From: a virus
Direction: 5' to 3' (one strand)
Virus record (IMG/VR): IMGVR_UViG_3300038701_001289
Location: 1 to 54,328 of that record
DNA length: 54,328 bases
Part shown: positions 1 to 54,328 of the stretch, one piece after another
Numbering within the stretch: position 1 is the stretch's first letter
Layout: every line of letters starts with the position of its first letter
The notes under the pieces: generated by a model
Seen by the model: only the letters and a program-made list of their open reading frames with translations
Database searches by the model: none
What the model was told of the DNA's origin: nothing
Made by a program: the position numbers and the translations under genes

Positions 1-7
1 AGAACCT

Positions 8-21
8 TACAATCGATTGCA
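8..21 (+). repeat. Dispersed repeat copy 1
   Basis: TACAATCGATTGCA. First member of the genome-wide repeat, 7 bases from the left edge and outside any gene. Confidence 0.85.
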
Positions 22-277
22 ATAAACAAACGCAACAGCGGGGCAACCCCTACACCCTACCACGCGGTAGCACGTCACAAGCGATATAAGCCGTTTCTAG
101 CGGGGTAAACGCTATCTGCGCGGGGTAACCACCACAAACACCTTTCAGCCTATCAGCGACCAGCACAGCGACCCTACCGGGGGGAACCATTTTTTCGGAA
201 TTAATACGGACACCGGGGGTATATCTCTCTATGTACAAAAATTTCCAGTAGATAAATACCTTTCATATAACACTCTA

Positions 278-304
278 TTGACAATAATCATATTTCTTTA
301 CAAT
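278..304 (+). promoter_or_regulatory. Sigma70-like promoter for the HNH gene
   Basis: TTGACA (278-283) and TACAAT (299-304) are separated by 15 bp. The spacer is short but both boxes are near consensus. An AAGGGG ribosome binding site and ATG 334 follow. Confidence 0.5.
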
Positions 305-333
305 ATTACTTACCTGCTAATAAGGGGCTAATA

Positions 334-825
334 ATGAACATCGAAGAACTTTTTATGACTAAGGTAATCGTCAGACCGGACGGTTGTTGGGAATGGATAG
401 GCTCTTTTACCAGCATGGGTTACGGTTTATTTGTATGTGAACCTATCGGCATTCGTTGCCTAGCTCATAGATTTATATATAGTTTACATAAAAGAGCTTT
501 AATAAATAGCAAGATCGTTCTTAGGCATAATTGTGATAACCCTTGGTGCGTAAACCCTGATCACGTAATCGAGGGTTCTAAAGCGGATAATGCAAGGGAC
601 GCTAGCGAACGAGGCCGGGCCGGTCCCAGAAAACTGTCAGACCATCAAATACAGCAGATATACGAAAATACGTATGAATTGGATCGTAAGACCTTATCAA
701 AACTAATGGGCGTTACTACCAATCAAATAGGCATGATACAACGAGGACAAGCTCACCAATCGATTGTAAGCAAGCGTAAATCTAAAAGGAAAAGAGTGAA
801 GCATAAAAAAATTTCCTACCAGTAA
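334..825 (+). CDS. HNH endonuclease
   Basis: A 163-residue protein with an HNH_3-like core at residues 45-90: AHRF, then LRHNCDNPWCVNPDHV with His65, Cys67, Cys72 and His77, then the typical SKADNARD helix. Such proteins cut DNA as free-standing homing-type endonucleases. The C-terminal part (about 98-135) resembles a helix-turn-helix (LSKLMGVTTNQIGMIQRG) that could bind the target, followed by a Lys/Arg-rich tail. The ATG follows AAGGGG at good spacing. The gene is AT-richer than the downstream genes, which fits a mobile, recently acquired gene. It carries a degenerate copy of the dispersed repeat near its 3' end. The family call is solid; whether it is active as a homing enzyme is not visible. 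Confidence 0.85.
   Translation: MNIEELFMTKVIVRPDGCWEWIGSFTSMGYGLFVCEPIGIRCLAHRFIYSLHKRALINSKIVLRHNCDNPWCVNPDHVIEGSKADNARDASERGRAGPRKLSDHQIQQIYENTYELDRKTLSKLMGVTTNQIGMIQRGQAHQSIVSKRKSKRKRVKHKKISYQ
755..768 (+). repeat. Dispersed repeat, degenerate copy
   Basis: ACCAATCGATTGTA, two mismatches in the left end. Intragenic, read as QSIV. Confidence 0.45.
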
Positions 826-868
826 ATAACTATTCGATATAACGGATTATAAAAACGTCTAGCTCTAT

Positions 869-1195
869 ATGGACATAATAGACAAAATAAGCTATCATAT
901 AACAGATTGCGGAATTAAATGCGGGAATACCAATATGGTCAAAATGGAAGCTCAATCGTCGAACCATTTCAACGTGGTGTGGTTCAATTTCGATAATGGA
1001 TACACTGCTTCCATATCGCAAATGAAATCGGACGTGGCGAAAGAGAGTAATATGGATTGGAACCCTTTCTTCCATTTCGCTGCGTGGAAGACGGGGGCCG
1101 ATCCTATGGATTTCGTCATGGACGAGAATTGGAAATCCCACAAGGACATTGCGGGTTTCCTTGAACACGTGGAAAACTTGGAGAAAGCGAAATAA
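869..1195 (+). CDS. Hypothetical protein, 108 aa
   Basis: An open frame ending in EHVENLEKAK with many aromatic residues in the middle (FNVVWFNFDNGY, WNPFFHFAAW). I do not recognise the family. ATG 869 has no clear ribosome binding site and the internal ATG 934 is an alternative, so the start is uncertain. It stands alone between the HNH gene and the next gene group, with a repeat copy about 75 bases after its stop. Confidence 0.55.
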   Translation: MDIIDKISYHITDCGIKCGNTNMVKMEAQSSNHFNVVWFNFDNGYTASISQMKSDVAKESNMDWNPFFHFAAWKTGADPMDFVMDENWKSHKDIAGFLEHVENLEKAK

Positions 1196-1270
1196 GCTTT
1201 GCCTGTACATTCGGCTGTAGCGATTGGTCTGGACAAAGAGTGGGCGGATCGGTAATGTAACACATTCCAC

Positions 1271-1284
1271 TACAATCGATTGTA
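1271..1284 (+). repeat. Dispersed repeat copy 2
   Basis: TACAATCGATTGTA, a perfect 14-bp palindrome followed by AGGG, 35 bases before the next start codon. Confidence 0.9.
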
Positions 1285-1319
1285 AGGGTAACAAAATTTT
1301 TTCGCGTTGGAGGGAAACG

Positions 1320-1610
1320 ATGGAAATGAAATACATAACAGTGCGCGTATATATAAGTCGTGATTTGACGCGCATTGTGCCGTTTATCTTTCCGAAAACA
1401 GTATCGCACGACATCATGGCGAAAGCTGCGGAAATCGTGTGTGCGGATCACGACTGGATATACGAAGGTGTGCGCTCTGCGGGTTTTGTCAGGTTTGGCG
1501 AAATACCGGAATGTACCGGCTACTCGGAAACGCTCAGAACGGGTCCAGCGGACGGTGATGCGACGATTTTGTCGATGCATGAGTACGGCGTCGATATAGG
1601 GATGGTCTGA
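1320..1610 (+). CDS. Hypothetical protein, 96 aa
   Basis: Begins MEMKYITVRVYISRD. ATG 1320 is chosen over an upstream in-frame start because GGAGGGA lies just before it and the upstream extension would run through the repeat. The N-terminal part alternates like beta strands; there are no recognisable catalytic motifs. The stop overlaps the next ATG (TGATG), so it begins a translationally coupled string of small genes. Confidence 0.65.
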   Translation: MEMKYITVRVYISRDLTRIVPFIFPKTVSHDIMAKAAEIVCADHDWIYEGVRSAGFVRFGEIPECTGYSETLRTGPADGDATILSMHEYGVDIGMV

Positions 1611-1813
1611 TGTCGCGTATAACAAAGGTAGAAACGGAATTGAGGATAAGGGAACGCTGTGTTGCGGTGTTTATCTATCACGGCACAGGTGAGGTGTTCG
1701 AGCACAGAGTTCCGTATTCTGAATTGCCGGAAGGGATCGATCTTACCTCGTGGTATGCCTATGCTCTTTGTACGAAGAAGGCGAAGGAAGCGTTCAGAAA
1801 GGAAAAGCCGTGA
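1610..1813 (+). CDS. Hypothetical protein, 67 aa
   Basis: A small basic protein whose start overlaps the previous stop by one base. It has a beta-rich first half (VAVFIYHGTGEVFEHRV) and a charged helical end (TKKAKEAFRKEKP). The layout loosely recalls KTSC-type small proteins but the signature residues are absent, so no family is assigned. Confidence 0.6.
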   Translation: MSRITKVETELRIRERCVAVFIYHGTGEVFEHRVPYSELPEGIDLTSWYAYALCTKKAKEAFRKEKP

Positions 1814-2265
1814 CCGATGATGCGCCAAAAAGTATGTGGGTTTTCCCGAAGAAAAACTGGTTTAACGCAGGGGCCAGTAATCGCAGAATAATTGCATCTG
1901 GCGGGAAGGATGTCGCATACGTCAGAAAAGACCTATCCACCTTCGAAGCAGGGATCGAGGCGGCAATACTTATCGTTAATAACTCATGCCCTGACTACGA
2001 GGGTGGTTGCTCTTTACAAGATCAAGCGGCGCGCGATTTGAGGGATCAGATCATCGAAGAACTTAACCTATTCCTCGAACCATCTTCCCCGTCACAGATC
2101 AGCAAAACAGTTGCAGCACTGGTTGCAGCTTACCGTAATGCGTCCAAACAAATGATCACTTCCGAGGATTTGGAAGCAGGTCACAGGGCCGGTGTGCGGG
2201 ACGTCGCTGTTCGGCTAGGTCTATACTCTGAATTTTGTGAAGCTTTGAAAAAGGACAAGACATGA
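1810..2265 (+). CDS. Hypothetical protein, 151 aa, GTG start
   Basis: GTG 1810 overlaps the stop of the preceding gene (GTGA) and is preceded by AAAGG, so it is preferred to the longer in-frame start at 1750. The middle (about residues 75-135) is predicted helical (DQAARDLRDQIIEELNLFLE, EAGHRAGVRDVAVRLGLYSEFCEAL). No motif identifies a function. Confidence 0.65.
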   Translation: MTDDAPKSMWVFPKKNWFNAGASNRRIIASGGKDVAYVRKDLSTFEAGIEAAILIVNNSCPDYEGGCSLQDQAARDLRDQIIEELNLFLEPSSPSQISKTVAALVAAYRNASKQMITSEDLEAGHRAGVRDVAVRLGLYSEFCEALKKDKT

Positions 2266-2561
2266 AAAGCATACGTATTACGGCACCGAACCGAGATAAC
2301 CCGAACTGGATTATCACGTCGCCGGAACATCCGAAAATGGAAAAGAAATGCTACTCCTACCAAGGTGTTACCGAAGAACTGGCGAAAATATTTAAACGAC
2401 TGGAAAATTTGCACGAGCAAAAAGAAAAGCTGGAAAGCACGTTCGCCTTTGTGCATGACGAATGTACGAAACCCAATAGTCCAGATGGGTTGCTCCAACT
2501 GCGCGATGCTTTGCGTGATGCGCTTGATCGTTTTAACGACATATACGACCTTCCCGAATAA
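2262..2561 (+). CDS. Hypothetical protein, 99 aa
   Basis: Starts in an ATGA overlap with the preceding stop. Begins MKSIRITAPNRDNPNW; from residue 40 on it looks like a helical, charged coiled coil (ELAKIFKRLENLHEQKEKLE). Likely a small accessory protein; function unknown. Confidence 0.65.
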   Translation: MKSIRITAPNRDNPNWIITSPEHPKMEKKCYSYQGVTEELAKIFKRLENLHEQKEKLESTFAFVHDECTKPNSPDGLLQLRDALRDALDRFNDIYDLPE

Positions 2562-2569
2562 CGGCACTA

Positions 2570-2598
2570 TTGTGCTTAATGACCTTTTCCGGTATAAC
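2570..2598 (+). promoter_or_regulatory. Sigma70-like promoter
   Basis: TTGTGC (2570-2575), 17-bp spacer, TATAAC (2593-2598). It lies in the 68-bp gap before the gene at 2630. Confidence 0.5.
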
Positions 2599-2629
2599 AT
2601 AACGGATTAAATCGAAGCGGAAAAACAGC

Positions 2630-2926
2630 ATGAGTGATCGGGAAGAATTGCGCGAAGAGTTCGACAGAACGCGGGATGTCGAGGTAGCGCGGGACTACAT
2701 GGCGAAGCTGGAAGAGGATCACCGGGAAGGTGTGGTCGGTTTCGAAGCCTACGCATATGAAGCGATCCGTATTCTGCCTTATGTCATACAATCCGATTAT
2801 AAAGCACAACTCGACAAGATGCGCGAAGTGTTGAACATGGAACGGCGTACTCGCAAACGTCTTTGGATGTTGGTACATATCCAGACGGTCAGTATTGCTC
2901 TTCTGTTGATAGGTGCGTTGCTATGA
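2630..2926 (+). CDS. Small membrane-anchored protein, 98 aa
   Basis: A charged, helical N-terminal region (SDREELREEFDRTRDVEVARDY) and a single C-terminal hydrophobic segment (about residues 80-98, ending SIALLLIGALL) predict a tail-anchored protein with a cytoplasmic coiled coil. The next gene encodes another small one-TM coiled-coil protein and overlaps it by ATGA, so the two may act together at the membrane. No spanin or holin signature is evident. Confidence 0.6.
   Translation: MSDREELREEFDRTRDVEVARDYMAKLEEDHREGVVGFEAYAYEAIRILPYVIQSDYKAQLDKMREVLNMERRTRKRLWMLVHIQTVSIALLLIGALL
2787..2801 (+). repeat. Dispersed repeat, degenerate copy with one inserted base
   Basis: TACAATCCGATTATA: the core with one extra C. 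Intragenic. Confidence 0.3.
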
Positions 2927-3081
2927 CTTCGATGTCGAATGCGCTTGCCAAGATGCAGACGGAAAATGAACGTCTCAGAAAAGACAACAGATCGCTCAAG
3001 GTCATGGTAGTTGCGCAGGTAGCGGTTGCCGTGGCCTTTTTTATTACGGCTGCTTACATGGGGGTGTCGGAATGCCCATAA
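2923..3081 (+). CDS. Small one-TM protein, 52 aa
   Basis: Starts at MTSMSNALAKMQ in an ATGA overlap with the upstream gene. A short coiled coil (KMQTENERLRKDNRSLK) precedes one membrane span (VMVVAQVAVAVAFFITAAYM). The topology is the reverse of its neighbour's tail anchor in that only a few residues follow the span. It could pair with the neighbour; function unknown. Confidence 0.6.
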   Translation: MTSMSNALAKMQTENERLRKDNRSLKVMVVAQVAVAVAFFITAAYMGVSECP

Positions 3082-3287
3082 CCAAGAGAACAACGCGCTT
3101 TGAGCGTGTGATCGTGCGTCACTACTACGTCGAGAAAGACAAGCGCATAATCACCAAACAATCGATTGTAGAGTTGCCCTTTCGCGACGACAAGGTTTGG
3201 TGCGAGAAAGAATGGCGGGACGTGGACCATATCGACCCGGAAGCTCGTGGCGGACTACTTTACGAAGTATACATCAAGGATACCTGA
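3072..3287 (+). CDS. Hypothetical protein, 71 aa
   Basis: Overlaps the preceding gene by 10 bases. Basic N-terminus (MPITKRTTRFERVIVRHYY) and acidic C-terminal half. It contains a repeat copy read as KQSIVE. No recognisable domain. Confidence 0.6.
   Translation: MPITKRTTRFERVIVRHYYVEKDKRIITKQSIVELPFRDDKVWCEKEWRDVDHIDPEARGGLLYEVYIKDT
3157..3170 (+). repeat. Dispersed repeat copy 3
   Basis: AACAATCGATTGTA, intragenic. Confidence 0.85.
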
Positions 3288-3290
3288 CCA

Positions 3291-3527
3291 ATGTCTATGG
3301 GTCACAGGAGAGTTAAGTACGTTCTCGTTCCGGGGTTCGTGGTTAGTGAAAGCGATGGTCAACGTCATCATATAGGTGCCGTCGAGCTTGCGTCCCTGTA
3401 CCGTGTCTCTATGAGTGAGTGCGTAGTGTACGATGCGATGAGGTGCGGCGCTGGCGGTTATAAAGGGTTGGTTCATCTCCGGCCTAGATTTGACGGTGAC
3501 TACCGAATTCCGAAGGGTGCAGCATGA
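3291..3527 (+). CDS. Hypothetical protein, 78 aa
   Basis: Begins MSMGHRRVKYVLVPGFVVS, 3 bases after the previous stop. Mixed composition with a Gly-rich stretch (MRCGAGGYKGLVHLRPRF). Family unknown. Confidence 0.6.
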   Translation: MSMGHRRVKYVLVPGFVVSESDGQRHHIGAVELASLYRVSMSECVVYDAMRCGAGGYKGLVHLRPRFDGDYRIPKGAA

Positions 3528-3835
3528 TCAAGTACAGGCGTAAACCCAAACAGACAACCGAAGACAAACCTAAAGAGGCCAAGATGCAGAAGGTTCGATT
3601 GATCGACAAACGCGCAGGCGGCGCTTCGTCGGTCGTGATGTTCATATATAAGGCAACACCTAGCTTGCTGAAACACATGGGCATGGAAAAATTAACAGAG
3701 ATGGAAATCTCGACGGCAGAGGCCGCACGTTCTTTGAAGGCGAGGTGCGGTTCCATGTATCGCGAAGGCTTCATGTGGGCGGAACTCTGCGTACTCAATG
3801 GCGGAAAAGTGAAAGTGGAGGTTATCGATGAGTAG
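3524..3835 (+). CDS. Hypothetical protein, 103 aa
   Basis: ATGA overlap with the previous gene. A Lys-rich N-terminal segment (about residues 1-28) is followed by a compact alpha/beta-looking region (VVMFIYKATPSLLKHMGMEK). A second start at the internal ATG (MQKVRLIDKRAGG) is possible. Function unknown. Confidence 0.6.
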   Translation: MIKYRRKPKQTTEDKPKEAKMQKVRLIDKRAGGASSVVMFIYKATPSLLKHMGMEKLTEMEISTAEAARSLKARCGSMYREGFMWAELCVLNGGKVKVEVIDE

Positions 3836-4046
3836 TGCGTGGGCGTACAAGCCGTTCTTTGACGAAATCATCGCGGATACTGTCGGCTGTACCAAACAGA
3901 AAGCGATGGTCAACGCCCTGTATGTCTACGCAAACGTGGTTGTCCACCGCACAGCTACGCCAGAAGACATTCAAGCATTCTTCGACGAACACCTAGCGTC
4001 TCATGGCAGGCTTTTGCAGGTTCGTATCACAGAGATTCCCACATGA
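3828..4046 (+). CDS. Hypothetical protein, 72 aa
   Basis: Starts in an 8-base overlap with the upstream gene and begins MSSAWAYKPFFDEIIAD. Predicted mostly helical. No known domain. Confidence 0.6.
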   Translation: MSSAWAYKPFFDEIIADTVGCTKQKAMVNALYVYANVVVHRTATPEDIQAFFDEHLASHGRLLQVRITEIPT

Positions 4047-4288
4047 AGCTAAAGCTGACGTTAATGTGCGACAACGAAGACGATAACGTACAGTGCGCCA
4101 ACCACAAAGTAACGTGTCCGTCCGGTATATTCTCTGATCTACGCATCGGAAGGGCAACGTTAGAGCGGGAAGCGTTAACCGCAGGGTGGGTCCGTAAAGC
4201 AGCTAAAATGCGGGCAGGTGATGGGGGCGTCATATACAGAACGCAACAGGCAATGTACTGCGCAGCGTGTGCAAGGAGGTTACTGTGA
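4043..4288 (+). CDS. Cys-rich small protein, 81 aa
   Basis: ATGA overlap. Cysteines at about 9, 18, 25, 73 and 76 with an adjacent His (CANHKVTC; CAACARRL) suggest a metal-binding fold of zinc-finger type, but spacing does not match a named finger. Function unknown. Confidence 0.6.
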   Translation: MKLKLTLMCDNEDDNVQCANHKVTCPSGIFSDLRIGRATLEREALTAGWVRKAAKMRAGDGGVIYRTQQAMYCAACARRLL

Positions 4289-4539
4289 CTTATCTGGACA
4301 AGGGCGACATAGTGAAGCCGAGCAAGGCTTTGACGCGGAAGAAATCTCTTAGGCTTTACAGCTTCCATCGCGGGGTTGTCGTGACGCCACGGGAGGTTAA
4401 TGATCGCGGAGTTACCCAAGTCCGATGGCCGTTCTCTACGAAACCCATGTCCGTATCCACAAGCTATTTGCTCTATACGGGCAATCGAAAAGAGAAGCAT
4501 GATCGCTTACAATCGATTGCAGCGCTAGTCAAAAGATAG
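4285..4539 (+). CDS. Hypothetical protein, 84 aa, GTG start
   Basis: A full AAGGAGG at about 4273-4280 sits just before GTG 4285, which also overlaps the previous stop (GTGA). This decides the start against an upstream in-frame ATG. Begins with TYLDKGDIVKPSKALTRKK, a beta-rich, SH3-like pattern. The 3' end carries a repeat copy (LQSIA). Confidence 0.65.
   Translation: MTYLDKGDIVKPSKALTRKKSLRLYSFHRGVVVTPREVNDRGVTQVRWPFSTKPMSVSTSYLLYTGNRKEKHDRLQSIAALVKR
4508..4521 (+). repeat. Dispersed repeat copy 4
   Basis: TACAATCGATTGCA in the last codons of the upstream gene, about 30 bases before a promoter. Confidence 0.88.
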
Positions 4540-4550
4540 ACGTTCTCAAC

Positions 4551-4579
4551 TCGACACCGTGTTGTTCGTATGCTATCTT
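4551..4579 (+). promoter_or_regulatory. Promoter of the XRE-type regulator
   Basis: TCGACA, 17-bp spacer ending TGC, then TATCTT: an extended -10 promoter. A repeat copy ends 30 bases upstream. Confidence 0.6.
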
Positions 4580-4607
4580 AAACCGTAACAACAAACGCGG
4601 AAAAAAC

Positions 4608-4868
4608 ATGAACAACATCGTGAAACTAGCACCCAACACGGAGAAGCCCAACTACACCAAAAGGCTTCGCAATGCAGATGATGCGATGCAAACTCTTCGC
4701 ATGGAAATCTATGCGTGGGATCACAAGGAACTGGCGAAAGCGATAGGCGTGTCGCCTTCGTGCATCATGGCCATCCGGTCGGGACGTACCAAGTGGCCTC
4801 GCCCGAAAACCTTTTTCGGTTTGCTGGACGCACTCGAACTGGACATGCTACTGGTCAAGCGCGTCTGA
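4608..4868 (+). CDS. XRE/Cro-type HTH DNA-binding protein, 86 aa
   Basis: Residues 38-75 form a lambda-repressor-like helix-turn-helix: HKELAKAIGVSPSCIMAIRS, where the turn (GVS) and recognition helix are clear. The rest is short, as in Cro-type proteins, with no peptidase or dimerisation domain. It has its own extended -10 promoter and a repeat copy just upstream, as an autoregulated phage regulator might. It is one of three candidates in the window to bind the dispersed repeat, but nothing here shows binding directly. Confidence 0.78.
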   Translation: MNNIVKLAPNTEKPNYTKRLRNADDAMQTLRMEIYAWDHKELAKAIGVSPSCIMAIRSGRTKWPRPKTFFGLLDALELDMLLVKRV

Positions 4869-4870
4869 TA

Positions 4871-4898
4871 TTGGTAAGTTAGTTACGACAACTACTTA
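4871..4898 (+). promoter_or_regulatory. Possible promoter
   Basis: TTGGTA, 16-bp spacer, TACTTA, immediately downstream of the HTH gene and ahead of the gene at 4915. Confidence 0.35.
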
Positions 4899-4914
4899 CT
4901 AGAGAGCAATCACC

Positions 4915-5160
4915 ATGATCGACGGAAAAGACCTGCGCAGTTTCCCCGCCATACCCCTCGATGACGAGTGGGAAAAGCATCTCGAAACGCTAGAGAAAAC
5001 CCACGGCGAATTGGCTTACCCGTTCGTCCAGATGCAGTTATACATCTCTGAGATAGAGGACGAGCTTGACGGTTCGTTTGTTCGGGGTTTCTTGGTTGGC
5101 GGCTTCTCGTTTTCGCTGTTCTGGGCGATACTTGGGTTGCTCTATTTCTTGTTTAGCTGA
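4915..5160 (+). CDS. Small membrane protein, 81 aa
   Basis: A soluble acidic N-terminal part (about residues 1-58) precedes a C-terminal hydrophobic segment (GFSFSLFWAILGLLYFLF), giving a tail-anchored topology. AGAGAG lies before the ATG. No holin family is recognisable. Function unknown. Confidence 0.6.
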   Translation: MIDGKDLRSFPAIPLDDEWEKHLETLEKTHGELAYPFVQMQLYISEIEDELDGSFVRGFLVGGFSFSLFWAILGLLYFLFS

Positions 5161-5167
5161 GGGCAGT

Positions 5168-5647
5168 ATGGCGAAACGGACGAGGCAGATAAAAATACGG
5201 CACAAAGAGATGCTGCGCGTAGAAGAACGCCGCATTGCTCGTAAAGAACAACAAAAGAAAAAGGCCAATAAAAGCCTCTACGTTAAAGACAGTAATGGCC
5301 AGTTACTGCGTATTTCAGAAGATGACGTTTACTCTCGCGGTTCCACACTCATCAACCGAGTAAATTCCCATATGAACATAGAACAACAGGTTATTATAGA
5401 GGTTTTGAGCACTAGTCGAGTGTATCGGGATTTGTGCAATCACATAGATGCGCTTCGCGAAGAAGAGTTGCTTAATGGCGTTTTGAAAGTTAATTACGAA
5501 GGCTCTATATATGAGATAGCGCGAGCGGAACACCACATGGAGGAACCAGAAGTTCTTGAAGCGAATTTACTAGGGGGTGCAACCTACCGGACGCAAGTCT
5601 CAAATGGTTTGTTAAAAATGCACATATTACTACGGAGGGTGCTATGA
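5168..5647 (+). CDS. Hypothetical protein, 159 aa
   Basis: The start at MAKRTRQIKIRHKEM follows GAGGGCAG; an upstream in-frame ATG (5066) would overlap the previous gene by over 90 bases and is not used. The very basic helical N-terminus (about 1-38) could contact nucleic acid. The remainder shows no known domain. Confidence 0.6.
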   Translation: MAKRTRQIKIRHKEMLRVEERRIARKEQQKKKANKSLYVKDSNGQLLRISEDDVYSRGSTLINRVNSHMNIEQQVIIEVLSTSRVYRDLCNHIDALREEELLNGVLKVNYEGSIYEIARAEHHMEEPEVLEANLLGGATYRTQVSNGLLKMHILLRRVL

Positions 5648-5859
5648 GTGATCAAGTAATCAAATGGTATGTGCTTCGTCGCAACTTCAAAGGCGAGGCG
5701 TCGTCGGCAATCTATCACACTGACCACCAACCGGGTGAGAAGTCACCTAGCGGCAGTCCAACAGGTATTTTCTATTCCACCAAGATTGCGGAAGATCACC
5801 ACGAGTTATCTCTGCGAGAGCTTGACAACCTGTACGCACCTAGGGGTGATTATGTCTGA
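5644..5859 (+). CDS. Hypothetical protein, 71 aa
   Basis: ATGA overlap with the upstream stop. Begins MSDQVIKWYVLRRNFKGEAS. Polar, with no visible domain. Confidence 0.6.
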   Translation: MSDQVIKWYVLRRNFKGEASSAIYHTDHQPGEKSPSGSPTGIFYSTKIAEDHHELSLRELDNLYAPRGDYV

Positions 5860-6202
5860 CGATTTTGACGCACGTCTGAGAAAACTTCTGACAGGGTTAC
5901 CGGCTCAAACAGCGCCCGCACCTGTGCGTTACGAAGACATAACAGCACAGGTGTATGCTCCGGGCCGCGTACCAGAGGACGGTGTCGAGTTCGTGGTCCA
6001 TCTACGGAACCACCAAGGATCGTTCCTTACCGCTTGTAAGTTGAACGATAGGCCCGTAACTATCTCAGGTAGTATAACGTCCTGTTGCCACTACCACTTG
6101 ATCGAAGAAATGGTGAGTAGGTCCAGAAACTACCTTGTAGGTCTCGCAGCGCTGGCCGAGGAACCCAAACCAAACCCCAAATCCCCTTGGAGCAACTATT
6201 AA
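5852..6202 (+). CDS. Hypothetical protein, 116 aa
   Basis: Start ATG 5852 (MSDDFDARLRKLL) overlaps the previous gene by 8 bases. The central region (about 35-75) is beta-rich with EFVVHLRNHQGSFLTACKL; the tail is proline-rich. Family unknown. Confidence 0.6.
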   Translation: MSDDFDARLRKLLTGLPAQTAPAPVRYEDITAQVYAPGRVPEDGVEFVVHLRNHQGSFLTACKLNDRPVTISGSITSCCHYHLIEEMVSRSRNYLVGLAALAEEPKPNPKSPWSNY

Positions 6203-6204
6203 CC

Positions 6205-6594
6205 ATGTTTGACAGCATCATAGTCTCTATAGCCTACATCGCTATATGCGCCAGCATCATCACCTTGATTGCAGCGTACAGAAAAATCGTCGCGTATAAG
6301 AGTGCGTTCAAACACATGTCGAATGCCTTGTCGATTTCTGGCGACATGATGCAGAATTACTATTCGATGCACACCTCTACTTTGAATTGTCTTCAACTCG
6401 GAATGAATTTCGCAAAAGATTGTCGGAAAAGTACGCTAACGTTAAAAGAAACACGTTTGTTGAGAGAGTTCGTGGATAGCGTTGAGATAATAGGCGACGT
6501 TCACGTCAGTTCGGCAGAGCACTTTGACGCATCCGCAGCGCTTGTAAAAGAGTGTCTAGCCAACGCCAAAAGAGACCTGAATATACGAGGATGA
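6205..6594 (+). CDS. Membrane protein with N-terminal anchor, 129 aa
   Basis: ATG 6205 is preferred to an upstream TTG. One clear span lies at residues 4-25 (SIIVSIAYIAICASIITLIA). A long helical region follows that looks soluble. Signal-anchor topology; function unknown. Confidence 0.6.
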   Translation: MFDSIIVSIAYIAICASIITLIAAYRKIVAYKSAFKHMSNALSISGDMMQNYYSMHTSTLNCLQLGMNFAKDCRKSTLTLKETRLLREFVDSVEIIGDVHVSSAEHFDASAALVKECLANAKRDLNIRG

Positions 6595-6598
6595 AAAT

Positions 6599-6898
6599 AT
6601 GACCGGTACTCCTGTGTACAAGAACGGAGTATTGCAAGATATGTTCCTGCAATACATCGCCGCTGCCCTCGCACCGCTAGACGGGACGGGTCCGCTCGAA
6701 GACCTTTCGACAATCCCGGTACATCAGTACCTTTCTATGGAGGACTCCTTCTACGCGGGCGCGCAAGCGTTCATGTTGCAGATACTCTCAGAGAATTCAA
6801 ATCAACACCTTCTGACCAAACTGCAAGACGAACTCGCCAGCTTCGGAGAGAATATCGAGGCTAGGTACAGTGACGCCATGCGAGGCAAAGGAAGTTAA
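6599..6898 (+). CDS. Hypothetical protein, 99 aa
   Basis: Follows the membrane protein by 4 bases with CGAGG as binding site. Predicted helical; no domain recognised. Confidence 0.6.
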   Translation: MTGTPVYKNGVLQDMFLQYIAAALAPLDGTGPLEDLSTIPVHQYLSMEDSFYAGAQAFMLQILSENSNQHLLTKLQDELASFGENIEARYSDAMRGKGS

Positions 6899-6928
6899 TT
6901 TAAGCTTCGGTTGCAGTGGGGAAGCTGC

Positions 6929-6942
6929 TACAATCGATTACA
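6929..6942 (+). repeat. Dispersed repeat copy 5
   Basis: TACAATCGATTACA followed by ACGA, in the leader of the gene at 6964. Confidence 0.88.
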
Positions 6943-6963
6943 ACGAAATACAGGAAATACGCA

Positions 6964-7206
6964 ATGAGTGTCACTAACATCATCGTCCACACCTTCGGGC
7001 AACAGGTCAAACTTCCGGCGAACCTGCGCGAAGGCGATTTCTTCGAACGTCAGGCGGTGCTCAACGGAAAACGTGTCAAAAATAAGAACGTCCGTTTCGA
7101 GGTCCGCAACGCCGTTGGACGCACGGACAAGGAACGTCCACATTCGCCTAAGAAATGCATCGTAGGGGTGCTGGATGGCGTCGAAGCGCGGGTATACCCC
7201 TATTGA
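6964..7206 (+). CDS. Hypothetical protein, 80 aa
   Basis: Start MSVTNIIVHTFGQQ chosen because ACAGGAAA precedes it and the longer frame would translate the repeat. Basic C-terminal half (GRTDKERPHSPKK). No family recognised. Confidence 0.62.
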   Translation: MSVTNIIVHTFGQQVKLPANLREGDFFERQAVLNGKRVKNKNVRFEVRNAVGRTDKERPHSPKKCIVGVLDGVEARVYPY

Positions 7207-7231
7207 TGCATTGTTCTTTATATGGTACGTT
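7203..7231 (+). promoter_or_regulatory. Possible promoter
   Basis: TTGATG, 17-bp spacer with TGG before the -10, TACGTT. Ahead of the gene at 7258, which has an AAGGGAAA binding site. Confidence 0.35.
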
Positions 7232-7257
7232 AAGTCCCTGAAACTAAGGGAAAATAC

Positions 7258-7491
7258 ATGCCTATAAAGAAACGCAAAAACCTCCCAAAGGCTCCGTTGC
7301 AGGTAGAGAGAAACACTTTAGTTTCCTCACCTCCGGGGCCTTCTTTGGAAAGCTTGGTGAAGAAGCACGATCAGATAGCTTCTGACGCCGCTTGGGAAGG
7401 CGACAACGCAAAGGCAGATTTCCATCAAAAACAGGCAGACAACTATCGTGAGCGACTAGCAAGCGGTGAAATATGGGAGGTCGATTTCTAG
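7258..7491 (+). CDS. Hypothetical protein, 77 aa
   Basis: Basic, proline-containing N-terminus (MPIKKRKNLPKAPLQ) followed by a helical segment rich in Ala, Asp and Lys (about 40-70). Its stop overlaps the next start (TAGTG). Function unknown. Confidence 0.6.
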   Translation: MPIKKRKNLPKAPLQVERNTLVSSPPGPSLESLVKKHDQIASDAAWEGDNAKADFHQKQADNYRERLASGEIWEVDF

Positions 7492-7898
7492 TGACCTACC
7501 CCGGCTTGATAGGATCGATGATCGCTAACCTTAGACAGACTATAGGTGAGTGCGGTAAAAATCCCGGCATGGTTCTGCAAGCCAAGCAACAATTACACGC
7601 TATAGAGCTTCTACTGTTCGAAGGGAACACAATGTCCAGCCAAAAGAAATTCCTGCTTCTTCGCACAGATGCCGGTGATCACTTTGTCTGCGAAGAGTAC
7701 GATCAAAACGACTACGGCAGGGTGCACGTACTTGAAGCTTCTCGTTATGGTACTTTCAATCGTGACGAAATGAGCCTAGAGTTTCAGAAGGTTTCGCACA
7801 CTATCGCAGAAATCATCTACGAGGGTTACGAGTGGCCTGACGGCGTTCAAGACCGTTCGGCTACGTCTGTGAAAAACTACTTCCTAGGAGAACAGTAA
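7491..7898 (+). CDS. Hypothetical protein, 135 aa, GTG start
   Basis: GTG 7491 overlaps the previous stop and follows GGGAGG by about ten bases. The first 45 residues are helical. The rest, from an internal ATG at 7632 (MSSQKKFLLLRTDAGDHFV), looks like a separate beta-rich domain and might also be started independently. No family recognised. Confidence 0.6.
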   Translation: MTYPGLIGSMIANLRQTIGECGKNPGMVLQAKQQLHAIELLLFEGNTMSSQKKFLLLRTDAGDHFVCEEYDQNDYGRVHVLEASRYGTFNRDEMSLEFQKVSHTIAEIIYEGYEWPDGVQDRSATSVKNYFLGEQ

Positions 7899-8185
7899 TG
7901 AAACTTACAATCGATCAGTTGGCGCTGGAATGCTCCGACGAACTTGGTATGACCAAGAAAGACGCCAAAGCCCATGTTGCCGCGATATTCGGCATCATCG
8001 CAGAGAACGTGGCCGAGGGTCACGAGGTCAACATTCCGGGTTTCGGCAAGTTCCGCCGCAAGGATCGCCCGGAACGTACTGGTCGCAACCCCAAGACCGG
8101 TGAAGCCATGACGATACCGGCCAAGTCCGTCCCCAACTTCCTTGCCGCAAAGCAGTTGAAGGAAGCTTGCCAAGGGAGGGACTAA
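7898..8185 (+). CDS. HU/IHF-family DNA-binding protein
   Basis: At 95 residues it has normal HU length. It starts with the helical dimerisation part (MKLTIDQLALECSDELGMTK), then the conserved turn VNIPGFGKFRRKDRPERTGR and the arm NPKTGEAMTIPAKSVPNF, where the Pro of the arm tip (IPA) is the residue that intercalates into DNA in the family. Such proteins bend and compact DNA and assist packaging, replication and regulation. It overlaps both neighbours by one base, so it is co-translated with the early gene block. A half copy of the dispersed repeat lies in its first codons. Confidence 0.92.
   Translation: MKLTIDQLALECSDELGMTKKDAKAHVAAIFGIIAENVAEGHEVNIPGFGKFRRKDRPERTGRNPKTGEAMTIPAKSVPNFLAAKQLKEACQGRD
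7906..7919 (+). repeat. Dispersed repeat half copy
   Basis: TACAATCGAT is intact, right arm lost. In codons 3-7 of the HU gene. Confidence 0.45.
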
Positions 8186-8415
8186 TGCGGGACAGGTACT
8201 TACCAATCGAAGGGTTCATCAAGAGTGAGACGGACAAGGCTTTCTTGCTCGAACCCTGCGAGTTCGACCTTGGCGGCGTCACCCACTCGTTCAACAATCT
8301 GTGGGTTCCCAAATCAGTCACACACGAAGACAGTCTGGATACCGTCGATGAAGCCGTGCGCGGCGACAAGATTGAGGTGCACGTAGTCGAGTGGTGGCTG
8401 AACGATAACCACTAA
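8185..8415 (+). CDS. Small phage protein, 76 aa
   Basis: ATG 8185 overlaps the HU stop (TAATG) and follows AGGGAGGG. The pattern of a hydrophobic strand, then LWVPKS, then a C-terminal VVEWWL segment is common among small phage proteins of unknown role. No catalytic motif. Probably co-expressed with HU. Confidence 0.65.
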   Translation: MRDRYLPIEGFIKSETDKAFLLEPCEFDLGGVTHSFNNLWVPKSVTHEDSLDTVDEAVRGDKIEVHVVEWWLNDNH

Positions 8416-8442
8416 GCAACACAGCAATAAGGGGTCATAGCT

Positions 8443-9225
8443 ATGATCATTGGCGTTAAACCGTATCAGAAGTACCTGAAAATCAATGGGTACTATGATG
8501 GTGAAATCGACGGCGTCGTCGGTGCCGGTACACGAACAGGAACGCGAAGTCTTCTGCAAGAACGCAACGTGCCGTTGACGGCAGAATGGGGTTGGGATCG
8601 TGCGTTGATCGCAGGGGTTCAAGTCCTTTTCAAGGAACTGAATTTCTACGATGGTGAAATCGACGGCTTAGCAGGCCCCGGAACAGACTATGCAGTCGAG
8701 CTATGGCAGAACGCCATGCGCGACCAAGACGAGACACCGGAACCGGCCACGTCTCCCGATACAGTCTGGCCGACCTACAACGAGATGACCTCGTTCTACG
8801 GCGAACCCGGAACGAACATATCCCTGTTCGAACTGCCGTTCCCCATGGTCCTCGCATGGGATACGAGCGTTGAAGTGACGAGAATGTCGCTCAACAACAA
8901 GTGCGGCCCCTCTGCTATACGTGTTCTTGGTCGTGTACTTGAGCACTACGGGTACGATAGCATCAAGAGCCTGCGCCTGAACCTGTTCGGCGGTTCTTAC
9001 AACAAGCGCAAAATGCGCGGTGGTAGTCGTTGGTCTACCCACGCATGGGCTGCGGCAATCGACTTCGACCCGGAGCATAACGCTTTCCGCTGGAACCATC
9101 GCCGCGCAAGCCTCGACTCCGCAAGCTACGACTTCTTCTGGTTGGCTTGGGAAGCGGAAGGTTGGGTGTCTCTCGGGCGTGAACGGGACTTCGACTGGAT
9201 GCACGTACAAGCTTGCTTGCTGTAA
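8443..9225 (+). CDS. Endolysin: peptidoglycan-binding repeats plus M15 peptidase
   Basis: Two peptidoglycan-binding repeats at residues 8-40 and 58-92 share the YDGEIDG signature, followed by a linker and a C-terminal M15/VanY-type metallopeptidase domain. The zinc ligands are visible as STHAWAAAIDFD (His200, Asp207) and DWMHVQ (His254), the SxHxxxxAxD...HxH plan of the family. M15 phage lysins cleave the L-Ala-D-Glu or related bond of peptidoglycan stem peptides. No signal peptide or anchor is present, so release would need a holin. The only recognisable holin is 34 kb away. A strong terminator follows the gene. Confidence 0.9.
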   Translation: MIIGVKPYQKYLKINGYYDGEIDGVVGAGTRTGTRSLLQERNVPLTAEWGWDRALIAGVQVLFKELNFYDGEIDGLAGPGTDYAVELWQNAMRDQDETPEPATSPDTVWPTYNEMTSFYGEPGTNISLFELPFPMVLAWDTSVEVTRMSLNNKCGPSAIRVLGRVLEHYGYDSIKSLRLNLFGGSYNKRKMRGGSRWSTHAWAAAIDFDPEHNAFRWNHRRASLDSASYDFFWLAWEAEGWVSLGRERDFDWMHVQACLL

Positions 9226-9252
9226 GCTAACATGCTATCAATAACCCACGGA

Positions 9253-9265
9253 CGGGCCTTGCCCG
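9253..9265 (+). other. Small hairpin after the endolysin
   Basis: CGGGC-CTT-GCCCG, five GC-rich pairs, 18 bases before the terminator hairpin. Confidence 0.4.
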
Positions 9266-9283
9266 AGTAGCGAAGAGCAACTT

Positions 9284-9312
9284 GACGGCGGCTTCATTGT
9301 CGCCGTCTTTTT
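9284..9312 (+). terminator. Rho-independent terminator
   Basis: GACGGCG (9284-9290) pairs with CGCCGTC (9301-9307) and is followed by a T run. It ends the early/endolysin unit. Confidence 0.85.
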
Positions 9313-9329
9313 CATTACAGAGGGAAGCC

Positions 9330-9728
9330 ATGCCTCGACGCCGCGTGAAACTACGTAAACACTCTTCGATGAAAAGCAGGCACCAGCTTGTTTGCGAAAA
9401 TTATTACAATCGATTGCAAGCCGATCCTAGCGATGACGAATTGTTCGTACTACTAGAAGAGCTTCTAGGTTTCGGACTATCCAGCCCCTACCACGCGGTT
9501 GAGCACGTTCTGTCCAAGTTTGACGGGAACGTAGCAACTCTTCAAATCAACAATTCACGAAATCTCATAAGCTACAGGGCTTCTCTGCACTTCAAGGACT
9601 TGGACGCCAAACCCAAGCATGGGCATCTATATCCTTCGGTGACAGTCGTAAAAACCTCGTCACGAATGATCCACGCGGTTATACTCGCCTATATCGAAAT
9701 ATGCAAAAACATCGGACGGTTTGTATGA
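9330..9728 (+). CDS. Hypothetical basic protein, 132 aa
   Basis: Starts MPRRRVKLRKHSSMKSRH after AGAGGGAA; the longer in-frame ORF would begin inside the terminator. The N-terminus is strongly basic, then a helical acidic stretch (DPSDDELFVLLEELLGFGL). Family unknown. A repeat copy is read as YNRLQ near residue 28. Ends in an ATGA overlap with the next gene. Confidence 0.65.
   Translation: MPRRRVKLRKHSSMKSRHQLVCENYYNRLQADPSDDELFVLLEELLGFGLSSPYHAVEHVLSKFDGNVATLQINNSRNLISYRASLHFKDLDAKPKHGHLYPSVTVVKTSSRMIHAVILAYIEICKNIGRFV
9405..9418 (+). repeat. Dispersed repeat copy 6
   Basis: TACAATCGATTGCA, intragenic, frame NRL. Confidence 0.88.
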
Positions 9729-10675
9729 GAACGCGCAATATACGTATCCGCACGGAAAGCGGGGAAGAGCAACGCCGCCGTCAGATGGAAATCAAGCGTT
9801 CGCTGAAAGAGCGCTTTCAGCAAGACATAAACCAAGTCGATGTGTTTATTGATCGAATGATGCAAACCGGTTGGACGCCAGAAGACTTCGATAGCGCAAT
9901 GATGCAGGCGTCTAATAAGCACCGACCTGCGATGGAAGTCTCGCTATTCTATCACCAGAAATTGCTAGACTACCTGCATATACAGCAGGCAAGACATACG
10001 AGCGGCCAAGACACCGCAGTCGATCCCAATTACGCTGTTCGCCACAAAGGGCAGTGGGAAAGTATGATGCGCAGGGTCACGTACAGCGACGGGCTTTTGA
10101 TCGCAGCGGCACATTCCCTGACGGCAAGAATGCGCACAATAGACGAGGACCACTACTGGCGTCTTATGTGGGCATCTTTTAGCGAGATGTTCTTGCACGG
10201 CAACTCTTCGATCAAGGTCAACACGGCGCTTCAAGACACCCTGTCCTGTTTTGCGTATGCGTACAACTACGCGGCTTACGGTGTTAACACATACTGCTGG
10301 TTTGAAGACGCGGGCGACAACGTGAAAGCAATAGATGCTCTGTTCTTCGAACCAGTGAACCGTTACGAGTACCTTCACATGGTTGTTGAACCTAAGCGTT
10401 CGCGCGAAAGAGAGGGTTCCATCTACGTCAACAAAAGCTACCTTTCTTTGTCCTTCGACAGAGGCTTATCCGATGATGCCAAGGAAGAGTTAATAGCCAA
10501 GGGCGCGTTGATGCTTCTGTGCCTAGCTTTCGATAAGCTGGTAGAGGACCATAACGAGAACGAAGGTCACAGCATCTCAAAAAACCCGATTGAGCACTTT
10601 ACAGGATACGTTGAACGTGTCGAGAAACCTACTATAGAGGTGCAACCATATGGCGATGAAAGCACGATCTGGTAA
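9725..10675 (+). CDS. Unknown protein, 316 aa
   Basis: ATG 9725 overlaps the upstream stop. A charged N-terminal helix region (about 15-50) is followed by a mainly helical, aromatic-rich core: DHYWRLMWASFSEMFLHG near 140-160 and CFAYAYNYAAYGVNTYCW near 180-200. No nucleotide-binding, nuclease or transferase motif was found. It is one of the largest unrecognised proteins here. It lies directly upstream of a winged-helix protein and overlaps it by 26 bases, which suggests a shared role. Confidence 0.65.
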   Translation: MRTRNIRIRTESGEEQRRRQMEIKRSLKERFQQDINQVDVFIDRMMQTGWTPEDFDSAMMQASNKHRPAMEVSLFYHQKLLDYLHIQQARHTSGQDTAVDPNYAVRHKGQWESMMRRVTYSDGLLIAAAHSLTARMRTIDEDHYWRLMWASFSEMFLHGNSSIKVNTALQDTLSCFAYAYNYAAYGVNTYCWFEDAGDNVKAIDALFFEPVNRYEYLHMVVEPKRSREREGSIYVNKSYLSLSFDRGLSDDAKEELIAKGALMLLCLAFDKLVEDHNENEGHSISKNPIEHFTGYVERVEKPTIEVQPYGDESTIW

Positions 10676-11240
10676 GGCCAGAGAACAGGTTGAAGCAAGC
10701 GAAGTTCACGACGATCCTAGCGACCGTCGCCACCCCTTGCTGAATGGCCTTCGCAAAGACATTTACGACTACATCGAAGCCTTCCCCAATTCTACAAGGG
10801 CGCAGATTGCCGATGGTCTGAGAATGCGTTCCTCCACGGCGACGGCTCGTATCAAAGAACTCATCGACGAAGGCTACGTCTTTGAGACAGGTGTGCGGCA
10901 ACGAAATAAATCTGGCGTCATGTCCAAGTGTTTGCAGGTTACGGACAGGCCGCAGGGCGGGAAGCCGAACGACAAGGTGCGGGTAGAGGTCACCCTTACA
11001 ATCGATCATAACGGTGTTTACGGTGCGACAGCACATGTCGTAGGCGGTAAAAAGCAAAGCGGAAAAGCGTTCAAAATCAAAAGCCAAAGGGTAACGCTAA
11101 CGGCACCTCACCCGGAAGCCTACAAGTCGTCTAAGCGCGCCGAAAACGAAAACCCAACGGCTACCGTAATCAATCGCTTGGAATTGCAATCCGGTAACGG
11201 CGACGTCATCGACGCCGATTTCTACGAGGTTCACGAATAG
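10650..11240 (+). CDS. Winged-helix DNA-binding protein, 196 aa
   Basis: Residues 33-82 form a MarR/ArsR-style winged helix: LRKDIYDYIEAF, then RAQIADGLRM with recognition helix STATARIKELIDEGYVFET, then a basic wing (RQRNKSG). The C-terminal half has a beta-rich segment (about 110-140) and no known effector domain. Probably a phage regulator or a DNA-bound accessory factor. It lies at the end of its gene group and a new promoter follows. It carries a degenerate repeat copy and is another candidate reader of that repeat. Confidence 0.7.
   Translation: MAMKARSGKAREQVEASEVHDDPSDRRHPLLNGLRKDIYDYIEAFPNSTRAQIADGLRMRSSTATARIKELIDEGYVFETGVRQRNKSGVMSKCLQVTDRPQGGKPNDKVRVEVTLTIDHNGVYGATAHVVGGKKQSGKAFKIKSQRVTLTAPHPEAYKSSKRAENENPTATVINRLELQSGNGDVIDADFYEVHE
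10997..11010 (+). repeat. Dispersed repeat, degenerate copy
   Basis: TACAATCGATCATA followed by ACGG: left arm and tail conserved. Intragenic, read LTIDH. Confidence 0.6.
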
Positions 11241-11244
11241 AGCA

Positions 11245-11273
11245 TTGAAAATTCTCTAAGAAGTTCCTATAGT
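11245..11273 (+). promoter_or_regulatory. Sigma70-like promoter
   Basis: TTGAAA, 17-bp spacer, TATAGT. Drives the unit starting at 11304; GAGGAA is the binding site. Confidence 0.7.
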
Positions 11274-11303
11274 TGCCTCACATAACATTGAGGCCGAGGA
11301 ACC

Positions 11304-11705
11304 ATGTCAAGCCGACCCACCACTACCATTGGCGTTGTAGGGATACGGGATTTCAAAGGAAAGCTCTACACCAACGTCAACTACATCGCCAACGTTCTAG
11401 CGATGTACTTGAGGCAGCACAATCACACACACCAGAATATCGACGTTGTAACCGGTGGCGGTCGCGGCGTCGAAGACATCATTGTCAACTGGTGCGAAGC
11501 CAAGGACGTACCCTGCCGCAAGATACCGCCGAACATTCAGGAATTCGGAACGAAAAGAGCTTTCGCTACTCGCAATAACGCCATCGTCAGCGAGTGTGAT
11601 GAACTCATCGTTTTCTGGGATGGTCGCATAGACGTCCCCATCGAAAGTATCGCCACTGCCATGCACCTGCAAAAACAGGCCACGGTATTCCCTCTCATAT
11701 TGTAA
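11304..11705 (+). CDS. SLOG-superfamily (YspA/DUF2493-like) protein, 133 aa
   Basis: A Rossmann-like SLOG fold: strand IGVVGIRDF at the start, a Gly-rich nucleotide loop VVTGGGRGVEDI (about 49-59), AFATRNNAIVSECDELIVFWDG (about 85-108, shown in part) with the RNN of the family, then a closing strand. SLOG proteins bind nucleotides or nucleotide-derived ligands and in phages and conflict systems act as sensors or base-modification accessories. The glycosyltransferase gene follows by 9 bases. No substrate can be read from the sequence. Confidence 0.72.
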   Translation: MSSRPTTTIGVVGIRDFKGKLYTNVNYIANVLAMYLRQHNHTHQNIDVVTGGGRGVEDIIVNWCEAKDVPCRKIPPNIQEFGTKRAFATRNNAIVSECDELIVFWDGRIDVPIESIATAMHLQKQATVFPLIL

Positions 11706-11714
11706 AGGTGAACC

Positions 11715-13280
11715 ATGTCATCAAAGAAATGGAGCCATCGGCAGGTGCAAGCTCCCTTCCTACGCATCCTCATAGACCCTGTCTACGTACAGGTAGCCAA
11801 CCTCGGTTCGTCCTCCACCTACAACAAGTACGTTTCGCTTGTCAGGGAGTTGGTCAAAAGAGGTCACTACGTCTACTGGATGCTGCCAGACGTCGAGTAC
11901 GAACCCAACGAGATTGAAAACCATCCACGTGTCGGCGTCATACGGACCAGCTACATTCAGGATCAGTTCGTTGTTGACGGCCTCGTCACAGACGACTTTT
12001 TCAACATGTTCAACCGCATCGCGGGCAAGTACCACATAGACGTCATATGCACGTCTCGTACTGGTGCTGCGGGCATGATGAAGCGCGTTCTGGAAAGCCC
12101 GCGTTTTCACGACAAAGGCACCAACTACACGGACAAGCATTACGGCTTGCCTCTTATGGTCATAGAAGAATTCCCTCAGACGCCGCAAAGGTCGCATGTT
12201 GGGGAAGCCTATTGGCTTATGCAATGCATGGGCTACATGGCGGCTGACGCCACAGTTTTCATATCCGATCACAATAGGTCGGAGGTGACACAAGCCATGG
12301 GCGGCATATTCACCTACAGCCGTATCAACGAGTTTGTTGACAACACGATAATAACGCCATCCGGCATCGAGATTGACGAGCTTGACAAAATCTATGAACG
12401 CGACCGCTGGAAGCACGAGAAAGGGTTCCGTGTTATATCCGTTGGCCGCATCATGGGCGTCAGCTATCGCGAACACCTTGCGTGGTTCGACTACCTCTAT
12501 AAGAGCGGCATGGACGCAAAGCTTATAGTGTCTCTGTCGGGATCGTTGGGCGGTCCTATGAAGAAAGCTATGGGGAAACTCGGGGTTCACTTCGACGCGG
12601 ATAATCCGCAGTTCCAGCTTATCGAAAACAACCCGAGAAAATCTTTCCTTAAACTGCTAAGGACAGTTCACGCTGGTATAGCGCCCATGTCGCACCTCGA
12701 TTGTCCGGTAGGGCTTTCGGAAGCGATATACATGGGGGTTCCGTTGATCATGCCGGTCGCGGACTACCAGAAGACGTTCTTCCCCGACTATCCGTTCGTT
12801 GTGAAGTCCTCAGACAAAGCGGCCTTGCTTGCTCACCTGAAAACCATTCAGGAAAACCCTGAGTGGGCGCGGGAACAGATAGAGCCGTGGCGCGATAGCA
12901 TAAGGGAAACCTTCAACGCACCTGTTAACATCTCAAACATGTGCGACAACATGGAAACAATCGCACGTGACCCGCTGCCGCGTTTCAAGACCAGCGGAGC
13001 AATCCTTGAGTTCTTGTCCGAATTGAAGGGCGAGAAATACACCTTTGCGGATATTGTGGAATATCTCAGAGAGTGCGGCACCATGGGCATATCCATCGGT
13101 GACCTTGGCATTCGTGCTACATGGACCTACGGGCGCGGCACGATACATCATGCCATGCGTTACTGCGGTTACATTGACCTGTGCGACGGACCAGACGAGG
13201 TTTTCGTCAGACAGGACGTGTTCGACGATCACATACAGGACAGTAAGCCGAGGATCAAACGGCGCAGGAGGAAAGCATGA
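11715..13280 (+). CDS. GT-B fold glycosyltransferase, 521 aa
   Basis: Two Rossmann domains as in GT4-type enzymes. The N-terminal half has an acceptor-binding pattern. The C-terminal half begins with VISVGRIMG (about 238-246) and has the donor-site signature MSHLDCPVGLSEAIYMGVPL (about 325-344), where the Glu of SEA sits in the usual EX7E-like position. A C-terminal region (about 425-505) looks like a helical, winged-helix-like add-on. Acceptors of phage enzymes of this type include modified DNA bases, host polysaccharide and phage proteins; none can be chosen from sequence alone. The neighbouring SLOG and ParB-like genes make a DNA-related acceptor worth considering. No signal peptide, so cytoplasmic. 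Confidence 0.78.
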   Translation: MSSKKWSHRQVQAPFLRILIDPVYVQVANLGSSSTYNKYVSLVRELVKRGHYVYWMLPDVEYEPNEIENHPRVGVIRTSYIQDQFVVDGLVTDDFFNMFNRIAGKYHIDVICTSRTGAAGMMKRVLESPRFHDKGTNYTDKHYGLPLMVIEEFPQTPQRSHVGEAYWLMQCMGYMAADATVFISDHNRSEVTQAMGGIFTYSRINEFVDNTIITPSGIEIDELDKIYERDRWKHEKGFRVISVGRIMGVSYREHLAWFDYLYKSGMDAKLIVSLSGSLGGPMKKAMGKLGVHFDADNPQFQLIENNPRKSFLKLLRTVHAGIAPMSHLDCPVGLSEAIYMGVPLIMPVADYQKTFFPDYPFVVKSSDKAALLAHLKTIQENPEWAREQIEPWRDSIRETFNAPVNISNMCDNMETIARDPLPRFKTSGAILEFLSELKGEKYTFADIVEYLRECGTMGISIGDLGIRATWTYGRGTIHHAMRYCGYIDLCDGPDEVFVRQDVFDDHIQDSKPRIKRRRRKA

Positions 13281-13585
13281 AACGAGATTACACGTTCGTT
13301 CTACCGGGAAGCCCTCGTGATCTGACGACAATGCGCGCCCACGTGAAGCGTATGACCGATTGGGCAATCGAACTGTGGAAGGCTGACGATATGAGCATCC
13401 ACCTATGCGAAGGCACAACTCTCGAAGGGCAGAAGACCTTGCTCAACGATATTCGCCAAGACGGGTGCGCTATGATTGGTTGCGTGAACCAGATGGTCGA
13501 TGTACTCGCAGAAATCGCACACGCACCCGAAGACGCAACCGCCGACGATCTGCGCAAGATCGCACAACGTGTCATCAAGACGTAA
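13277..13585 (+). CDS. Hypothetical protein, 102 aa
   Basis: ATGA overlap with the glycosyltransferase gene. An early basic strand (MKRDYTFVLPGSPRD) then mostly helices; two Cys near residues 56 and 61. No family recognised. Confidence 0.6.
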   Translation: MKRDYTFVLPGSPRDLTTMRAHVKRMTDWAIELWKADDMSIHLCEGTTLEGQKTLLNDIRQDGCAMIGCVNQMVDVLAEIAHAPEDATADDLRKIAQRVIKT

Positions 13586-13597
13586 GGAACCCCTTCC

Positions 13598-14443
13598 ATG
13601 TCCATTAAGAAGAAATCCAAAGCCAAGGACACCGACAAGGAACACGTAGAAGTCGTGTACTTGCCAATCGAAGACCTCATCCCCGACGAAGATAATCCGA
13701 ACGAGATGGACGAGGCGACATTCGACGCTCTTATCGAAGAGATAAAAGCACAGGGGTTCGACGAACCTATCCACGTGCGGCAACACCCCACCATGAAGGG
13801 CAAGTACCAGATCGGTTCCGGCCACCACCGCACAAAGGCTGCGGCAGTGCTTGGTTTGCGCGAAGTACCAGCCATAATCAAAGGCTGGTCGGATCGCGAA
13901 CAAAAGGCTGCACTCGCCAAGCGCAACGCTCTTCGCGGCAACCTGAACAAAGAAAAGATGGTGCACCTGTATCGCGAACTTGTGAAAGGCCACGATCCTG
14001 TGCAAGTGCAGCGTGAGCTTGGCTTTGTGGACGCAAAGAAATTCGAAAAGCTGTATGACACGGCAATGAGTTCTTTGCCTCCCAAACAGAAGAAGAAGCT
14101 TGCCGAAGCCAAGGAAACCATCAAGTCCGTTGACGACCTGTCGTCGGTACTCAACCGCATCTTCAAAGAAGCGGGCAGCGAACTTGATCAAGGTTACATG
14201 GTCTTTTCGTTCGGCGGCAAGAACCACCACTATTTTCAGATCGGCGTCGATACTGAAAATAAACTGCAAATGATATTGAAACATTGCGAACAGGAAGGTA
14301 TTGTCTACACAGATTTCGTACAATCGATTGTAGCGGAAGCCGATCTGCCCAAGGTTACAGAAATCGTCAAGGCGAACAGCGCGGCGAAGCCCACGGCCAA
14401 GGCTACCAAGGCGAAGCCCCGTAAGAGGACCAAGAAAAAATGA
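13598..14443 (+). CDS. ParB-like protein, 281 aa
   Basis: An N-terminal ParB/Srx-fold domain at residues 20-110: YLPIEDLIPDEDNPN, LIEEIKAQGFDEPIHVR, then the ParB box GSGHHRTKAAAVLG and KRNALRGNLNKEK, which corresponds to the ENxQRxDL motif that contacts CTP in ParB proteins. A helical segment follows (about 118-155, including GHDPVQVQRELGF) that resembles a ParB HTH. The C-terminus is a long Ala/Lys-rich tail with a repeat copy. It sits directly before the terminase genes, where ParB-like genes are common in phages. Roles in the family range from DNA partition to nuclease activity and base-modification accessories. It is the most attractive candidate to bind the dispersed palindrome. Confidence 0.82.
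   Translation: MSIKKKSKAKDTDKEHVEVVYLPIEDLIPDEDNPNEMDEATFDALIEEIKAQGFDEPIHVRQHPTMKGKYQIGSGHHRTKAAAVLGLREVPAIIKGWSDREQKAALAKRNALRGNLNKEKMVHLYRELVKGHDPVQVQRELGFVDAKKFEKLYDTAMSSLPPKQKKKLAEAKETIKSVDDLSSVLNRIFKEAGSELDQGYMVFSFGGKNHHYFQIGVDTENKLQMILKHCEQEGIVYTDFVQSIVAEADLPKVTEIVKANSAAKPTAKATKAKPRKRTKKK
14319..14332 (+). repeat. Dispersed repeat copy 7
   Basis: TACAATCGATTGTAGCGG: perfect palindrome plus tail, inside the ParB-like gene (VQSIV). Confidence 0.9.
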
Positions 14444-15066
14444 CAAAGCGCAGGATCAAGAGAGTAAAACGCAACGTCAAAGTGACCGGGCAGGAAACCG
14501 CTGCGGAAAGACAAGCACGTACTGCGGTGCGGTTCATCATGGATAACCCGTACTACTCTCTCATCCTGAAAGCCATACAGACCGGAACCCCGAATTCACA
14601 GATTGCCGAATGGGCTATCACTCGGGGTTTCGTCGATGTAAACCAGAAAACAATGGTCGGTTACTTGCAGTATTTCCGCAAGCGTCAACCGGGCCTATGC
14701 AAACCCACCGAAGATGCCAGACTGCCCGGATACGACCACCACTTCGACGGTGCGGGTATAGTCCTCGACGAAGAGACGGAATTGCTGAAACTCATAGCCT
14801 TGCAGAAGTCGCGCATAGGCATGGCATTCGACAACGAACGTCAACTGAACATGCTTATGTCCAGCAACCGTCGCGAGGTAGAAGAACTTCGCGAACTTAT
14901 CATGGCGCTGGCCAAGCTGCGCGGTTTGGTCGGGAACACCATGGACGTGAACCTGCACAACTACAGCGACACCGTTAAAGACGACCTGAAAGGTCTCAGA
15001 CAGGAAGAAGGTCAGCGCAACGTTATCGCCACGTTGCTCACAGACCTCGCAAGGACAGCGGCATGA
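14440..15066 (+). CDS. Probable terminase small subunit
   Basis: 208 residues, ATGA overlap upstream and downstream, immediately before the large terminase. Basic N-terminus (TKRRIKRVKRNVK), an HTH-like region at about 38-75 (IQTGTPNSQIAEWAITRGFV) and a long helical segment (about 105-160) suited to oligomerisation. This is the usual layout of DNA-recognising small terminase subunits. Assigned from position and architecture rather than a family signature. Confidence 0.6.
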   Translation: MTKRRIKRVKRNVKVTGQETAAERQARTAVRFIMDNPYYSLILKAIQTGTPNSQIAEWAITRGFVDVNQKTMVGYLQYFRKRQPGLCKPTEDARLPGYDHHFDGAGIVLDEETELLKLIALQKSRIGMAFDNERQLNMLMSSNRREVEELRELIMALAKLRGLVGNTMDVNLHNYSDTVKDDLKGLRQEEGQRNVIATLLTDLARTAA

Positions 15067-17162
15067 GTTTTCATTCTCGCGTAGGCGACAGACCGAAGAG
15101 AAACCGCAAAGCGGTCATACTCTACAAAGAGGCCAAAAAGGGTGCGTCCGTACCGGAGCTAGAGCTTGAAAAAGAGCTAGACCTTCGCGACACCCTGCAA
15201 AGCCTCAATTACGAGATAAAAAACCTGTCTGATCCATTGCTTAAAGAGCAATACGAAAAAGCGTTGGAAGAGACGGCGAAGACTGGCGACTTGGAAGAGA
15301 TGCTACGTCTCACGCGGTACGTTCGCGGCGTCGTACCACTGGATGAATTTCTGTACTCTCCCACATACCTTGGGATCGAAGAAAACGAGCTTTATCCCGG
15401 CGTTCTTGAGACGTTGGACGCACTGGACAGCGAACAGTATGTCGAATGCGTTATGAAGGGCGCAATCGGTGGCGGTAAGACAACCGCTGCGAACCTTTCG
15501 ATGGCACGGCAGATTTACAAGATTTCCTGTATGCGGAACCCGCAACAGACATTCGGCGTCCAGCAACACTCGTCTATCGTGTTCACTATCCAGTCTGTGC
15601 GTCTCTCGACAGCGAAGACGGCAGTGTTTGAAGAGATGGGCAAGTTCTTCAACAACTCTCCATATTTCAGAGAGATTTTCCCGTATGATCGGCGCATAAC
15701 CTCTCAGATGAAATTCATGCGTCACAACGTTTCCGTTCTGCCCGTGTCTTCATCTACCTCTGGCGCAATCTCTATGAACGTGATCGGAGGTCTTCTCGAC
15801 GAAGTTAACTTCATGCAGAGGGTGACACAGTCCAAGAACACCAACGCGGACGCGGAAGGCGAATACCACCAAGCCAAGGAACTGTACCTTACGCTATCGA
15901 AACGTCGCCGGTCCCGCTTCATGAACAAGGGCAAGCTGCCCGGTACGCTGTTTCTCGTGTCGTCGTCGCGTTACCCCGATGACTTCACAGAAGAGAAAGC
16001 CGCAGAAGCTGCTATGTGCGGCGGTGACGACCCTGAGATTTACGTGTTCTCCAAATCCTTGTGGGAAAGTAAAGGACGCGAACGCTACCAGCCGGAGGAA
16101 TTCAAGGTTCTTGTTGGTAACGAAAGAACGCGGTCACGCATTCTAGGTGACGGCGAAGAGGTGCAAGGCGAAGACCTGCGCGTCATCAGCGTACCAGAGG
16201 ATTTCCGCAGGGAATTCACAAAGGACATTGACGGCTCTATCCGAGACTTTGCAGGCGAAACCACACTGGCATCGCGCCCCTTCATCCACAATCGCGAAGC
16301 CATATTCGAGTGCATGGATTTGGCCGATCACTATGGTTATCGTTCCGTCATACCGCACGAGGATATTGACCTTGAGGTCAGCATCGCCTCTGTCATGGAA
16401 AGCGCGGTACGTCATGACGTGAAACAGATGCGCGTTGCTCACGTTGACCTTGCTGTGACTAGGGACAGTGCAGGTCTTGCGGTAGGCCACATAGCCGGTA
16501 CGAAAACGGTAGAACGGGTCAACCCAGACACGAAGAAGCGCACGGTGGAGGTTCTGCCCATCATTGCGTATGACTTAGTTCTGAGGATTATGCCGCCGCG
16601 TGATGGTGAGATAGACTTCTCGAAAATCCGCCAGATCATCTACGACCTTAGAGAGGTGCACAACATCCCGATAAAGGTTGTCACGACTGACGGGTTTCAG
16701 TCTGTCGATTTCCGGCAAACTCTCGCGAAGAAAGGCTATGCCACTGACTACCTGTCCATGGACAGGAACACACAACCCTATAAGACATTGCGCGATGCTT
16801 TGTACGAAGGTCGGCTGTTCCTGCCGCGTCACCAGACGCTTGTGAAAGAATTGACGGAACTCGAATACGTACAGCAGCGCAACAAAGAGAAGATCGACCA
16901 CAAACCGCGCGGTTCTAAAGACGTAGCGGACGCGGTGTGCGGTGTTGCCTCTTACCTGCTTACGCGGCGCAGCACATGGACAACTCAACCCCGCTTTCAA
17001 GGAACTAACGGGATCATGTTGCATGGCAACCGTACAGGCATGGGTAGCGTTGTTCTCGACGAAGTGGACGAAGAGGATTTGGTTGAACAGCGTGGCCGAA
17101 AGAGCATAAAAAACCGCCGTTCAATCAACAGAATGCAGCCTCGCAGACGGTCACTCAACTGA
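15063..17162 (+). CDS. terL: Terminase large subunit
   Basis: The packaging motor ATPase/nuclease that pumps DNA into the prohead. Walker A is GAIGGGKTT with Lys139, Walker B is GGLLDEVNF with Asp246/Glu247, and coupling residues follow around VSSSRYPDD. The RNase H-like nuclease domain starts near 455: HVDLAVTRDSAG (Asp462), VVTTDGFQ (Asp543) and SKDVADAV (Asp620/Asp623) are the three acidic clusters. The N-terminal 125 residues are a helical extension. Length 699 aa is long for the family. It closes a tight ParB-like/TerS/TerL string; a promoter follows. Confidence 0.95.
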   Translation: MSFHSRVGDRPKRNRKAVILYKEAKKGASVPELELEKELDLRDTLQSLNYEIKNLSDPLLKEQYEKALEETAKTGDLEEMLRLTRYVRGVVPLDEFLYSPTYLGIEENELYPGVLETLDALDSEQYVECVMKGAIGGGKTTAANLSMARQIYKISCMRNPQQTFGVQQHSSIVFTIQSVRLSTAKTAVFEEMGKFFNNSPYFREIFPYDRRITSQMKFMRHNVSVLPVSSSTSGAISMNVIGGLLDEVNFMQRVTQSKNTNADAEGEYHQAKELYLTLSKRRRSRFMNKGKLPGTLFLVSSSRYPDDFTEEKAAEAAMCGGDDPEIYVFSKSLWESKGRERYQPEEFKVLVGNERTRSRILGDGEEVQGEDLRVISVPEDFRREFTKDIDGSIRDFAGETTLASRPFIHNREAIFECMDLADHYGYRSVIPHEDIDLEVSIASVMESAVRHDVKQMRVAHVDLAVTRDSAGLAVGHIAGTKTVERVNPDTKKRTVEVLPIIAYDLVLRIMPPRDGEIDFSKIRQIIYDLREVHNIPIKVVTTDGFQSVDFRQTLAKKGYATDYLSMDRNTQPYKTLRDALYEGRLFLPRHQTLVKELTELEYVQQRNKEKIDHKPRGSKDVADAVCGVASYLLTRRSTWTTQPRFQGTNGIMLHGNRTGMGSVVLDEVDEEDLVEQRGRKSIKNRRSINRMQPRRRSLN

Positions 17163-17171
17163 TCATCTCTA

Positions 17172-17200
17172 TTGCTATTCAATGACATTCGTCGTATTAT
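17172..17200 (+). promoter_or_regulatory. Sigma70-like promoter
   Basis: TTGCTA, 17-bp spacer, TATTAT. It lies in the 73-bp gap after the terminase. Confidence 0.7.
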
Positions 17201-17235
17201 AAAAGCCGGAAAAACGGAAATACACGAATAGCAAA

Positions 17236-17775
17236 ATGGCAGTCAAACGCAGGCGGATTAAAACCCGTAAACTAGCAAAACCAGAGCCTAGCGTCGATGA
17301 GCTTCTAGCCGAGATGCGGGCTTTGCTTTTGGCAGGTCACGGCACCGAGGAAGACGCTCGTGCGTATTTTACGCAACAGTACAGGCATCGCTTGAACGGG
17401 CTACAATCGATTATAACCAAGGCTGTTGAAACTCGTTCTTGGAAGCATATGGACGGGTGTTACATGCAAGCAGCGGAACTGTTCGTGCTTGCTTCCGTGC
17501 TTTACGAGAAGCATCCAGAGCACGTGATTATGAGCGATGCGGCTTACGATCACCTTTCGCGCTGGATATTGAAGAACTTCAAAAAGCTGCCGAAAGATTT
17601 TCGTAGCTGGTACAACATTACGTCGATAGACTTGAAAGCAGGGACTGGTCACGCGGTGGTTCAACAGGAACCGGTACGCTGGATGGTGTTTTTGATCACA
17701 GGTCACGACGAACCGGCCCCATCCTCTACAAAGAAACCCAAAGTGCGGAGAAAACGACGTGTCAAGCGAACCTGA
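17236..17775 (+). CDS. Unknown protein, paralogue A1, 179 aa
   Basis: Basic ends (VKRRRIKTRKLAK; KKPKVRRKRRVKR) flank a helical core at about 60-120: LFVLASVLYEKHP, MSDAAYDHLSRWILKNF. The same pattern (LASVLY ... NAAYDKLRDHLF) recurs in the gene at 19284, so the two are paralogues. The core recalls the N-terminal Ia-like segment of NAD-dependent DNA ligases (isDaeYDxLxxeL), but no adenylation domain follows; that resemblance is only a lead. A repeat copy is read LQSII near residue 56. Confidence 0.65.
   Translation: MAVKRRRIKTRKLAKPEPSVDELLAEMRALLLAGHGTEEDARAYFTQQYRHRLNGLQSIITKAVETRSWKHMDGCYMQAAELFVLASVLYEKHPEHVIMSDAAYDHLSRWILKNFKKLPKDFRSWYNITSIDLKAGTGHAVVQQEPVRWMVFLITGHDEPAPSSTKKPKVRRKRRVKRT
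17402..17415 (+). repeat. Dispersed repeat copy 8
   Basis: TACAATCGATTATA followed by ACCA, intragenic, frame QSI. Confidence 0.88.
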
Positions 17776-18247
17776 ATACTACGATATTTCGAAGTTCAGC
17801 GACGAGCCGCTTAGGCATCGCGAAGACGTCGAAGAAGCACTTGCGGATATGTACGACAAGCTCAAGGAAGCCAGCGGCATCGAACGTTTGCGTCTGTCTA
17901 ACCGCATCGACCATGTCGAACAGCAGCTTGCTTTTCATGGGGCTAACCCCAAGGAAATACCGATAGACGAACTCAGACAGCACCTACACGAAGTACCGGG
18001 CGTCGGCGCACTGGAAGAGAAGTACAGGAAACGGATCAATAACCGCACCACAGGTATCCGTGCCTACTGTATAACCTGCATGGGCGACGACATGGCGGCG
18101 GTGCGAGAATGCGCGTCCGTAACGTGCCCGCTGCATCCGTTCCGCATGGGTAAAGACCCGTTCCGTGGTTATGATCTGCCAAAGGCCGTTCAACCTGTCA
18201 TTGAAGACGAATACGTGGAAGAGGATTTGGAAGATGACGACGACTGA
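17759..18247 (+). CDS. Cys-motif phage protein, paralogue B1, 162 aa, GTG start
   Basis: GTG 17759 follows GCGGAGAA. The C-terminal part (about 96-140) contains NRTTGIRAYCITCMGDD, AVRECASVTCPLHPFRMG: four Cys and a His that probably bind a metal. The same block occurs in the gene at 18664. This CxxC...ECxxxxCPLxxFRxG pattern is frequent in unassigned phage genes close to terminases. The N-terminal half is a predicted coiled coil (about 22-65) and the tail is acidic. Confidence 0.7.
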   Translation: MSSEPEYYDISKFSDEPLRHREDVEEALADMYDKLKEASGIERLRLSNRIDHVEQQLAFHGANPKEIPIDELRQHLHEVPGVGALEEKYRKRINNRTTGIRAYCITCMGDDMAAVRECASVTCPLHPFRMGKDPFRGYDLPKAVQPVIEDEYVEEDLEDDDD

Positions 18248-18662
18248 GCTTGCCAATTTTCAGCGCACATGGGTTGTCCGCAGCGCGGGCCACCCGTACA
18301 TCAGCTACTACGCTGTGTTGCTTTACGATCTGCACACCATGAGCCAACCACCTATCCTTTACATGCCAAACGCTACGCACGAGTTCGCCGTGGCGTCACT
18401 TGATCCAAAGTACAACCATCTCTACAAGGTTGGGCCGGATAACGAAGGGGCTTTGATCGAACTGGCAAAGACAACACCAACCACAGTCTCTTTGAAGGTC
18501 GAGCATATCTATCAGTTCAAAGCGGCGGGCGATGACGAAGCCGAGCAACGCATGGTTTTCATGCTGAATGACATCTCCACCAACAAGCTGTTTTGCGACG
18601 GTGATTACTATCAGTTGTGGGACCAGTACCACTCTGATTGCGTAAGCTTGAGAGGGAAATAA
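18234..18662 (+). CDS. Hypothetical protein, 142 aa
   Basis: ATG 18234 (MTTTELANFQRTWVVRS) overlaps the upstream gene by 14 bases and follows GGAAGAGG. Beta-rich, with many aromatic residues (YISYYAVLLYDLH, DGDYYQLWDQYH). No family recognised. It sits between the two Cys-motif paralogues. Confidence 0.6.
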   Translation: MTTTELANFQRTWVVRSAGHPYISYYAVLLYDLHTMSQPPILYMPNATHEFAVASLDPKYNHLYKVGPDNEGALIELAKTTPTTVSLKVEHIYQFKAAGDDEAEQRMVFMLNDISTNKLFCDGDYYQLWDQYHSDCVSLRGK

Positions 18663-18663
18663 C

Positions 18664-19086
18664 ATGGCGATAAAACGACGAGTGAACAGGGATATTCCAG
18701 AAGACACCGCACCTACCAAGCTTGTCATTGAAGCCGGTGAAAAGAAGCCAATGCCGAACAAGGGCCGCATCGCCGCCGTCATAGGCGACAACCCAACACC
18801 CTTGCAGGTGCGACGTATTGGTGCAGTCGCCGCGCAGGTGTACAGTACCGCTGATCAAGAATTCACCGTTGACGATCATGTGGTAGCCATGCGGTCGCCC
18901 TTTGACCCCTCGAACAACTCAGAGGTACGTTACCGTAATCGCGTCAGAAACAGGGCGACCGGCATAACCGCAATGTGCGTCGTATGCCAAGGCGGTATCA
19001 AAGCGGTGCGAGAGTGCATCGACACATCCTGCCCTTTGTGGGCTTTCAGGCTAGGGGGCGATCCTTTCTATGGCAAACGAAAGTAA
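18664..19086 (+). CDS. Cys-motif phage protein, paralogue B2, 140 aa
   Basis: The C-terminal 45 residues repeat the block of the gene at 17759: RNRATGITAMCVVCQGG, AVRECIDTSCPLWAFRLGGD. The N-terminal half differs from B1. A duplication with divergence outside the metal-binding module is the simplest reading. Confidence 0.7.
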   Translation: MAIKRRVNRDIPEDTAPTKLVIEAGEKKPMPNKGRIAAVIGDNPTPLQVRRIGAVAAQVYSTADQEFTVDDHVVAMRSPFDPSNNSEVRYRNRVRNRATGITAMCVVCQGGIKAVRECIDTSCPLWAFRLGGDPFYGKRK

Positions 19087-19309
19087 CAACCAACCGCTAG
19101 AATATACTTGCGATAAGTGCGGGGAAGCTTTCGTAAGTGGATGGTCCGACGAGGAAGCGTCTGCCGAATTCGAAGAGAACTTCCCCGAAACAGCCGACGA
19201 AGAAGAGACGGCGGTTCTTTGCGACGACTGTTACAAAGCGTTCATGCAGTGGCTGGAAACACAGGACAGGGAAGCCCTTCGAAATGGCGATCAAGCGAAG
19301 ACTAACTGA
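19070..19309 (+). CDS. Zinc-ribbon-like protein, 79 aa
   Basis: Two CxxC knuckles, YTCDKCGEAF (about 12-21) and VLCDDCYKAF (about 50-59), separated by an acidic loop, indicate a small zinc ribbon. Overlaps both neighbours. Such proteins bind nucleic acid or protein partners; the target is unknown. Confidence 0.7.
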   Translation: MANESNNQPLEYTCDKCGEAFVSGWSDEEASAEFEENFPETADEEETAVLCDDCYKAFMQWLETQDREALRNGDQAKTN

Positions 19310-19733
19310 CGAAGAGCGGTTTCAAACAGAGGTCGGCCCTAATTGGAAACAAGCTCTGCTACACCCGCTCTTGTACGGTATGGTGCAATTCGCCAAGTAC
19401 CCTTCTGATCCTGCGTCTATCACCAAAGCCATAGGCAGGGTCCGTAGCTGGAAGGGTGCTCACTATACAGACAAGGTATTCGTGTTTTTGCTTGCGTCTG
19501 TGCTGTATAGAGCCAACGGCGAAAGCTTCCTACAGAATGCGGCTTACGATAAGCTGCGAGACCATCTTTTCAGGCATGAACAAGATGTCCTCGAAAGCTG
19601 CGGCCTACACTTCCATGGACCTATGGTGTGGGATCATCGCAAGCTAACGAAGGTTACGCCGGGTGAACTTAGCCTACCGGCGGCGGCTGGAAAAAAGCCC
19701 AAAAGAAAGAAGCTGAAACGCCACCGTAAATAA
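19284..19733 (+). CDS. Unknown protein, paralogue A2, 149 aa
   Basis: ATG 19284 (MAIKRRLTDEERF) is used; the longer in-frame ORF would run against the preceding gene's whole length. Residues 70-110 (VFVFLLASVLYRANG, LQNAAYDKLRDHLFRHE) match the core of the gene at 17236. The C-terminus is very basic (KKPKRKKLKRHRK). Ends a unit; a repeat and a new promoter follow. Confidence 0.65.
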   Translation: MAIKRRLTDEERFQTEVGPNWKQALLHPLLYGMVQFAKYPSDPASITKAIGRVRSWKGAHYTDKVFVFLLASVLYRANGESFLQNAAYDKLRDHLFRHEQDVLESCGLHFHGPMVWDHRKLTKVTPGELSLPAAAGKKPKRKKLKRHRK

Positions 19734-19735
19734 CC

Positions 19736-19749
19736 TACAATCGATTGCA
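19736..19749 (+). repeat. Dispersed repeat copy 9
   Basis: TACAATCGATTGCAACGG, full tail, 12 bases before the -35 of the portal promoter. Confidence 0.9.
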
Positions 19750-19760
19750 ACGGATCGAAG

Positions 19761-19789
19761 TTGCTTAAACGGCAAGTCTCGTTTATAGT
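19761..19789 (+). promoter_or_regulatory. Promoter of the head gene unit
   Basis: TTGCTT, 17-bp spacer, TATAGT. GCGGAGA precedes the portal ATG. Confidence 0.7.
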
Positions 19790-19818
19790 CTCTGTAAATT
19801 TACGCGGAGATTGCAACG

Positions 19819-21594
19819 ATGGCCACCTCTACCCGCCGCAAGATACGGACTAAGGTCGATAAAAGACAAGCACCTGCAAAACGGACCCGGAGCAACTACC
19901 ACATGTTCCCCGGCGGTCTTAACGGCGAGGTTATCGGTAACACTGCCGAGCTTTCCGAGCTTACGGACCTAGCCGTTATCAACAAGGGTATATACGGGCT
20001 TTTCGACGACAGCGGCCCGCATTACAGTGTTATCTACGGCGACATCATGGACGCGACGGGTTTTCGGGTTATCGAACCCGCTTACACCTATCGCGACCTC
20101 ATGAAGGTCTTCCAATCGTCCACCATCCTGCGACAGTGTGTTGACAGCTACGTCACCAACATCGAGAGCTACGGCATCGATCTGGAATACGTAGGACCGG
20201 AGGGTCAGGAAAACTCTCGTGCAGCCCAGAACGAGAAAGCACGTATTAAACGTGTACTCGCAACCCTTACGACAGATGGTCGGCCTTTGCAGCGGCACCG
20301 GGAAGACAGCCGCGTTGATCTTGAGGTGCTTGGCGCGCGGGCCTTCGAAGTCATACAAGACGCGGCTGGCCGTGTTGTACATTTCGACCATGTACAAGTC
20401 AGTACGTTGCGGATGACCTCGAAAGAGAAGATACCGACACAGGTTGTCAAATACGACTTTGAAACGCGGGCGATGAAAACCATAAATCGCCGTTTCCGTC
20501 GCTTTATCCAGACCGACCCTGACACCGGCGAAAAGACGTGGTTCAAGGAATTCGGTGATCCTCGCCCGGTCAACCCCAAGACAGGGAACGTCGATTACTC
20601 CCTCGCAATCGAAGACGAGGCAACGGCGATATATTACGATCACCTGTATTCGCCGGGAACGCCTTGCGGTGTACCTCGTTGGGCTGGCGCGATCCCTGCC
20701 CTTCTTGGTTCTCGTGAAGCCGAGATGGTCAACCTCAACTTCTTCCGTGATAATGCAATACCGGCTATGGCTATACTCGTCAGCGGCGGTGCTCTGACAG
20801 AAGAAAGCTTCGAGAAGATCGAAAGCTACATATTGGGCGTCCGTGGCCAAGCTTCTATGAACCGTATCGTGGTCATGGAAGCCGTCGCAGAGGGTTCGGA
20901 AGCCGCCGCCATAGACGGGTCACTCCCTGCACCAAAGATTGACATCAAGCCGATGCTTTCTGAGCGGCAGCACGAGGGCCTTTTCAAGGACTACATTCAC
21001 GAGGCCGACAGGAAGGCACGTTCCAGCTTCCGCCTGCCGCCCATCTACATAGGTAGTGCTTCCGAGTACAACCGGGCGTCGGCGTTTGCGTCTGTGCTTA
21101 CCGCAGACCAACAGATATTCGTACCAGAACGTCGCCGTTGGGACGACATGTTCTATGACGTTGTGATTTCTACGCACGGCGTCAAATACTGGCGCGCTCG
21201 TTCCATGGGGCCGGGGATACAAGACCCGCAAGAGGTTGCACGTATCGTCAACAGCCTTGGCCGCGAAGGTGCACTTACTCCCAACATCGCAATCAAGATT
21301 GCCAACCGTTATCTTGACGCGGACATTCAACCGGTCATGTCGGAGTGGGGCGACTTCCCGTTTGCAGTCATCATGCAGTACGTGAAGGAAGGCCGCGAAA
21401 TCGACGGGCTGGATAGTTTCCTGAAAGAGGTCGAACAGGTCGCACCACCGGACCCGACCGATGAGGTGGACGACGCGCCCGGAAACACTCTTGAACCGAC
21501 GCAGAAAGTTATTCGTAGACTTGTCGATGAAGTTTCGGATAGACTGGCGTTACAGCTTGAAGACACCTTACAATCGATTGCAGGCCAAGAATGA
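19819..21594 (+). CDS. Portal protein
   Basis: 591 residues in the canonical position after the terminase and before the protease. Recognisable portal features: YRDLMKVFQSSTILRQCVDS near the start (about 92-112), a central clip/stem region, YDHLYSPGTPCGVPRWAGAI with the conserved PxGxPxW-type turn, and NLNFFRDNAIPAMAILVSGG (about 305-325). The portal forms the dodecameric ring for DNA entry and tail joining. Closest in layout to PBSX-type portals. The last codons carry a repeat copy (LQSIA). Confidence 0.85.
   Translation: MATSTRRKIRTKVDKRQAPAKRTRSNYHMFPGGLNGEVIGNTAELSELTDLAVINKGIYGLFDDSGPHYSVIYGDIMDATGFRVIEPAYTYRDLMKVFQSSTILRQCVDSYVTNIESYGIDLEYVGPEGQENSRAAQNEKARIKRVLATLTTDGRPLQRHREDSRVDLEVLGARAFEVIQDAAGRVVHFDHVQVSTLRMTSKEKIPTQVVKYDFETRAMKTINRRFRRFIQTDPDTGEKTWFKEFGDPRPVNPKTGNVDYSLAIEDEATAIYYDHLYSPGTPCGVPRWAGAIPALLGSREAEMVNLNFFRDNAIPAMAILVSGGALTEESFEKIESYILGVRGQASMNRIVVMEAVAEGSEAAAIDGSLPAPKIDIKPMLSERQHEGLFKDYIHEADRKARSSFRLPPIYIGSASEYNRASAFASVLTADQQIFVPERRRWDDMFYDVVISTHGVKYWRARSMGPGIQDPQEVARIVNSLGREGALTPNIAIKIANRYLDADIQPVMSEWGDFPFAVIMQYVKEGREIDGLDSFLKEVEQVAPPDPTDEVDDAPGNTLEPTQKVIRRLVDEVSDRLALQLEDTLQSIAGQE
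21569..21582 (+). repeat. Dispersed repeat copy 10
   Basis: TACAATCGATTGCA at the 3' end of the portal gene. Confidence 0.88.
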
Positions 21595-22220
21595 AAGTAG
21601 CAGACATCCTCCGAAAGGCTCAGACAGGGCCGGAACGCATTGTCGCTAACTACGCTATAACGGGTTTCGACGCGGATGAGCAGATCGTCTACGGTCAGGT
21701 TTATTCCCCGAATGTGCTTGATGCTCACGGGCATTACATGGAAGCCGACGAACTTCGAAAGGTTGCCCACCAGTTCTTGACCGATGGTCTTTTGACATCC
21801 ATTGACGTGCAGCACAACAACGTGCCGGTTGACGCCACAATCGTCGAGAGCTTCATCGCAAGGAAAGGCGATCCTGACTACGAGGAAGGTTCTTGGGTCG
21901 CGGCAACCAAGATCAATGACGCCCTCGTTTGGAACGCGATAAAGGACGGCAAGATCAACGGATATTCTTTCGAGATTTTGACGTACCGCGATGACGTCGA
22001 AGTGGAGATTGAGTTTAGCTCGTGGTATTATGGCTTTACTGCGCCTGATCCGCATGATAAACATGATCATCCATTCATGGTCCGGTTGGGCAAAAATGGG
22101 GAAATCGTCTGGGGGCGGACAGGTGTTGGCTCTGACGGAAGCCCCGGTCATATCATCTCAAACAGCAACATCACGGAAGCGGTGAGCGGACACACTCACC
22201 GTATTCACATGAGGGATTGA
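21591..22220 (+). CDS. XkdF-type prohead serine protease
   Basis: Overlaps the portal by ATGA. The region 28-130 matches the XkdF/Peptidase_S78_2 plan: YGQVYSPNVLDAHGHYME, then IDVQHNN (His of the presumed catalytic site), VESFIARKGDPDY, GSWVAATKI, and INGYSFE with the Ser. These proteases mature the prohead by cutting scaffold and capsid precursors. The C-terminal tail ends in a SGHTHRI stretch seen in related phage proteins. The call rests on order plus motif. Confidence 0.8.
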   Translation: MKVADILRKAQTGPERIVANYAITGFDADEQIVYGQVYSPNVLDAHGHYMEADELRKVAHQFLTDGLLTSIDVQHNNVPVDATIVESFIARKGDPDYEEGSWVAATKINDALVWNAIKDGKINGYSFEILTYRDDVEVEIEFSSWYYGFTAPDPHDKHDHPFMVRLGKNGEIVWGRTGVGSDGSPGHIISNSNITEAVSGHTHRIHMRD

Positions 22221-23602
22221 TGAGACCGAAAGTTGTGAAATCCAAACAGAAGGCCAGTCGATTGCACGGCTCTTCTGCCAGTTTCGTTTCCCTCGTTGAC
22301 CGAGGTGCAAATGAAACACCATTCACCCTAATCAAGTCAAAGCACGGAGCAACCGCTATGACGATCAAGAAGCGCAGCAAGTCGCGCAAATCCCACAAGT
22401 CGGTTGCAAAGCCGACCGCGCAGGCCAAAACGGAAAGTGTTGAACGCACTGAAACCGTTGTGGCCAAGATGGTTTTCGACGGCGACGTTTTCGAGACCGA
22501 ACAGGATGTTCGCGACTATCTCGAAAAGGCCGAATGGGATGTTGAAAGCGACATCTCCGTCGAAGAGAACGAAGAAGGCGATTGGGTGGCCCGTCCCGAA
22601 GGCACCGACGACGCCGACTACGAACGGGTTTCGAAGGTCGAGCTTGAAGAAGAAGGCGTCGAAGCATTCGTCGGTGAACTTCTCGTCAAGGAAGACGATG
22701 ACGACGACGATGACGACGCCTCGGATGACGATGACGACGACGATGAACCGGAACAGATCGACGCTTCCGCTGACGACGATGACGACGCCTCGGACGATGA
22801 CAAGGCCAAGGCCAAGAAGGCAGCACCCAAGCGCAAGCCTGTTGCCAAGGCCAACGGCGACGACAAGAAGTCGGGCGACGGCGGCAAGCCCAAGACCGTT
22901 TCCAAGCGCGCCGAATTCCTTTCCAAACGTGCCGACGAACGCACCAAGGAAAAGAAGTTCGACGGTTGGGATGCCCGCGTCTCTGACGGCAACACCCTCG
23001 GTGAGACGATCAAGGCCGGTATGTCTTGGGACGGGGTTCCTCCCGGCTACTACGATGTTGCGTCTGCGTTCAACTCCACTGTCGCCAATATCGTCAAGGG
23101 CGAGAACACCGACAAGCAGGACATGCTGAACAAGGCCGCTGCGGACTACGCCGAAATCATCGGCGCGCTGGACAGCTACTTCGACGCCTACATCGAAGGC
23201 GGTGAAACCATGATCGCGAAAGCGGTTGACGGTGATGAAGCTGTGAAGGCCCTTGAAGATTGGGCCAAAGGCTATGCCGACTTCGCAAACAGCGACGGTC
23301 AGCCGCCCGTGAACCAGCAGACCGTCGCCAAATCGGTTGAACCGGCTCCTGCCGTTACAATCGATTATACGAAAATGGGCGAGGAATTCTCGTCCGTTAT
23401 CTCCAAAGCACTCGGGCCTGTCGGTGACGCGCTCGAAGAGCTATCGGACACCGTCGGAGCAATCGCTTCGCGCAGTCCGACCAAGAAAGCTGCCGATACG
23501 ACAGACGGCAGCGCAGCCAAGCCGCGCAAGATCGGCAAGAAGGACACCGCCGACGAAGACGACGAAGAGTACCAAAAGTTCTCCAAGTCGCTCTTCGGCT
23601 AA
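22220..23602 (+). CDS. Acidic scaffold-like head protein, 460 aa
   Basis: Starts after GAGGG. The N-terminus (ASFVSLVDRGANETPFTLIK) is the stretch typically found next to XkdF-type proteases. The centre (about 155-195) is an extreme Asp-rich run followed by Lys/Ala-rich segments. Residues 220-400 are mixed helical, including a WDARVSDGNTLGETIKAG block. Charged, low-complexity, cleavable proteins between protease and capsid gene usually act as internal scaffolds, and that is the inferred role. Codon use is GC-rich like the capsid gene. Confidence 0.65.
   Translation: MRPKVVKSKQKASRLHGSSASFVSLVDRGANETPFTLIKSKHGATAMTIKKRSKSRKSHKSVAKPTAQAKTESVERTETVVAKMVFDGDVFETEQDVRDYLEKAEWDVESDISVEENEEGDWVARPEGTDDADYERVSKVELEEEGVEAFVGELLVKEDDDDDDDDASDDDDDDDEPEQIDASADDDDDASDDDKAKAKKAAPKRKPVAKANGDDKKSGDGGKPKTVSKRAEFLSKRADERTKEKKFDGWDARVSDGNTLGETIKAGMSWDGVPPGYYDVASAFNSTVANIVKGENTDKQDMLNKAAADYAEIIGALDSYFDAYIEGGETMIAKAVDGDEAVKALEDWAKGYADFANSDGQPPVNQQTVAKSVEPAPAVTIDYTKMGEEFSSVISKALGPVGDALEELSDTVGAIASRSPTKKAADTTDGSAAKPRKIGKKDTADEDDEEYQKFSKSLFG
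23356..23369 (+). repeat. Dispersed repeat copy 11
   Basis: TACAATCGATTATA, intragenic, frame TID. Confidence 0.88.
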
Positions 23603-23663
23603 TCCGTCACCATTTCAACTCAACACTGACTGAAACTCGGTTTACTACGAAGGAAACCAAATC

Positions 23664-24620
23664 ATGAAAATGAAGGAAATCCTCGCCAAGGCGGATATGG
23701 CACTTTCTGACCTCGCTTCCGGCGGTCTTATGAACCCCGAGCAATCGGAGAACTTCATCCGTATCCTCGGACAGGACACCAACCTGCTCAACGATGTTCG
23801 CACGATCCGCATGGGCCGTCCGAAGATGACCGTGAACAAGCTGGACCTCGCATCCCGCGCCCTGCGTGTCGCCAACCAAGGGAACATCTCTTCGCCGCTG
23901 TCCGGTGAAGAAGGCACCCGTGCGCTGGCCCGTGCAGACCGCACGAAGATCACCACGTCCAAGGTCGAACTGGACACCTACGAGGTCATCGCGGAAGTCA
24001 ACCTGCCCTACGAAGTGCTGGAAGACAACATCGAAGGCGGGGCCATCGACAACACCCGCTTCCAGCAGACCGTTCTGGACAAGCTGGCCGAGCGTATCCG
24101 CATCGACATCGAAGACGTGATGATCAACGGCGATACCGGTTCCGGTGATCCGTTCCTTGCCGAACGCGATGGTGTGCTGGCTCTGGCGACTTCGAATATC
24201 GTGAACAACTCCGGTGCCGCGCTCGATGCCGTGACGTTCAACGAGATGCATCAGGCCCTGCCCGACCGCTTCAAGCGCGTGATCGACCGTTACCGGTTCT
24301 ACGTCTCGCACAACAAGCGCTTGCAGTACATGATGCAGGTTGCGCAGCGTCAGACCGGCCTTGGCGACAGCGTCCTCGTCGGCGGCAATGGCCAGAACTT
24401 CGCACCGTTCGGCACCCCGCTGACCGGCGTTGCTTCGATGCCGTCCTCGCAGGCCCTCATGATCGATCCGTCGAACATCCTGTTCGGCGTCCAGCGCAAC
24501 ATGCGTCTGGAATTCGACCGTGACACCCGCGAACGTGTTCTGATCATGGTCTTCACCATGCGCTTCGACTTCAAGTTGGAGCAAGAGAACATGGTCGTGA
24601 AAGCCATCAACATCGGCTGA
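23664..24620 (+). CDS. Major capsid protein (HK97-like fold)
   Basis: 318 residues, AAGGAAA before the ATG, GC-optimised codons as expected for the most abundant protein. The helical N-terminal arm (about 1-50) leads to an E-loop region and a P-domain with VNLPYEVLEDNIEGG and the long spine helix LDKLAERIRIDIEDVMINGD (about 130-155). The C-terminal A-domain includes PLTGVASMPSSQALMIDPSN and the closing strands RVLIMVFTMRFDFKLEQ. This order is that of HK97-type capsids of phages with XkdF-type proteases. A strong hairpin follows. Confidence 0.88.
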   Translation: MKMKEILAKADMALSDLASGGLMNPEQSENFIRILGQDTNLLNDVRTIRMGRPKMTVNKLDLASRALRVANQGNISSPLSGEEGTRALARADRTKITTSKVELDTYEVIAEVNLPYEVLEDNIEGGAIDNTRFQQTVLDKLAERIRIDIEDVMINGDTGSGDPFLAERDGVLALATSNIVNNSGAALDAVTFNEMHQALPDRFKRVIDRYRFYVSHNKRLQYMMQVAQRQTGLGDSVLVGGNGQNFAPFGTPLTGVASMPSSQALMIDPSNILFGVQRNMRLEFDRDTRERVLIMVFTMRFDFKLEQENMVVKAINIG

Positions 24621-24634
24621 TCGACCTATGATCA

Positions 24635-24658
24635 AGAGGGGGCTTCGCGGCCCCCTCT
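24635..24658 (+). terminator. GC hairpin after the capsid gene
   Basis: AGAGGGGGC pairs perfectly with GCCCCCTCT around a TTCGCG loop. No T run follows, so it may stabilise the 3' end or attenuate rather than fully terminate. Confidence 0.6.
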
Positions 24659-24709
24659 CACCTAGGCAACCTTTCGCACCCATCCAAGCCTAGACCAAGG
24701 AACATTCAA

Positions 24710-25033
24710 ATGGCCGCTTCGAAACGAGTTAACACTGCAACGCTGATCCGTGGGGAAACCTACGTTGTACGGCATCCCGACAACACCCCGGCAAACCCGC
24801 GTGAAAGCCTTACCTTCACCCGTGACGTCCCCAAAGTCATCGACGAGAAACCCGTTCTCGACTACCTCGAAGGGTTGTACGACGAAATCGAAGACGGCGA
24901 CGGCGAGGTATATGAAAAGCCTCGCTTCCGTGTTGAACGCAACGTGCCGGAACCGGAAGCCAATGAAGTGAACAAGCCCAAGCGCTTGGCCGCTGACCGC
25001 AAAGTGAAACGCCGCACCCGCCGCGCTTCTTAA
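24710..25033 (+). CDS. Head-associated hypothetical protein, 107 aa
   Basis: Lies between capsid and connector genes. Begins with a beta-rich segment (TLIRGETYVVRHPDNTP) and ends very basic (KRLAADRKVKRRTRRAS). Position suggests a minor head component; no family is recognised. Confidence 0.6.
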   Translation: MAASKRVNTATLIRGETYVVRHPDNTPANPRESLTFTRDVPKVIDEKPVLDYLEGLYDEIEDGDGEVYEKPRFRVERNVPEPEANEVNKPKRLAADRKVKRRTRRAS

Positions 25034-25037
25034 TCGC

Positions 25038-25051
25038 TACAATCGACTGTA
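25038..25051 (+). repeat. Dispersed repeat copy 12
   Basis: TACAATCGACTGTA followed by AAGG, in the leader of the connector gene. Confidence 0.85.
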
Positions 25052-25063
25052 AAGGTAATCGCC

Positions 25064-25702
25064 ATGACCACCAAGTTCTGCACCGTCGATCAAGTGAAAG
25101 CGTACTTGAACGCCGTGGACAGCTATTCTGGTGACGACACGGCGATTACCCAACATATCAAAACAGCTACTTCCCTGATAAAGCGGTACACCCGCCGTTC
25201 TTGGGTGGAAGCTACATTCGTTGAACACTTTTCCACACAACAGATCAACGTCGCACTAGGTACGGGCGTAGGGGTCGCACGGTTCACCCTCAAAGAACGC
25301 CCGATACAATCGATTACAGCGATCCTCTACAGCCCGTCCGGTGATTGGGCCAACACCACCGCCCTCGAAAGCACCATGTACGAAATAACCGGCAGCGGTT
25401 TCGTCATCTACCCGAATGTCATGCGGTATTACCCGCGATCCATTCGCTGCACATATGTTGGCGGTTATGCTTTGGACGGCACGGACGCCGAACTCGTGCT
25501 TGTACCAGAGCACGTCGCAGCGGCTTGCGCCATACAGGCAGCTTTCACTTTCCGCCGTGTCATCAACGAGACGTCAGGCTCCAAACAGAAACAGGACAAG
25601 AAAGGGTTCGTTACCTTCGATCTGAATGCCGCTGGCCTTATCGGGGACGCCCTAGCACTTCTGAAATCAGAAACGCGCATTCTTGTAGGCGGCTATGGTT
25701 AA
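25064..25702 (+). CDS. Head-tail connector (gp6-like) protein, 212 aa
   Basis: The N-terminal helices CTVDQVKAYLNAVDSYSGDD and HIKTATSLIKRYTRRSW (about 6-48) are the hallmark of HK97 gp6/SPP1 gp15-type adaptors. A beta-barrel-like middle (PIQSITAILYSPSGDW) and an Ala-rich C-terminal helix (VAAACAIQAAFTF) follow. These rings join portal and tail. A repeat copy (IQSIT) lies in the gene. Confidence 0.75.
   Translation: MTTKFCTVDQVKAYLNAVDSYSGDDTAITQHIKTATSLIKRYTRRSWVEATFVEHFSTQQINVALGTGVGVARFTLKERPIQSITAILYSPSGDWANTTALESTMYEITGSGFVIYPNVMRYYPRSIRCTYVGGYALDGTDAELVLVPEHVAAACAIQAAFTFRRVINETSGSKQKQDKKGFVTFDLNAAGLIGDALALLKSETRILVGGYG
25305..25318 (+). repeat. Dispersed repeat copy 13
   Basis: TACAATCGATTACAGCGA, intragenic, only 253 bases after copy 12. 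Confidence 0.88.
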
Positions 25703-26384
25703 CACAGTCCGCGTATTAGACGCTGACATATCCAGTGAGCTTCTAAGGATATACGCACCCCTGACAAGAGCCATTGGTATTTCTGGCAGAGCCAATAACC
25801 GCATAGCGCGTAAGACACGTGAAGCTTTGCGTGAAGCACTGCACGACACTATCGTAAGAGCGTATATCGACGGTTCCGCCCCCCACAGAACGGGTAGGTC
25901 GCGGTCTGCTATGCTGAGAGGCGTTAGAGCATTCGGTTCCCGTATAGGTAATGTTCGCGGATACATACTTGGTCCGTCCTACATCAAAGCTCACGAAGAA
26001 GGCGCGACGATCACGCCACAGAACGCACGAGCCTTGGCTATACCGCTTCCAGCGGCACAGAGGCCGGATGGTTCGCCAAAGCTTCCCGGCCCTAGGTCTT
26101 GGCAAAACATCCAGAAAACTTTCATCTACAAAAGCAAAAGGACAGGAAACGGGTACATCGCCTACAAAAATGGCGATAGTCTGGTCCTTTTGTATGTGCT
26201 CGTCGATCAGGTCACCCTAAGCCGGTATAAAGGGTTCCTGTCTTCGTCTTTTGATCTTAGAAAACCGGACGTCATAGAAGCCTTCGGGCAAGCTATGCTT
26301 TTCGAAATGTCCTTAGTCGATCTTGGCTCTATCGCTGGCCTTAGCCGGAAGTATAGCCGTGGCGGAACAGGGCGTAGGAGGTAA
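25695..26384 (+). CDS. HK97 gp10-like neck/tail protein, 229 aa
   Basis: Overlaps the connector gene by 8 bases. Central signature PSYIKAHEEGATITPQNARAL followed by AIPLPAA is typical of gp10-like and virion-morphogenesis proteins, with a basic helical N-terminus (about 30-60). The family acts in completing the head-tail joint or tail. C-terminal GGTGRRR tail. Confidence 0.72.
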   Translation: MVNTVRVLDADISSELLRIYAPLTRAIGISGRANNRIARKTREALREALHDTIVRAYIDGSAPHRTGRSRSAMLRGVRAFGSRIGNVRGYILGPSYIKAHEEGATITPQNARALAIPLPAAQRPDGSPKLPGPRSWQNIQKTFIYKSKRTGNGYIAYKNGDSLVLLYVLVDQVTLSRYKGFLSSSFDLRKPDVIEAFGQAMLFEMSLVDLGSIAGLSRKYSRGGTGRRR

Positions 26385-26386
26385 CC

Positions 26387-26875
26387 ATGGGTGTTCTTAA
26401 CGGAACGAGCGATAACGGCAGAACTGTACGGCAACGAGTTGTCGATGCCCTTGTGACAAAGCTTGAAGCCATGCAGGACGATGGAGCAGACGTGTGGCGT
26501 GATGTCGTGAAAGGCGACATCGAAAACGTGGATAACCAGTCCGTCCCCGTTGTCGGTATTCACTACGGAACGGAAGAAAAGCTTAACGAGAATTTCCCGG
26601 TTGTGACGTACAAGCTTCCGGTGTTTTTCTCGTTCCGGTTCAGAGGTCAAAGAGGTCTAGACGAGCACGATGTTTACCTCTATTATCTCGGACTACTACA
26701 GTTCGCTTTGTTGGGAGACCACAACCTAGGCGGTTTGGCACTCAACGTTGAGGAAGTGAGCAACACAGACTACATCATTGGCGTCGAAGACGCTATGCCC
26801 GGCGGTGTACTCGTTACCGAAGTAACGTACAGAACCCGTCTCCATAATCCATATAAACTCAAACATGAGACCTGA
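26387..26875 (+). CDS. Probable tail terminator protein, 162 aa
   Basis: Position between the gp10-like gene and the tail tube gene, length, and the pattern of an N-terminal helix (VRQRVVDALVTKLEAMQ), central strands (PVVTYKLPVFFSFRFRG) and a final strand pair fit gpU-type tail terminators. These cap the tail tube. Inferred mainly from synteny. Confidence 0.6.
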   Translation: MGVLNGTSDNGRTVRQRVVDALVTKLEAMQDDGADVWRDVVKGDIENVDNQSVPVVGIHYGTEEKLNENFPVVTYKLPVFFSFRFRGQRGLDEHDVYLYYLGLLQFALLGDHNLGGLALNVEEVSNTDYIIGVEDAMPGGVLVTEVTYRTRLHNPYKLKHET

Positions 26876-26898
26876 ATAAGGCTGAAAGGATTATACCC

Positions 26899-28467
26899 AT
26901 GGCCAGACCGTCGATGAAGACTTCGCTGAGCTTGCTGCTTGCGAAGATTGAGGTGACCCGAGGGGTTGACCCTGTCCCTACCGCCGCTGATGATGCATTC
27001 CTCGTTGGGGATATGGACATCCAGCTTGACCCGACCGCGCTTGAACGTAACATTTTTCGCCGCTCGTTTTCGCCTGTGCCGACCGGCGTTGGCCGGAAGG
27101 TTGTGAACGTCTCGTTCTCGCACGAAATCAAGGGCAGCGGCGCACCCGGAACCCGCCCGAAGCTTGGCACCCTTCTGCGCTCCTGCGGTATGCGTGAATT
27201 GCTGGTTACGGCTGGCGCTTCCACGCAGATCGAAGACCCCGTGAAATTCGGCGTCATCACCGGACCCACTGTCGCATGGGCCAAGAGCACTGCGCCGACC
27301 TCTCATTACGGCTCCTACCGTGTGAAGTGCGTCGTCGGCGGGGCGTCTGCAACCGCAGAACTGCAAGTCAGCCGTTGGGCCGGTGGTACGGAAGACACCA
27401 CTGTTCTGCCGAACAATCGTCACCTTGCCCGGACCAATGACAGCGCGCTTACCACCCTGACGCTTGACGCATCGGACCTGACTTCGCTGGACTTCACCGT
27501 CGCAGGCACCGTCACCGAAGGCGATGACCTGTACGCCGTTGTCGGTGGCGTCGTGTTTGCACACACTGTCACCAATGCAGAAGCAATCAGCGTCAGCGCA
27601 GAGGACGATGTCGCAACGGCAATCGCGGCTTTGATCGACGCCGACAGCCGTCTTTCCGCATCCGCAACCGGCGCAGTCGTGACTGTTACGTTTGCCAGCG
27701 GCGCAGCACCGACTGTCACCACTTCCGGCTCGACTGCGATTGCTCTTGGTGCATCCGGCGCGGAAATCACGCCCACGTGGACCGGCAACCTCGTCGAAGG
27801 TCAGGAATGGATCGTGTCGCTCTACGAAGAGGGCTACATGTACCGGCCCACTTCCGACAGTACGCAGGTTGAGAGCATCACGCTCTACGTCTACAAGGAC
27901 GGCGTTCTGCACAAGGTGACTTCCTGTACCGGCACCGTGACGTTCACCGGGGAAAGCGGACAGGTCGCCACGGCGCAGTTCGAGATGCAGGGCAACTACC
28001 TTGATCCGGTCGAAGAACCGATCCCGCTGGACGCTGTGATCGAAGAAACGACGCCGCTGCAGGTGGAACTTGCCGAAATGTCCATCAGCGGTGACAAGGA
28101 CTTCTGTGCGCAGTCGTTCACGTTCACGCTTGGCAACCAGACCAACCTGCGCGAGTGTATCAACGCCGCTGACGGTTACGATGGTTCGCAGATCACGGGC
28201 CGTGAACCGACTGCATCGCTGAACCCGGAAGCGACTTACGAGGCGTATACGGGCATGTGGGCGAACTTCTCGCAGTCCGCACAGTTCCCGCTGCATCTTC
28301 GTGTCGGCACCACCTCGGGCAATATGGTGCGCTTCTACGCGGAACGCGCCAACTACACCGGCCTGACCTACGGTGACCGGAACAACGCTGTGACCATGGA
28401 AGCTGAATTCCAGTTGAACGGTTTGGCCACTGCCGGTGACGACGAACTTCGTGTGGCCTTCCCGTAA
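26899..28467 (+). CDS. Major tail tube protein with inserted domain
   Basis: 522 residues, far longer than a standard tube subunit. Residues 1-120 and about 312-522 look like the tube fold (IDVTRG-type start, NVSFSHEIKGSGAPGTRPKL, SITLYVYKDGVLHKVTS, SAQFPLHLRVG). About 120-312 is an insertion of beta-rich, Thr/Ser/Ala-rich sequence with an embedded VAGTVTEGDDLYAVVGGVVF-type repeat domain of the kind displayed on tail surfaces. GC-rich codons indicate high expression. A terminator follows directly. Confidence 0.78.
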   Translation: MARPSMKTSLSLLLAKIEVTRGVDPVPTAADDAFLVGDMDIQLDPTALERNIFRRSFSPVPTGVGRKVVNVSFSHEIKGSGAPGTRPKLGTLLRSCGMRELLVTAGASTQIEDPVKFGVITGPTVAWAKSTAPTSHYGSYRVKCVVGGASATAELQVSRWAGGTEDTTVLPNNRHLARTNDSALTTLTLDASDLTSLDFTVAGTVTEGDDLYAVVGGVVFAHTVTNAEAISVSAEDDVATAIAALIDADSRLSASATGAVVTVTFASGAAPTVTTSGSTAIALGASGAEITPTWTGNLVEGQEWIVSLYEEGYMYRPTSDSTQVESITLYVYKDGVLHKVTSCTGTVTFTGESGQVATAQFEMQGNYLDPVEEPIPLDAVIEETTPLQVELAEMSISGDKDFCAQSFTFTLGNQTNLRECINAADGYDGSQITGREPTASLNPEATYEAYTGMWANFSQSAQFPLHLRVGTTSGNMVRFYAERANYTGLTYGDRNNAVTMEAEFQLNGLATAGDDELRVAFP

Positions 28468-28496
28468 CATCGGGCAGCGCGTTATAACGAGGGACG

Positions 28497-28526
28497 AAAG
28501 GGCGGCTCTTCATGGGTCGCCCTTTT
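28497..28526 (+). terminator. Rho-independent terminator
   Basis: AAAGGGCG pairs with CGCCCTTT, then a T-rich tail. Separates the tail tube gene from the chaperone genes. Confidence 0.85.
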
Positions 28527-28531
28527 ACTTT

Positions 28532-28545
28532 AACAATCGATTGTA
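28532..28545 (+). repeat. Dispersed repeat copy 14
   Basis: AACAATCGATTGTAACGG, directly after the terminator and 27 bases before a small gene. Confidence 0.9.
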
Positions 28546-28571
28546 ACGGACAACGTCTAAGGTATTAAGCC

Positions 28572-28739
28572 ATGCGAACACCTGTATACCTCGTGGAGAA
28601 GTCCACTGGACTAAAGGACGAAAACGGTGTAGAACTTTACTACACCGTCGCAGTCAAACTAACCAGAGGCGCGGCGGATGACTTGAAAGACAAAACCGAC
28701 GAGTGCATGAGGGTTAGGAAGCTTTACGCAACCAAGTAA
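28572..28739 (+). CDS. Small hypothetical protein, 55 aa
   Basis: Reads MRTPVYLVEKSTGLKDENGV and so on to LYATK, ending at TAA 28737-28739. TAAGG lies 9 bases before the ATG. Codon use resembles neighbours and it fills the gap between terminator and chaperone gene. Function unknown; possibly a minor tail factor. Confidence 0.6.
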   Translation: MRTPVYLVEKSTGLKDENGVELYYTVAVKLTRGAADDLKDKTDECMRVRKLYATK

Positions 28740-28778
28740 CTTACAGCACAGTCAATCAGAAACCGAAAGGGTATCAGA

Positions 28779-29423
28779 ATGGCTATTCGAGGCGTAAACC
28801 TCAGCGAGAAAGAGGACTATATCCTTCTCGACGATCCGGGTCACGAAGACCACGCGGAGTACAAGAAAGCGATCAAAGAAGATCGCGAACCCGAGAAACC
28901 CACTGTGTTCCATATCGGCAACCTGACACAGGCCGACCGCATCGAAGTCGGTGACATGGGTACTTCGCCTTCCATGAAAGACGGCGAAATCAAGATGACG
29001 GCACAGCGTGTGCGTCGTGCCTACCTGATCTGCCAACGCGGTCTTGTCGGATGGTCGAACTTCCTTGATGGCAACGGCGCGATTATCCCCTTCGAACAGG
29101 AAACCCAACGCACGGCTTCCGGCGGTTTCCGCAAGGTTGCATCGGAAGGTTGTCTCGCTCACCTGACGAAGTCCATGGTTATCGAACTGTCTGGGGCGAT
29201 CCTTGACAAGAACGGAATGCGGAACGAAATCGAAAAAAAATTCGACGGAGTGTCGCAGCAACCAGACGACCTGTTTTCAGGGATTGGCGATGCTCCGAAT
29301 GTACCGCAGACCAGCGGCGTGAACGTGGTTGCACCGCCCCCGCTGTCCGAAAATTCGGGGGACCAGAGTATTGGGAACTCGCAGACGGAGACGGACAAGA
29401 CCAGTGTCCCCGAAGGCACCTGA
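28779..29423 (+). CDS. Tail assembly chaperone (G-like), 214 aa
   Basis: Sits between tail tube and tape measure genes, where G/GT-type chaperones lie. The first 150 residues are folded-looking (GFRKVASEGCLAHLTK, MVIELSGAILDKNG), the last 60 are low complexity. An A AAA AAA slippery heptamer lies in frame at 29234-29240, and the -1 frame is open from there to 29701. Chaperones of this kind coat the tape measure protein during tail assembly. Confidence 0.75.
   Translation: MAIRGVNLSEKEDYILLDDPGHEDHAEYKKAIKEDREPEKPTVFHIGNLTQADRIEVGDMGTSPSMKDGEIKMTAQRVRRAYLICQRGLVGWSNFLDGNGAIIPFEQETQRTASGGFRKVASEGCLAHLTKSMVIELSGAILDKNGMRNEIEKKFDGVSQQPDDLFSGIGDAPNVPQTSGVNVVAPPPLSENSGDQSIGNSQTETDKTSVPEGT
29234..29240 (+). 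promoter_or_regulatory. Candidate -1 frameshift slippery site
   Basis: A AAA AAA aligned with the reading frame (codons AAA AAA, preceded by A). The -1 frame contains no stop until 29701. Confidence 0.5.
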
Positions 29424-29701
29424 AAGAAGAGCCTGAATGGTGGAACGAAATCATTCAGGCTTACAACGCATACTCAGCAGGTTTCCTGCCTCATGCGGGG
29501 GGAATGAGCGATCAACCCGCACTATTCATGCCCATTATGACCATCTTGAATTCCGCTCTTGATGACGAACGGGAGCTAGAGCAAGCGGACAAGAAACGGA
29601 GAGACGAACTAATACAGCGATCAAAAGCTGAAAACGGTCCAGTCTCTTTGCTTCATGGCCCTAGCGCTAGTTACGAACCGATAAAGGTTCCCGGTAAATA
29701 A
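29420..29701 (+). CDS. Tail assembly chaperone -1 frame extension (T-like)
   Basis: In the -1 frame relative to the chaperone gene, the segment KEEPEWWNEIIQAYNAYSAG and onward through MSDQPALFMPIMTILNSALD looks like a real folded domain, ending VPGK. It has an ATG at 29504 with GGGGGGA before it, but the conserved-looking WW region lies upstream of that ATG. It is therefore more likely the T part of a GT frameshift product than a free-standing gene. The exact shift site is not decided; the limits given are those of the convincing part. Confidence 0.6.
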   Translation: MKEEPEWWNEIIQAYNAYSAGFLPHAGGMSDQPALFMPIMTILNSALDDERELEQADKKRRDELIQRSKAENGPVSLLHGPSASYEPIKVPGK

Positions 29702-29712
29702 GAGGGCTTGTA

Positions 29713-32700
29713 ATGGCGCAGGCAGGAACAGACTTTGGTGCGGTTGCTGACGATCTAAGAAGAGCGGCGACGGCGTTTGCCGCTCTTACCACTTCCGCAT
29801 CTGTCTTTGGCAGGGCGTTGGGTACGTTTCGTCAATTCGAACGTCAGTTGGTTGTCACCAACGCTATCGCACAGGGTTCCATAACCACCTACAGGAATAT
29901 GGAGCAAGCGGCGAGAACGTTTGCCCTCAATACCACTGTTGGTGCAACGGAAGCCGCAGGGGCGTTGCAGAACCTTGCGCAAGCTGGTTTCACGGCGGAA
30001 CAGAGTTTGGCCGCAATGTCCGGTGTGCTGCTTCTGGCGCAGGCGACATTTGCAGACGTGGCCCTCGCATCCGATGTCATCACGTCCAGTATTCGAGCAT
30101 TCCAGCTTGAAGCCAGCGAAGCGGGGCGCGTGTCCAACGTGTTCACCGCAGCGATCACTGGTTCGCTTGCCACGATAGACAAACTCGCATTTGCCATGAG
30201 ACAGGTTGCCCCTGTTGCAGAGGTTGCGAACATATCCATCGAAGAGACCACGGCATTCCTTGGCCAGCTTTTCAACATTGGTCTTCGCGGTGAACAAGCA
30301 GGTACTGCACTTCGTAACATCATTGTTCGCCTTATCCGTCCGTTGGGCGAGGCGGGAGACCTTCTCGAAAGGGCAGGCGTTGCTACGCGAAGCGCCACAG
30401 GTGATCTTCGCAACCTAGCAGACATCTTGCGTGACATCGGTAATTCCGATCTTACCGATGCTGACCTTGCGCGTATCTTCGAAACAGAAGCGTTGGCCGG
30501 TGCTTTGGCCGCTATCCGGGCGGTTACTGAGCAAGCAGAGGACGGCACGACCGCATATGAGCGGTTCCTAGGTGAGATTACCGGCACAGACCGGGCGCTT
30601 GAGCTTGCGGTGCAGAACTTGGAAACCTTCGATGGTTCCATGCGTCTTTTCAGCAATACCGTCGAAGACCTTCTTCGTCAGGTTGGACAAGAGCTTGCGC
30701 CTACCATTGTGGCGATCACAGACACGATACGCGATTGGGTTCTTGCCTTTAACGAGCTTGACCCCGCGACCCGGCAGAACATCATTCAATGGACTGCTTA
30801 CGGGGCGGCGATAGTCAGTTCGCTTGCCGTGATCAACGCATTGCTTCTTGTACTCCGAGGGCCTTTGCTTGCAGGTATGGTTTCGATAGGTGCTTCTGTC
30901 GTTACAGGTACTGCGGCAATGCTTGGTTTCTCCACAGCAACGGCAGCGGTTGGCGCGGGCCTTCGTGTGCTTCCGGCGATCCTTGGCCGTGTTGCAGCGG
31001 CCTTTGGGGCCATTGTCCGTCTTATCCCTGCTATAGGCGCAGCGGCTGGCCTTGCGTTCGGCCCCGCCGGGGTGATGCTTGTCGGCCTCGCGGCAGCGGC
31101 GGCAGGTACGTGGGCTTTGGTTAGCGCCTTCGGAGCACTGAGAGAACGTGCGGCAGAGCTTGAGCGTATCGAACTAGAGAACCTTGAATTCCGTATCGCA
31201 ACAGATGCCGGTACAGCAAGAGCTACGGCACTTGCGGACGCGGTTTTGCCGGAAGAGGGTCTTGAAGAGATAGACCGTAGGACGGAACGCCTTCGCCGTC
31301 AAATCGAAGTCGCTGCGGCTCTTATGGAAAACGACCCGCTTGGCTTGGCGGGCGTAGCCGACCGGGCGCAGCCGGTTGCGGAAGGTAACATTGAACTTCT
31401 TAGCAATGCCGTTGACCAGCTTGACGAAGAAGCCGAATACTACCAAGAGATACTTGAACGTCGCAGGGAACTTCGCGACTATCAGGAACGCATAATCGAA
31501 GCCGCCCAAGGACAGGGCGGTGTCGGTGGTCTTATAGACCGCATGATAGCCAACGGCATAGCCCGCGACGTCGATGCTGACATTGAACAAACTCTTGTCG
31601 GCCTCTCTGCGGAAGAGGTTGGCTTCATTCGTGCATTCGAGCAAAGGTATGCGAGTTCGGCACAAGAGCTTGACGACGCCATAGACAGTTTGGACTTTGC
31701 GCGCCGCGTAGAGCAAGAAGCGATAGCGGAGTTCCTTAGCCGCCTAGCCACAGGTGACGCTGAACTTGACGACGATTACGCTTTGTTGGGCGATGCGGTA
31801 TCCCGATCCCTTACAGAGAACCCCGATGTAATCGACGCCATCGCACGGGAACTTGCGATAAGGGAGATAGACCCGTCTAACCAAGAAGCCATTCTTCGGT
31901 TGGTCGCAGGTTTCACAGGTGATCGTCAGCTACGGGCCGTGCTCGACCAGATCGTGTTGCAGCAAGAAGAGACAGCCGCCAGCGTCATACCCAACGCTGT
32001 TGCTGAACTGGAAGCAGGCGCGGCAGCTATTCGTGACTCAGCAGAACGCAATATCTTGCGTGTACTGATAAGCACCAGCGACAGCATCGAAGAGGGCGTT
32101 GCGGCGGCAATAGACCTTGCAAACAGGGAATTCAGCGACAACCTGCAAGACGTTGGCGATGACCTCAGAGAGAATTACGGGGAAACGCTTTCTGAATTCA
32201 TCGGAGGTACGAACCAAGCAATAATCGATGCTTTGGGCAACTTCAATTTTGAAGAGTTTGGAGAGGAATTACCGCCTAGTTTTTCGGAACTCATTTCTGG
32301 TCAAGCGTTGCTTGAAGCTGTTGCGCGTGAAGTAGACAGTACGACTACGCCAGAAGAGTTACAAGCGATTATAGCGGAAGAGGAAGCGCGTTATACGGCT
32401 ATCCTAGACAGCTTTGTTGCGGCGCTTATAAGAGCGGGCACGTTGAACGACGATCAGGAAGAGGCTATACGTGCCGCCGCTGCCTCTTCTATGGAGGCTG
32501 CTATCGCCGCACTAGAAGCTGGATTTAGTGGAACGGTGGCGGAAGTCGAGGCCACAACGCAAAGTATTACTCGCAGGGTGAACTCGCCATCGCGTAGAGG
32601 CGGCGGTGGTCAATCCGCAGCGGACTTGGCGCGGCAACGTCTTCGTGAGGCACGTCAGATAGAGGACGCATTCTCTCGTGCAAGGGATGCTGCACTGGAC

Positions 32701-34299
32701 GCACAGGAAGCGTTTCTTGAAGCTGCACAAGGCTTCACCATATCCGAACGCGCCGAACTGTTCATCGATCTTGATGTCGAGCAAACACGTGCTCGTTTCG
32801 AACAACAGATACAAAACCTCAATCGCCAGCTTGAGGACATTGAAATTGAGTTCGCAGGTTCGCCGGAACAGCTTGCAGAGTTGCGTCAACAGTATTCCGA
32901 AACCATTGAGCTTATCGAAAGAACACGTGATGCGGAGATAGCGGCGGCTAACTCGTTTACGGCACAGATGGAACGCAGGTCCGACGCAATAGACCTGTTC
33001 ATCCGCGATCTGCAAAACCTTGCGCACGAGACGGAGGGAACCTTTAGTCGTGTCGCGGCTGGTATCGGTATAGCATTCGCAGAATATCAGCGTGACTTGG
33101 TTACTCTGGTAGATATTACCAGCAATGCCGTGACTGGTTTCCTCGACGCGGTTACCACTGGTGTTGCTGATTTCATCTTCGACAACGAAAACGCATGGGA
33201 AAACTTCAAAGAGAATATGCTGAATATCAGCCGCGAAATCTTTGAAGGGTTCACAAGGGCGTTCCTGCAACAGGCAATATCGTCGCTGACCGATGGCGGC
33301 GGCTCTATCTTTGGCAACATATTCCAGCCGGGTTCGTTGTTCGGAGGTGACGCTAACAGCGAAACACCTTCGGTAGGCACTGGTGGTCTATTGGGCGGTT
33401 TGTTCGGTGGCGGTGAGCAAGGCGGTGGCGCGGGTGCCGGTATCCAACAGGGTGCCGCACAGATACAGGCCGGTACGCAACAGGTCGCGACCGTATTGCA
33501 GCAAGGCGCTGCGCAGATACAAGCTGCCTTTGGTCAGGTCGCGCCGCAGGTACAGGCCAGCGGGGCGCAGGTAAGCGGTGCTCTGACTACAACCGGCACA
33601 ACGGTAAGGGCGCAGGGTCAGGTAGCAGGGCAGGGCGTTCAAGCGGCTGGTAACTATCTGTCAGGTTCGATCAACGCGGCAGCAGCTAAGGTAAGCTCGT
33701 CTGGCGGGGGCGGCGGCTTCGGTTTGCTTGGAAGCCTGTTCGGTTTTGCTAACGGTGGTTTGGTCGGAGACATACAAGCGCTTCAACGGTTCGCAAGCGG
33801 CGGGCGTGTATCCGGGCCGGGTACAGGTACTTCTGACGACATTCTTGCGTACCTGTCCAATGGCGAGTTCGTCATGCGATCCGCTGTAACACGTCAGTTC
33901 CTTCCCCTACTGGAAGCCATGAACAGCGGTGCCTCGTCTCAAGATATTATAGGTATGCTTCTGTCTGGCGAAAAGAAAGGTTTTGGCAACATAATGCAAG
34001 CTGTGCAGAGCCTTGCAAACGGGTTTACTCCTGCATATGCTGGCGGCGGGCTTGTTGGAGGCATACTTGGTACGCCGAACATATCGGAACCAAGGCTTCT
34101 GACCATAAACCCCGGCAACACCGCATCGCAGACCAGCATCAGCAACACGGATGCTCGTAGAAGCAACAGTGTCGTAAACGTGAACGTCACATACAAGGTA
34201 ACCGGAAACGGTGCACCAGTTGACAACATGCGCCGGTCCATGAACCAACACGCAAAAGCCCTTGCGGCACAGATCGAAAAGGCTAAGAAGAACACATGA
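29713..34299 (+). CDS. Tape measure protein, 1528 aa
   Basis: The longest gene, sets tail length. The N-terminal part (about 40-330) is a TP901/PhageMin tail domain: FERQLVVTNAIAQG, ATEAAGALQNLAQAGFTAEQ, SIEETTAFLGQLFNIGLRG. Hydrophobic, Gly/Ala-rich segments near 370-480 could insert in the host membrane. Long charged coiled coils follow, then a Gln/Ala/Gly repeat region (about 1240-1330) and a C-terminal GEFVMRSAVTRQFLP block common in tape measures. Its 4.6 kb would correspond to a long non-contractile tail. A one-mismatch repeat copy lies inside. Confidence 0.93.
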   Translation: MAQAGTDFGAVADDLRRAATAFAALTTSASVFGRALGTFRQFERQLVVTNAIAQGSITTYRNMEQAARTFALNTTVGATEAAGALQNLAQAGFTAEQSLAAMSGVLLLAQATFADVALASDVITSSIRAFQLEASEAGRVSNVFTAAITGSLATIDKLAFAMRQVAPVAEVANISIEETTAFLGQLFNIGLRGEQAGTALRNIIVRLIRPLGEAGDLLERAGVATRSATGDLRNLADILRDIGNSDLTDADLARIFETEALAGALAAIRAVTEQAEDGTTAYERFLGEITGTDRALELAVQNLETFDGSMRLFSNTVEDLLRQVGQELAPTIVAITDTIRDWVLAFNELDPATRQNIIQWTAYGAAIVSSLAVINALLLVLRGPLLAGMVSIGASVVTGTAAMLGFSTATAAVGAGLRVLPAILGRVAAAFGAIVRLIPAIGAAAGLAFGPAGVMLVGLAAAAAGTWALVSAFGALRERAAELERIELENLEFRIATDAGTARATALADAVLPEEGLEEIDRRTERLRRQIEVAAALMENDPLGLAGVADRAQPVAEGNIELLSNAVDQLDEEAEYYQEILERRRELRDYQERIIEAAQGQGGVGGLIDRMIANGIARDVDADIEQTLVGLSAEEVGFIRAFEQRYASSAQELDDAIDSLDFARRVEQEAIAEFLSRLATGDAELDDDYALLGDAVSRSLTENPDVIDAIARELAIREIDPSNQEAILRLVAGFTGDRQLRAVLDQIVLQQEETAASVIPNAVAELEAGAAAIRDSAERNILRVLISTSDSIEEGVAAAIDLANREFSDNLQDVGDDLRENYGETLSEFIGGTNQAIIDALGNFNFEEFGEELPPSFSELISGQALLEAVAREVDSTTTPEELQAIIAEEEARYTAILDSFVAALIRAGTLNDDQEEAIRAAAASSMEAAIAALEAGFSGTVAEVEATTQSITRRVNSPSRRGGGGQSAADLARQRLREARQIEDAFSRARDAALDAQEAFLEAAQGFTISERAELFIDLDVEQTRARFEQQIQNLNRQLEDIEIEFAGSPEQLAELRQQYSETIELIERTRDAEIAAANSFTAQMERRSDAIDLFIRDLQNLAHETEGTFSRVAAGIGIAFAEYQRDLVTLVDITSNAVTGFLDAVTTGVADFIFDNENAWENFKENMLNISREIFEGFTRAFLQQAISSLTDGGGSIFGNIFQPGSLFGGDANSETPSVGTGGLLGGLFGGGEQGGGAGAGIQQGAAQIQAGTQQVATVLQQGAAQIQAAFGQVAPQVQASGAQVSGALTTTGTTVRAQGQVAGQGVQAAGNYLSGSINAAAAKVSSSGGGGGFGLLGSLFGFANGGLVGDIQALQRFASGGRVSGPGTGTSDDILAYLSNGEFVMRSAVTRQFLPLLEAMNSGASSQDIIGMLLSGEKKGFGNIMQAVQSLANGFTPAYAGGGLVGGILGTPNISEPRLLTINPGNTASQTSISNTDARRSNSVVNVNVTYKVTGNGAPVDNMRRSMNQHAKALAAQIEKAKKNT
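32360..32373 (+). repeat. Dispersed repeat, one-mismatch copy
   Basis: TACAAGCGATTATAGCGG: single T to G change, tail intact. It fills part of the 6 kb gap between copies 14 and 15. Confidence 0.65.
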
Positions 34300-35486
34300 G
34301 TACGCTATTCCTTGAAGGCTTCGAACACGTGGCACCAACTACGCCTTCCATAGGGCAAGTTCTGCCGTCAGAATTCGAGACGTTTTTCGAAATCGATGTA
34401 CCGGCGGTAACTACCGACTGGTTCATAAACTCTGCCGGTACGCAAGACGACTCTAGCGGGCCGATGGTTGTGAACGAAGGCCGTGTCGGTGGGCAATCGA
34501 TCCGCATACAAAGACCCAATGCGTCAACCAATAATGCGGCGTACAATGGGTCGGTTGTACTTCCTTTCCGAAAGACTATCAGCGACAAGGCCGAAGTCAT
34601 CGCCGGGTTCGGGGTCAAATTCAGCAGACTTCCTTATTCGGAGGCTGTACCACTTATACGGTTCGGTTACGACGATGGTATCGACAACAACGAACAGTGC
34701 TGCATTTGGGCTGACCGGCAGGGTCGGCTCTTTATGGCGTCGGAAGACTTGCTGTACGACGACACGGTTATGACCGTGACAGCGGTTGCCGACACGCAAA
34801 CGGCCACTGCGAAAATGAACTTCAACAACTGGACGTATATCGAAGTGAAGCTCGATCTGAGCGGGACCACTCCGACGCTTACAATCGATTGCAACGGCGA
34901 GAACGTTCTGTTCCTTGAGAACGTATCGGTTCAAAAACATTCGACTGACGATTTGATCAACACGGTCGAATTCATCAATGTACACAACGGCTATTTCAAC
35001 GAAGAAGCCTTCACGCAATGGCTGGATGATTTCTATATCTTCGACGGGTTGGGTGACGCGAATAACGACATCGCAGGTCCGCAGTATATCATAAGGGTTC
35101 CGGTCGGTGACCCTTTTCATGCTGAATGGGCGGCGCAGGGTGCAGGAAGCACGAAAGAAGCCGTCTCTGGACAGTATGACAAAGACGATCTTACGGCGTT
35201 CGCCCTCACCTCTTTGAACGCCATGAACAACTACATCGCACCGGGTTCCGCCGATCCTTCGATTGGCTGGATAAACGCTGTCGGTATAACCGTGTTCGTA
35301 TCGGTGGACGCTGGTTCTGACGATCTGACGGTAGCGATAGGGGAAGGCGCGCTGGAAGACGAGCGCGTTCACTCCATATCGAACACAAACCCAAAGGGTC
35401 TTACGTCTTACTTCGACCTCGACCCCTTGGCGCGTGACTGGAACATGGGTAGACTTGCACTGGCGGATGCACGGGTAGGGTCGTAA
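34296..35486 (+). CDS. Tail protein with lectin-like (LamG/ConA) fold, 396 aa
   Basis: ATGA overlap with the tape measure. The central part (about 95-250) shows the jelly-roll pattern: IAGFGVKFSRLPY, MNFNNWTYIEVKLDLSGT, TQWLDDFYIFDGLG. The last 150 residues form another beta-rich part. An extra protein here, between tape measure and distal tail protein, is not part of the minimal GTA set. It probably decorates the tail tip and binds carbohydrate. Confidence 0.6.
   Translation: MSTLFLEGFEHVAPTTPSIGQVLPSEFETFFEIDVPAVTTDWFINSAGTQDDSSGPMVVNEGRVGGQSIRIQRPNASTNNAAYNGSVVLPFRKTISDKAEVIAGFGVKFSRLPYSEAVPLIRFGYDDGIDNNEQCCIWADRQGRLFMASEDLLYDDTVMTVTAVADTQTATAKMNFNNWTYIEVKLDLSGTTPTLTIDCNGENVLFLENVSVQKHSTDDLINTVEFINVHNGYFNEEAFTQWLDDFYIFDGLGDANNDIAGPQYIIRVPVGDPFHAEWAAQGAGSTKEAVSGQYDKDDLTAFALTSLNAMNNYIAPGSADPSIGWINAVGITVFVSVDAGSDDLTVAIGEGALEDERVHSISNTNPKGLTSYFDLDPLARDWNMGRLALADARVGS
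34880..34893 (+). repeat. Dispersed repeat copy 15
   Basis: TACAATCGATTGCAACGG, intragenic, frame TID. Confidence 0.9.
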
Positions 35487-36514
35487 TGACGCTGAGCTTA
35501 CACAATGTGGCCTTCACCCTAGCGGTCAGGTCCGATAGAAATCCGAGCACCGGAGTAGGTCCAGCACCTGCCGGTTACCTTGAAGACGCGGAGGAAGGTG
35601 AATTGATCTACACGGACGTGTTTTTCCCTGCATGTATCGCTTACGGCTCTACGGGGCTTCCCCGGTACATGACTGACAAGGTCGAAGTCTACTCCGGCTC
35701 TGAGCAACGGCAATCGCGGTGGGCTTACCCCAAGCACGAGTACAGCATCAAGCTTGAGAACCTGCCCGCTGACGAAATCTCCGAGGTTATGCGTCTTTGG
35801 CATATCTGTTCCGGCGATCACGCGGCGTTCCTCTTCATGGACCCGCTTGATCACACTTCCGCTATAAGTGACACCATCCTTTCGGCAAGCGACATATCCG
35901 ACACGGATCAGGTTGTGGCAACTGCTACTGGTGGCCGGGAAGAGTACGAGCTTTACAAGTATTACCCCGGCGACGGAAGCAGAACCAAGCAACGCCGCAT
36001 CAAATACCCGAAACTGGATACACTGATTGTCGCGGTGAATGGTTACCGTCACGCCACGTGGAATTACTCATACGCCACTGGCGTACTGACGTTCACCACA
36101 CCTGTTGGCGGTTTTACCGAAAATACCGACATGTCGAGCAATGTCCTCGGGGCGCTTGTCGGAACGCCTGACATACAAGTCGGTGACCTTGTTTATCTGA
36201 CAGGCCACACCAACCCGTCAGACGAACGTCCGTCAGGCGGCAACCCTCTCAGGGTTACGGCAGCGGCAGGCGGTCTTTTCGAATTCGAAGAGTTCAACGG
36301 TGCAGCCTACACCCCTGACAACTTCACAGGCGTAGACATAACGATCCAACATGCATTGCCGCCCGCTGGTTCGGTGATCACGGCGGGTTTCTACTTCTAC
36401 GTGCCTGTCCGTTTCGATGACGGCGACAACGCACAGTCCGAAGTCGTGGCGGGGCAGCGTGAGAGTGCTTACGCCAATTTCGACCAGATAACGCTTAAAG
36501 AGGTACTGGAATGA
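35486..36514 (+). CDS. Distal tail protein, DUF2460 family
   Basis: The order FFPACIAYGSTGLPRY, WAYPKHEYSIKLENL, DHAAFLFMDPLDH, YPGDGSRTKQRRIKYPK and finally FYFYVPVRFDDGDNAQS is the DUF2460 pattern (GTA orf12-type), which forms the hub below the tube. It is longer than usual because of an insertion at about residues 205-290. One-base overlap with the upstream gene and ATGA overlap with DUF2163. Confidence 0.85.
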   Translation: MTLSLHNVAFTLAVRSDRNPSTGVGPAPAGYLEDAEEGELIYTDVFFPACIAYGSTGLPRYMTDKVEVYSGSEQRQSRWAYPKHEYSIKLENLPADEISEVMRLWHICSGDHAAFLFMDPLDHTSAISDTILSASDISDTDQVVATATGGREEYELYKYYPGDGSRTKQRRIKYPKLDTLIVAVNGYRHATWNYSYATGVLTFTTPVGGFTENTDMSSNVLGALVGTPDIQVGDLVYLTGHTNPSDERPSGGNPLRVTAAAGGLFEFEEFNGAAYTPDNFTGVDITIQHALPPAGSVITAGFYFYVPVRFDDGDNAQSEVVAGQRESAYANFDQITLKEVLE

Positions 36515-37455
36515 ACCGCTCTCAATACGTCCAAATGTTCCGGGCGTTGGAGCGTACCAAAACGAGGTACGCCGAGTGCGTCAAGATCACAAGAACCGAT
36601 GGCGTCATTTTTCGGTTCACGGCACATGACCGTTTGCTTCGTATAAAGGAAAGCGACGGTGTTTTCTATGAATACACACCGGCAGCGGCCTTTTCTTTGA
36701 CCGCTCTCGAAGTGAACGATGGTCTTACTGTGTCGAACATGGACATCGACGGTATTATAACCGATGACACGATCACGGAAGCCGATCTGCACAACGGCAT
36801 ATATGAGAATGCGCGGGTAGACATATTCCTCGCGTATTGGAGCAACAACAGGATCGGTATTTTGCCGCTGCGCGCCGCTTGGATAGGCGATCTTATGGTT
36901 GAAGGTCCGAAGTTCCAAGCTGATCTGCGAGGCATTGCGAACAAGCTTGCGCAGACTTTCGTCAAAGCAACTCAGTTGGAATGTCGCTGGACGCTTGGCG
37001 ACAGTAAATGCACGATTGATCTGACTACAGGCAACGGGTTTGCCCGTGAGTTCGCCATATCTTCCGTGACCCATGCGCTTGACGAGTTTGTCTGCCCCAT
37101 ACCCGGCTCAGAGAGTGGCAACTTCTACCAATGGGGCTACGTCGAATTCTTGTCTGGCAACAACAACGGCGCGAAGATGGAAATCTTTCGTCAATACGGC
37201 CAGACTGTGAAACTGTTTCTCCCGATGTCTCAAGAAATCGAAGCCGGTGACTTTATTCGTATCGTCGCTGGTTGCGATAAGAAATACACCACGTGTTGCT
37301 CGAAATTCGATAACACCAGACGGTTTGGCGGCGAACCGTTCTTGTCTGGTTCTGACTTGCTCACTACTGTTCCGACCTACGGCGGCGGCAGCACAGGCTC
37401 TTCGACTGGAACCAGTACATTCAGCGCTGGTACAACCTTGTTGGACAACGAATAA
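36511..37455 (+). CDS. Tail hub protein, DUF2163 (BR0599) family
   Basis: Shows RFTAHDRLLRI, the DUF2163 core AFSLTALEVNDGLTVSNMDI, DLRGIANKLAQTF and the Cys motif LECRWTLGDSKCTIDL (family form CR.xLGD.xC). A further pair of Cys (CDKKYTTCCSKF) may bind an iron-sulphur cluster, as proposed for the GTA homologue. Gly/Ser/Thr-rich C-terminus. Confidence 0.86.
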   Translation: MNRSQYVQMFRALERTKTRYAECVKITRTDGVIFRFTAHDRLLRIKESDGVFYEYTPAAAFSLTALEVNDGLTVSNMDIDGIITDDTITEADLHNGIYENARVDIFLAYWSNNRIGILPLRAAWIGDLMVEGPKFQADLRGIANKLAQTFVKATQLECRWTLGDSKCTIDLTTGNGFAREFAISSVTHALDEFVCPIPGSESGNFYQWGYVEFLSGNNNGAKMEIFRQYGQTVKLFLPMSQEIEAGDFIRIVAGCDKKYTTCCSKFDNTRRFGGEPFLSGSDLLTTVPTYGGGSTGSSTGTSTFSAGTTLLDNE

Positions 37456-37456
37456 C

Positions 37457-37942
37457 ATGGAAAAGGTCTCACTCGAAAACTGGCTGAAACAACTACGATC
37501 CTACTTGGGTACACGTTTCCGTCATCAAGGCCGCGCAACCGCTGGCGGCGGTATCGACTGTATAGGTCTTGTCATCAAAGCGGCGCACGATCTTGGTATC
37601 GACCACGGTACGATAAACTACAGGGCATACGCACACACCCCTGATCCCGGTACTCTCGAAAAAGAGTGCAATGCGTACATGAACCGCGTCCCTTACAATC
37701 GATTGCAGCCGCTGCGTAGGCAGGTTAAAATCGGTAGTGTGCTTCTAATGTGGGTCGAACAGCAAGGAACGCCGCGACATGTCGGAGTGTATACCGGCGT
37801 TGACCGGCACGGTAGGGATACGATTATCCACTCCTATGCTCAGGAAAATAGAGGCGTCATCGAACAACCGATGGGAGCCTATTGGGTACAGCGCGTTTGT
37901 GCTGTATATGAATTGAAAGACGTCGAATACGGAGCCTTGTAA
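37457..37942 (+). CDS. NlpC/P60 tail-tip peptidase, 161 aa
   Basis: ATG 37457 chosen 1 base after the DUF2163 stop; the longer in-frame ORF lies within that gene. Catalytic Cys in GGGIDCIGLVIKAAHDL and His in PRHVGVYTG, with a third polar residue near IIHSYAQ. It degrades peptidoglycan locally when the tail penetrates the wall. Order DUF2460-DUF2163-NlpC/P60-tip protein is the GTA arrangement. A repeat copy is read YNRLQ. Confidence 0.88.
   Translation: MEKVSLENWLKQLRSYLGTRFRHQGRATAGGGIDCIGLVIKAAHDLGIDHGTINYRAYAHTPDPGTLEKECNAYMNRVPYNRLQPLRRQVKIGSVLLMWVEQQGTPRHVGVYTGVDRHGRDTIIHSYAQENRGVIEQPMGAYWVQRVCAVYELKDVEYGAL
37694..37707 (+). repeat. Dispersed repeat copy 16
   Basis: TACAATCGATTGCAGCCG, intragenic, frame NRL. 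Confidence 0.88.
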
Positions 37943-40900
37943 TGGCCTCTCTTCTCCTAGGTAATCTCGGTTCGTCCCTCTTAGGCCCTCTTGGGGGCTT
38001 TATAGGTTCGGCTATAGGTTCATATATCGACAACCTACTGTTCGCCCCGAAACCGCCAGACATCGAAGGCCCGCGCCTTACTGACCTTAACGCTGTTCGG
38101 GCTGATCCCGGCGTTCCACTGCCCATTGTGTACGGTACAGACCGGGTTCCCGGTATCGTGATCGACAGCACGGACATCATAGAAACCAAGCACAAGCAGA
38201 AAGTCGGCGGCAAAGGCGGTCCTAAGCAGACGCAAATCAGCTACACCTACCACGTTGATATTGATTTCATGCTTTGCGAAGGTCCGATACTTGGTGTTGG
38301 GCGTATCTGGGCTGACGGTAAGCTCGTTCGCGGAACCCGCTATGAAATGTCCTTGCAAGCGGAGACTGCGGAAGAGAAAGCCGGGGCGATCCCTTACTCT
38401 AACTGGTATCTGCAACAGTATTACGACGAAACGCTTTTGCCGTGGTCTCTTGACCCGAGCTACACTCCCACCATAGGTGTGCAGAAATACACCTACGACC
38501 CCATTAGCGACGTGTACACTCCTATATCGGACGGTGAAGCGGCGGCGATCCTCGCTGATCCGACTGACGTAACCGTTATATATGCTCAAGAGAGTGACAC
38601 AGGTTACTACATACCTATCCCGGCTTCGCACGACTATACAGGGGAGGTAATAACCGAGTGTCAGGATCATGAGGTTCTTTTCCCCGGAAGCTACAATTCA
38701 TTTCAAGATTTTACTGGATCGGAAGGCGGCGATGGTTCTACACTACCCGTTGTCGCGGATAACACGGTATACAGCACTTCGTGGGTTAACGAAGGTCCGG
38801 CCCACGTAGAACACGCCAATGACGAATTCACCAGTGTAACGCTTATCAATTCAGCAGTGTTTCACGATTTCGATCTGCACGATATGGGGATAACACAAAG
38901 CATCATAAACGCAGGAAGCGTCAAGGTATCTTTCAACTGGTCAGGCACATACCTTGACGGCGGTGTACTTGTTACGAGACAGGTTACTTTTTACGAAGAC
39001 GACGGTGGCGTACCGTTGCAACCGGGTTCCACGGAAGAGCAAGCACACGTCATAACCTCTACTGCATCCGAAACTGTGGAAATAACTGTACCAACGAATA
39101 TACGTTTCGTGCAGGTTCGTTTTAGTCTTGTCGATGAAGTTTCGATAAACATAAGTGACATTCGCTTTCAATGGATAACACCAACTCCTTGTCCTCTTGT
39201 GAGGGATTGGCCGGATTACGAAAACTTCTACGATGCGATCAATGACTGGTCCCCTATAGCTGTTCTTGAGTTTCACGGTCCAGAAGGCGTTGCGTTCTAT
39301 CGCGGCACCGACGATCAAATATCTGACCCCACAATGCAGCTTGTGCACACTGGCGATATTTCCTGTGACGTTCCGGCGTACATAGGTAGAGCGCATATCG
39401 TATTCCAGCGCCTTGAGTTAGAGGACTTTGGTAACCGCATACCCAACTTTACGTTCGAGATTGTCCAATCAGACAATGCACGTATCAGGTTGGTGCTCGA
39501 AGACCTCATGAACCGTGCTGAAATGGATGCTGACCTCTACGATCTTACGGCGCTTCCTGAAACGGGGGTGCCTTCTCACGTTCTTGGGTATACCGTCGCC
39601 AAGGTGACGAGCTTCCGTGCCGCAATGGAAACTCTGCTTGAGGCGTTCAACATCGATTGTGCGGAGATGGGTAACCAGCTTGTGTTCCGTCCAAAGAACC
39701 GAGAATACGACCATACAATCGATTATAGCGACTTGGCCGCTATTGAAGCCGGGGGCAAAGGAAACGGCGTTGCCATAAAAATATCTCTGCGCGACCCGAT
39801 AGAAATGCCCAAGAGGCTCACCATCCGTTATCGCGATCCTGAAAGGGAATATCAGGTCAACACCGCAGTCGCGGCCCGCCAGTTTACACAATCGGTGCAA
39901 GAGAGTTCGGCAGAGCTTTCGGCGGTCCTTCCCCCGTATATCGCAAAGCAGTACGCGAGAGATAAGTTACGTTCACTTTGGTACGAACGGAAGGCCGGTA
40001 GCTGGACTGCGCCTCACAAGTACCTCTATATCTCGCCGTCTGACAAAGTGTTCATCAACGGAAGCGATTACGGTAAGGCTGATTTCGTTTTCCGGGTGAC
40101 CAGCGTATCGCGGGCCGCTAACGGCATCCTTTCCATGGAAGGCGTCATAAAGGAAACGAACCTTTACTCGCCCGTAGAAGGCGAAACCGATGCGGTCGGA
40201 ACAGACAATCTCTGGCACCCTCAGATAGGTGGAACCCGTGTTCCAGCGACGTATACGAAACTGTTGAACTTGCCGCCACTTCGTGAAAGCGACAACGACG
40301 CTGGTTTCTACTACGGTATGAGTGGGCAAAGCGGAACGTGGAACGGAGCAACCCTTAATAGACAACTTACGTCGCAGTCTGCATACGAATTGCTAGGGCT
40401 ACTCACCAACGGTACAGTCCTTGGTTTTGCAGAAACCGGCCTTGGCTATTTCGCCACACCGGGCTTGCTGGACACCACCAATACCATCGTTGTGCAGCTT
40501 TACAATGCTAGTGACGTGCTGTCGTCGATCACAGCGGAAGAGCTACTTTCTACGAAGCTTAACGTAGCCGTGATAGGCGAAGAGATTATTCAATTCATGA
40601 ACGCGACCGATCTAGGTAGCGGAAGATGGGAACTCTCAAACTTGCTTAGAGGGCATCTTGACACTGGTACAGAGGAAATACTGTCAGGGCATCTTGCTCA
40701 CGACAGTTTCGTGCTTTTGGAAGAATTCACGCTAGGGAACCATGTAGAAGACATTTCCTTTGCGTTCAACCCGTACCCCTACAAGGGTGTCACAGTAAAT
40801 TCGCAAATATCTCAGTTCTCTGCGCAGGAGTTCACTAACTCGGCTGAGCGGCTTAGACCATTCCGTCCTTTCGGGGTTACGGGAGTTAGGGACGTCAGCA

Positions 40901-41181
40901 ACAATCTAACGATAAGCTGGATACGGCAGGATCGTTTGGTTTACTCTATGGTTGACGGCGCGGATATACCTATCAGCGAAGATTACGAGCAGTACGAGGT
41001 TGAAATACTCGACGGAACAACCGTTGTAAGAACTTTTGTTGTGGATGACGCAACAGAGGTGGCATATACTGCGGCAGCGCAAACCAGCGATGGTCTAACA
41101 CCGGGTGATCCGGTATCCTTGAATATATACCAAATGTCCGCAATACTCGGACGCGGCAACATGTATACCGGAGAAGTCTAA
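37942..41181 (+). CDS. Tail tip / host-specificity protein, 1079 aa
   Basis: The Gly-rich start (LLGPLGGFIGSAIGSYIDNL) followed by FRADPGVPLPIVYG-like sequence is diagnostic of the GTA-type tip protein (J/megatron group). The middle has long beta-rich inserts; about 540-720 includes FRAAMETLLEAFNIDCAE and KRLTIRYRDPEREYQ, typical of the phage-tail hub module. C-terminal FNIII-like part (RPFGVTGVRDVSNNLTISWI, about 980-1000). It determines receptor contact. One-base overlaps on both sides. Confidence 0.85.
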   Translation: MASLLLGNLGSSLLGPLGGFIGSAIGSYIDNLLFAPKPPDIEGPRLTDLNAVRADPGVPLPIVYGTDRVPGIVIDSTDIIETKHKQKVGGKGGPKQTQISYTYHVDIDFMLCEGPILGVGRIWADGKLVRGTRYEMSLQAETAEEKAGAIPYSNWYLQQYYDETLLPWSLDPSYTPTIGVQKYTYDPISDVYTPISDGEAAAILADPTDVTVIYAQESDTGYYIPIPASHDYTGEVITECQDHEVLFPGSYNSFQDFTGSEGGDGSTLPVVADNTVYSTSWVNEGPAHVEHANDEFTSVTLINSAVFHDFDLHDMGITQSIINAGSVKVSFNWSGTYLDGGVLVTRQVTFYEDDGGVPLQPGSTEEQAHVITSTASETVEITVPTNIRFVQVRFSLVDEVSINISDIRFQWITPTPCPLVRDWPDYENFYDAINDWSPIAVLEFHGPEGVAFYRGTDDQISDPTMQLVHTGDISCDVPAYIGRAHIVFQRLELEDFGNRIPNFTFEIVQSDNARIRLVLEDLMNRAEMDADLYDLTALPETGVPSHVLGYTVAKVTSFRAAMETLLEAFNIDCAEMGNQLVFRPKNREYDHTIDYSDLAAIEAGGKGNGVAIKISLRDPIEMPKRLTIRYRDPEREYQVNTAVAARQFTQSVQESSAELSAVLPPYIAKQYARDKLRSLWYERKAGSWTAPHKYLYISPSDKVFINGSDYGKADFVFRVTSVSRAANGILSMEGVIKETNLYSPVEGETDAVGTDNLWHPQIGGTRVPATYTKLLNLPPLRESDNDAGFYYGMSGQSGTWNGATLNRQLTSQSAYELLGLLTNGTVLGFAETGLGYFATPGLLDTTNTIVVQLYNASDVLSSITAEELLSTKLNVAVIGEEIIQFMNATDLGSGRWELSNLLRGHLDTGTEEILSGHLAHDSFVLLEEFTLGNHVEDISFAFNPYPYKGVTVNSQISQFSAQEFTNSAERLRPFRPFGVTGVRDVSNNLTISWIRQDRLVYSMVDGADIPISEDYEQYEVEILDGTTVVRTFVVDDATEVAYTAAAQTSDGLTPGDPVSLNIYQMSAILGRGNMYTGEV
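39714..39727 (+). repeat. Dispersed repeat copy 17
   Basis: TACAATCGATTATAGCGA, intragenic, frame TID. Confidence 0.88.
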
Positions 41182-41966
41182 TGTCTGTCTCAAGCAATCT
41201 TGAACTCTTGGTTTTGTCTGAAACCATGTCGCAGAAAGCGACCGGCGTTAACCTTGGGTTGCAGGGCTTGGAACAGGCCCTTTCAGAACAGTATTCGCTT
41301 GATACGTCTGCGGCCACAACACCCGGAGACGATGTCACCATACCTTTTGATGACACCAACGACTTGTCAGATAGGACGGCCTTGCGCTGCATCTATCTGG
41401 TCTTGTCTGCGGGGGCGACTGCGGCGTTTAACGTCATACATCCAGATAATAAACATCTGTTCATAGTCAAAAACGAGACAAGCCAAACGGCTACGGTGAA
41501 AACTGCGGCAGGCACGGGCATTGACGTTGCTACTACGGAAACAAGGCTTCTGTATTGCGACGGTACGAACGTGGTTGAGATAACCTTGCCGGGTTCCGGC
41601 GGTGGCGGCGGGGGTACAGCGCCCTATGATATTGACGTCTCTGTATACGGCAGGGCCACTAACGGCCAAGTCATAGCTCGCTTCATAGTTGGAAGGGAGA
41701 TAACGTTCCCTGCCGATTTTGCGGGATCGCAGGGAAGTGTTCTTGTAAACCCGACTGCTACCAATACGTTTGACGTTGACGATGACGGTTCAAAGATAGG
41801 TGAAATATCTGTCTCGACCGGCGGCGTGGTCACGTTCACCACTACTCTCGGAGCGGAGCAGGTTGTAGCCGCTGGCTCCGAATTGGTTATACACAATCAA
41901 GCGTCGGCAGATGCTACGCTGGAAGGCTTGACCGCCGTAATTCTCGGAACAGTAACGTTGGCGTAA
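41181..41966 (+). CDS. Tail fibre-like protein, 261 aa
   Basis: Starts in a one-base overlap with the tip gene. N-terminal helix (LELLVLSETMSQKATGVNLG), then beta-rich blocks separated by a Gly run (about 139-146) and ending with TGGVVTFTTTLG. It looks like a short trimeric fibre or tip appendage. The exact family is not recognised. Confidence 0.6.
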   Translation: MSVSSNLELLVLSETMSQKATGVNLGLQGLEQALSEQYSLDTSAATTPGDDVTIPFDDTNDLSDRTALRCIYLVLSAGATAAFNVIHPDNKHLFIVKNETSQTATVKTAAGTGIDVATTETRLLYCDGTNVVEITLPGSGGGGGGTAPYDIDVSVYGRATNGQVIARFIVGREITFPADFAGSQGSVLVNPTATNTFDVDDDGSKIGEISVSTGGVVTFTTTLGAEQVVAAGSELVIHNQASADATLEGLTAVILGTVTLA

Positions 41967-41969
41967 GCC

Positions 41970-41983
41970 TACAATCGATTGTT
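41970..41983 (+). repeat. Dispersed repeat copy 18
   Basis: TACAATCGATTGTT, 3 bases after the fibre gene stop and about 20 bases before the TTGCAC of a possible promoter. Confidence 0.85.
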
Positions 41984-42002
41984 AACTCTAAAAACGTGAG
42001 GG

Positions 42003-42029
42003 TTGCACACGCCACTATAGACGTATAAA
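42003..42029 (+). promoter_or_regulatory. Possible promoter of the lysis genes
   Basis: TTGCAC and TATAAA with a 15-bp spacer; suboptimal spacing. It lies in the 144-bp gap before the membrane protein genes. Confidence 0.35.
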
Positions 42030-42043
42030 TTGTAAGGAAATCC

Positions 42044-42202
42044 ATGACCATACATATAGCACAAACCAGTGCACATAAATCCTTACAGTCTCTAAAAAGA
42101 GAACAGTGGCGTGGACGCAGTAATTTCAACAATTATCGAAGGACTGACATCCGGTGCAGCAGGCTTCCTGTATGCATTCGGTTGGATGCTATTTCTACTT
42201 GA
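42044..42202 (+). CDS. Possible small overlapping ORF, 52 aa
   Basis: Begins MTIHIAQTSAHKSLQSLKRE with AAGGAAA at ideal distance, better than that of the next gene. Its second half overlaps the membrane protein gene in another frame. It may be a leader peptide that couples translation. Low confidence. Confidence 0.3.
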   Translation: MTIHIAQTSAHKSLQSLKREQWRGRSNFNNYRRTDIRCSRLPVCIRLDAIST

Positions 42203-42359
42203 GCGTTACTATGTTTCGCCAAAAAAGGACGCTTCACATAAGGAAGATTTGACAGCGGCGCGGGCAGAGCTTCAAGCTATCTCAGAAAGAACGGGAGAGA
42301 CCTTAGCCCGTTTCGCCACATTACTTGAGGTTATCAAGGATAGATTGGGGAGGGACTAA
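42111..42359 (+). CDS. One-TM coiled-coil protein, 82 aa, GTG start
   Basis: GTG 42111 after AAAGAGAA. A membrane span at about 17-32 (AAGFLYAFGWMLFLLE) then a charged coiled coil (LTAARAELQAISERTGETLA). Shape resembles an inner-membrane spanin or phage membrane adaptor; no lipobox is seen in the neighbour. Part of a four-gene membrane/lysis group. Confidence 0.6.
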   Translation: MDAVISTIIEGLTSGAAGFLYAFGWMLFLLERYYVSPKKDASHKEDLTAARAELQAISERTGETLARFATLLEVIKDRLGRD

Positions 42360-42360
42360 C

Positions 42361-42597
42361 ATGAGGTTACCCTCCGTTAAATATTTTTCTGAAAAACTAC
42401 GTCTTCGCCGCAAGAAAGTAGAAGACGTTGCTACTGCCCAGAAAAAATTCTATGAAGAGGCAAAAGCTAGGCACGTAGACCTAGATCGTAGGTTCGATAT
42501 GGTTAATGATCTGATGGAACAAACACTGCGCTCCCTTGGCTCTAAACCAAAAGCTTTACCCGAGAATGGTGGCGCTTCGGACAAGAAAAGAGGCTGA
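42361..42597 (+). CDS. Coiled-coil protein, 78 aa
   Basis: ATG 42361 directly after the previous stop. Very basic start (RLPSVKYFSEKLRLRRKKVE) and a long helix with heptad spacing, no membrane span. Likely partner of the flanking membrane proteins. Confidence 0.55.
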   Translation: MRLPSVKYFSEKLRLRRKKVEDVATAQKKFYEEAKARHVDLDRRFDMVNDLMEQTLRSLGSKPKALPENGGASDKKRG

Positions 42598-42598
42598 A

Positions 42599-43105
42599 AT
42601 GCAGGAGCTATACAATTTCTACAACTGGATGCAGCCGATAGACAGGCTCGCCATGGTTGTATCCTTATCGTTCGGCGTGATCGGCACGTGGGGCCTGATA
42701 TTCTTTTTTCCGAGAAAGAATTTGAGAGGACAGCGCGGGGCTTTCTGGTTGGTGTTGGCGATATGGTTGGGTTTCGCGGGTGGTATGCTAAACGCTCTTT
42801 GGTGGAAGGTCATATACCTGATCCTTCTATACAAAGGGACTATAGAGCATAGCACCTTGTTGTTTATCGGTAACGTTTGGGCAGACATGTTCGCCAAGGG
42901 TCTCGGCGCTCTTGCAATCTATCTGCACTTCTACGCAAGGTATCGTTCCATACCTGACAACGAACGCGGACACTGGACACCTCTTGCTATGGGTTTCTAC
43001 CCTGACAAGAACAAGTGGGCAGTTCGCGCACTGACGATATTCAAAAGATCGTCCGTAATAAGGTATGCCCGCAAACGTAAAGCGAAAAACCGCACAAAAC
43101 CTTAA
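42599..43105 (+). CDS. Three-TM membrane protein, 168 aa
   Basis: Hydrophobic spans at about 14-38 (LAMVVSLSFGVIGTWGLIFF), 50-75 (AFWLVLAIWLGFAGGML) and 95-120 (STLLFIGNVWADM), then a basic soluble tail. A second holin or antiholin is possible because it adjoins the GTA-type holin, but it matches no family I recognise. Confidence 0.6.
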   Translation: MQELYNFYNWMQPIDRLAMVVSLSFGVIGTWGLIFFFPRKNLRGQRGAFWLVLAIWLGFAGGMLNALWWKVIYLILLYKGTIEHSTLLFIGNVWADMFAKGLGALAIYLHFYARYRSIPDNERGHWTPLAMGFYPDKNKWAVRALTIFKRSSVIRYARKRKAKNRTKP

Positions 43106-43116
43106 AGGAAGATACC

Positions 43117-43629
43117 ATGTCCATTGCTGCCATCGCCGGTCTACTCCCCGCTGTAACTGAAATCATCGGTCGCGTCGTTCCTGATCCGAACAAGCGGGCA
43201 GAAATTCAGGCTGAATTGCTCAAAGCCACGCTTGACAGCAAGTCAGAATTCTACAAAGCTGCGGGTTCTATCATCACCGCCGAAGCGCAAGGCGAAAGCT
43301 GGATGCAGCGCAACTGGCGACCAATCACGATGCTGGCCTTCGTGTTCATTATCGTCAACAATTACATTCTGGCCCCATATACCGAATTCTTCGCAGGTTT
43401 GTTCGGTTACGCCATCACAGTGCCAGTCCTTGAAATACCGGAGGGCCTATGGGGTCTTCTCCAAATCGGCATTGGGGGTTATATTGCCTCTCGCGGTGCT
43501 GAGAAAGTTACCAGTGAGGTGCAACGGGGGCGTGTACCTTTACTCGGAAATCGCGGTGAAACGGGGCTGACAAGAGAAGACCTCGACCGCTCTAATGAAC
43601 GTCTTCTGGACGAACTTCGCGACACATAA
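43117..43629 (+). CDS. Holin, GTA 3-TM family
   Basis: 170 residues. The core SWMQRNWRPITMLAFVFIIV, NNYILAPYTEF, then VPVLEIPEGLWGLLQIGIGG and YIASRGAEK is the signature of the GTA_holin_3TM family, which releases GTA particles and phages by permeabilising the inner membrane. N-terminal amphipathic region (about 5-60) and polar C-terminus. Located after the tail genes, far from the endolysin at 8443. Confidence 0.88.
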   Translation: MSIAAIAGLLPAVTEIIGRVVPDPNKRAEIQAELLKATLDSKSEFYKAAGSIITAEAQGESWMQRNWRPITMLAFVFIIVNNYILAPYTEFFAGLFGYAITVPVLEIPEGLWGLLQIGIGGYIASRGAEKVTSEVQRGRVPLLGNRGETGLTREDLDRSNERLLDELRDT

Positions 43630-43640
43630 TAGGTCCGTCT

Positions 43641-43654
43641 TACAATCGACTATA
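43641..43654 (+). repeat. Dispersed repeat copy 19
   Basis: TACAATCGACTATAACGG, 17 bases before the next ATG; the GGAG at its end serves as the ribosome binding site. Confidence 0.88.
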
Positions 43655-43670
43655 ACGGAGACAACCCAAA

Positions 43671-43949
43671 ATGGACGTTCTTAACGATAGCTGGCAACTC
43701 GTAGGAGATGCGACCCCCGACAGTCTGCGGGTGCAGAACGTTGGCGTTACTCGTATCGCTTACGTGTTTGATACCACCGCACCGGGCGCGGGCGACATCG
43801 ACCTCGACAGTGGTGAGCATTTCATCATGCATCCCGGCGACCCGATCCAAAGCTTCTCTGGCATGAGCAGCAACAGTGTTTCCATGTATGCGCGGTCCCT
43901 CGGTCCCGCTACCGGTAAACTGTCTGTCGCCAGCTACGCCGCACCGTAA
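43671..43949 (+). CDS. Small beta-rich virion-type protein, 92 aa
   Basis: Begins MDVLNDSWQLVGDATPD. Compact, beta-rich, no charge clusters (GVTRIAYVFDTTAPGAGDID). It resembles small decoration or fibre-accessory proteins. It opens a run of surface-type genes. Confidence 0.6.
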   Translation: MDVLNDSWQLVGDATPDSLRVQNVGVTRIAYVFDTTAPGAGDIDLDSGEHFIMHPGDPIQSFSGMSSNSVSMYARSLGPATGKLSVASYAAP

Positions 43950-43970
43950 CCCGACCAAGAGGATTTCGAT

Positions 43971-44351
43971 ATGCCTAGCTCCCAAACAGGTTGGCCCGAC
44001 AACACCGGATCGGGTGAAGATACGGGCGTGATCGTCAACGCCGAAAGCGGCGGTGGCGCAAGAACCCTTCTTCTGTCTGACGTCAACACCATCCTCGAAC
44101 TTGAGGGTGCCTCGGCGTGGACCGTGACCATACCCACCAACGCTGCTACGGCGATCCCCGTTGGCTCGATTGTCAACATAACGCAGATCGGTTCCGGCGC
44201 TGTAACGGTCACCGGGGACACTGGCGTTACGTTGAACGGCGTTTCCGCAGGCGGCGCAGACATCGGAGCACAATGGACCGGTGTTTCGCTCTACAAGCGC
44301 GCTACCGATGAATGGATCATGCAGGGTTCGTTGGCAGCGGCGGTGGCGTAA
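43971..44351 (+). CDS. Fibre-type beta-rich protein, 126 aa
   Basis: Gly/Thr-rich with alternating strands: SAWTVTIPTNAATAIPVG, SGAVTVTGDTGVTLNGV. Such repeats are typical of tail fibre or spike fragments. Ends in a TAATG overlap with the next gene, suggesting a shared complex. Confidence 0.6.
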   Translation: MPSSQTGWPDNTGSGEDTGVIVNAESGGGARTLLLSDVNTILELEGASAWTVTIPTNAATAIPVGSIVNITQIGSGAVTVTGDTGVTLNGVSAGGADIGAQWTGVSLYKRATDEWIMQGSLAAAVA

Positions 44352-45574
44352 TGCTAAACAACAACATGAGATATAGGTCACTTGGCGTTTTGCCGGGACC
44401 ACAACTCTCAGGTGGAGGCGGCAGCAATGCCGCTGCTACTGTTTTCGGGTTAGCCGGTACGACCAACGGACAGCTTGTACAGTACACCACTACCGCGCTT
44501 GGTGGCCTCACCCCGAAAGCGGCTATCGTCTTGGTCAGTAACGCTACCACAGACGGCGTACACGAAGACGACAGTATGCTTTCTATTGGCTTCACGGACG
44601 GGACCACGGACGCATGTTTTGCCACTTTCAAAGAAAACCTCGCAGCTATTGAGCAACGACGAAGCTATGCTGGTCTCGCTGTAGAGATAAGCGGCAATAC
44701 CGACCTAGACGGCGTCGGCGTCTTTAGCCAATGGGTTACCAACGGCATAGAAATAGAGTGGACCACGGGCTGTAACGCTGCGCGTATCGTAATGGTCATA
44801 CTCTTCGCGGGTGACGACTTGCAAGCGCACGTTACGACAGATCAACTGGATACCACTACGCAAAGTGTGGTTACGGGTTTCCAGCCAGATGTTGTCTTTA
44901 CCGCCATGAACGGCGGGCCAGTTCCCGGTAACGGTATATTCACAGCACTTAACTTTGGTTGCTGTTTGAAAACCGGCGTATCCTCCTATACGGAGTGGAT
45001 GAACGCAACTGGTGGCGACCTTGACTCAAATGACGGTGCCAGCCGTATAGAGAGTAGCGTCGGCGCAGATTTCGATAACGCTTCCGTGAACTATTCTGTT
45101 AACTTGGATAATTTCACAGCATCTGGTTTCGACCATACGGCTGACTCTGCGCCGGGAACCGATGGTGCTGGTTTCTTGGCTATATCCTACGGCGGGCAAG
45201 CCTCTTACGATATGGACATACTCGTCTATAACAACTCTGTCGTTGGCCTTAGCGTTGAACCTGCTTACGTGATCGGTGGTCTTGGTTACTCGTCGGAGGA
45301 CGCACAAAACAACGCAAGGTGTGCGATGGGTGTTTTCACACTTCAAAGCACCGGGGCGGGGTCAGTTTGGTATCACGCCGAAAACAACGCTGACGGTAGT
45401 GAAGCCGTTAGTATGGCCGACAGCGACGAAATACACATGACGTTTCATACTGGCGCTGACCAAGGTGTTGCGGACCTCACTAGCCTAGACGCCAATGGGT
45501 TCACTCTGAATTGGACGGACGGTGCGTCCGCTCTGCACAGGGCTTGGTTCTTGGCTATTGAATTCGCTGCCTAA
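44351..45574 (+). CDS. Tail surface protein, 407 aa
   Basis: ATG 44351 overlaps the previous stop. Repeated beta strands, many Thr/Asn/Gly, few charged clusters; for example TPKAAIVLVSNATTDGVHED, DLQAHVTTDQLDTTTQ. It shows no catalytic motif. Likely a receptor-binding or decoration component of the tail. Confidence 0.62.
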   Translation: MLNNNMRYRSLGVLPGPQLSGGGGSNAAATVFGLAGTTNGQLVQYTTTALGGLTPKAAIVLVSNATTDGVHEDDSMLSIGFTDGTTDACFATFKENLAAIEQRRSYAGLAVEISGNTDLDGVGVFSQWVTNGIEIEWTTGCNAARIVMVILFAGDDLQAHVTTDQLDTTTQSVVTGFQPDVVFTAMNGGPVPGNGIFTALNFGCCLKTGVSSYTEWMNATGGDLDSNDGASRIESSVGADFDNASVNYSVNLDNFTASGFDHTADSAPGTDGAGFLAISYGGQASYDMDILVYNNSVVGLSVEPAYVIGGLGYSSEDAQNNARCAMGVFTLQSTGAGSVWYHAENNADGSEAVSMADSDEIHMTFHTGADQGVADLTSLDANGFTLNWTDGASALHRAWFLAIEFAA

Positions 45575-45591
45575 GCACGAAAGAGACTGAT

Positions 45592-47073
45592 ATGACACTT
45601 CTGCAAAACCTACTTCTTCGTACTGGTTCGCTAAACCAAGCTTACGACTCTGGTGGAAGCGCCTATGAGGGAAAATACGTGATGTTCGCCATCATGGGTC
45701 AATCAAACGCGGTTGGTCGAGGCGGGCCAATCGACGGTGTGTTGGACGCCACCGATACGGACATTCTCATGTATGTCGAAGCATCGGACAGTATCGTCAC
45801 CGCAGCCGATCCCCTTGATCACTTCGACGAGACCGCCGACACCATAGGTTACGGCCTGTCTTTCGCTAAAGATTGGCTTGCCGCGTACACACCTGCGAAA
45901 GTCATCCTTGTAGGCTGTGCAGAAGGCGGCACTGGTTTCATAGCGGGTGATTGGGAAGCTGGTGCAGGTACTACCTACGGGGCCGCTCAAACCAGATGGA
46001 ACGCCGCCTACGCAAAAGCTGTCGCTACCTACAGCGCACCTAACGTGGTTGTCGGAGGGGCTATATGGACGCAGGGCGAAGACGAAGTTTACAACAGTAG
46101 CGCTCTTTTCGAAAGCGCTGGCGAGAGCAAGAACTTCGGCGCAATGCCCACCACGCTGTTCGACATCATACGTGCAGGCGAATTTGACGGATGGTCAGCG
46201 ACAACACCTGTCATAGTGACCTCGATACCGTCGGCGTCTTTGTATACGGGGAGGACAGGTTACGCCAATATCCAAGCAGGTCTCGCAGACATAGATAACA
46301 ACCTACCGCACTCTGCATTCGTTGACGGTGCCGATCTGACTGGTTTCGAAGACACGCAACACTGGAACCCCGCGTCTTTGCGTACAATGGGTTCTCGTAT
46401 AGCGACCGCGTATGCGTCGGCACTTTCTAACGAGATAACGCTGAACTACCCCACTTTTGTGCCGGATGCGTCGAACGTAGAGACTGCGATAGCCATGGAT
46501 TACGGCGGAAGCGGCGGCAGTCTCATAGACGGTGCACCGCTGCGCGTTATTGCCGGAAGTCACGTCGCCTTCGAAAACAAACGAGTTTTCGTGGAAAACG
46601 GGGCCATGCAGTTTGATGGCGACTGTGAACTTCGTTTCCGTGGCGACCACGGAACCAAGCCGTACCTCACCGATAAGGATTTTTCCATCAAATGCCGTTT
46701 CCGCTCTACAAAAACGTCTGGTGACCAAGGCTTGATAGGCGACTACCAATCCGTAGGTAGCGAGAGGTCTTTCCAACTCTTCCTCAGAGATGGGGACGTT
46801 CTTTTCGCTATATCGCCAAATGGCTCTAGTGCGTCCGCTACGCTTAGCTCTACTACGTTCTCGGCTGACACGTGGTATGACATGGAAATGCGCCGCATAG
46901 GGGATGAACTTGAACTGTTCATGAACGGGGTATCTCAGGAGACTTACACACTCCCTGCAAGTTTCTCTTTCCACCAACCCCCGGCTTCGCAACCACTTCT
47001 GATTGGTGATTACAGGAACAATGCGGAATTCGAAGGTCAGATTGAGAGTTTCAGCATAGAGTTATTGTCCTAA
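45592..47073 (+). CDS. SGNH/SASA-type esterase fused to a lectin domain, 493 aa
   Basis: Residues 28-280 form a sialate-O-acetylesterase-like SGNH hydrolase: MFAIMGQSNAVG with Ser38, GCAEGGTGF, IWTQGEDE (about 158-165), and DTQHWNP with Asp254/His257 as catalytic pair. Residues 345-493 look like a LamG/ConA-type lectin (DFSIKCRFRSTKT, DTWYDMEMRRIGDELELFMN). The enzyme probably strips O-acetyl groups from host surface polysaccharide during adsorption. A comparable lectin-like fold occurs in the gene at 34296. Confidence 0.82.
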   Translation: MTLLQNLLLRTGSLNQAYDSGGSAYEGKYVMFAIMGQSNAVGRGGPIDGVLDATDTDILMYVEASDSIVTAADPLDHFDETADTIGYGLSFAKDWLAAYTPAKVILVGCAEGGTGFIAGDWEAGAGTTYGAAQTRWNAAYAKAVATYSAPNVVVGGAIWTQGEDEVYNSSALFESAGESKNFGAMPTTLFDIIRAGEFDGWSATTPVIVTSIPSASLYTGRTGYANIQAGLADIDNNLPHSAFVDGADLTGFEDTQHWNPASLRTMGSRIATAYASALSNEITLNYPTFVPDASNVETAIAMDYGGSGGSLIDGAPLRVIAGSHVAFENKRVFVENGAMQFDGDCELRFRGDHGTKPYLTDKDFSIKCRFRSTKTSGDQGLIGDYQSVGSERSFQLFLRDGDVLFAISPNGSSASATLSSTTFSADTWYDMEMRRIGDELELFMNGVSQETYTLPASFSFHQPPASQPLLIGDYRNNAEFEGQIESFSIELLS

Positions 47074-47077
47074 CGAG

Positions 47078-47106
47078 TTGACCCTTACAATCGATTGTAC
47101 TACGAT
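47078..47106 (+). promoter_or_regulatory. Promoter with a repeat filling its spacer
   Basis: TTGACC (47078-47083), 17-bp spacer, TACGAT (47101-47106). The spacer contains the complete perfect palindrome, a classical repressor or activator position. Confidence 0.65.
47086..47099 (+). repeat. Dispersed repeat copy 20
   Basis: TACAATCGATTGTA, perfect palindrome within the promoter spacer. Confidence 0.92.
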
Positions 47107-47170
47107 ACCCTTGTGGACGGGCCAAGCATGAGGCGTAACCCGGAAGCGAAACCTAGCTTAGGAGGCCGTC

Positions 47171-47983
47171 ATGGCTCAGCAAAACCAAATCAATACGATC
47201 ATCGAACTCGGTGTTTCGCAAGCGAACGTCAACGCGCGTGACCAGAACCTCGCCATTGCGGCCCTTGCGCAGGAAAACGCTCGTGCTCGTGTTTCCGCTG
47301 GTTCCGTCACCGACCTGACCGACAATTCCAGCGGCACCGCCGCTTCCGGCAATGCACTGGCCGCTGTCGTTAACCCCACCACTGTTGCGCAGGACGGGGC
47401 AGCACTTCTCGCACCGAAGGCCGCATTCGACACCCAGATCGGCCTTATCGAAGACGCACACGAAGAACTCGGCGTCAAGGCAAGCGAAATCATCGCGTTG
47501 ATTGCTTCCGGTTCCCGTACCGTGTCCAGCATCGATGCGGCGGCTACCGCTGACGACACCATCGCGGCCATTACCTCTGCACTGACCGGTTCCGCCGCTG
47601 CGGATCAAGGCGTTCCCGCCGCCGATGGTATCGCCCAGATCGTCCATGCCCGGAACGTACAGGCCACGCTTGCCGCTGCGATCAACTGGCTTCGTGTCGC
47701 ACAGGGCCTCGCCCCCATCACCGACAACTCCGGTGGCCATGCGTATATCTCTGACAGCGCATGGGGTACGATTGCCGACGCTGCCGCAACTGGCACCGCC
47801 GCAGCCGCAGGCGAAAACAGCTTGAGCGAGACGACTGTTGAAGCCGCACTCGCCGCGCTGAACAACAACATCGCTTCGATGGCCGCTGCGCTTACCGAGG
47901 CAAACGCCCCGGCGATTGGCCCGTTCGTGGTCGCGACCAACAACCCGCGTACCCGTTTCAGCGCAGGCGACGTGACGCCGTAA
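47171..47983 (+). CDS. Ala-rich structural protein, 270 aa
   Basis: TTAGGAGG precedes the ATG. Composition is strongly Ala/Thr/Asn with predicted long helices (NLAIAALAQENARARVSAG, TDLTDNSSGTAASGNALAA). GC-optimised codons like those of the capsid gene, its own promoter and a perfect terminator all suggest an abundant product. It could be a fibre, decoration or internal virion protein; no family is recognised. Confidence 0.65.
   Translation: MAQQNQINTIIELGVSQANVNARDQNLAIAALAQENARARVSAGSVTDLTDNSSGTAASGNALAAVVNPTTVAQDGAALLAPKAAFDTQIGLIEDAHEELGVKASEIIALIASGSRTVSSIDAAATADDTIAAITSALTGSAAADQGVPAADGIAQIVHARNVQATLAAAINWLRVAQGLAPITDNSGGHAYISDSAWGTIADAAATGTAAAAGENSLSETTVEAALAALNNNIASMAAALTEANAPAIGPFVVATNNPRTRFSAGDVTP
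47840..47867 (+). repeat. 28-bp direct repeat, copy 1
   Basis: Exact 28-bp sequence starting GAAGCCGCACTCGCC and ending GAACAACA, near the 3' end of the Ala-rich gene; repeated at 48372-48399. Confidence 0.85.
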
Positions 47984-48005
47984 TAACGCTGAAATACCAA
48001 GAAAT

Positions 48006-48036
48006 AAGGGCGGTTCTCAGTAGCCGCCCTTTTTTG
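48006..48036 (+). terminator. Rho-independent terminator
   Basis: AAGGGCGG pairs with CCGCCCTT followed by TTTTTT. Confidence 0.9.
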
Positions 48037-48128
48037 TTACAAAAACTATTGCAAAACGTGATCGTCGGATATACAACTATATCTACCGGTCGTCCCCAAC
48101 CTCCGGTGTTCCGATGCGCGGAACGTAT

Positions 48129-48176
48129 ATGACCCTGCGCCCTTCCGTTTTTCCGCAAAAACTGGCGCAGGGTCAT
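48129..48176 (+). ncRNA. Long stem-loop of unknown role
   Basis: ATGACCCTGCGCC (48129-48141) pairs perfectly with GGCGCAGGGTCAT (48164-48176). Inside it GTTTTT (48147-48152) pairs with AAAAAC (48157-48162) around CCGC. No U run follows. Confidence 0.5.
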
Positions 48177-48240
48177 TGCATTTCTAAGGTCCAGAAATAC
48201 CCTATTGCGTACTTAGACATTTTCGGTCTAAGCTACTCTT

Positions 48241-48393
48241 ATGGAAACGATCCTTGCCATATTGTTACCGTTTCTGACGGTCTTGAGCTTGGCGCACCGG
48301 GCGCGAACTAGAATTGCCGTGGTGCTACTGGCCTCTGGCGGGCGTCGTTTCCTGTTTCTCTCCCTGTTCCAGAAGCCGCACTCGCCGCGCTGA
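48241..48393 (+). CDS. Doubtful small hydrophobic ORF, 50 aa
   Basis: Reads METILAILLPFLTVLSLAHR, then a second hydrophobic stretch (IAVVLLASGG, FLFLSLF). No clear ribosome binding site. Two-span hydrophobic micro-proteins occur as phage membrane effectors, but this could be chance. Confidence 0.25.
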   Translation: METILAILLPFLTVLSLAHRARTRIAVVLLASGGRRFLFLSLFQKPHSPR

Positions 48394-48399
48394 ACAACA
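48372..48399 (+). repeat. 28-bp direct repeat, copy 2
   Basis: Exact copy of 47840-47867. In the frame used by the Ala-rich gene it would read EAALAALNN here too, then end after HELPLPDD, so it may be the decayed end of a related gene. Confidence 0.85.
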
Positions 48400-48470
48400 G
48401 GCATGAGCTGCCTTTGCCAGATGATTAGCGAAGGTAATTATTCCTCCCCCTCGAAATCAAAGTAAAACTT

Positions 48471-48507
48471 GGATGGGTTGTCGTGCGGCACCCATCCTTT
48501 TCTTTTT
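48471..48507 (+). terminator. Rho-independent terminator
   Basis: GGATGGGT (48471-48478) pairs with ACCCATCC (48490-48497), followed by TTTTCTTTTT. Confidence 0.85.
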
Positions 48508-48557
48508 AGGACAGTAAATGGATATTTAAGCTGCGTAGATGGTAGTTCGTTATATCC

Positions 48558-48586
48558 TTGACACCAGATCAATATGCTCATAGGTT
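48558..48586 (+). promoter_or_regulatory. Possible promoter of a small RNA
   Basis: Perfect TTGACA, 17-bp spacer, TAGGTT (weak -10). Confidence 0.4.
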
Positions 48587-48592
48587 TTGAAT

Positions 48593-48657
48593 GCGAAAGG
48601 TTGAACCTAGTTCGATCAAAGACGCGGGGTAGCCTTGATTGGTTGTCCCGCGTTTTT
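48593..48657 (+). ncRNA. Candidate small RNA, about 65 nt
   Basis: Between the TTGACA promoter and a terminator-type hairpin with no ORF. Contains a short AGGTT/AACCT hairpin before the terminator. Confidence 0.35.
48622..48657 (+). terminator. Rho-independent terminator
   Basis: ACGCGGG pairs with CCCGCGT, with inner AGCC/GGTT pairs, followed by TTTTT. Confidence 0.75.
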
Positions 48658-48660
48658 GCG

Positions 48661-48689
48661 TTTATATAACAGTTTCACTTCTATATAAT
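48661..48689 (+). promoter_or_regulatory. Promoter of the AAA+ ATPase unit
   Basis: TTTATA, 17-bp spacer, perfect TATAAT. The predicted start point falls on the repeat copy at 48696. Confidence 0.7.
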
Positions 48690-48695
48690 ATGCGT

Positions 48696-48709
48696 TACAA
48701 TCGACTATA
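48696..48709 (+). repeat. Dispersed repeat copy 21
   Basis: TACAATCGACTATAGCGG, 6 bases after the -10 box: operator-like position. Confidence 0.9.
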
Positions 48710-48755
48710 GCGGAAAAACGGATGCAGAATACTCTCTGCCTACATGAGGAACCCC

Positions 48756-50453
48756 ATGGATACCGAAACAACACTATCTGCCAGTGAACGGCTGGCACAA
48801 GAGTTGACCATTGCAACGGATGCATCAATCGGCGTGATTGCGGTTCGTTGCCCCGAGACTGAGGTCTACCGCGTCGTGGATGAAATCTACTCCATCGCGC
48901 AATCCCAGATGATCGACTTCATGTTGCATAGCTCGGAAACGGGTTGGTGCACCTACACGAACATTGATCCCGAGGACACCAACGCACCGCCGTTCGACGC
49001 ACTCAACCCCAAGGAAACCGACCGTTCTAGCATTCCGCTAGGCGCGGCCTTCGAAAAGCTGTACGGCGCGTCAGTACCGAACAACGGTTTCTTCGTGATG
49101 CTGGACACGTACTTCACCTTTGGCGAGATGCAAACGCAAACTAGCATCCGAAAGCAGGCCCAACGGTCTCTGTCGAACGAACAGCGGCTGTTCCTTATCG
49201 TACCAAACCATGTGGAGATACCGGAAGCCGTATCGCCTCTGGTGCATGTGGTCGAATACGGGTTTCCCACGAGGGAAGAGCTTCAAGCGTCCCTTGAAGA
49301 CATTCTCGAAAGCATCGAAGACGACACGCGGCCAGAACTTAGCAACGACGAGGTCAATACGTTGGTATCGAATGGGCAGGGCATGACACTTGCCTCGTTC
49401 GAGGCGGCGTGTGCGTTGTCGATCACCAAGCATGGTGTGCTTCACGGCGACTACGATGACTTCGGTTTCAGTCAGATCAGGGAAACCATACGCGAATACA
49501 AGACGCAACTGCTTCGCAAGACGAACGTGCTTGAACTGCAACCCAACGTTCCTGAGAACGAAATCGGCGGTCTCGACCTTTTCAAGGAATGGATGCACCA
49601 GCGCAAGTCCACGTACACGGACGCCGCCAAGGAAATGCACGTAACACCGTCTCGCGGCGGTCTGGTTGTAGGCCCGCCCGGTACTGGTAAATCCCTTGTG
49701 GCGAAAGCTGCGGGTTCCATCCTTGGGTTGCCTGTCGTGCGGTTCGACGTTGGCCGGGTCTTCGGTCAATACATGGGGCAATCGGAACAAGCGATGCGCC
49801 TTGCGTTGACCATGATCGATGCCATGGCCCCGTGCGTTCTGATGCTTGACGAAATCGACAAGGGTTTCTCTGGAACAACCGGCGGAAGCAATGACAGCGG
49901 CACAACCATGCGGGTGTTTGGCACGTTCCTTACGTGGATGCAGGAACGCGACCAGATCGACAGGCCGGTGTTCTTGATCCTTACAGCTAACCGTGTCGCC
50001 GGGTTGCCGCCGGAACTGTTGCGCAAAGGCCGTATCGACGAAATATGGTCGGTGAACGTGCCGAACGAGGAAGAACGCGAGGCCATCATCAAAATCCACC
50101 TGAAAAAACGTGGCGTATCCCTGAATAACGGCGACATCAAGGGAGTGGTCCGTATATCTGACAAGCTCGTCGGCGCGGAAATCGAAGCCATGATTGAGGA
50201 TGCCCTTGTACTATCCTTGTCGCACAGCGACGGCTTCTGTTTCGAGGTTATCGAACAAGCACGAGGATACCTCAATCCGATGTCCGAAACGCGGGCGGAT
50301 GAATTCGACGCCATGAAATCTTGGGCAAAGGACAACGCTCGTGCGGCGAGTACCGAGAAGAACGCTGCGCGTACCGCTACCGACAGGACGCCAGCCAAAG
50401 GTAAGCGTCCCCGTGCCAAGGTTAAGGTTACGCGACCGGCTCGTGACAAATGA
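48756..50453 (+). CDS. Ycf46-like AAA+ ATPase, 565 aa
   Basis: Start ATG 48756 after GAGGAA. The N-terminal 260 residues carry a Ycf46-type pattern (FMLHSSETGWCTYTNID; RLFLIVPNHVEIPEAVSPLV). The AAA+ core begins near 268 (NEIGGLDLFKEWM), with Walker A VVGPPGTGKS (Lys312), Walker B VLMLDEIDKG, sensor FLILTANRV and arginine-finger region LLRKGRIDE, then the small helical lid. The C-terminal tail is Lys/Arg/Ala-rich. It probably remodels a protein or DNA complex. The presence of DUF1257 and DUF2997 genes downstream identifies a known but functionally unassigned module. Confidence 0.85.
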   Translation: MDTETTLSASERLAQELTIATDASIGVIAVRCPETEVYRVVDEIYSIAQSQMIDFMLHSSETGWCTYTNIDPEDTNAPPFDALNPKETDRSSIPLGAAFEKLYGASVPNNGFFVMLDTYFTFGEMQTQTSIRKQAQRSLSNEQRLFLIVPNHVEIPEAVSPLVHVVEYGFPTREELQASLEDILESIEDDTRPELSNDEVNTLVSNGQGMTLASFEAACALSITKHGVLHGDYDDFGFSQIRETIREYKTQLLRKTNVLELQPNVPENEIGGLDLFKEWMHQRKSTYTDAAKEMHVTPSRGGLVVGPPGTGKSLVAKAAGSILGLPVVRFDVGRVFGQYMGQSEQAMRLALTMIDAMAPCVLMLDEIDKGFSGTTGGSNDSGTTMRVFGTFLTWMQERDQIDRPVFLILTANRVAGLPPELLRKGRIDEIWSVNVPNEEEREAIIKIHLKKRGVSLNNGDIKGVVRISDKLVGAEIEAMIEDALVLSLSHSDGFCFEVIEQARGYLNPMSETRADEFDAMKSWAKDNARAASTEKNAARTATDRTPAKGKRPRAKVKVTRPARDK

Positions 50454-50456
50454 GCT

Positions 50457-50470
50457 TACAATCGATTGCA
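50457..50470 (+). repeat. Dispersed repeat copy 22
   Basis: TACAATCGATTGCAGCGC, 3 bases after the ATPase stop and 28 bases before the next promoter. Confidence 0.88.
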
Positions 50471-50498
50471 GCGCGGCGCATGGTCCAGTAATTGCGAC

Positions 50499-50527
50499 TT
50501 TAACGACAAGGTGCGCCGTGCTACATT
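50499..50527 (+). promoter_or_regulatory. Sigma70-like promoter
   Basis: TTTAAC, 17-bp spacer ending GTGC (extended -10), TACATT. Confidence 0.5.
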
Positions 50528-50571
50528 ATCGGTTCAATAAACAACAACTCTAGCTACAGGAGGGTCTAGCT

Positions 50572-51240
50572 TTGTGGATCGAACTAACTACTGGTAAAGA
50601 CTCTTTCCGTGCCTTGAATGCATCCCCTCGTCGCAACGTGTCGGTGGCGACCTTCGTAAGGGTCAATGACGATGGTGCAGGACGGAAGGTGGTTCCTCTA
50701 TTCGCGGCGTACCAACGCAAGCTTGCAGAATTCCGCGAGACTTCGTTGGTTTCCACAATCCCGGCCACGTCCAACTTTGATCCCAATATCGCTGGACAGT
50801 GGTTTGTGAACCGTCACGAGGTTATGCCGGGAACGGAAATTCTCATCGAACATCGCCGCCGTGAAACCACGGGCTTTGGTGAGAGGATTGAATACCTCAT
50901 GATCAAGGCCGACGATCACGCTTCTTTGTGGCGTACCACCATTGAACTTCCACGTCACGAGCTTTCGGCAGTATCGTGCGTTCATATGACAGGCCGCTAC
51001 CAGATCATCGACAAGGACGAACAACTTAGCGACGAAGCCGCAGACGTTTGGAGGGATTACCTATCTATCCCAGAAGATTACCACGTCTCTGACTACCTTG
51101 ATCCCAACCAAGACGAGCAGTTTTACTACCATACGGAAATGGAGAAAGCGGAACGTCGCACCGAGCGGGTCGAGGTCAGCACTGTAGGCGGCAGGCGCAG
51201 GGTGAAAATCAGGCGCAGCAGAAAGATCAAAACCCGCTAA
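50572..51240 (+). CDS. Unknown protein in the AAA/DUF1257 module, 222 aa, TTG start
   Basis: AGGAGGG at 50559-50565 sits 6 bases before TTG 50572 in frame, which decides the unusual start. The nearby GTG 50574 is out of frame. The middle is beta-rich (GTEILIEHRRRETTGFG, YLMIKADDHASLWRT); the C-terminus is basic. No family is recognised. It lies between the ATPase and DUF1257 genes and may belong to the same system. Confidence 0.65.
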   Translation: MWIELTTGKDSFRALNASPRRNVSVATFVRVNDDGAGRKVVPLFAAYQRKLAEFRETSLVSTIPATSNFDPNIAGQWFVNRHEVMPGTEILIEHRRRETTGFGERIEYLMIKADDHASLWRTTIELPRHELSAVSCVHMTGRYQIIDKDEQLSDEAADVWRDYLSIPEDYHVSDYLDPNQDEQFYYHTEMEKAERRTERVEVSTVGGRRRVKIRRSRKIKTR

Positions 51241-51257
51241 GAACAGTCGCAAGCTTA

Positions 51258-51286
51258 TTGCGTTGCAGTAGGTCGGCGTCTATACT
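51258..51286 (+). promoter_or_regulatory. Sigma70-like promoter for DUF1257
   Basis: TTGCGT, 17-bp spacer, TATACT. A short hairpin CGCAA/TTGCG overlaps the -35. Confidence 0.65.
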
Positions 51287-51317
51287 CAAATAACTAATCA
51301 ACCGAAAGGTAGCCCCA

Positions 51318-51713
51318 ATGTCTCACAATATCACTCTCTCGGGTGTTAAGATCAACGATCTTGCCCTTCTGCGCAATGTCGTCAACGACATGGGCGGCGG
51401 TAAGGCCGTTCTTGATACCGACGCCAAGAACTTCCGCACGTGGCGCGGCCAGTCCACCCACTGCGATGCTGCAATCAAGATGCCCGGTGCACATGACATC
51501 GGCCTTCGTCGTTCCAATGACGGCTCTTACGAGGTTGTCTACGATCCCTACGCCATGGACAGCCTGTTCGCCACCACCGGCACCACCAACGTGATCGGCG
51601 GTCTTTTGCAGGAATACGCCCTGCGCGAGGCGGAAATCAAAGCAGCCCAGAACGGTATGACCACTTCGCGTCAGTACCGCGACGGCGGCATGATCACCCT
51701 CGCAATCGAATAG
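51318..51713 (+). CDS. DUF1257 (Ycf35-like) protein, 131 aa
   Basis: Matches the DUF1257 layout: start MSHNITLSGVKINDLALLRN, middle DAAIKMPGAHDIGLRRSNDG, SYEVVYDPY, GLLQEYALREAEIKAAQNG and a closing strand DGGMITLAIE. The family is found in plastids, cyanobacteria and phages. Its function is unknown but it co-occurs with Ycf46-type ATPases and DUF2997. It has its own promoter, AAAGG before the ATG, and moderately GC-optimised codons. Confidence 0.78.
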   Translation: MSHNITLSGVKINDLALLRNVVNDMGGGKAVLDTDAKNFRTWRGQSTHCDAAIKMPGAHDIGLRRSNDGSYEVVYDPYAMDSLFATTGTTNVIGGLLQEYALREAEIKAAQNGMTTSRQYRDGGMITLAIE

Positions 51714-51727
51714 GCCGGGTAACCCGC

Positions 51728-51741
51728 TACAATCGATTGCA
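51728..51741 (+). repeat. Dispersed repeat copy 23
   Basis: TACAATCGATTGCAACGG; its tail overlaps the first bases of the tRNA gene. Confidence 0.9.
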
Positions 51742-51743
51742 AC

Positions 51744-51819
51744 GGGCCTGTAGCTCAACGGTTAGAGCAGAGCGCTCATAACGCTTTGGTTGGGGGTTCA
51801 AATCCCTCCGGGCCTACCA
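51744..51819 (+). tRNA. tRNA with CAU anticodon (Met or lysidine-Ile)
   Basis: Cloverleaf fits: acceptor GGGCCTG/CGGGCCT with G1-U72 and one inner U-G, D arm GCTC/GAGC, anticodon stem GAGCG/CGCTT with loop CTCATAA, five-base variable loop, T arm GGGGG-TTCAAAT-CCCTC, discriminator A and encoded CCA. The G-U at the top of the acceptor stem and lack of three GC pairs in the anticodon stem argue against initiator tRNA. Elongator Met or Ile2 remain open. Confidence 0.92.
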
Positions 51820-51839
51820 TCATCAACACAAGAGGCGTC

Positions 51840-52037
51840 ATGCTCAAATCATTTGTTTCTCAGTACGCACCCGGTGAATGGGTTTACGTTGCTGACGACA
51901 TCAAAGGGTACATCGTAAGAGTGTCCTTTACCGTTGGACGGGATTTCCCTAAATACACTGTGGAGTGGTTCAACAACGGTACTTTGGAGCAAGGCGATTT
52001 CTTCCCAGATCAAATCAAAGGAAAAGCAAATGGCTAA
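51840..52037 (+). CDS. Hypothetical protein, 65 aa
   Basis: ATG 51840 (MLKSFVSQYAPGEWVYVAD) after AAGAGGCG, 20 bases behind the tRNA. Beta-rich small barrel pattern (GYIVRVSFTVGRDFPKYTVE) reminiscent of SH3/KOW-like folds. Overlaps DUF2997, so probably co-translated with it. Confidence 0.6.
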   Translation: MLKSFVSQYAPGEWVYVADDIKGYIVRVSFTVGRDFPKYTVEWFNNGTLEQGDFFPDQIKGKANG

Positions 52038-52221
52038 CAAGAAAGTGCTTATGCACGTGAACGCAAACGGCGTTGCGAAGATCGAAGCGCAAGGCTACGA
52101 GGGCGGCACCTGCATGGATGCCACCGCACCGTTCGAGAACATGTTCGGCAAGGTCGAACAGGAACGGGTCATGACCGGCGAATGCGGTACGAACCCGAAC
52201 ATGGGCGAACGGGTGCGGTAA
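52030..52221 (+). CDS. DUF2997 protein, 63 aa
   Basis: Fits the short DUF2997 plan: strand KKVLMHVNANGVAKIEAQG, then YEGGTCMDATAPFENMFGKV with the conserved G-x-x-C-x-x-A-T, and an ERVMTGECGTN tail. In cyanobacteria and other phages this gene lies beside DUF1257 and a Ycf46-type ATPase. The Cys may be functional. Eight-base overlap upstream and TAATG overlap downstream. Confidence 0.75.
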   Translation: MANKKVLMHVNANGVAKIEAQGYEGGTCMDATAPFENMFGKVEQERVMTGECGTNPNMGERVR

Positions 52222-52502
52222 TGGTTGACAGGCTGACAGGCGTTGTTGGCGGGGGCGTGGTCAACAACGTAACGGACAAGAACCGCTACGAGGTCATCTC
52301 GTCATCCCCCACAATCATTATCAGCCTGCTTGCCGAAGACGAAAGTACAGTAATCGGCAGCGCCGTTATCCCAAACACAAGGGAGAGACCCGACGTGGTG
52401 CTTGTAGAAGGCTCTCCCTACATGGCACTAGACACGAGGGCAAATCCGCCTCAGTATATGGCCTGCATGTACCTGAGTGCGACAACCCAAGAGAAAGGCT
52501 AA
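52221..52502 (+). CDS. Hypothetical protein, 93 aa
   Basis: ATG overlaps the DUF2997 stop. Begins MVDRLTGVVGGGVVNNVTDK; beta-rich with a Gly-rich start. No domain recognised; likely part of the same operon. Confidence 0.6.
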   Translation: MVDRLTGVVGGGVVNNVTDKNRYEVISSSPTIIISLLAEDESTVIGSAVIPNTRERPDVVLVEGSPYMALDTRANPPQYMACMYLSATTQEKG

Positions 52503-52506
52503 CAAT

Positions 52507-53037
52507 ATGACCTACCCGAAACCCAACGCAGTGCAGATCACAGCCGCACGTGCTGTTTTGCGCCAATTCTTCCGTGAAGGCGGGGCGACCGCGACTGACA
52601 GTGCAACGGACATCGCTCTATTCTCTATCTTCTCCTGCATGACCGGCGTTGGCCGTGCTGCGGCGCAGTATGCCGGAAGCGTGGCACAAGCCACCGACAA
52701 CGAAGTCACCGTGCCTCCGTCGATTGTCGAAACCGAAGACGGCGGTTACGAGGTCGTGGCCGAAAACGTTCTTGGCATCCCTGTCGGAACCGTGTTCCGC
52801 GAACCCGAACCTGTCTCGGACGTCATGTCGCTCAACGAGCTTCGCGGCATGAACAAGAACGATCTTGTTGCCTGTGTCCGGTATGAGACCGGGCTGGATA
52901 TTACTGCCGAATACGGCAGCAAGGCGAAGATCATCGAAAGCCTCGAACACTGGCGTTCGACCGGAGAGTTCCCCGATCTGGATGCCGCCGCCGACGAAGA
53001 CAACGAGGGCGGCAACGATACCGTCAGCGGCGACTAA
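52507..53037 (+). CDS. Hypothetical protein, 176 aa
   Basis: ATG 52507 (MTYPKPNAVQITAARAVLRQ) after AAAGG. N-terminal helices, a central acidic strand region (VPPSIVETEDGGYEVVAEN), and a short SAP-like helix pair near 120-160 (LRGMNKNDLVACVRYETGLD, KAKIIESLEHW) that could bind DNA. Acidic C-terminus. Its stop is followed at once by the structured RNA candidate. Confidence 0.6.
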   Translation: MTYPKPNAVQITAARAVLRQFFREGGATATDSATDIALFSIFSCMTGVGRAAAQYAGSVAQATDNEVTVPPSIVETEDGGYEVVAENVLGIPVGTVFREPEPVSDVMSLNELRGMNKNDLVACVRYETGLDITAEYGSKAKIIESLEHWRSTGEFPDLDAAADEDNEGGNDTVSGD

Positions 53038-53040
53038 CCA

Positions 53041-53275
53041 ATTGCCGGGGCCTTTGTTGGCGAGGGGTATTCGTTTTAGGTTTAAGGGTTGGTCCCTGTT
53101 CCTTATGACGTGCTACCGAATGCGCCACATTCACCGCCCCTTGCCTACTAAGGCCCCGGCACACGAGGTATGCGCGCTCTACTCTGGGGCAACTGACGGG
53201 GGACGCGCATACAGGGACCAGTGTTGAAGACTAGCGCATCTGCCGACCCTGTGCTTGGCTCCACTGGTCCCCACC
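53041..53275 (+). ncRNA. Candidate structured RNA with switch-like pairing
   Basis: No ORF. P1 GCCGGGGCCT (53044-53053)/AGGCCCCGGC (53151-53160); P2 GGCGAGGGG (53059-53067)/CCCCTTGCC (53137-53145); P3 ATTCG (53069-53073)/CGAAT (53117-53121); P4 GTATGCGCG (53168-53176)/CGCGCATAC (53204-53212); P5 GGGACCAGTG (53214-53223)/CACTGGTCCC (53262-53271). GGTCCCTG (53091-53098) can instead pair with CAGGGACC (53212-53219), either as a pseudoknot or as a competitor of P5. No known class is recognised. Confidence 0.6.
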
Positions 53276-53281
53276 TACAAC

Positions 53282-53310
53282 TTCATAACCCCTGTTAATC
53301 GTGCTACAAT
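53282..53310 (+). promoter_or_regulatory. Promoter overlapping a repeat
   Basis: TTCATA, 17-bp spacer ending TGC, TACAAT. The -10 is the first six bases of repeat copy 24. Confidence 0.45.
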
Positions 53311-53318
53311 CGATTATA
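53305..53318 (+). repeat. Dispersed repeat copy 24
   Basis: TACAATCGATTATAGCAC, 19 bases before the next gene. Confidence 0.9.
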
Positions 53319-53336
53319 GCACAGGAGCACCATCAC

Positions 53337-53681
53337 ATGCCTAGCCAAAAACACGTTGTGAGCTTTTTCCCTGACGGCAGCGTCGAACATACCAGATCAG
53401 CGGATATGGACGCCGTATTCGGGACCGGCGGTGAGATGAAGCGCGTTACGGACATCGGCAGGCGCGAAGAGGGTTACTTCATCAACTGGTTGCTTGGACC
53501 CTTCGCGGGTAGGGAACACACATGGGGTATGTCTATCGGCTACGGGATCGTTTCCTACGCCCTACACCCCGTAGAGTGCACAATGTATTTTCCAACATAT
53601 GAAGCAGCGGTTCTTCATGAGGTGAAAATGCTCAACGCCATGCGTTGCCAAGGAGTACGCTTCAATGGCAAGACCGCCTAA
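53337..53681 (+). CDS. Hypothetical protein, 114 aa
   Basis: ATG 53337 (MPSQKHVVSFFPDGSVEHT) with AGGAG ten bases upstream; an earlier in-frame start would translate the repeat. Beta-rich first half, aromatic middle (FINWLLGPFAGREHTWGM). No family is recognised. It follows the RNA candidate and overlaps the next gene by 17 bases. Confidence 0.62.
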   Translation: MPSQKHVVSFFPDGSVEHTRSADMDAVFGTGGEMKRVTDIGRREEGYFINWLLGPFAGREHTWGMSIGYGIVSYALHPVECTMYFPTYEAAVLHEVKMLNAMRCQGVRFNGKTA

Positions 53682-54328
53682 CCGTCGCAACATACACGGC
53701 ATCAGTAACGTCATCAGCGATAGCGACCTGTCAGCCTCCATTGAACGGTGGCGGAGGGCCTTTGCTCGTGTTACCGGCGTTAGCCTGCATGAACTTGGTG
53801 CCGGACCTGACGACGAACACCTTGGCGACGAACCTAACGAAAACGAAGAAGAAATCGACGATCTTATTGACGAGGACGACGATCAAGCTTCTTTGAACCC
53901 CTATACGTTTCCTTTAGTAACGTCTGCCCAAAACCCTAGAGACAGCGAGATTAGGCAACCTATTGGGCGCAGAACGGTGACCGGACGTCTAACGACTTCT
54001 GATGTCGTAACCGTCAGACCTATAAGCGTTGGCATAGACCTAGCAAATGCGGGGGTTTCGGCAGAGGAACTGAGCAACGCTTTCTCTAGCGTTAGAGATG
54101 CCATGTCACAACAAAATGTCCGTGACATAATAGATAGGTCGCGGCGTACCGGATACCCTATTTTCGGTAGTAGGTCGGACCCATTAGGCATTATTGACGT
54201 CTTGGATAACGTGATAGAGCCAAAATACAGCAAGAGACTTTCACCGCAGCAGGTCAAATTTTTCGAAGACACGATTGGTATAAACCTACAATCGATTATA
54301 GCGGCGAACCCAAACAAACTGCGGTCAT
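53665..54328 (+). CDS. Unknown protein, truncated by the window end
   Basis: ATG 53665 with AAGGAG about ten bases before it. The frame stays open for 221 codons to the last base: MARPPNRRNIHGISNVISD, a strongly acidic stretch (about 52-75, NENEEEIDDLIDEDDDQ), then TVRPISVGIDLANAG and KYSKRLSPQQVKFFEDTIG. No domain is recognised in the visible part. A repeat copy lies close to the edge (LQSII). Confidence 0.7.
   Translation, partial: MARPPNRRNIHGISNVISDSDLSASIERWRRAFARVTGVSLHELGAGPDDEHLGDEPNENEEEIDDLIDEDDDQASLNPYTFPLVTSAQNPRDSEIRQPIGRRTVTGRLTTSDVVTVRPISVGIDLANAGVSAEELSNAFSSVRDAMSQQNVRDIIDRSRRTGYPIFGSRSDPLGIIDVLDNVIEPKYSKRLSPQQVKFFEDTIGINLQSIIAANPNKLRS
54287..54300 (+). repeat. Dispersed repeat copy 25
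   Basis: TACAATCGATTATAGCGG, intragenic, frame QSI, 28 bases from the right edge. Confidence 0.9.

Follow-up and report, generated by a model that had tools for sequence, protein, structure and literature searches.

A 54,328-base virus record, IMGVR_UViG_3300038701_001289 (hereafter the window), contains an evolutionarily conserved structure at positions 53043-53271, best read as a + strand RNA. Its main stem, P1, keeps its shape in distant viruses though nearly every letter has changed, indicating a real RNA element, which is absent from Rfam. The conserved part consists of the P1 stem, its two mismatches and a branched interior. The existence of the element is well supported, and its function we infer.

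The gap and its genomic setting

The window is a siphovirus-like genome with genes on one strand. By protein, its nearest described relatives are Rhodobacter RcF-cluster phages (terminase 72%, AAA-ATPase 44%) and Agrobacterium phage JP1. The preliminary description, made from the sequence of the window, had placed a candidate structured RNA in a 299-base gap. The gap is exactly 299 nt (53038-53336), bounded by a stop codon at 53035-53037 and an ATG at 53337. It lies at the boundary between AAA-ATPase/DUF1257/DUF2997 genes and replication genes, with an O-like initiator, DnaB and Pol I downstream. The features of the region are:

52507-53037, + strand: upstream gene, 176 aa, no known family
53043-53068, + strand: P1 5' strand, in the MFE and centroid folds; conserved architecture, covariation
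53069-53135, + strand: P1 interior, 67 nt, with tentative P1a (53083-53088/53100-53105) and P1b (53118-53122/53128-53132)
53090-53099, + strand: loop strand UGGUCCCUGU, 10 bp complementary to 53211-53220; not conserved
53136-53161, + strand: P1 3' strand, in the MFE and centroid folds; covariation
53168-53212, + strand: P2 hairpin, 53168-53176 with 53204-53212, 9 bp, in the MFE/centroid folds
53214-53271, + strand: P3 hairpin, 53214-53223 with 53262-53271, 10 bp, in the MFE/centroid folds; terminator-like stem
53282-53310, + strand: promoter-like TTCATA-17-TACAAT with extended -10; consensus match only
53305-53318, no strand: palindrome copy TACAATCGATTGCA, a genome-wide repeat
53337-53681, + strand: downstream gene encoding 114 aa, weakly similar to phrog_38408 (unknown function)

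The region folds strongly. The + strand of 53041-53275 reaches -111.6 kcal/mol, compared to -87.0 +/- 5.0 for 200 dinucleotide shuffles (z -4.9), none of which is as stable. The - strand gives a z of -3.3. A 180-nt sliding scan along the + strand of the 54-kb window places the top-structured spot at 53041. As the preliminary description held, the gap contains perfect or near-perfect helices, at 53043-53067/53137-53161, 53168-53176/53204-53212 and 53214-53223/53262-53271.

P1 is a 26-position stem with two U·U mismatches. Its 5' strand contains 12 basal pairs, mismatch U53055, two pairs (53056-53057), mismatch U53058 and 10 apical pairs (53059-53068). In the 3' strand, the 10 apical pairs (53136-53145) are followed by mismatch U53146, two pairs, mismatch U53149 and the 12 basal pairs (53150-53161). 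Among 1500 gap shuffles, one matches the strength of this helix and none its mismatch pattern. The 67-nt interior is probably branched into P1a and P1b, an assignment that is tentative in the window, as the covariation that supports it comes from the Rhizobium pair only (see below).

A promoter-like element and then a repeat (53305) follow the structure, as had been described. A promoter-like/palindrome element is located between the RNA and the gene in four lineages, and thus the RNA need not be the leader of the downstream gene. The repeat is a 14-bp near-palindrome found at 23 places in the window, at intervals of 1-5 kb, both within genes and between them (places include 8, 4508, 9405, 19736, 34880, 50457, 51728, 53305 and 54287). 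It produces 50 matches on both strands, compared to 0.9 expected. Palindromes are also present in RcMenchie (52 copies of TGCAATCGATTGCA), JP1 (37 of the TTGCAAACGTTTGCAA type) and L338C (27 of the TTGCAACNNGTTGCAA type), with about 0-1 matches for the reversed-pattern controls in these three. We read them as a lineage-specific dispersed site system, operator- or centromere-like. A scan for the palindrome returned 83 stretches, none of them from an additional carrier of the gene cluster. The AAA-ATPase, DUF1257 and DUF2997-like proteins are encoded at 48744-52221 of the window, and the same grouping occurs in other phages. A tRNA-Met (CAT) gene at 51744-51819 is located just 3' of the DUF1257 gene, directly behind a palindrome copy.

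Conservation of the P1 stem in five lineages

A stem of the same architecture is found at the same place in four other lineages: the RcF Rhodobacter phages, the Rhizobium phages L338C and RHph_I4, and two IMG/VR contigs. The corresponding gap is 346 nt long in RcMenchie and three RcF siblings (z -5.7). Its z is -6.4 in IMG/VR contig 3300038682_000198 (L008) and -3.6 in 3300035181_000829 (L015). The Rhizobium phages L338C/P11VFA and RHph_I4 are more distant, with z of -4.2 and -5.7. In all five lineages the element is intercistronic between genes on one strand, and is located directly 5' of the phrog_38408-like family.

Across all carriers P1 encloses an interior of 59-118 nt. The helix has 24-26 positions in the window, RcF and L008, 23 in the Rhizobium phages and at least 21 in L015. 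Outward from the interior, 10 pairs (11 in L015) are followed by a mismatch, two pairs, a second mismatch and 6-12 more pairs. The first mismatch is U·U or C·U, with a G-C pair in RcF only; the second is U·U, C·C or A·C and never paired. The never-paired column is open in 6/6 sequences, the other one in 5/6. The Rhizobium stems contain a third mismatch two pairs further outward.

The arms of P1 are unrelated in sequence across lineages. A 5' arm can pair at 17-19 of 20 positions with the 3' arm of the same phage, and at 6-12 of 20 with 3' arms from other lineages. The covariance analysis of homologous gaps called for in the preliminary description showed that the helix is kept by compensation, with both-sided changes in all 18 compared pairs. 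Overall, 92.5% of the P1 cells are paired, compared to 58 +/- 4% after shuffling (0/500 shuffles reach this value) and 31-59% in slid registers, a covariation score that is somewhat inflated because the arms were picked for complementarity. For the same reason, the number guarding against selection is the descriptor test, in which the P1 descriptor was found in 6/6 gaps and 0/9000 dinucleotide-shuffled gaps. When at least 17 Watson-Crick pairs are required, it hardly occurs outside this slot in all the phage loci examined.

The Rhizobium pair (~73% identity) extends this pattern into the interior. The 6-bp P1b stem directly under P1 reads AAACCC/GGGUUU in one phage and CUCCAG/CUGGAG in the other, yet its 9-nt loop UUCCUCGUG is the same in both. 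P1a is likewise rewritten, and P1 carries two further compensatory changes. In the leading hairpin the GNRA tetraloop is kept (GCAA to GCGA), and a cUUCGg tetraloop occupies the corresponding place in L008. Among the four RcF phages the gap differs at 0-3 of 346 nt, compared to 2-12% at the fourfold sites of the next gene, and all three differences fall outside the predicted stems; the DUF1257/DUF2997 neighbors are also near-identical in RcF, so mosaic exchange partly confounds this sign of constraint.

Three other candidates were discarded. A tRNA-like reading of the - strand near 53110-53140 was rejected because it resembles the phage's own tRNA-Met no better than expected by chance. A short CGUGCUA-centered motif, picked out by eye in the window, RcF and L002, was dropped as it may be due to chance. 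Pairing of the Rhizobium loop UUCCUC with the downstream ribosome-binding site, also seen by eye, fails to transfer to other lineages.

The structure could in principle act as DNA where the replication module begins, as an origin, a cruciform or a protein-binding inverted repeat, and not be used as RNA. The downstream neighbors (O-like initiator, DnaB, Pol I) are compatible with this, and P1 alone folds equally well from either strand and does not discriminate between them. However, P2 and P3 fold better on the + strand in 4/4 lineages, P1 includes G-U pairs, and the GC skew of RcMenchie does not turn at the site. The GNRA and UUCG loops are meaningful on the + strand only, which is the gene strand, and this argues for RNA. 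We consider a DNA-level element quite unlikely.

P1 is absent from the same slot in L002 and L017, which have one or two hairpins instead, and in L012 and L021, which have plain terminators. It is also absent in JP1, Aeromonas HJ05 and Pseudomonas SM1, where the gaps are short. Close relatives thus live without P1, indicating that it is dispensable. Such relatives fit the idea that the structure consists of unremarkable hairpins of the kind found between genes (terminators or spacers), which are long by chance. This is very unlikely, as the mismatch architecture and the loop conservation are not expected for terminators and the U run is missing. In L015 (2380-4899) and L017 (7001-9523) the AAA-ATPase carries an in-frame insertion at the P-loop whose matches to the intein-splicing and HNH models of Pfam are weak, below the curated cut-offs; these insertions are probable inteins.

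Scans with the neighboring proteins recovered no further P1-bearing lineages in IMG/VR or in bacterial genomes, and a sequence search with the gap found no match among phages or plasmids. A conserved RNA almost free of sequence constraint is hard to find by sequence search. This one was recovered only via gene order and a structural descriptor, suggesting that more such phage RNAs have been missed.

P2, P3 and the alternative pairing

Downstream of P1, a hairpin in the P2 position is also found in L003, L008 and L015. A counterpart of P3 forms the final hairpin 5' of the palindrome in L002, L003, L008, L015 and L017 too. P3 does not have the makings of an intrinsic terminator: it is followed by CACCTACAAC, which contains no U run, and the terminator scan gave no call.

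The central proposal of the preliminary description was a choice between mutually exclusive pairings, as in a switch or a pseudoknotted RNA. The downstream 10-bp pairing, 53214-53223 with 53262-53271, is present. The pairing with the upstream loop also exists, but measures 10 bp (53090-53099/53211-53220) and not the 8 bp claimed. It is marginally beyond chance, reached in ~1% of shuffles (99th percentile 9, maximum 12 Watson-Crick pairs). Complementarity between the interior and downstream regions is at chance level in L003, L008 and L015, where a conserved pseudoknot was sought and none was found, and the Rhizobium version contains no P2 or P3 at all. Since the alternative pairing is not conserved in other lineages and no U run follows P3, the choice between pairings is not a conserved property of the element. 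A riboswitch or attenuator is expected to have a conserved exclusive pairing tied to a terminator or ribosome-binding site, and we found none here. Two strong pairings of 10 bp each do exist in the window, yet a promoter-like element intervenes before the gene. A switch in which 53211-53223 picks the P1 loop or the P3 strand and so controls the next gene is therefore highly improbable.

The preliminary description is thus partly supported. The switch is unsupported, whereas a structured RNA unlike the named classes is borne out by covariation in five lineages and by the Rfam search, in which no family reaches the gathering threshold over the gap.

Possible functions and relation to known systems

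In Rfam 15, only the tRNA at 51744 reaches the gathering threshold in the window. Within the gap, the highest-scoring matches below threshold are to unrelated microRNA models and lie far under the cut-off, and the relatives' gaps match no family. ARAGORN and Rfam found no tRNA or tmRNA in the gap. The paper describing the RcF phages does not mention noncoding or intergenic elements (PMC8601537). The element appears to be a new RNA family, although in kind it may belong with the intercistronic processing elements of phages, as a variant of them.

RNase III acts on dsRNA with a characteristic geometry of 22 bp and a 2-nt stagger. P1 is a dsRNA helix of about two turns, as looked for in an RNase III signal. 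Its geometry, in which two turns are interrupted near the middle by defects with two pairs between them, points to a protein that binds dsRNA as a dimer, with host RNase III as the most plausible candidate. We tentatively favor a cis-acting intercistronic RNA within a long + strand transcript. The two-turn P1 would have the length bound by host RNase III, and the defects two base pairs apart would correspond to the cutting stagger. Binding or cutting at P1 would separate the upstream and replication-gene messages and set new mRNA ends, a role for RNase III as between the T7 early genes. The branched interior might be freed as a small stable RNA, and P2 and P3 may shield the upstream message at its 3' end or fix where that end lies.

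An alphaproteobacterial RNase III, that of Sinorhizobium meliloti, cuts T7 R1.1 in vitro, a hairpin with an internal loop between genes 1.0 and 1.1 (PMC6121014). Like R1.1 and other T7 early-gene RNase III signals, P1 is a phage intercistronic stem, and the R1.1 helix is also centrally defective. However, R1.1 is a hairpin, whereas P1 encloses a branched interior of 59-118 nt. P1 is interrupted by a pair of symmetric 1x1 mismatches whose spacing is fixed, R1.1 by one asymmetric 4/5 loop. In bacterial pre-16S and pre-23S rRNA, a long stem closes a folded body and RNase III cuts it free. The P1 stem around a folded body resembles these closing stems, but its interior is ~60-120 nt with no rRNA similarity.

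To our knowledge, a branched interior of 60-120 nt and a fixed pair of mismatches are not required by RNase III, so a different partner may bind P1. Mismatches in the middle of a helix can also block RNase III cleavage. P1 could mark an undescribed class of phage RNA that is defined by its geometry, a helix whose two mismatches are 2 bp apart and separated from a branched body by 10 bp. Such an RNA would recruit a phage or host protein dedicated to it, and would either govern the change to expression of the replication genes or work in trans during infection. We consider this somewhat unlikely.

The strongest rival to RNase III processing in cis is a trans-acting phage RNA, in which the P1-closed body is a small RNA or protein decoy that binds a host or phage protein via the two-mismatch helix and the conserved loops. 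The stable closed fold, the conserved 9-nt loop on a freely rewritten stem and the near-invariant 346 nt in RcF phages are consistent with this, as is a promoter-like TTGACC-18-TAGGTT that overlaps the RcMenchie leading hairpin (a consensus match only). However, the element has no conserved promoter or terminator of its own, and its location is fixed just 5' of one gene family, like cis elements. We regard a trans-acting role as unlikely. GOLLD and ROOL, whose structures have been described (PMC12286853), are likewise structured noncoding phage RNAs with function not known, but are much larger, and the element here has no Rfam match.

Processive antitermination, in which the nascent RNA alters RNA polymerase so that terminators are read through, was also considered. 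HK022 put and Bacillus EAR are antitermination RNAs with tandem hairpins in phage and bacterial leaders. The element resembles them in its tandem hairpins, and lies as a multi-hairpin RNA at a module boundary between long same-strand phage operons, with terminator-like hairpins close by. Neither sequence nor size matches. The known sequence signatures and an Rfam match are absent, and the element sits at the end of the upstream transcript, not at its start. A put-like or EAR-like role has very little probability. The cultured carriers (the Rhodobacter RcF cluster, Rhizobium L338C and RHph_I4) make expression, processing and deletion of the element directly testable in laboratory hosts.

Other gaps are also structured. 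The 760-nt gap before the AAA-ATPase gene (window 47984-48743) is strongly structured, and its 330-nt RcF counterpart differs at 0-1 positions, compared to up to 16% at fourfold sites of the AAA gene. This gap is possibly a second RNA element. RHph_I4 (L168:2063-2284) and L338C (L169:2072-2283) have a highly structured gap of ~215 nt just 3' of the AAA-ATPase gene, with a common UCGUGGUUC stretch.
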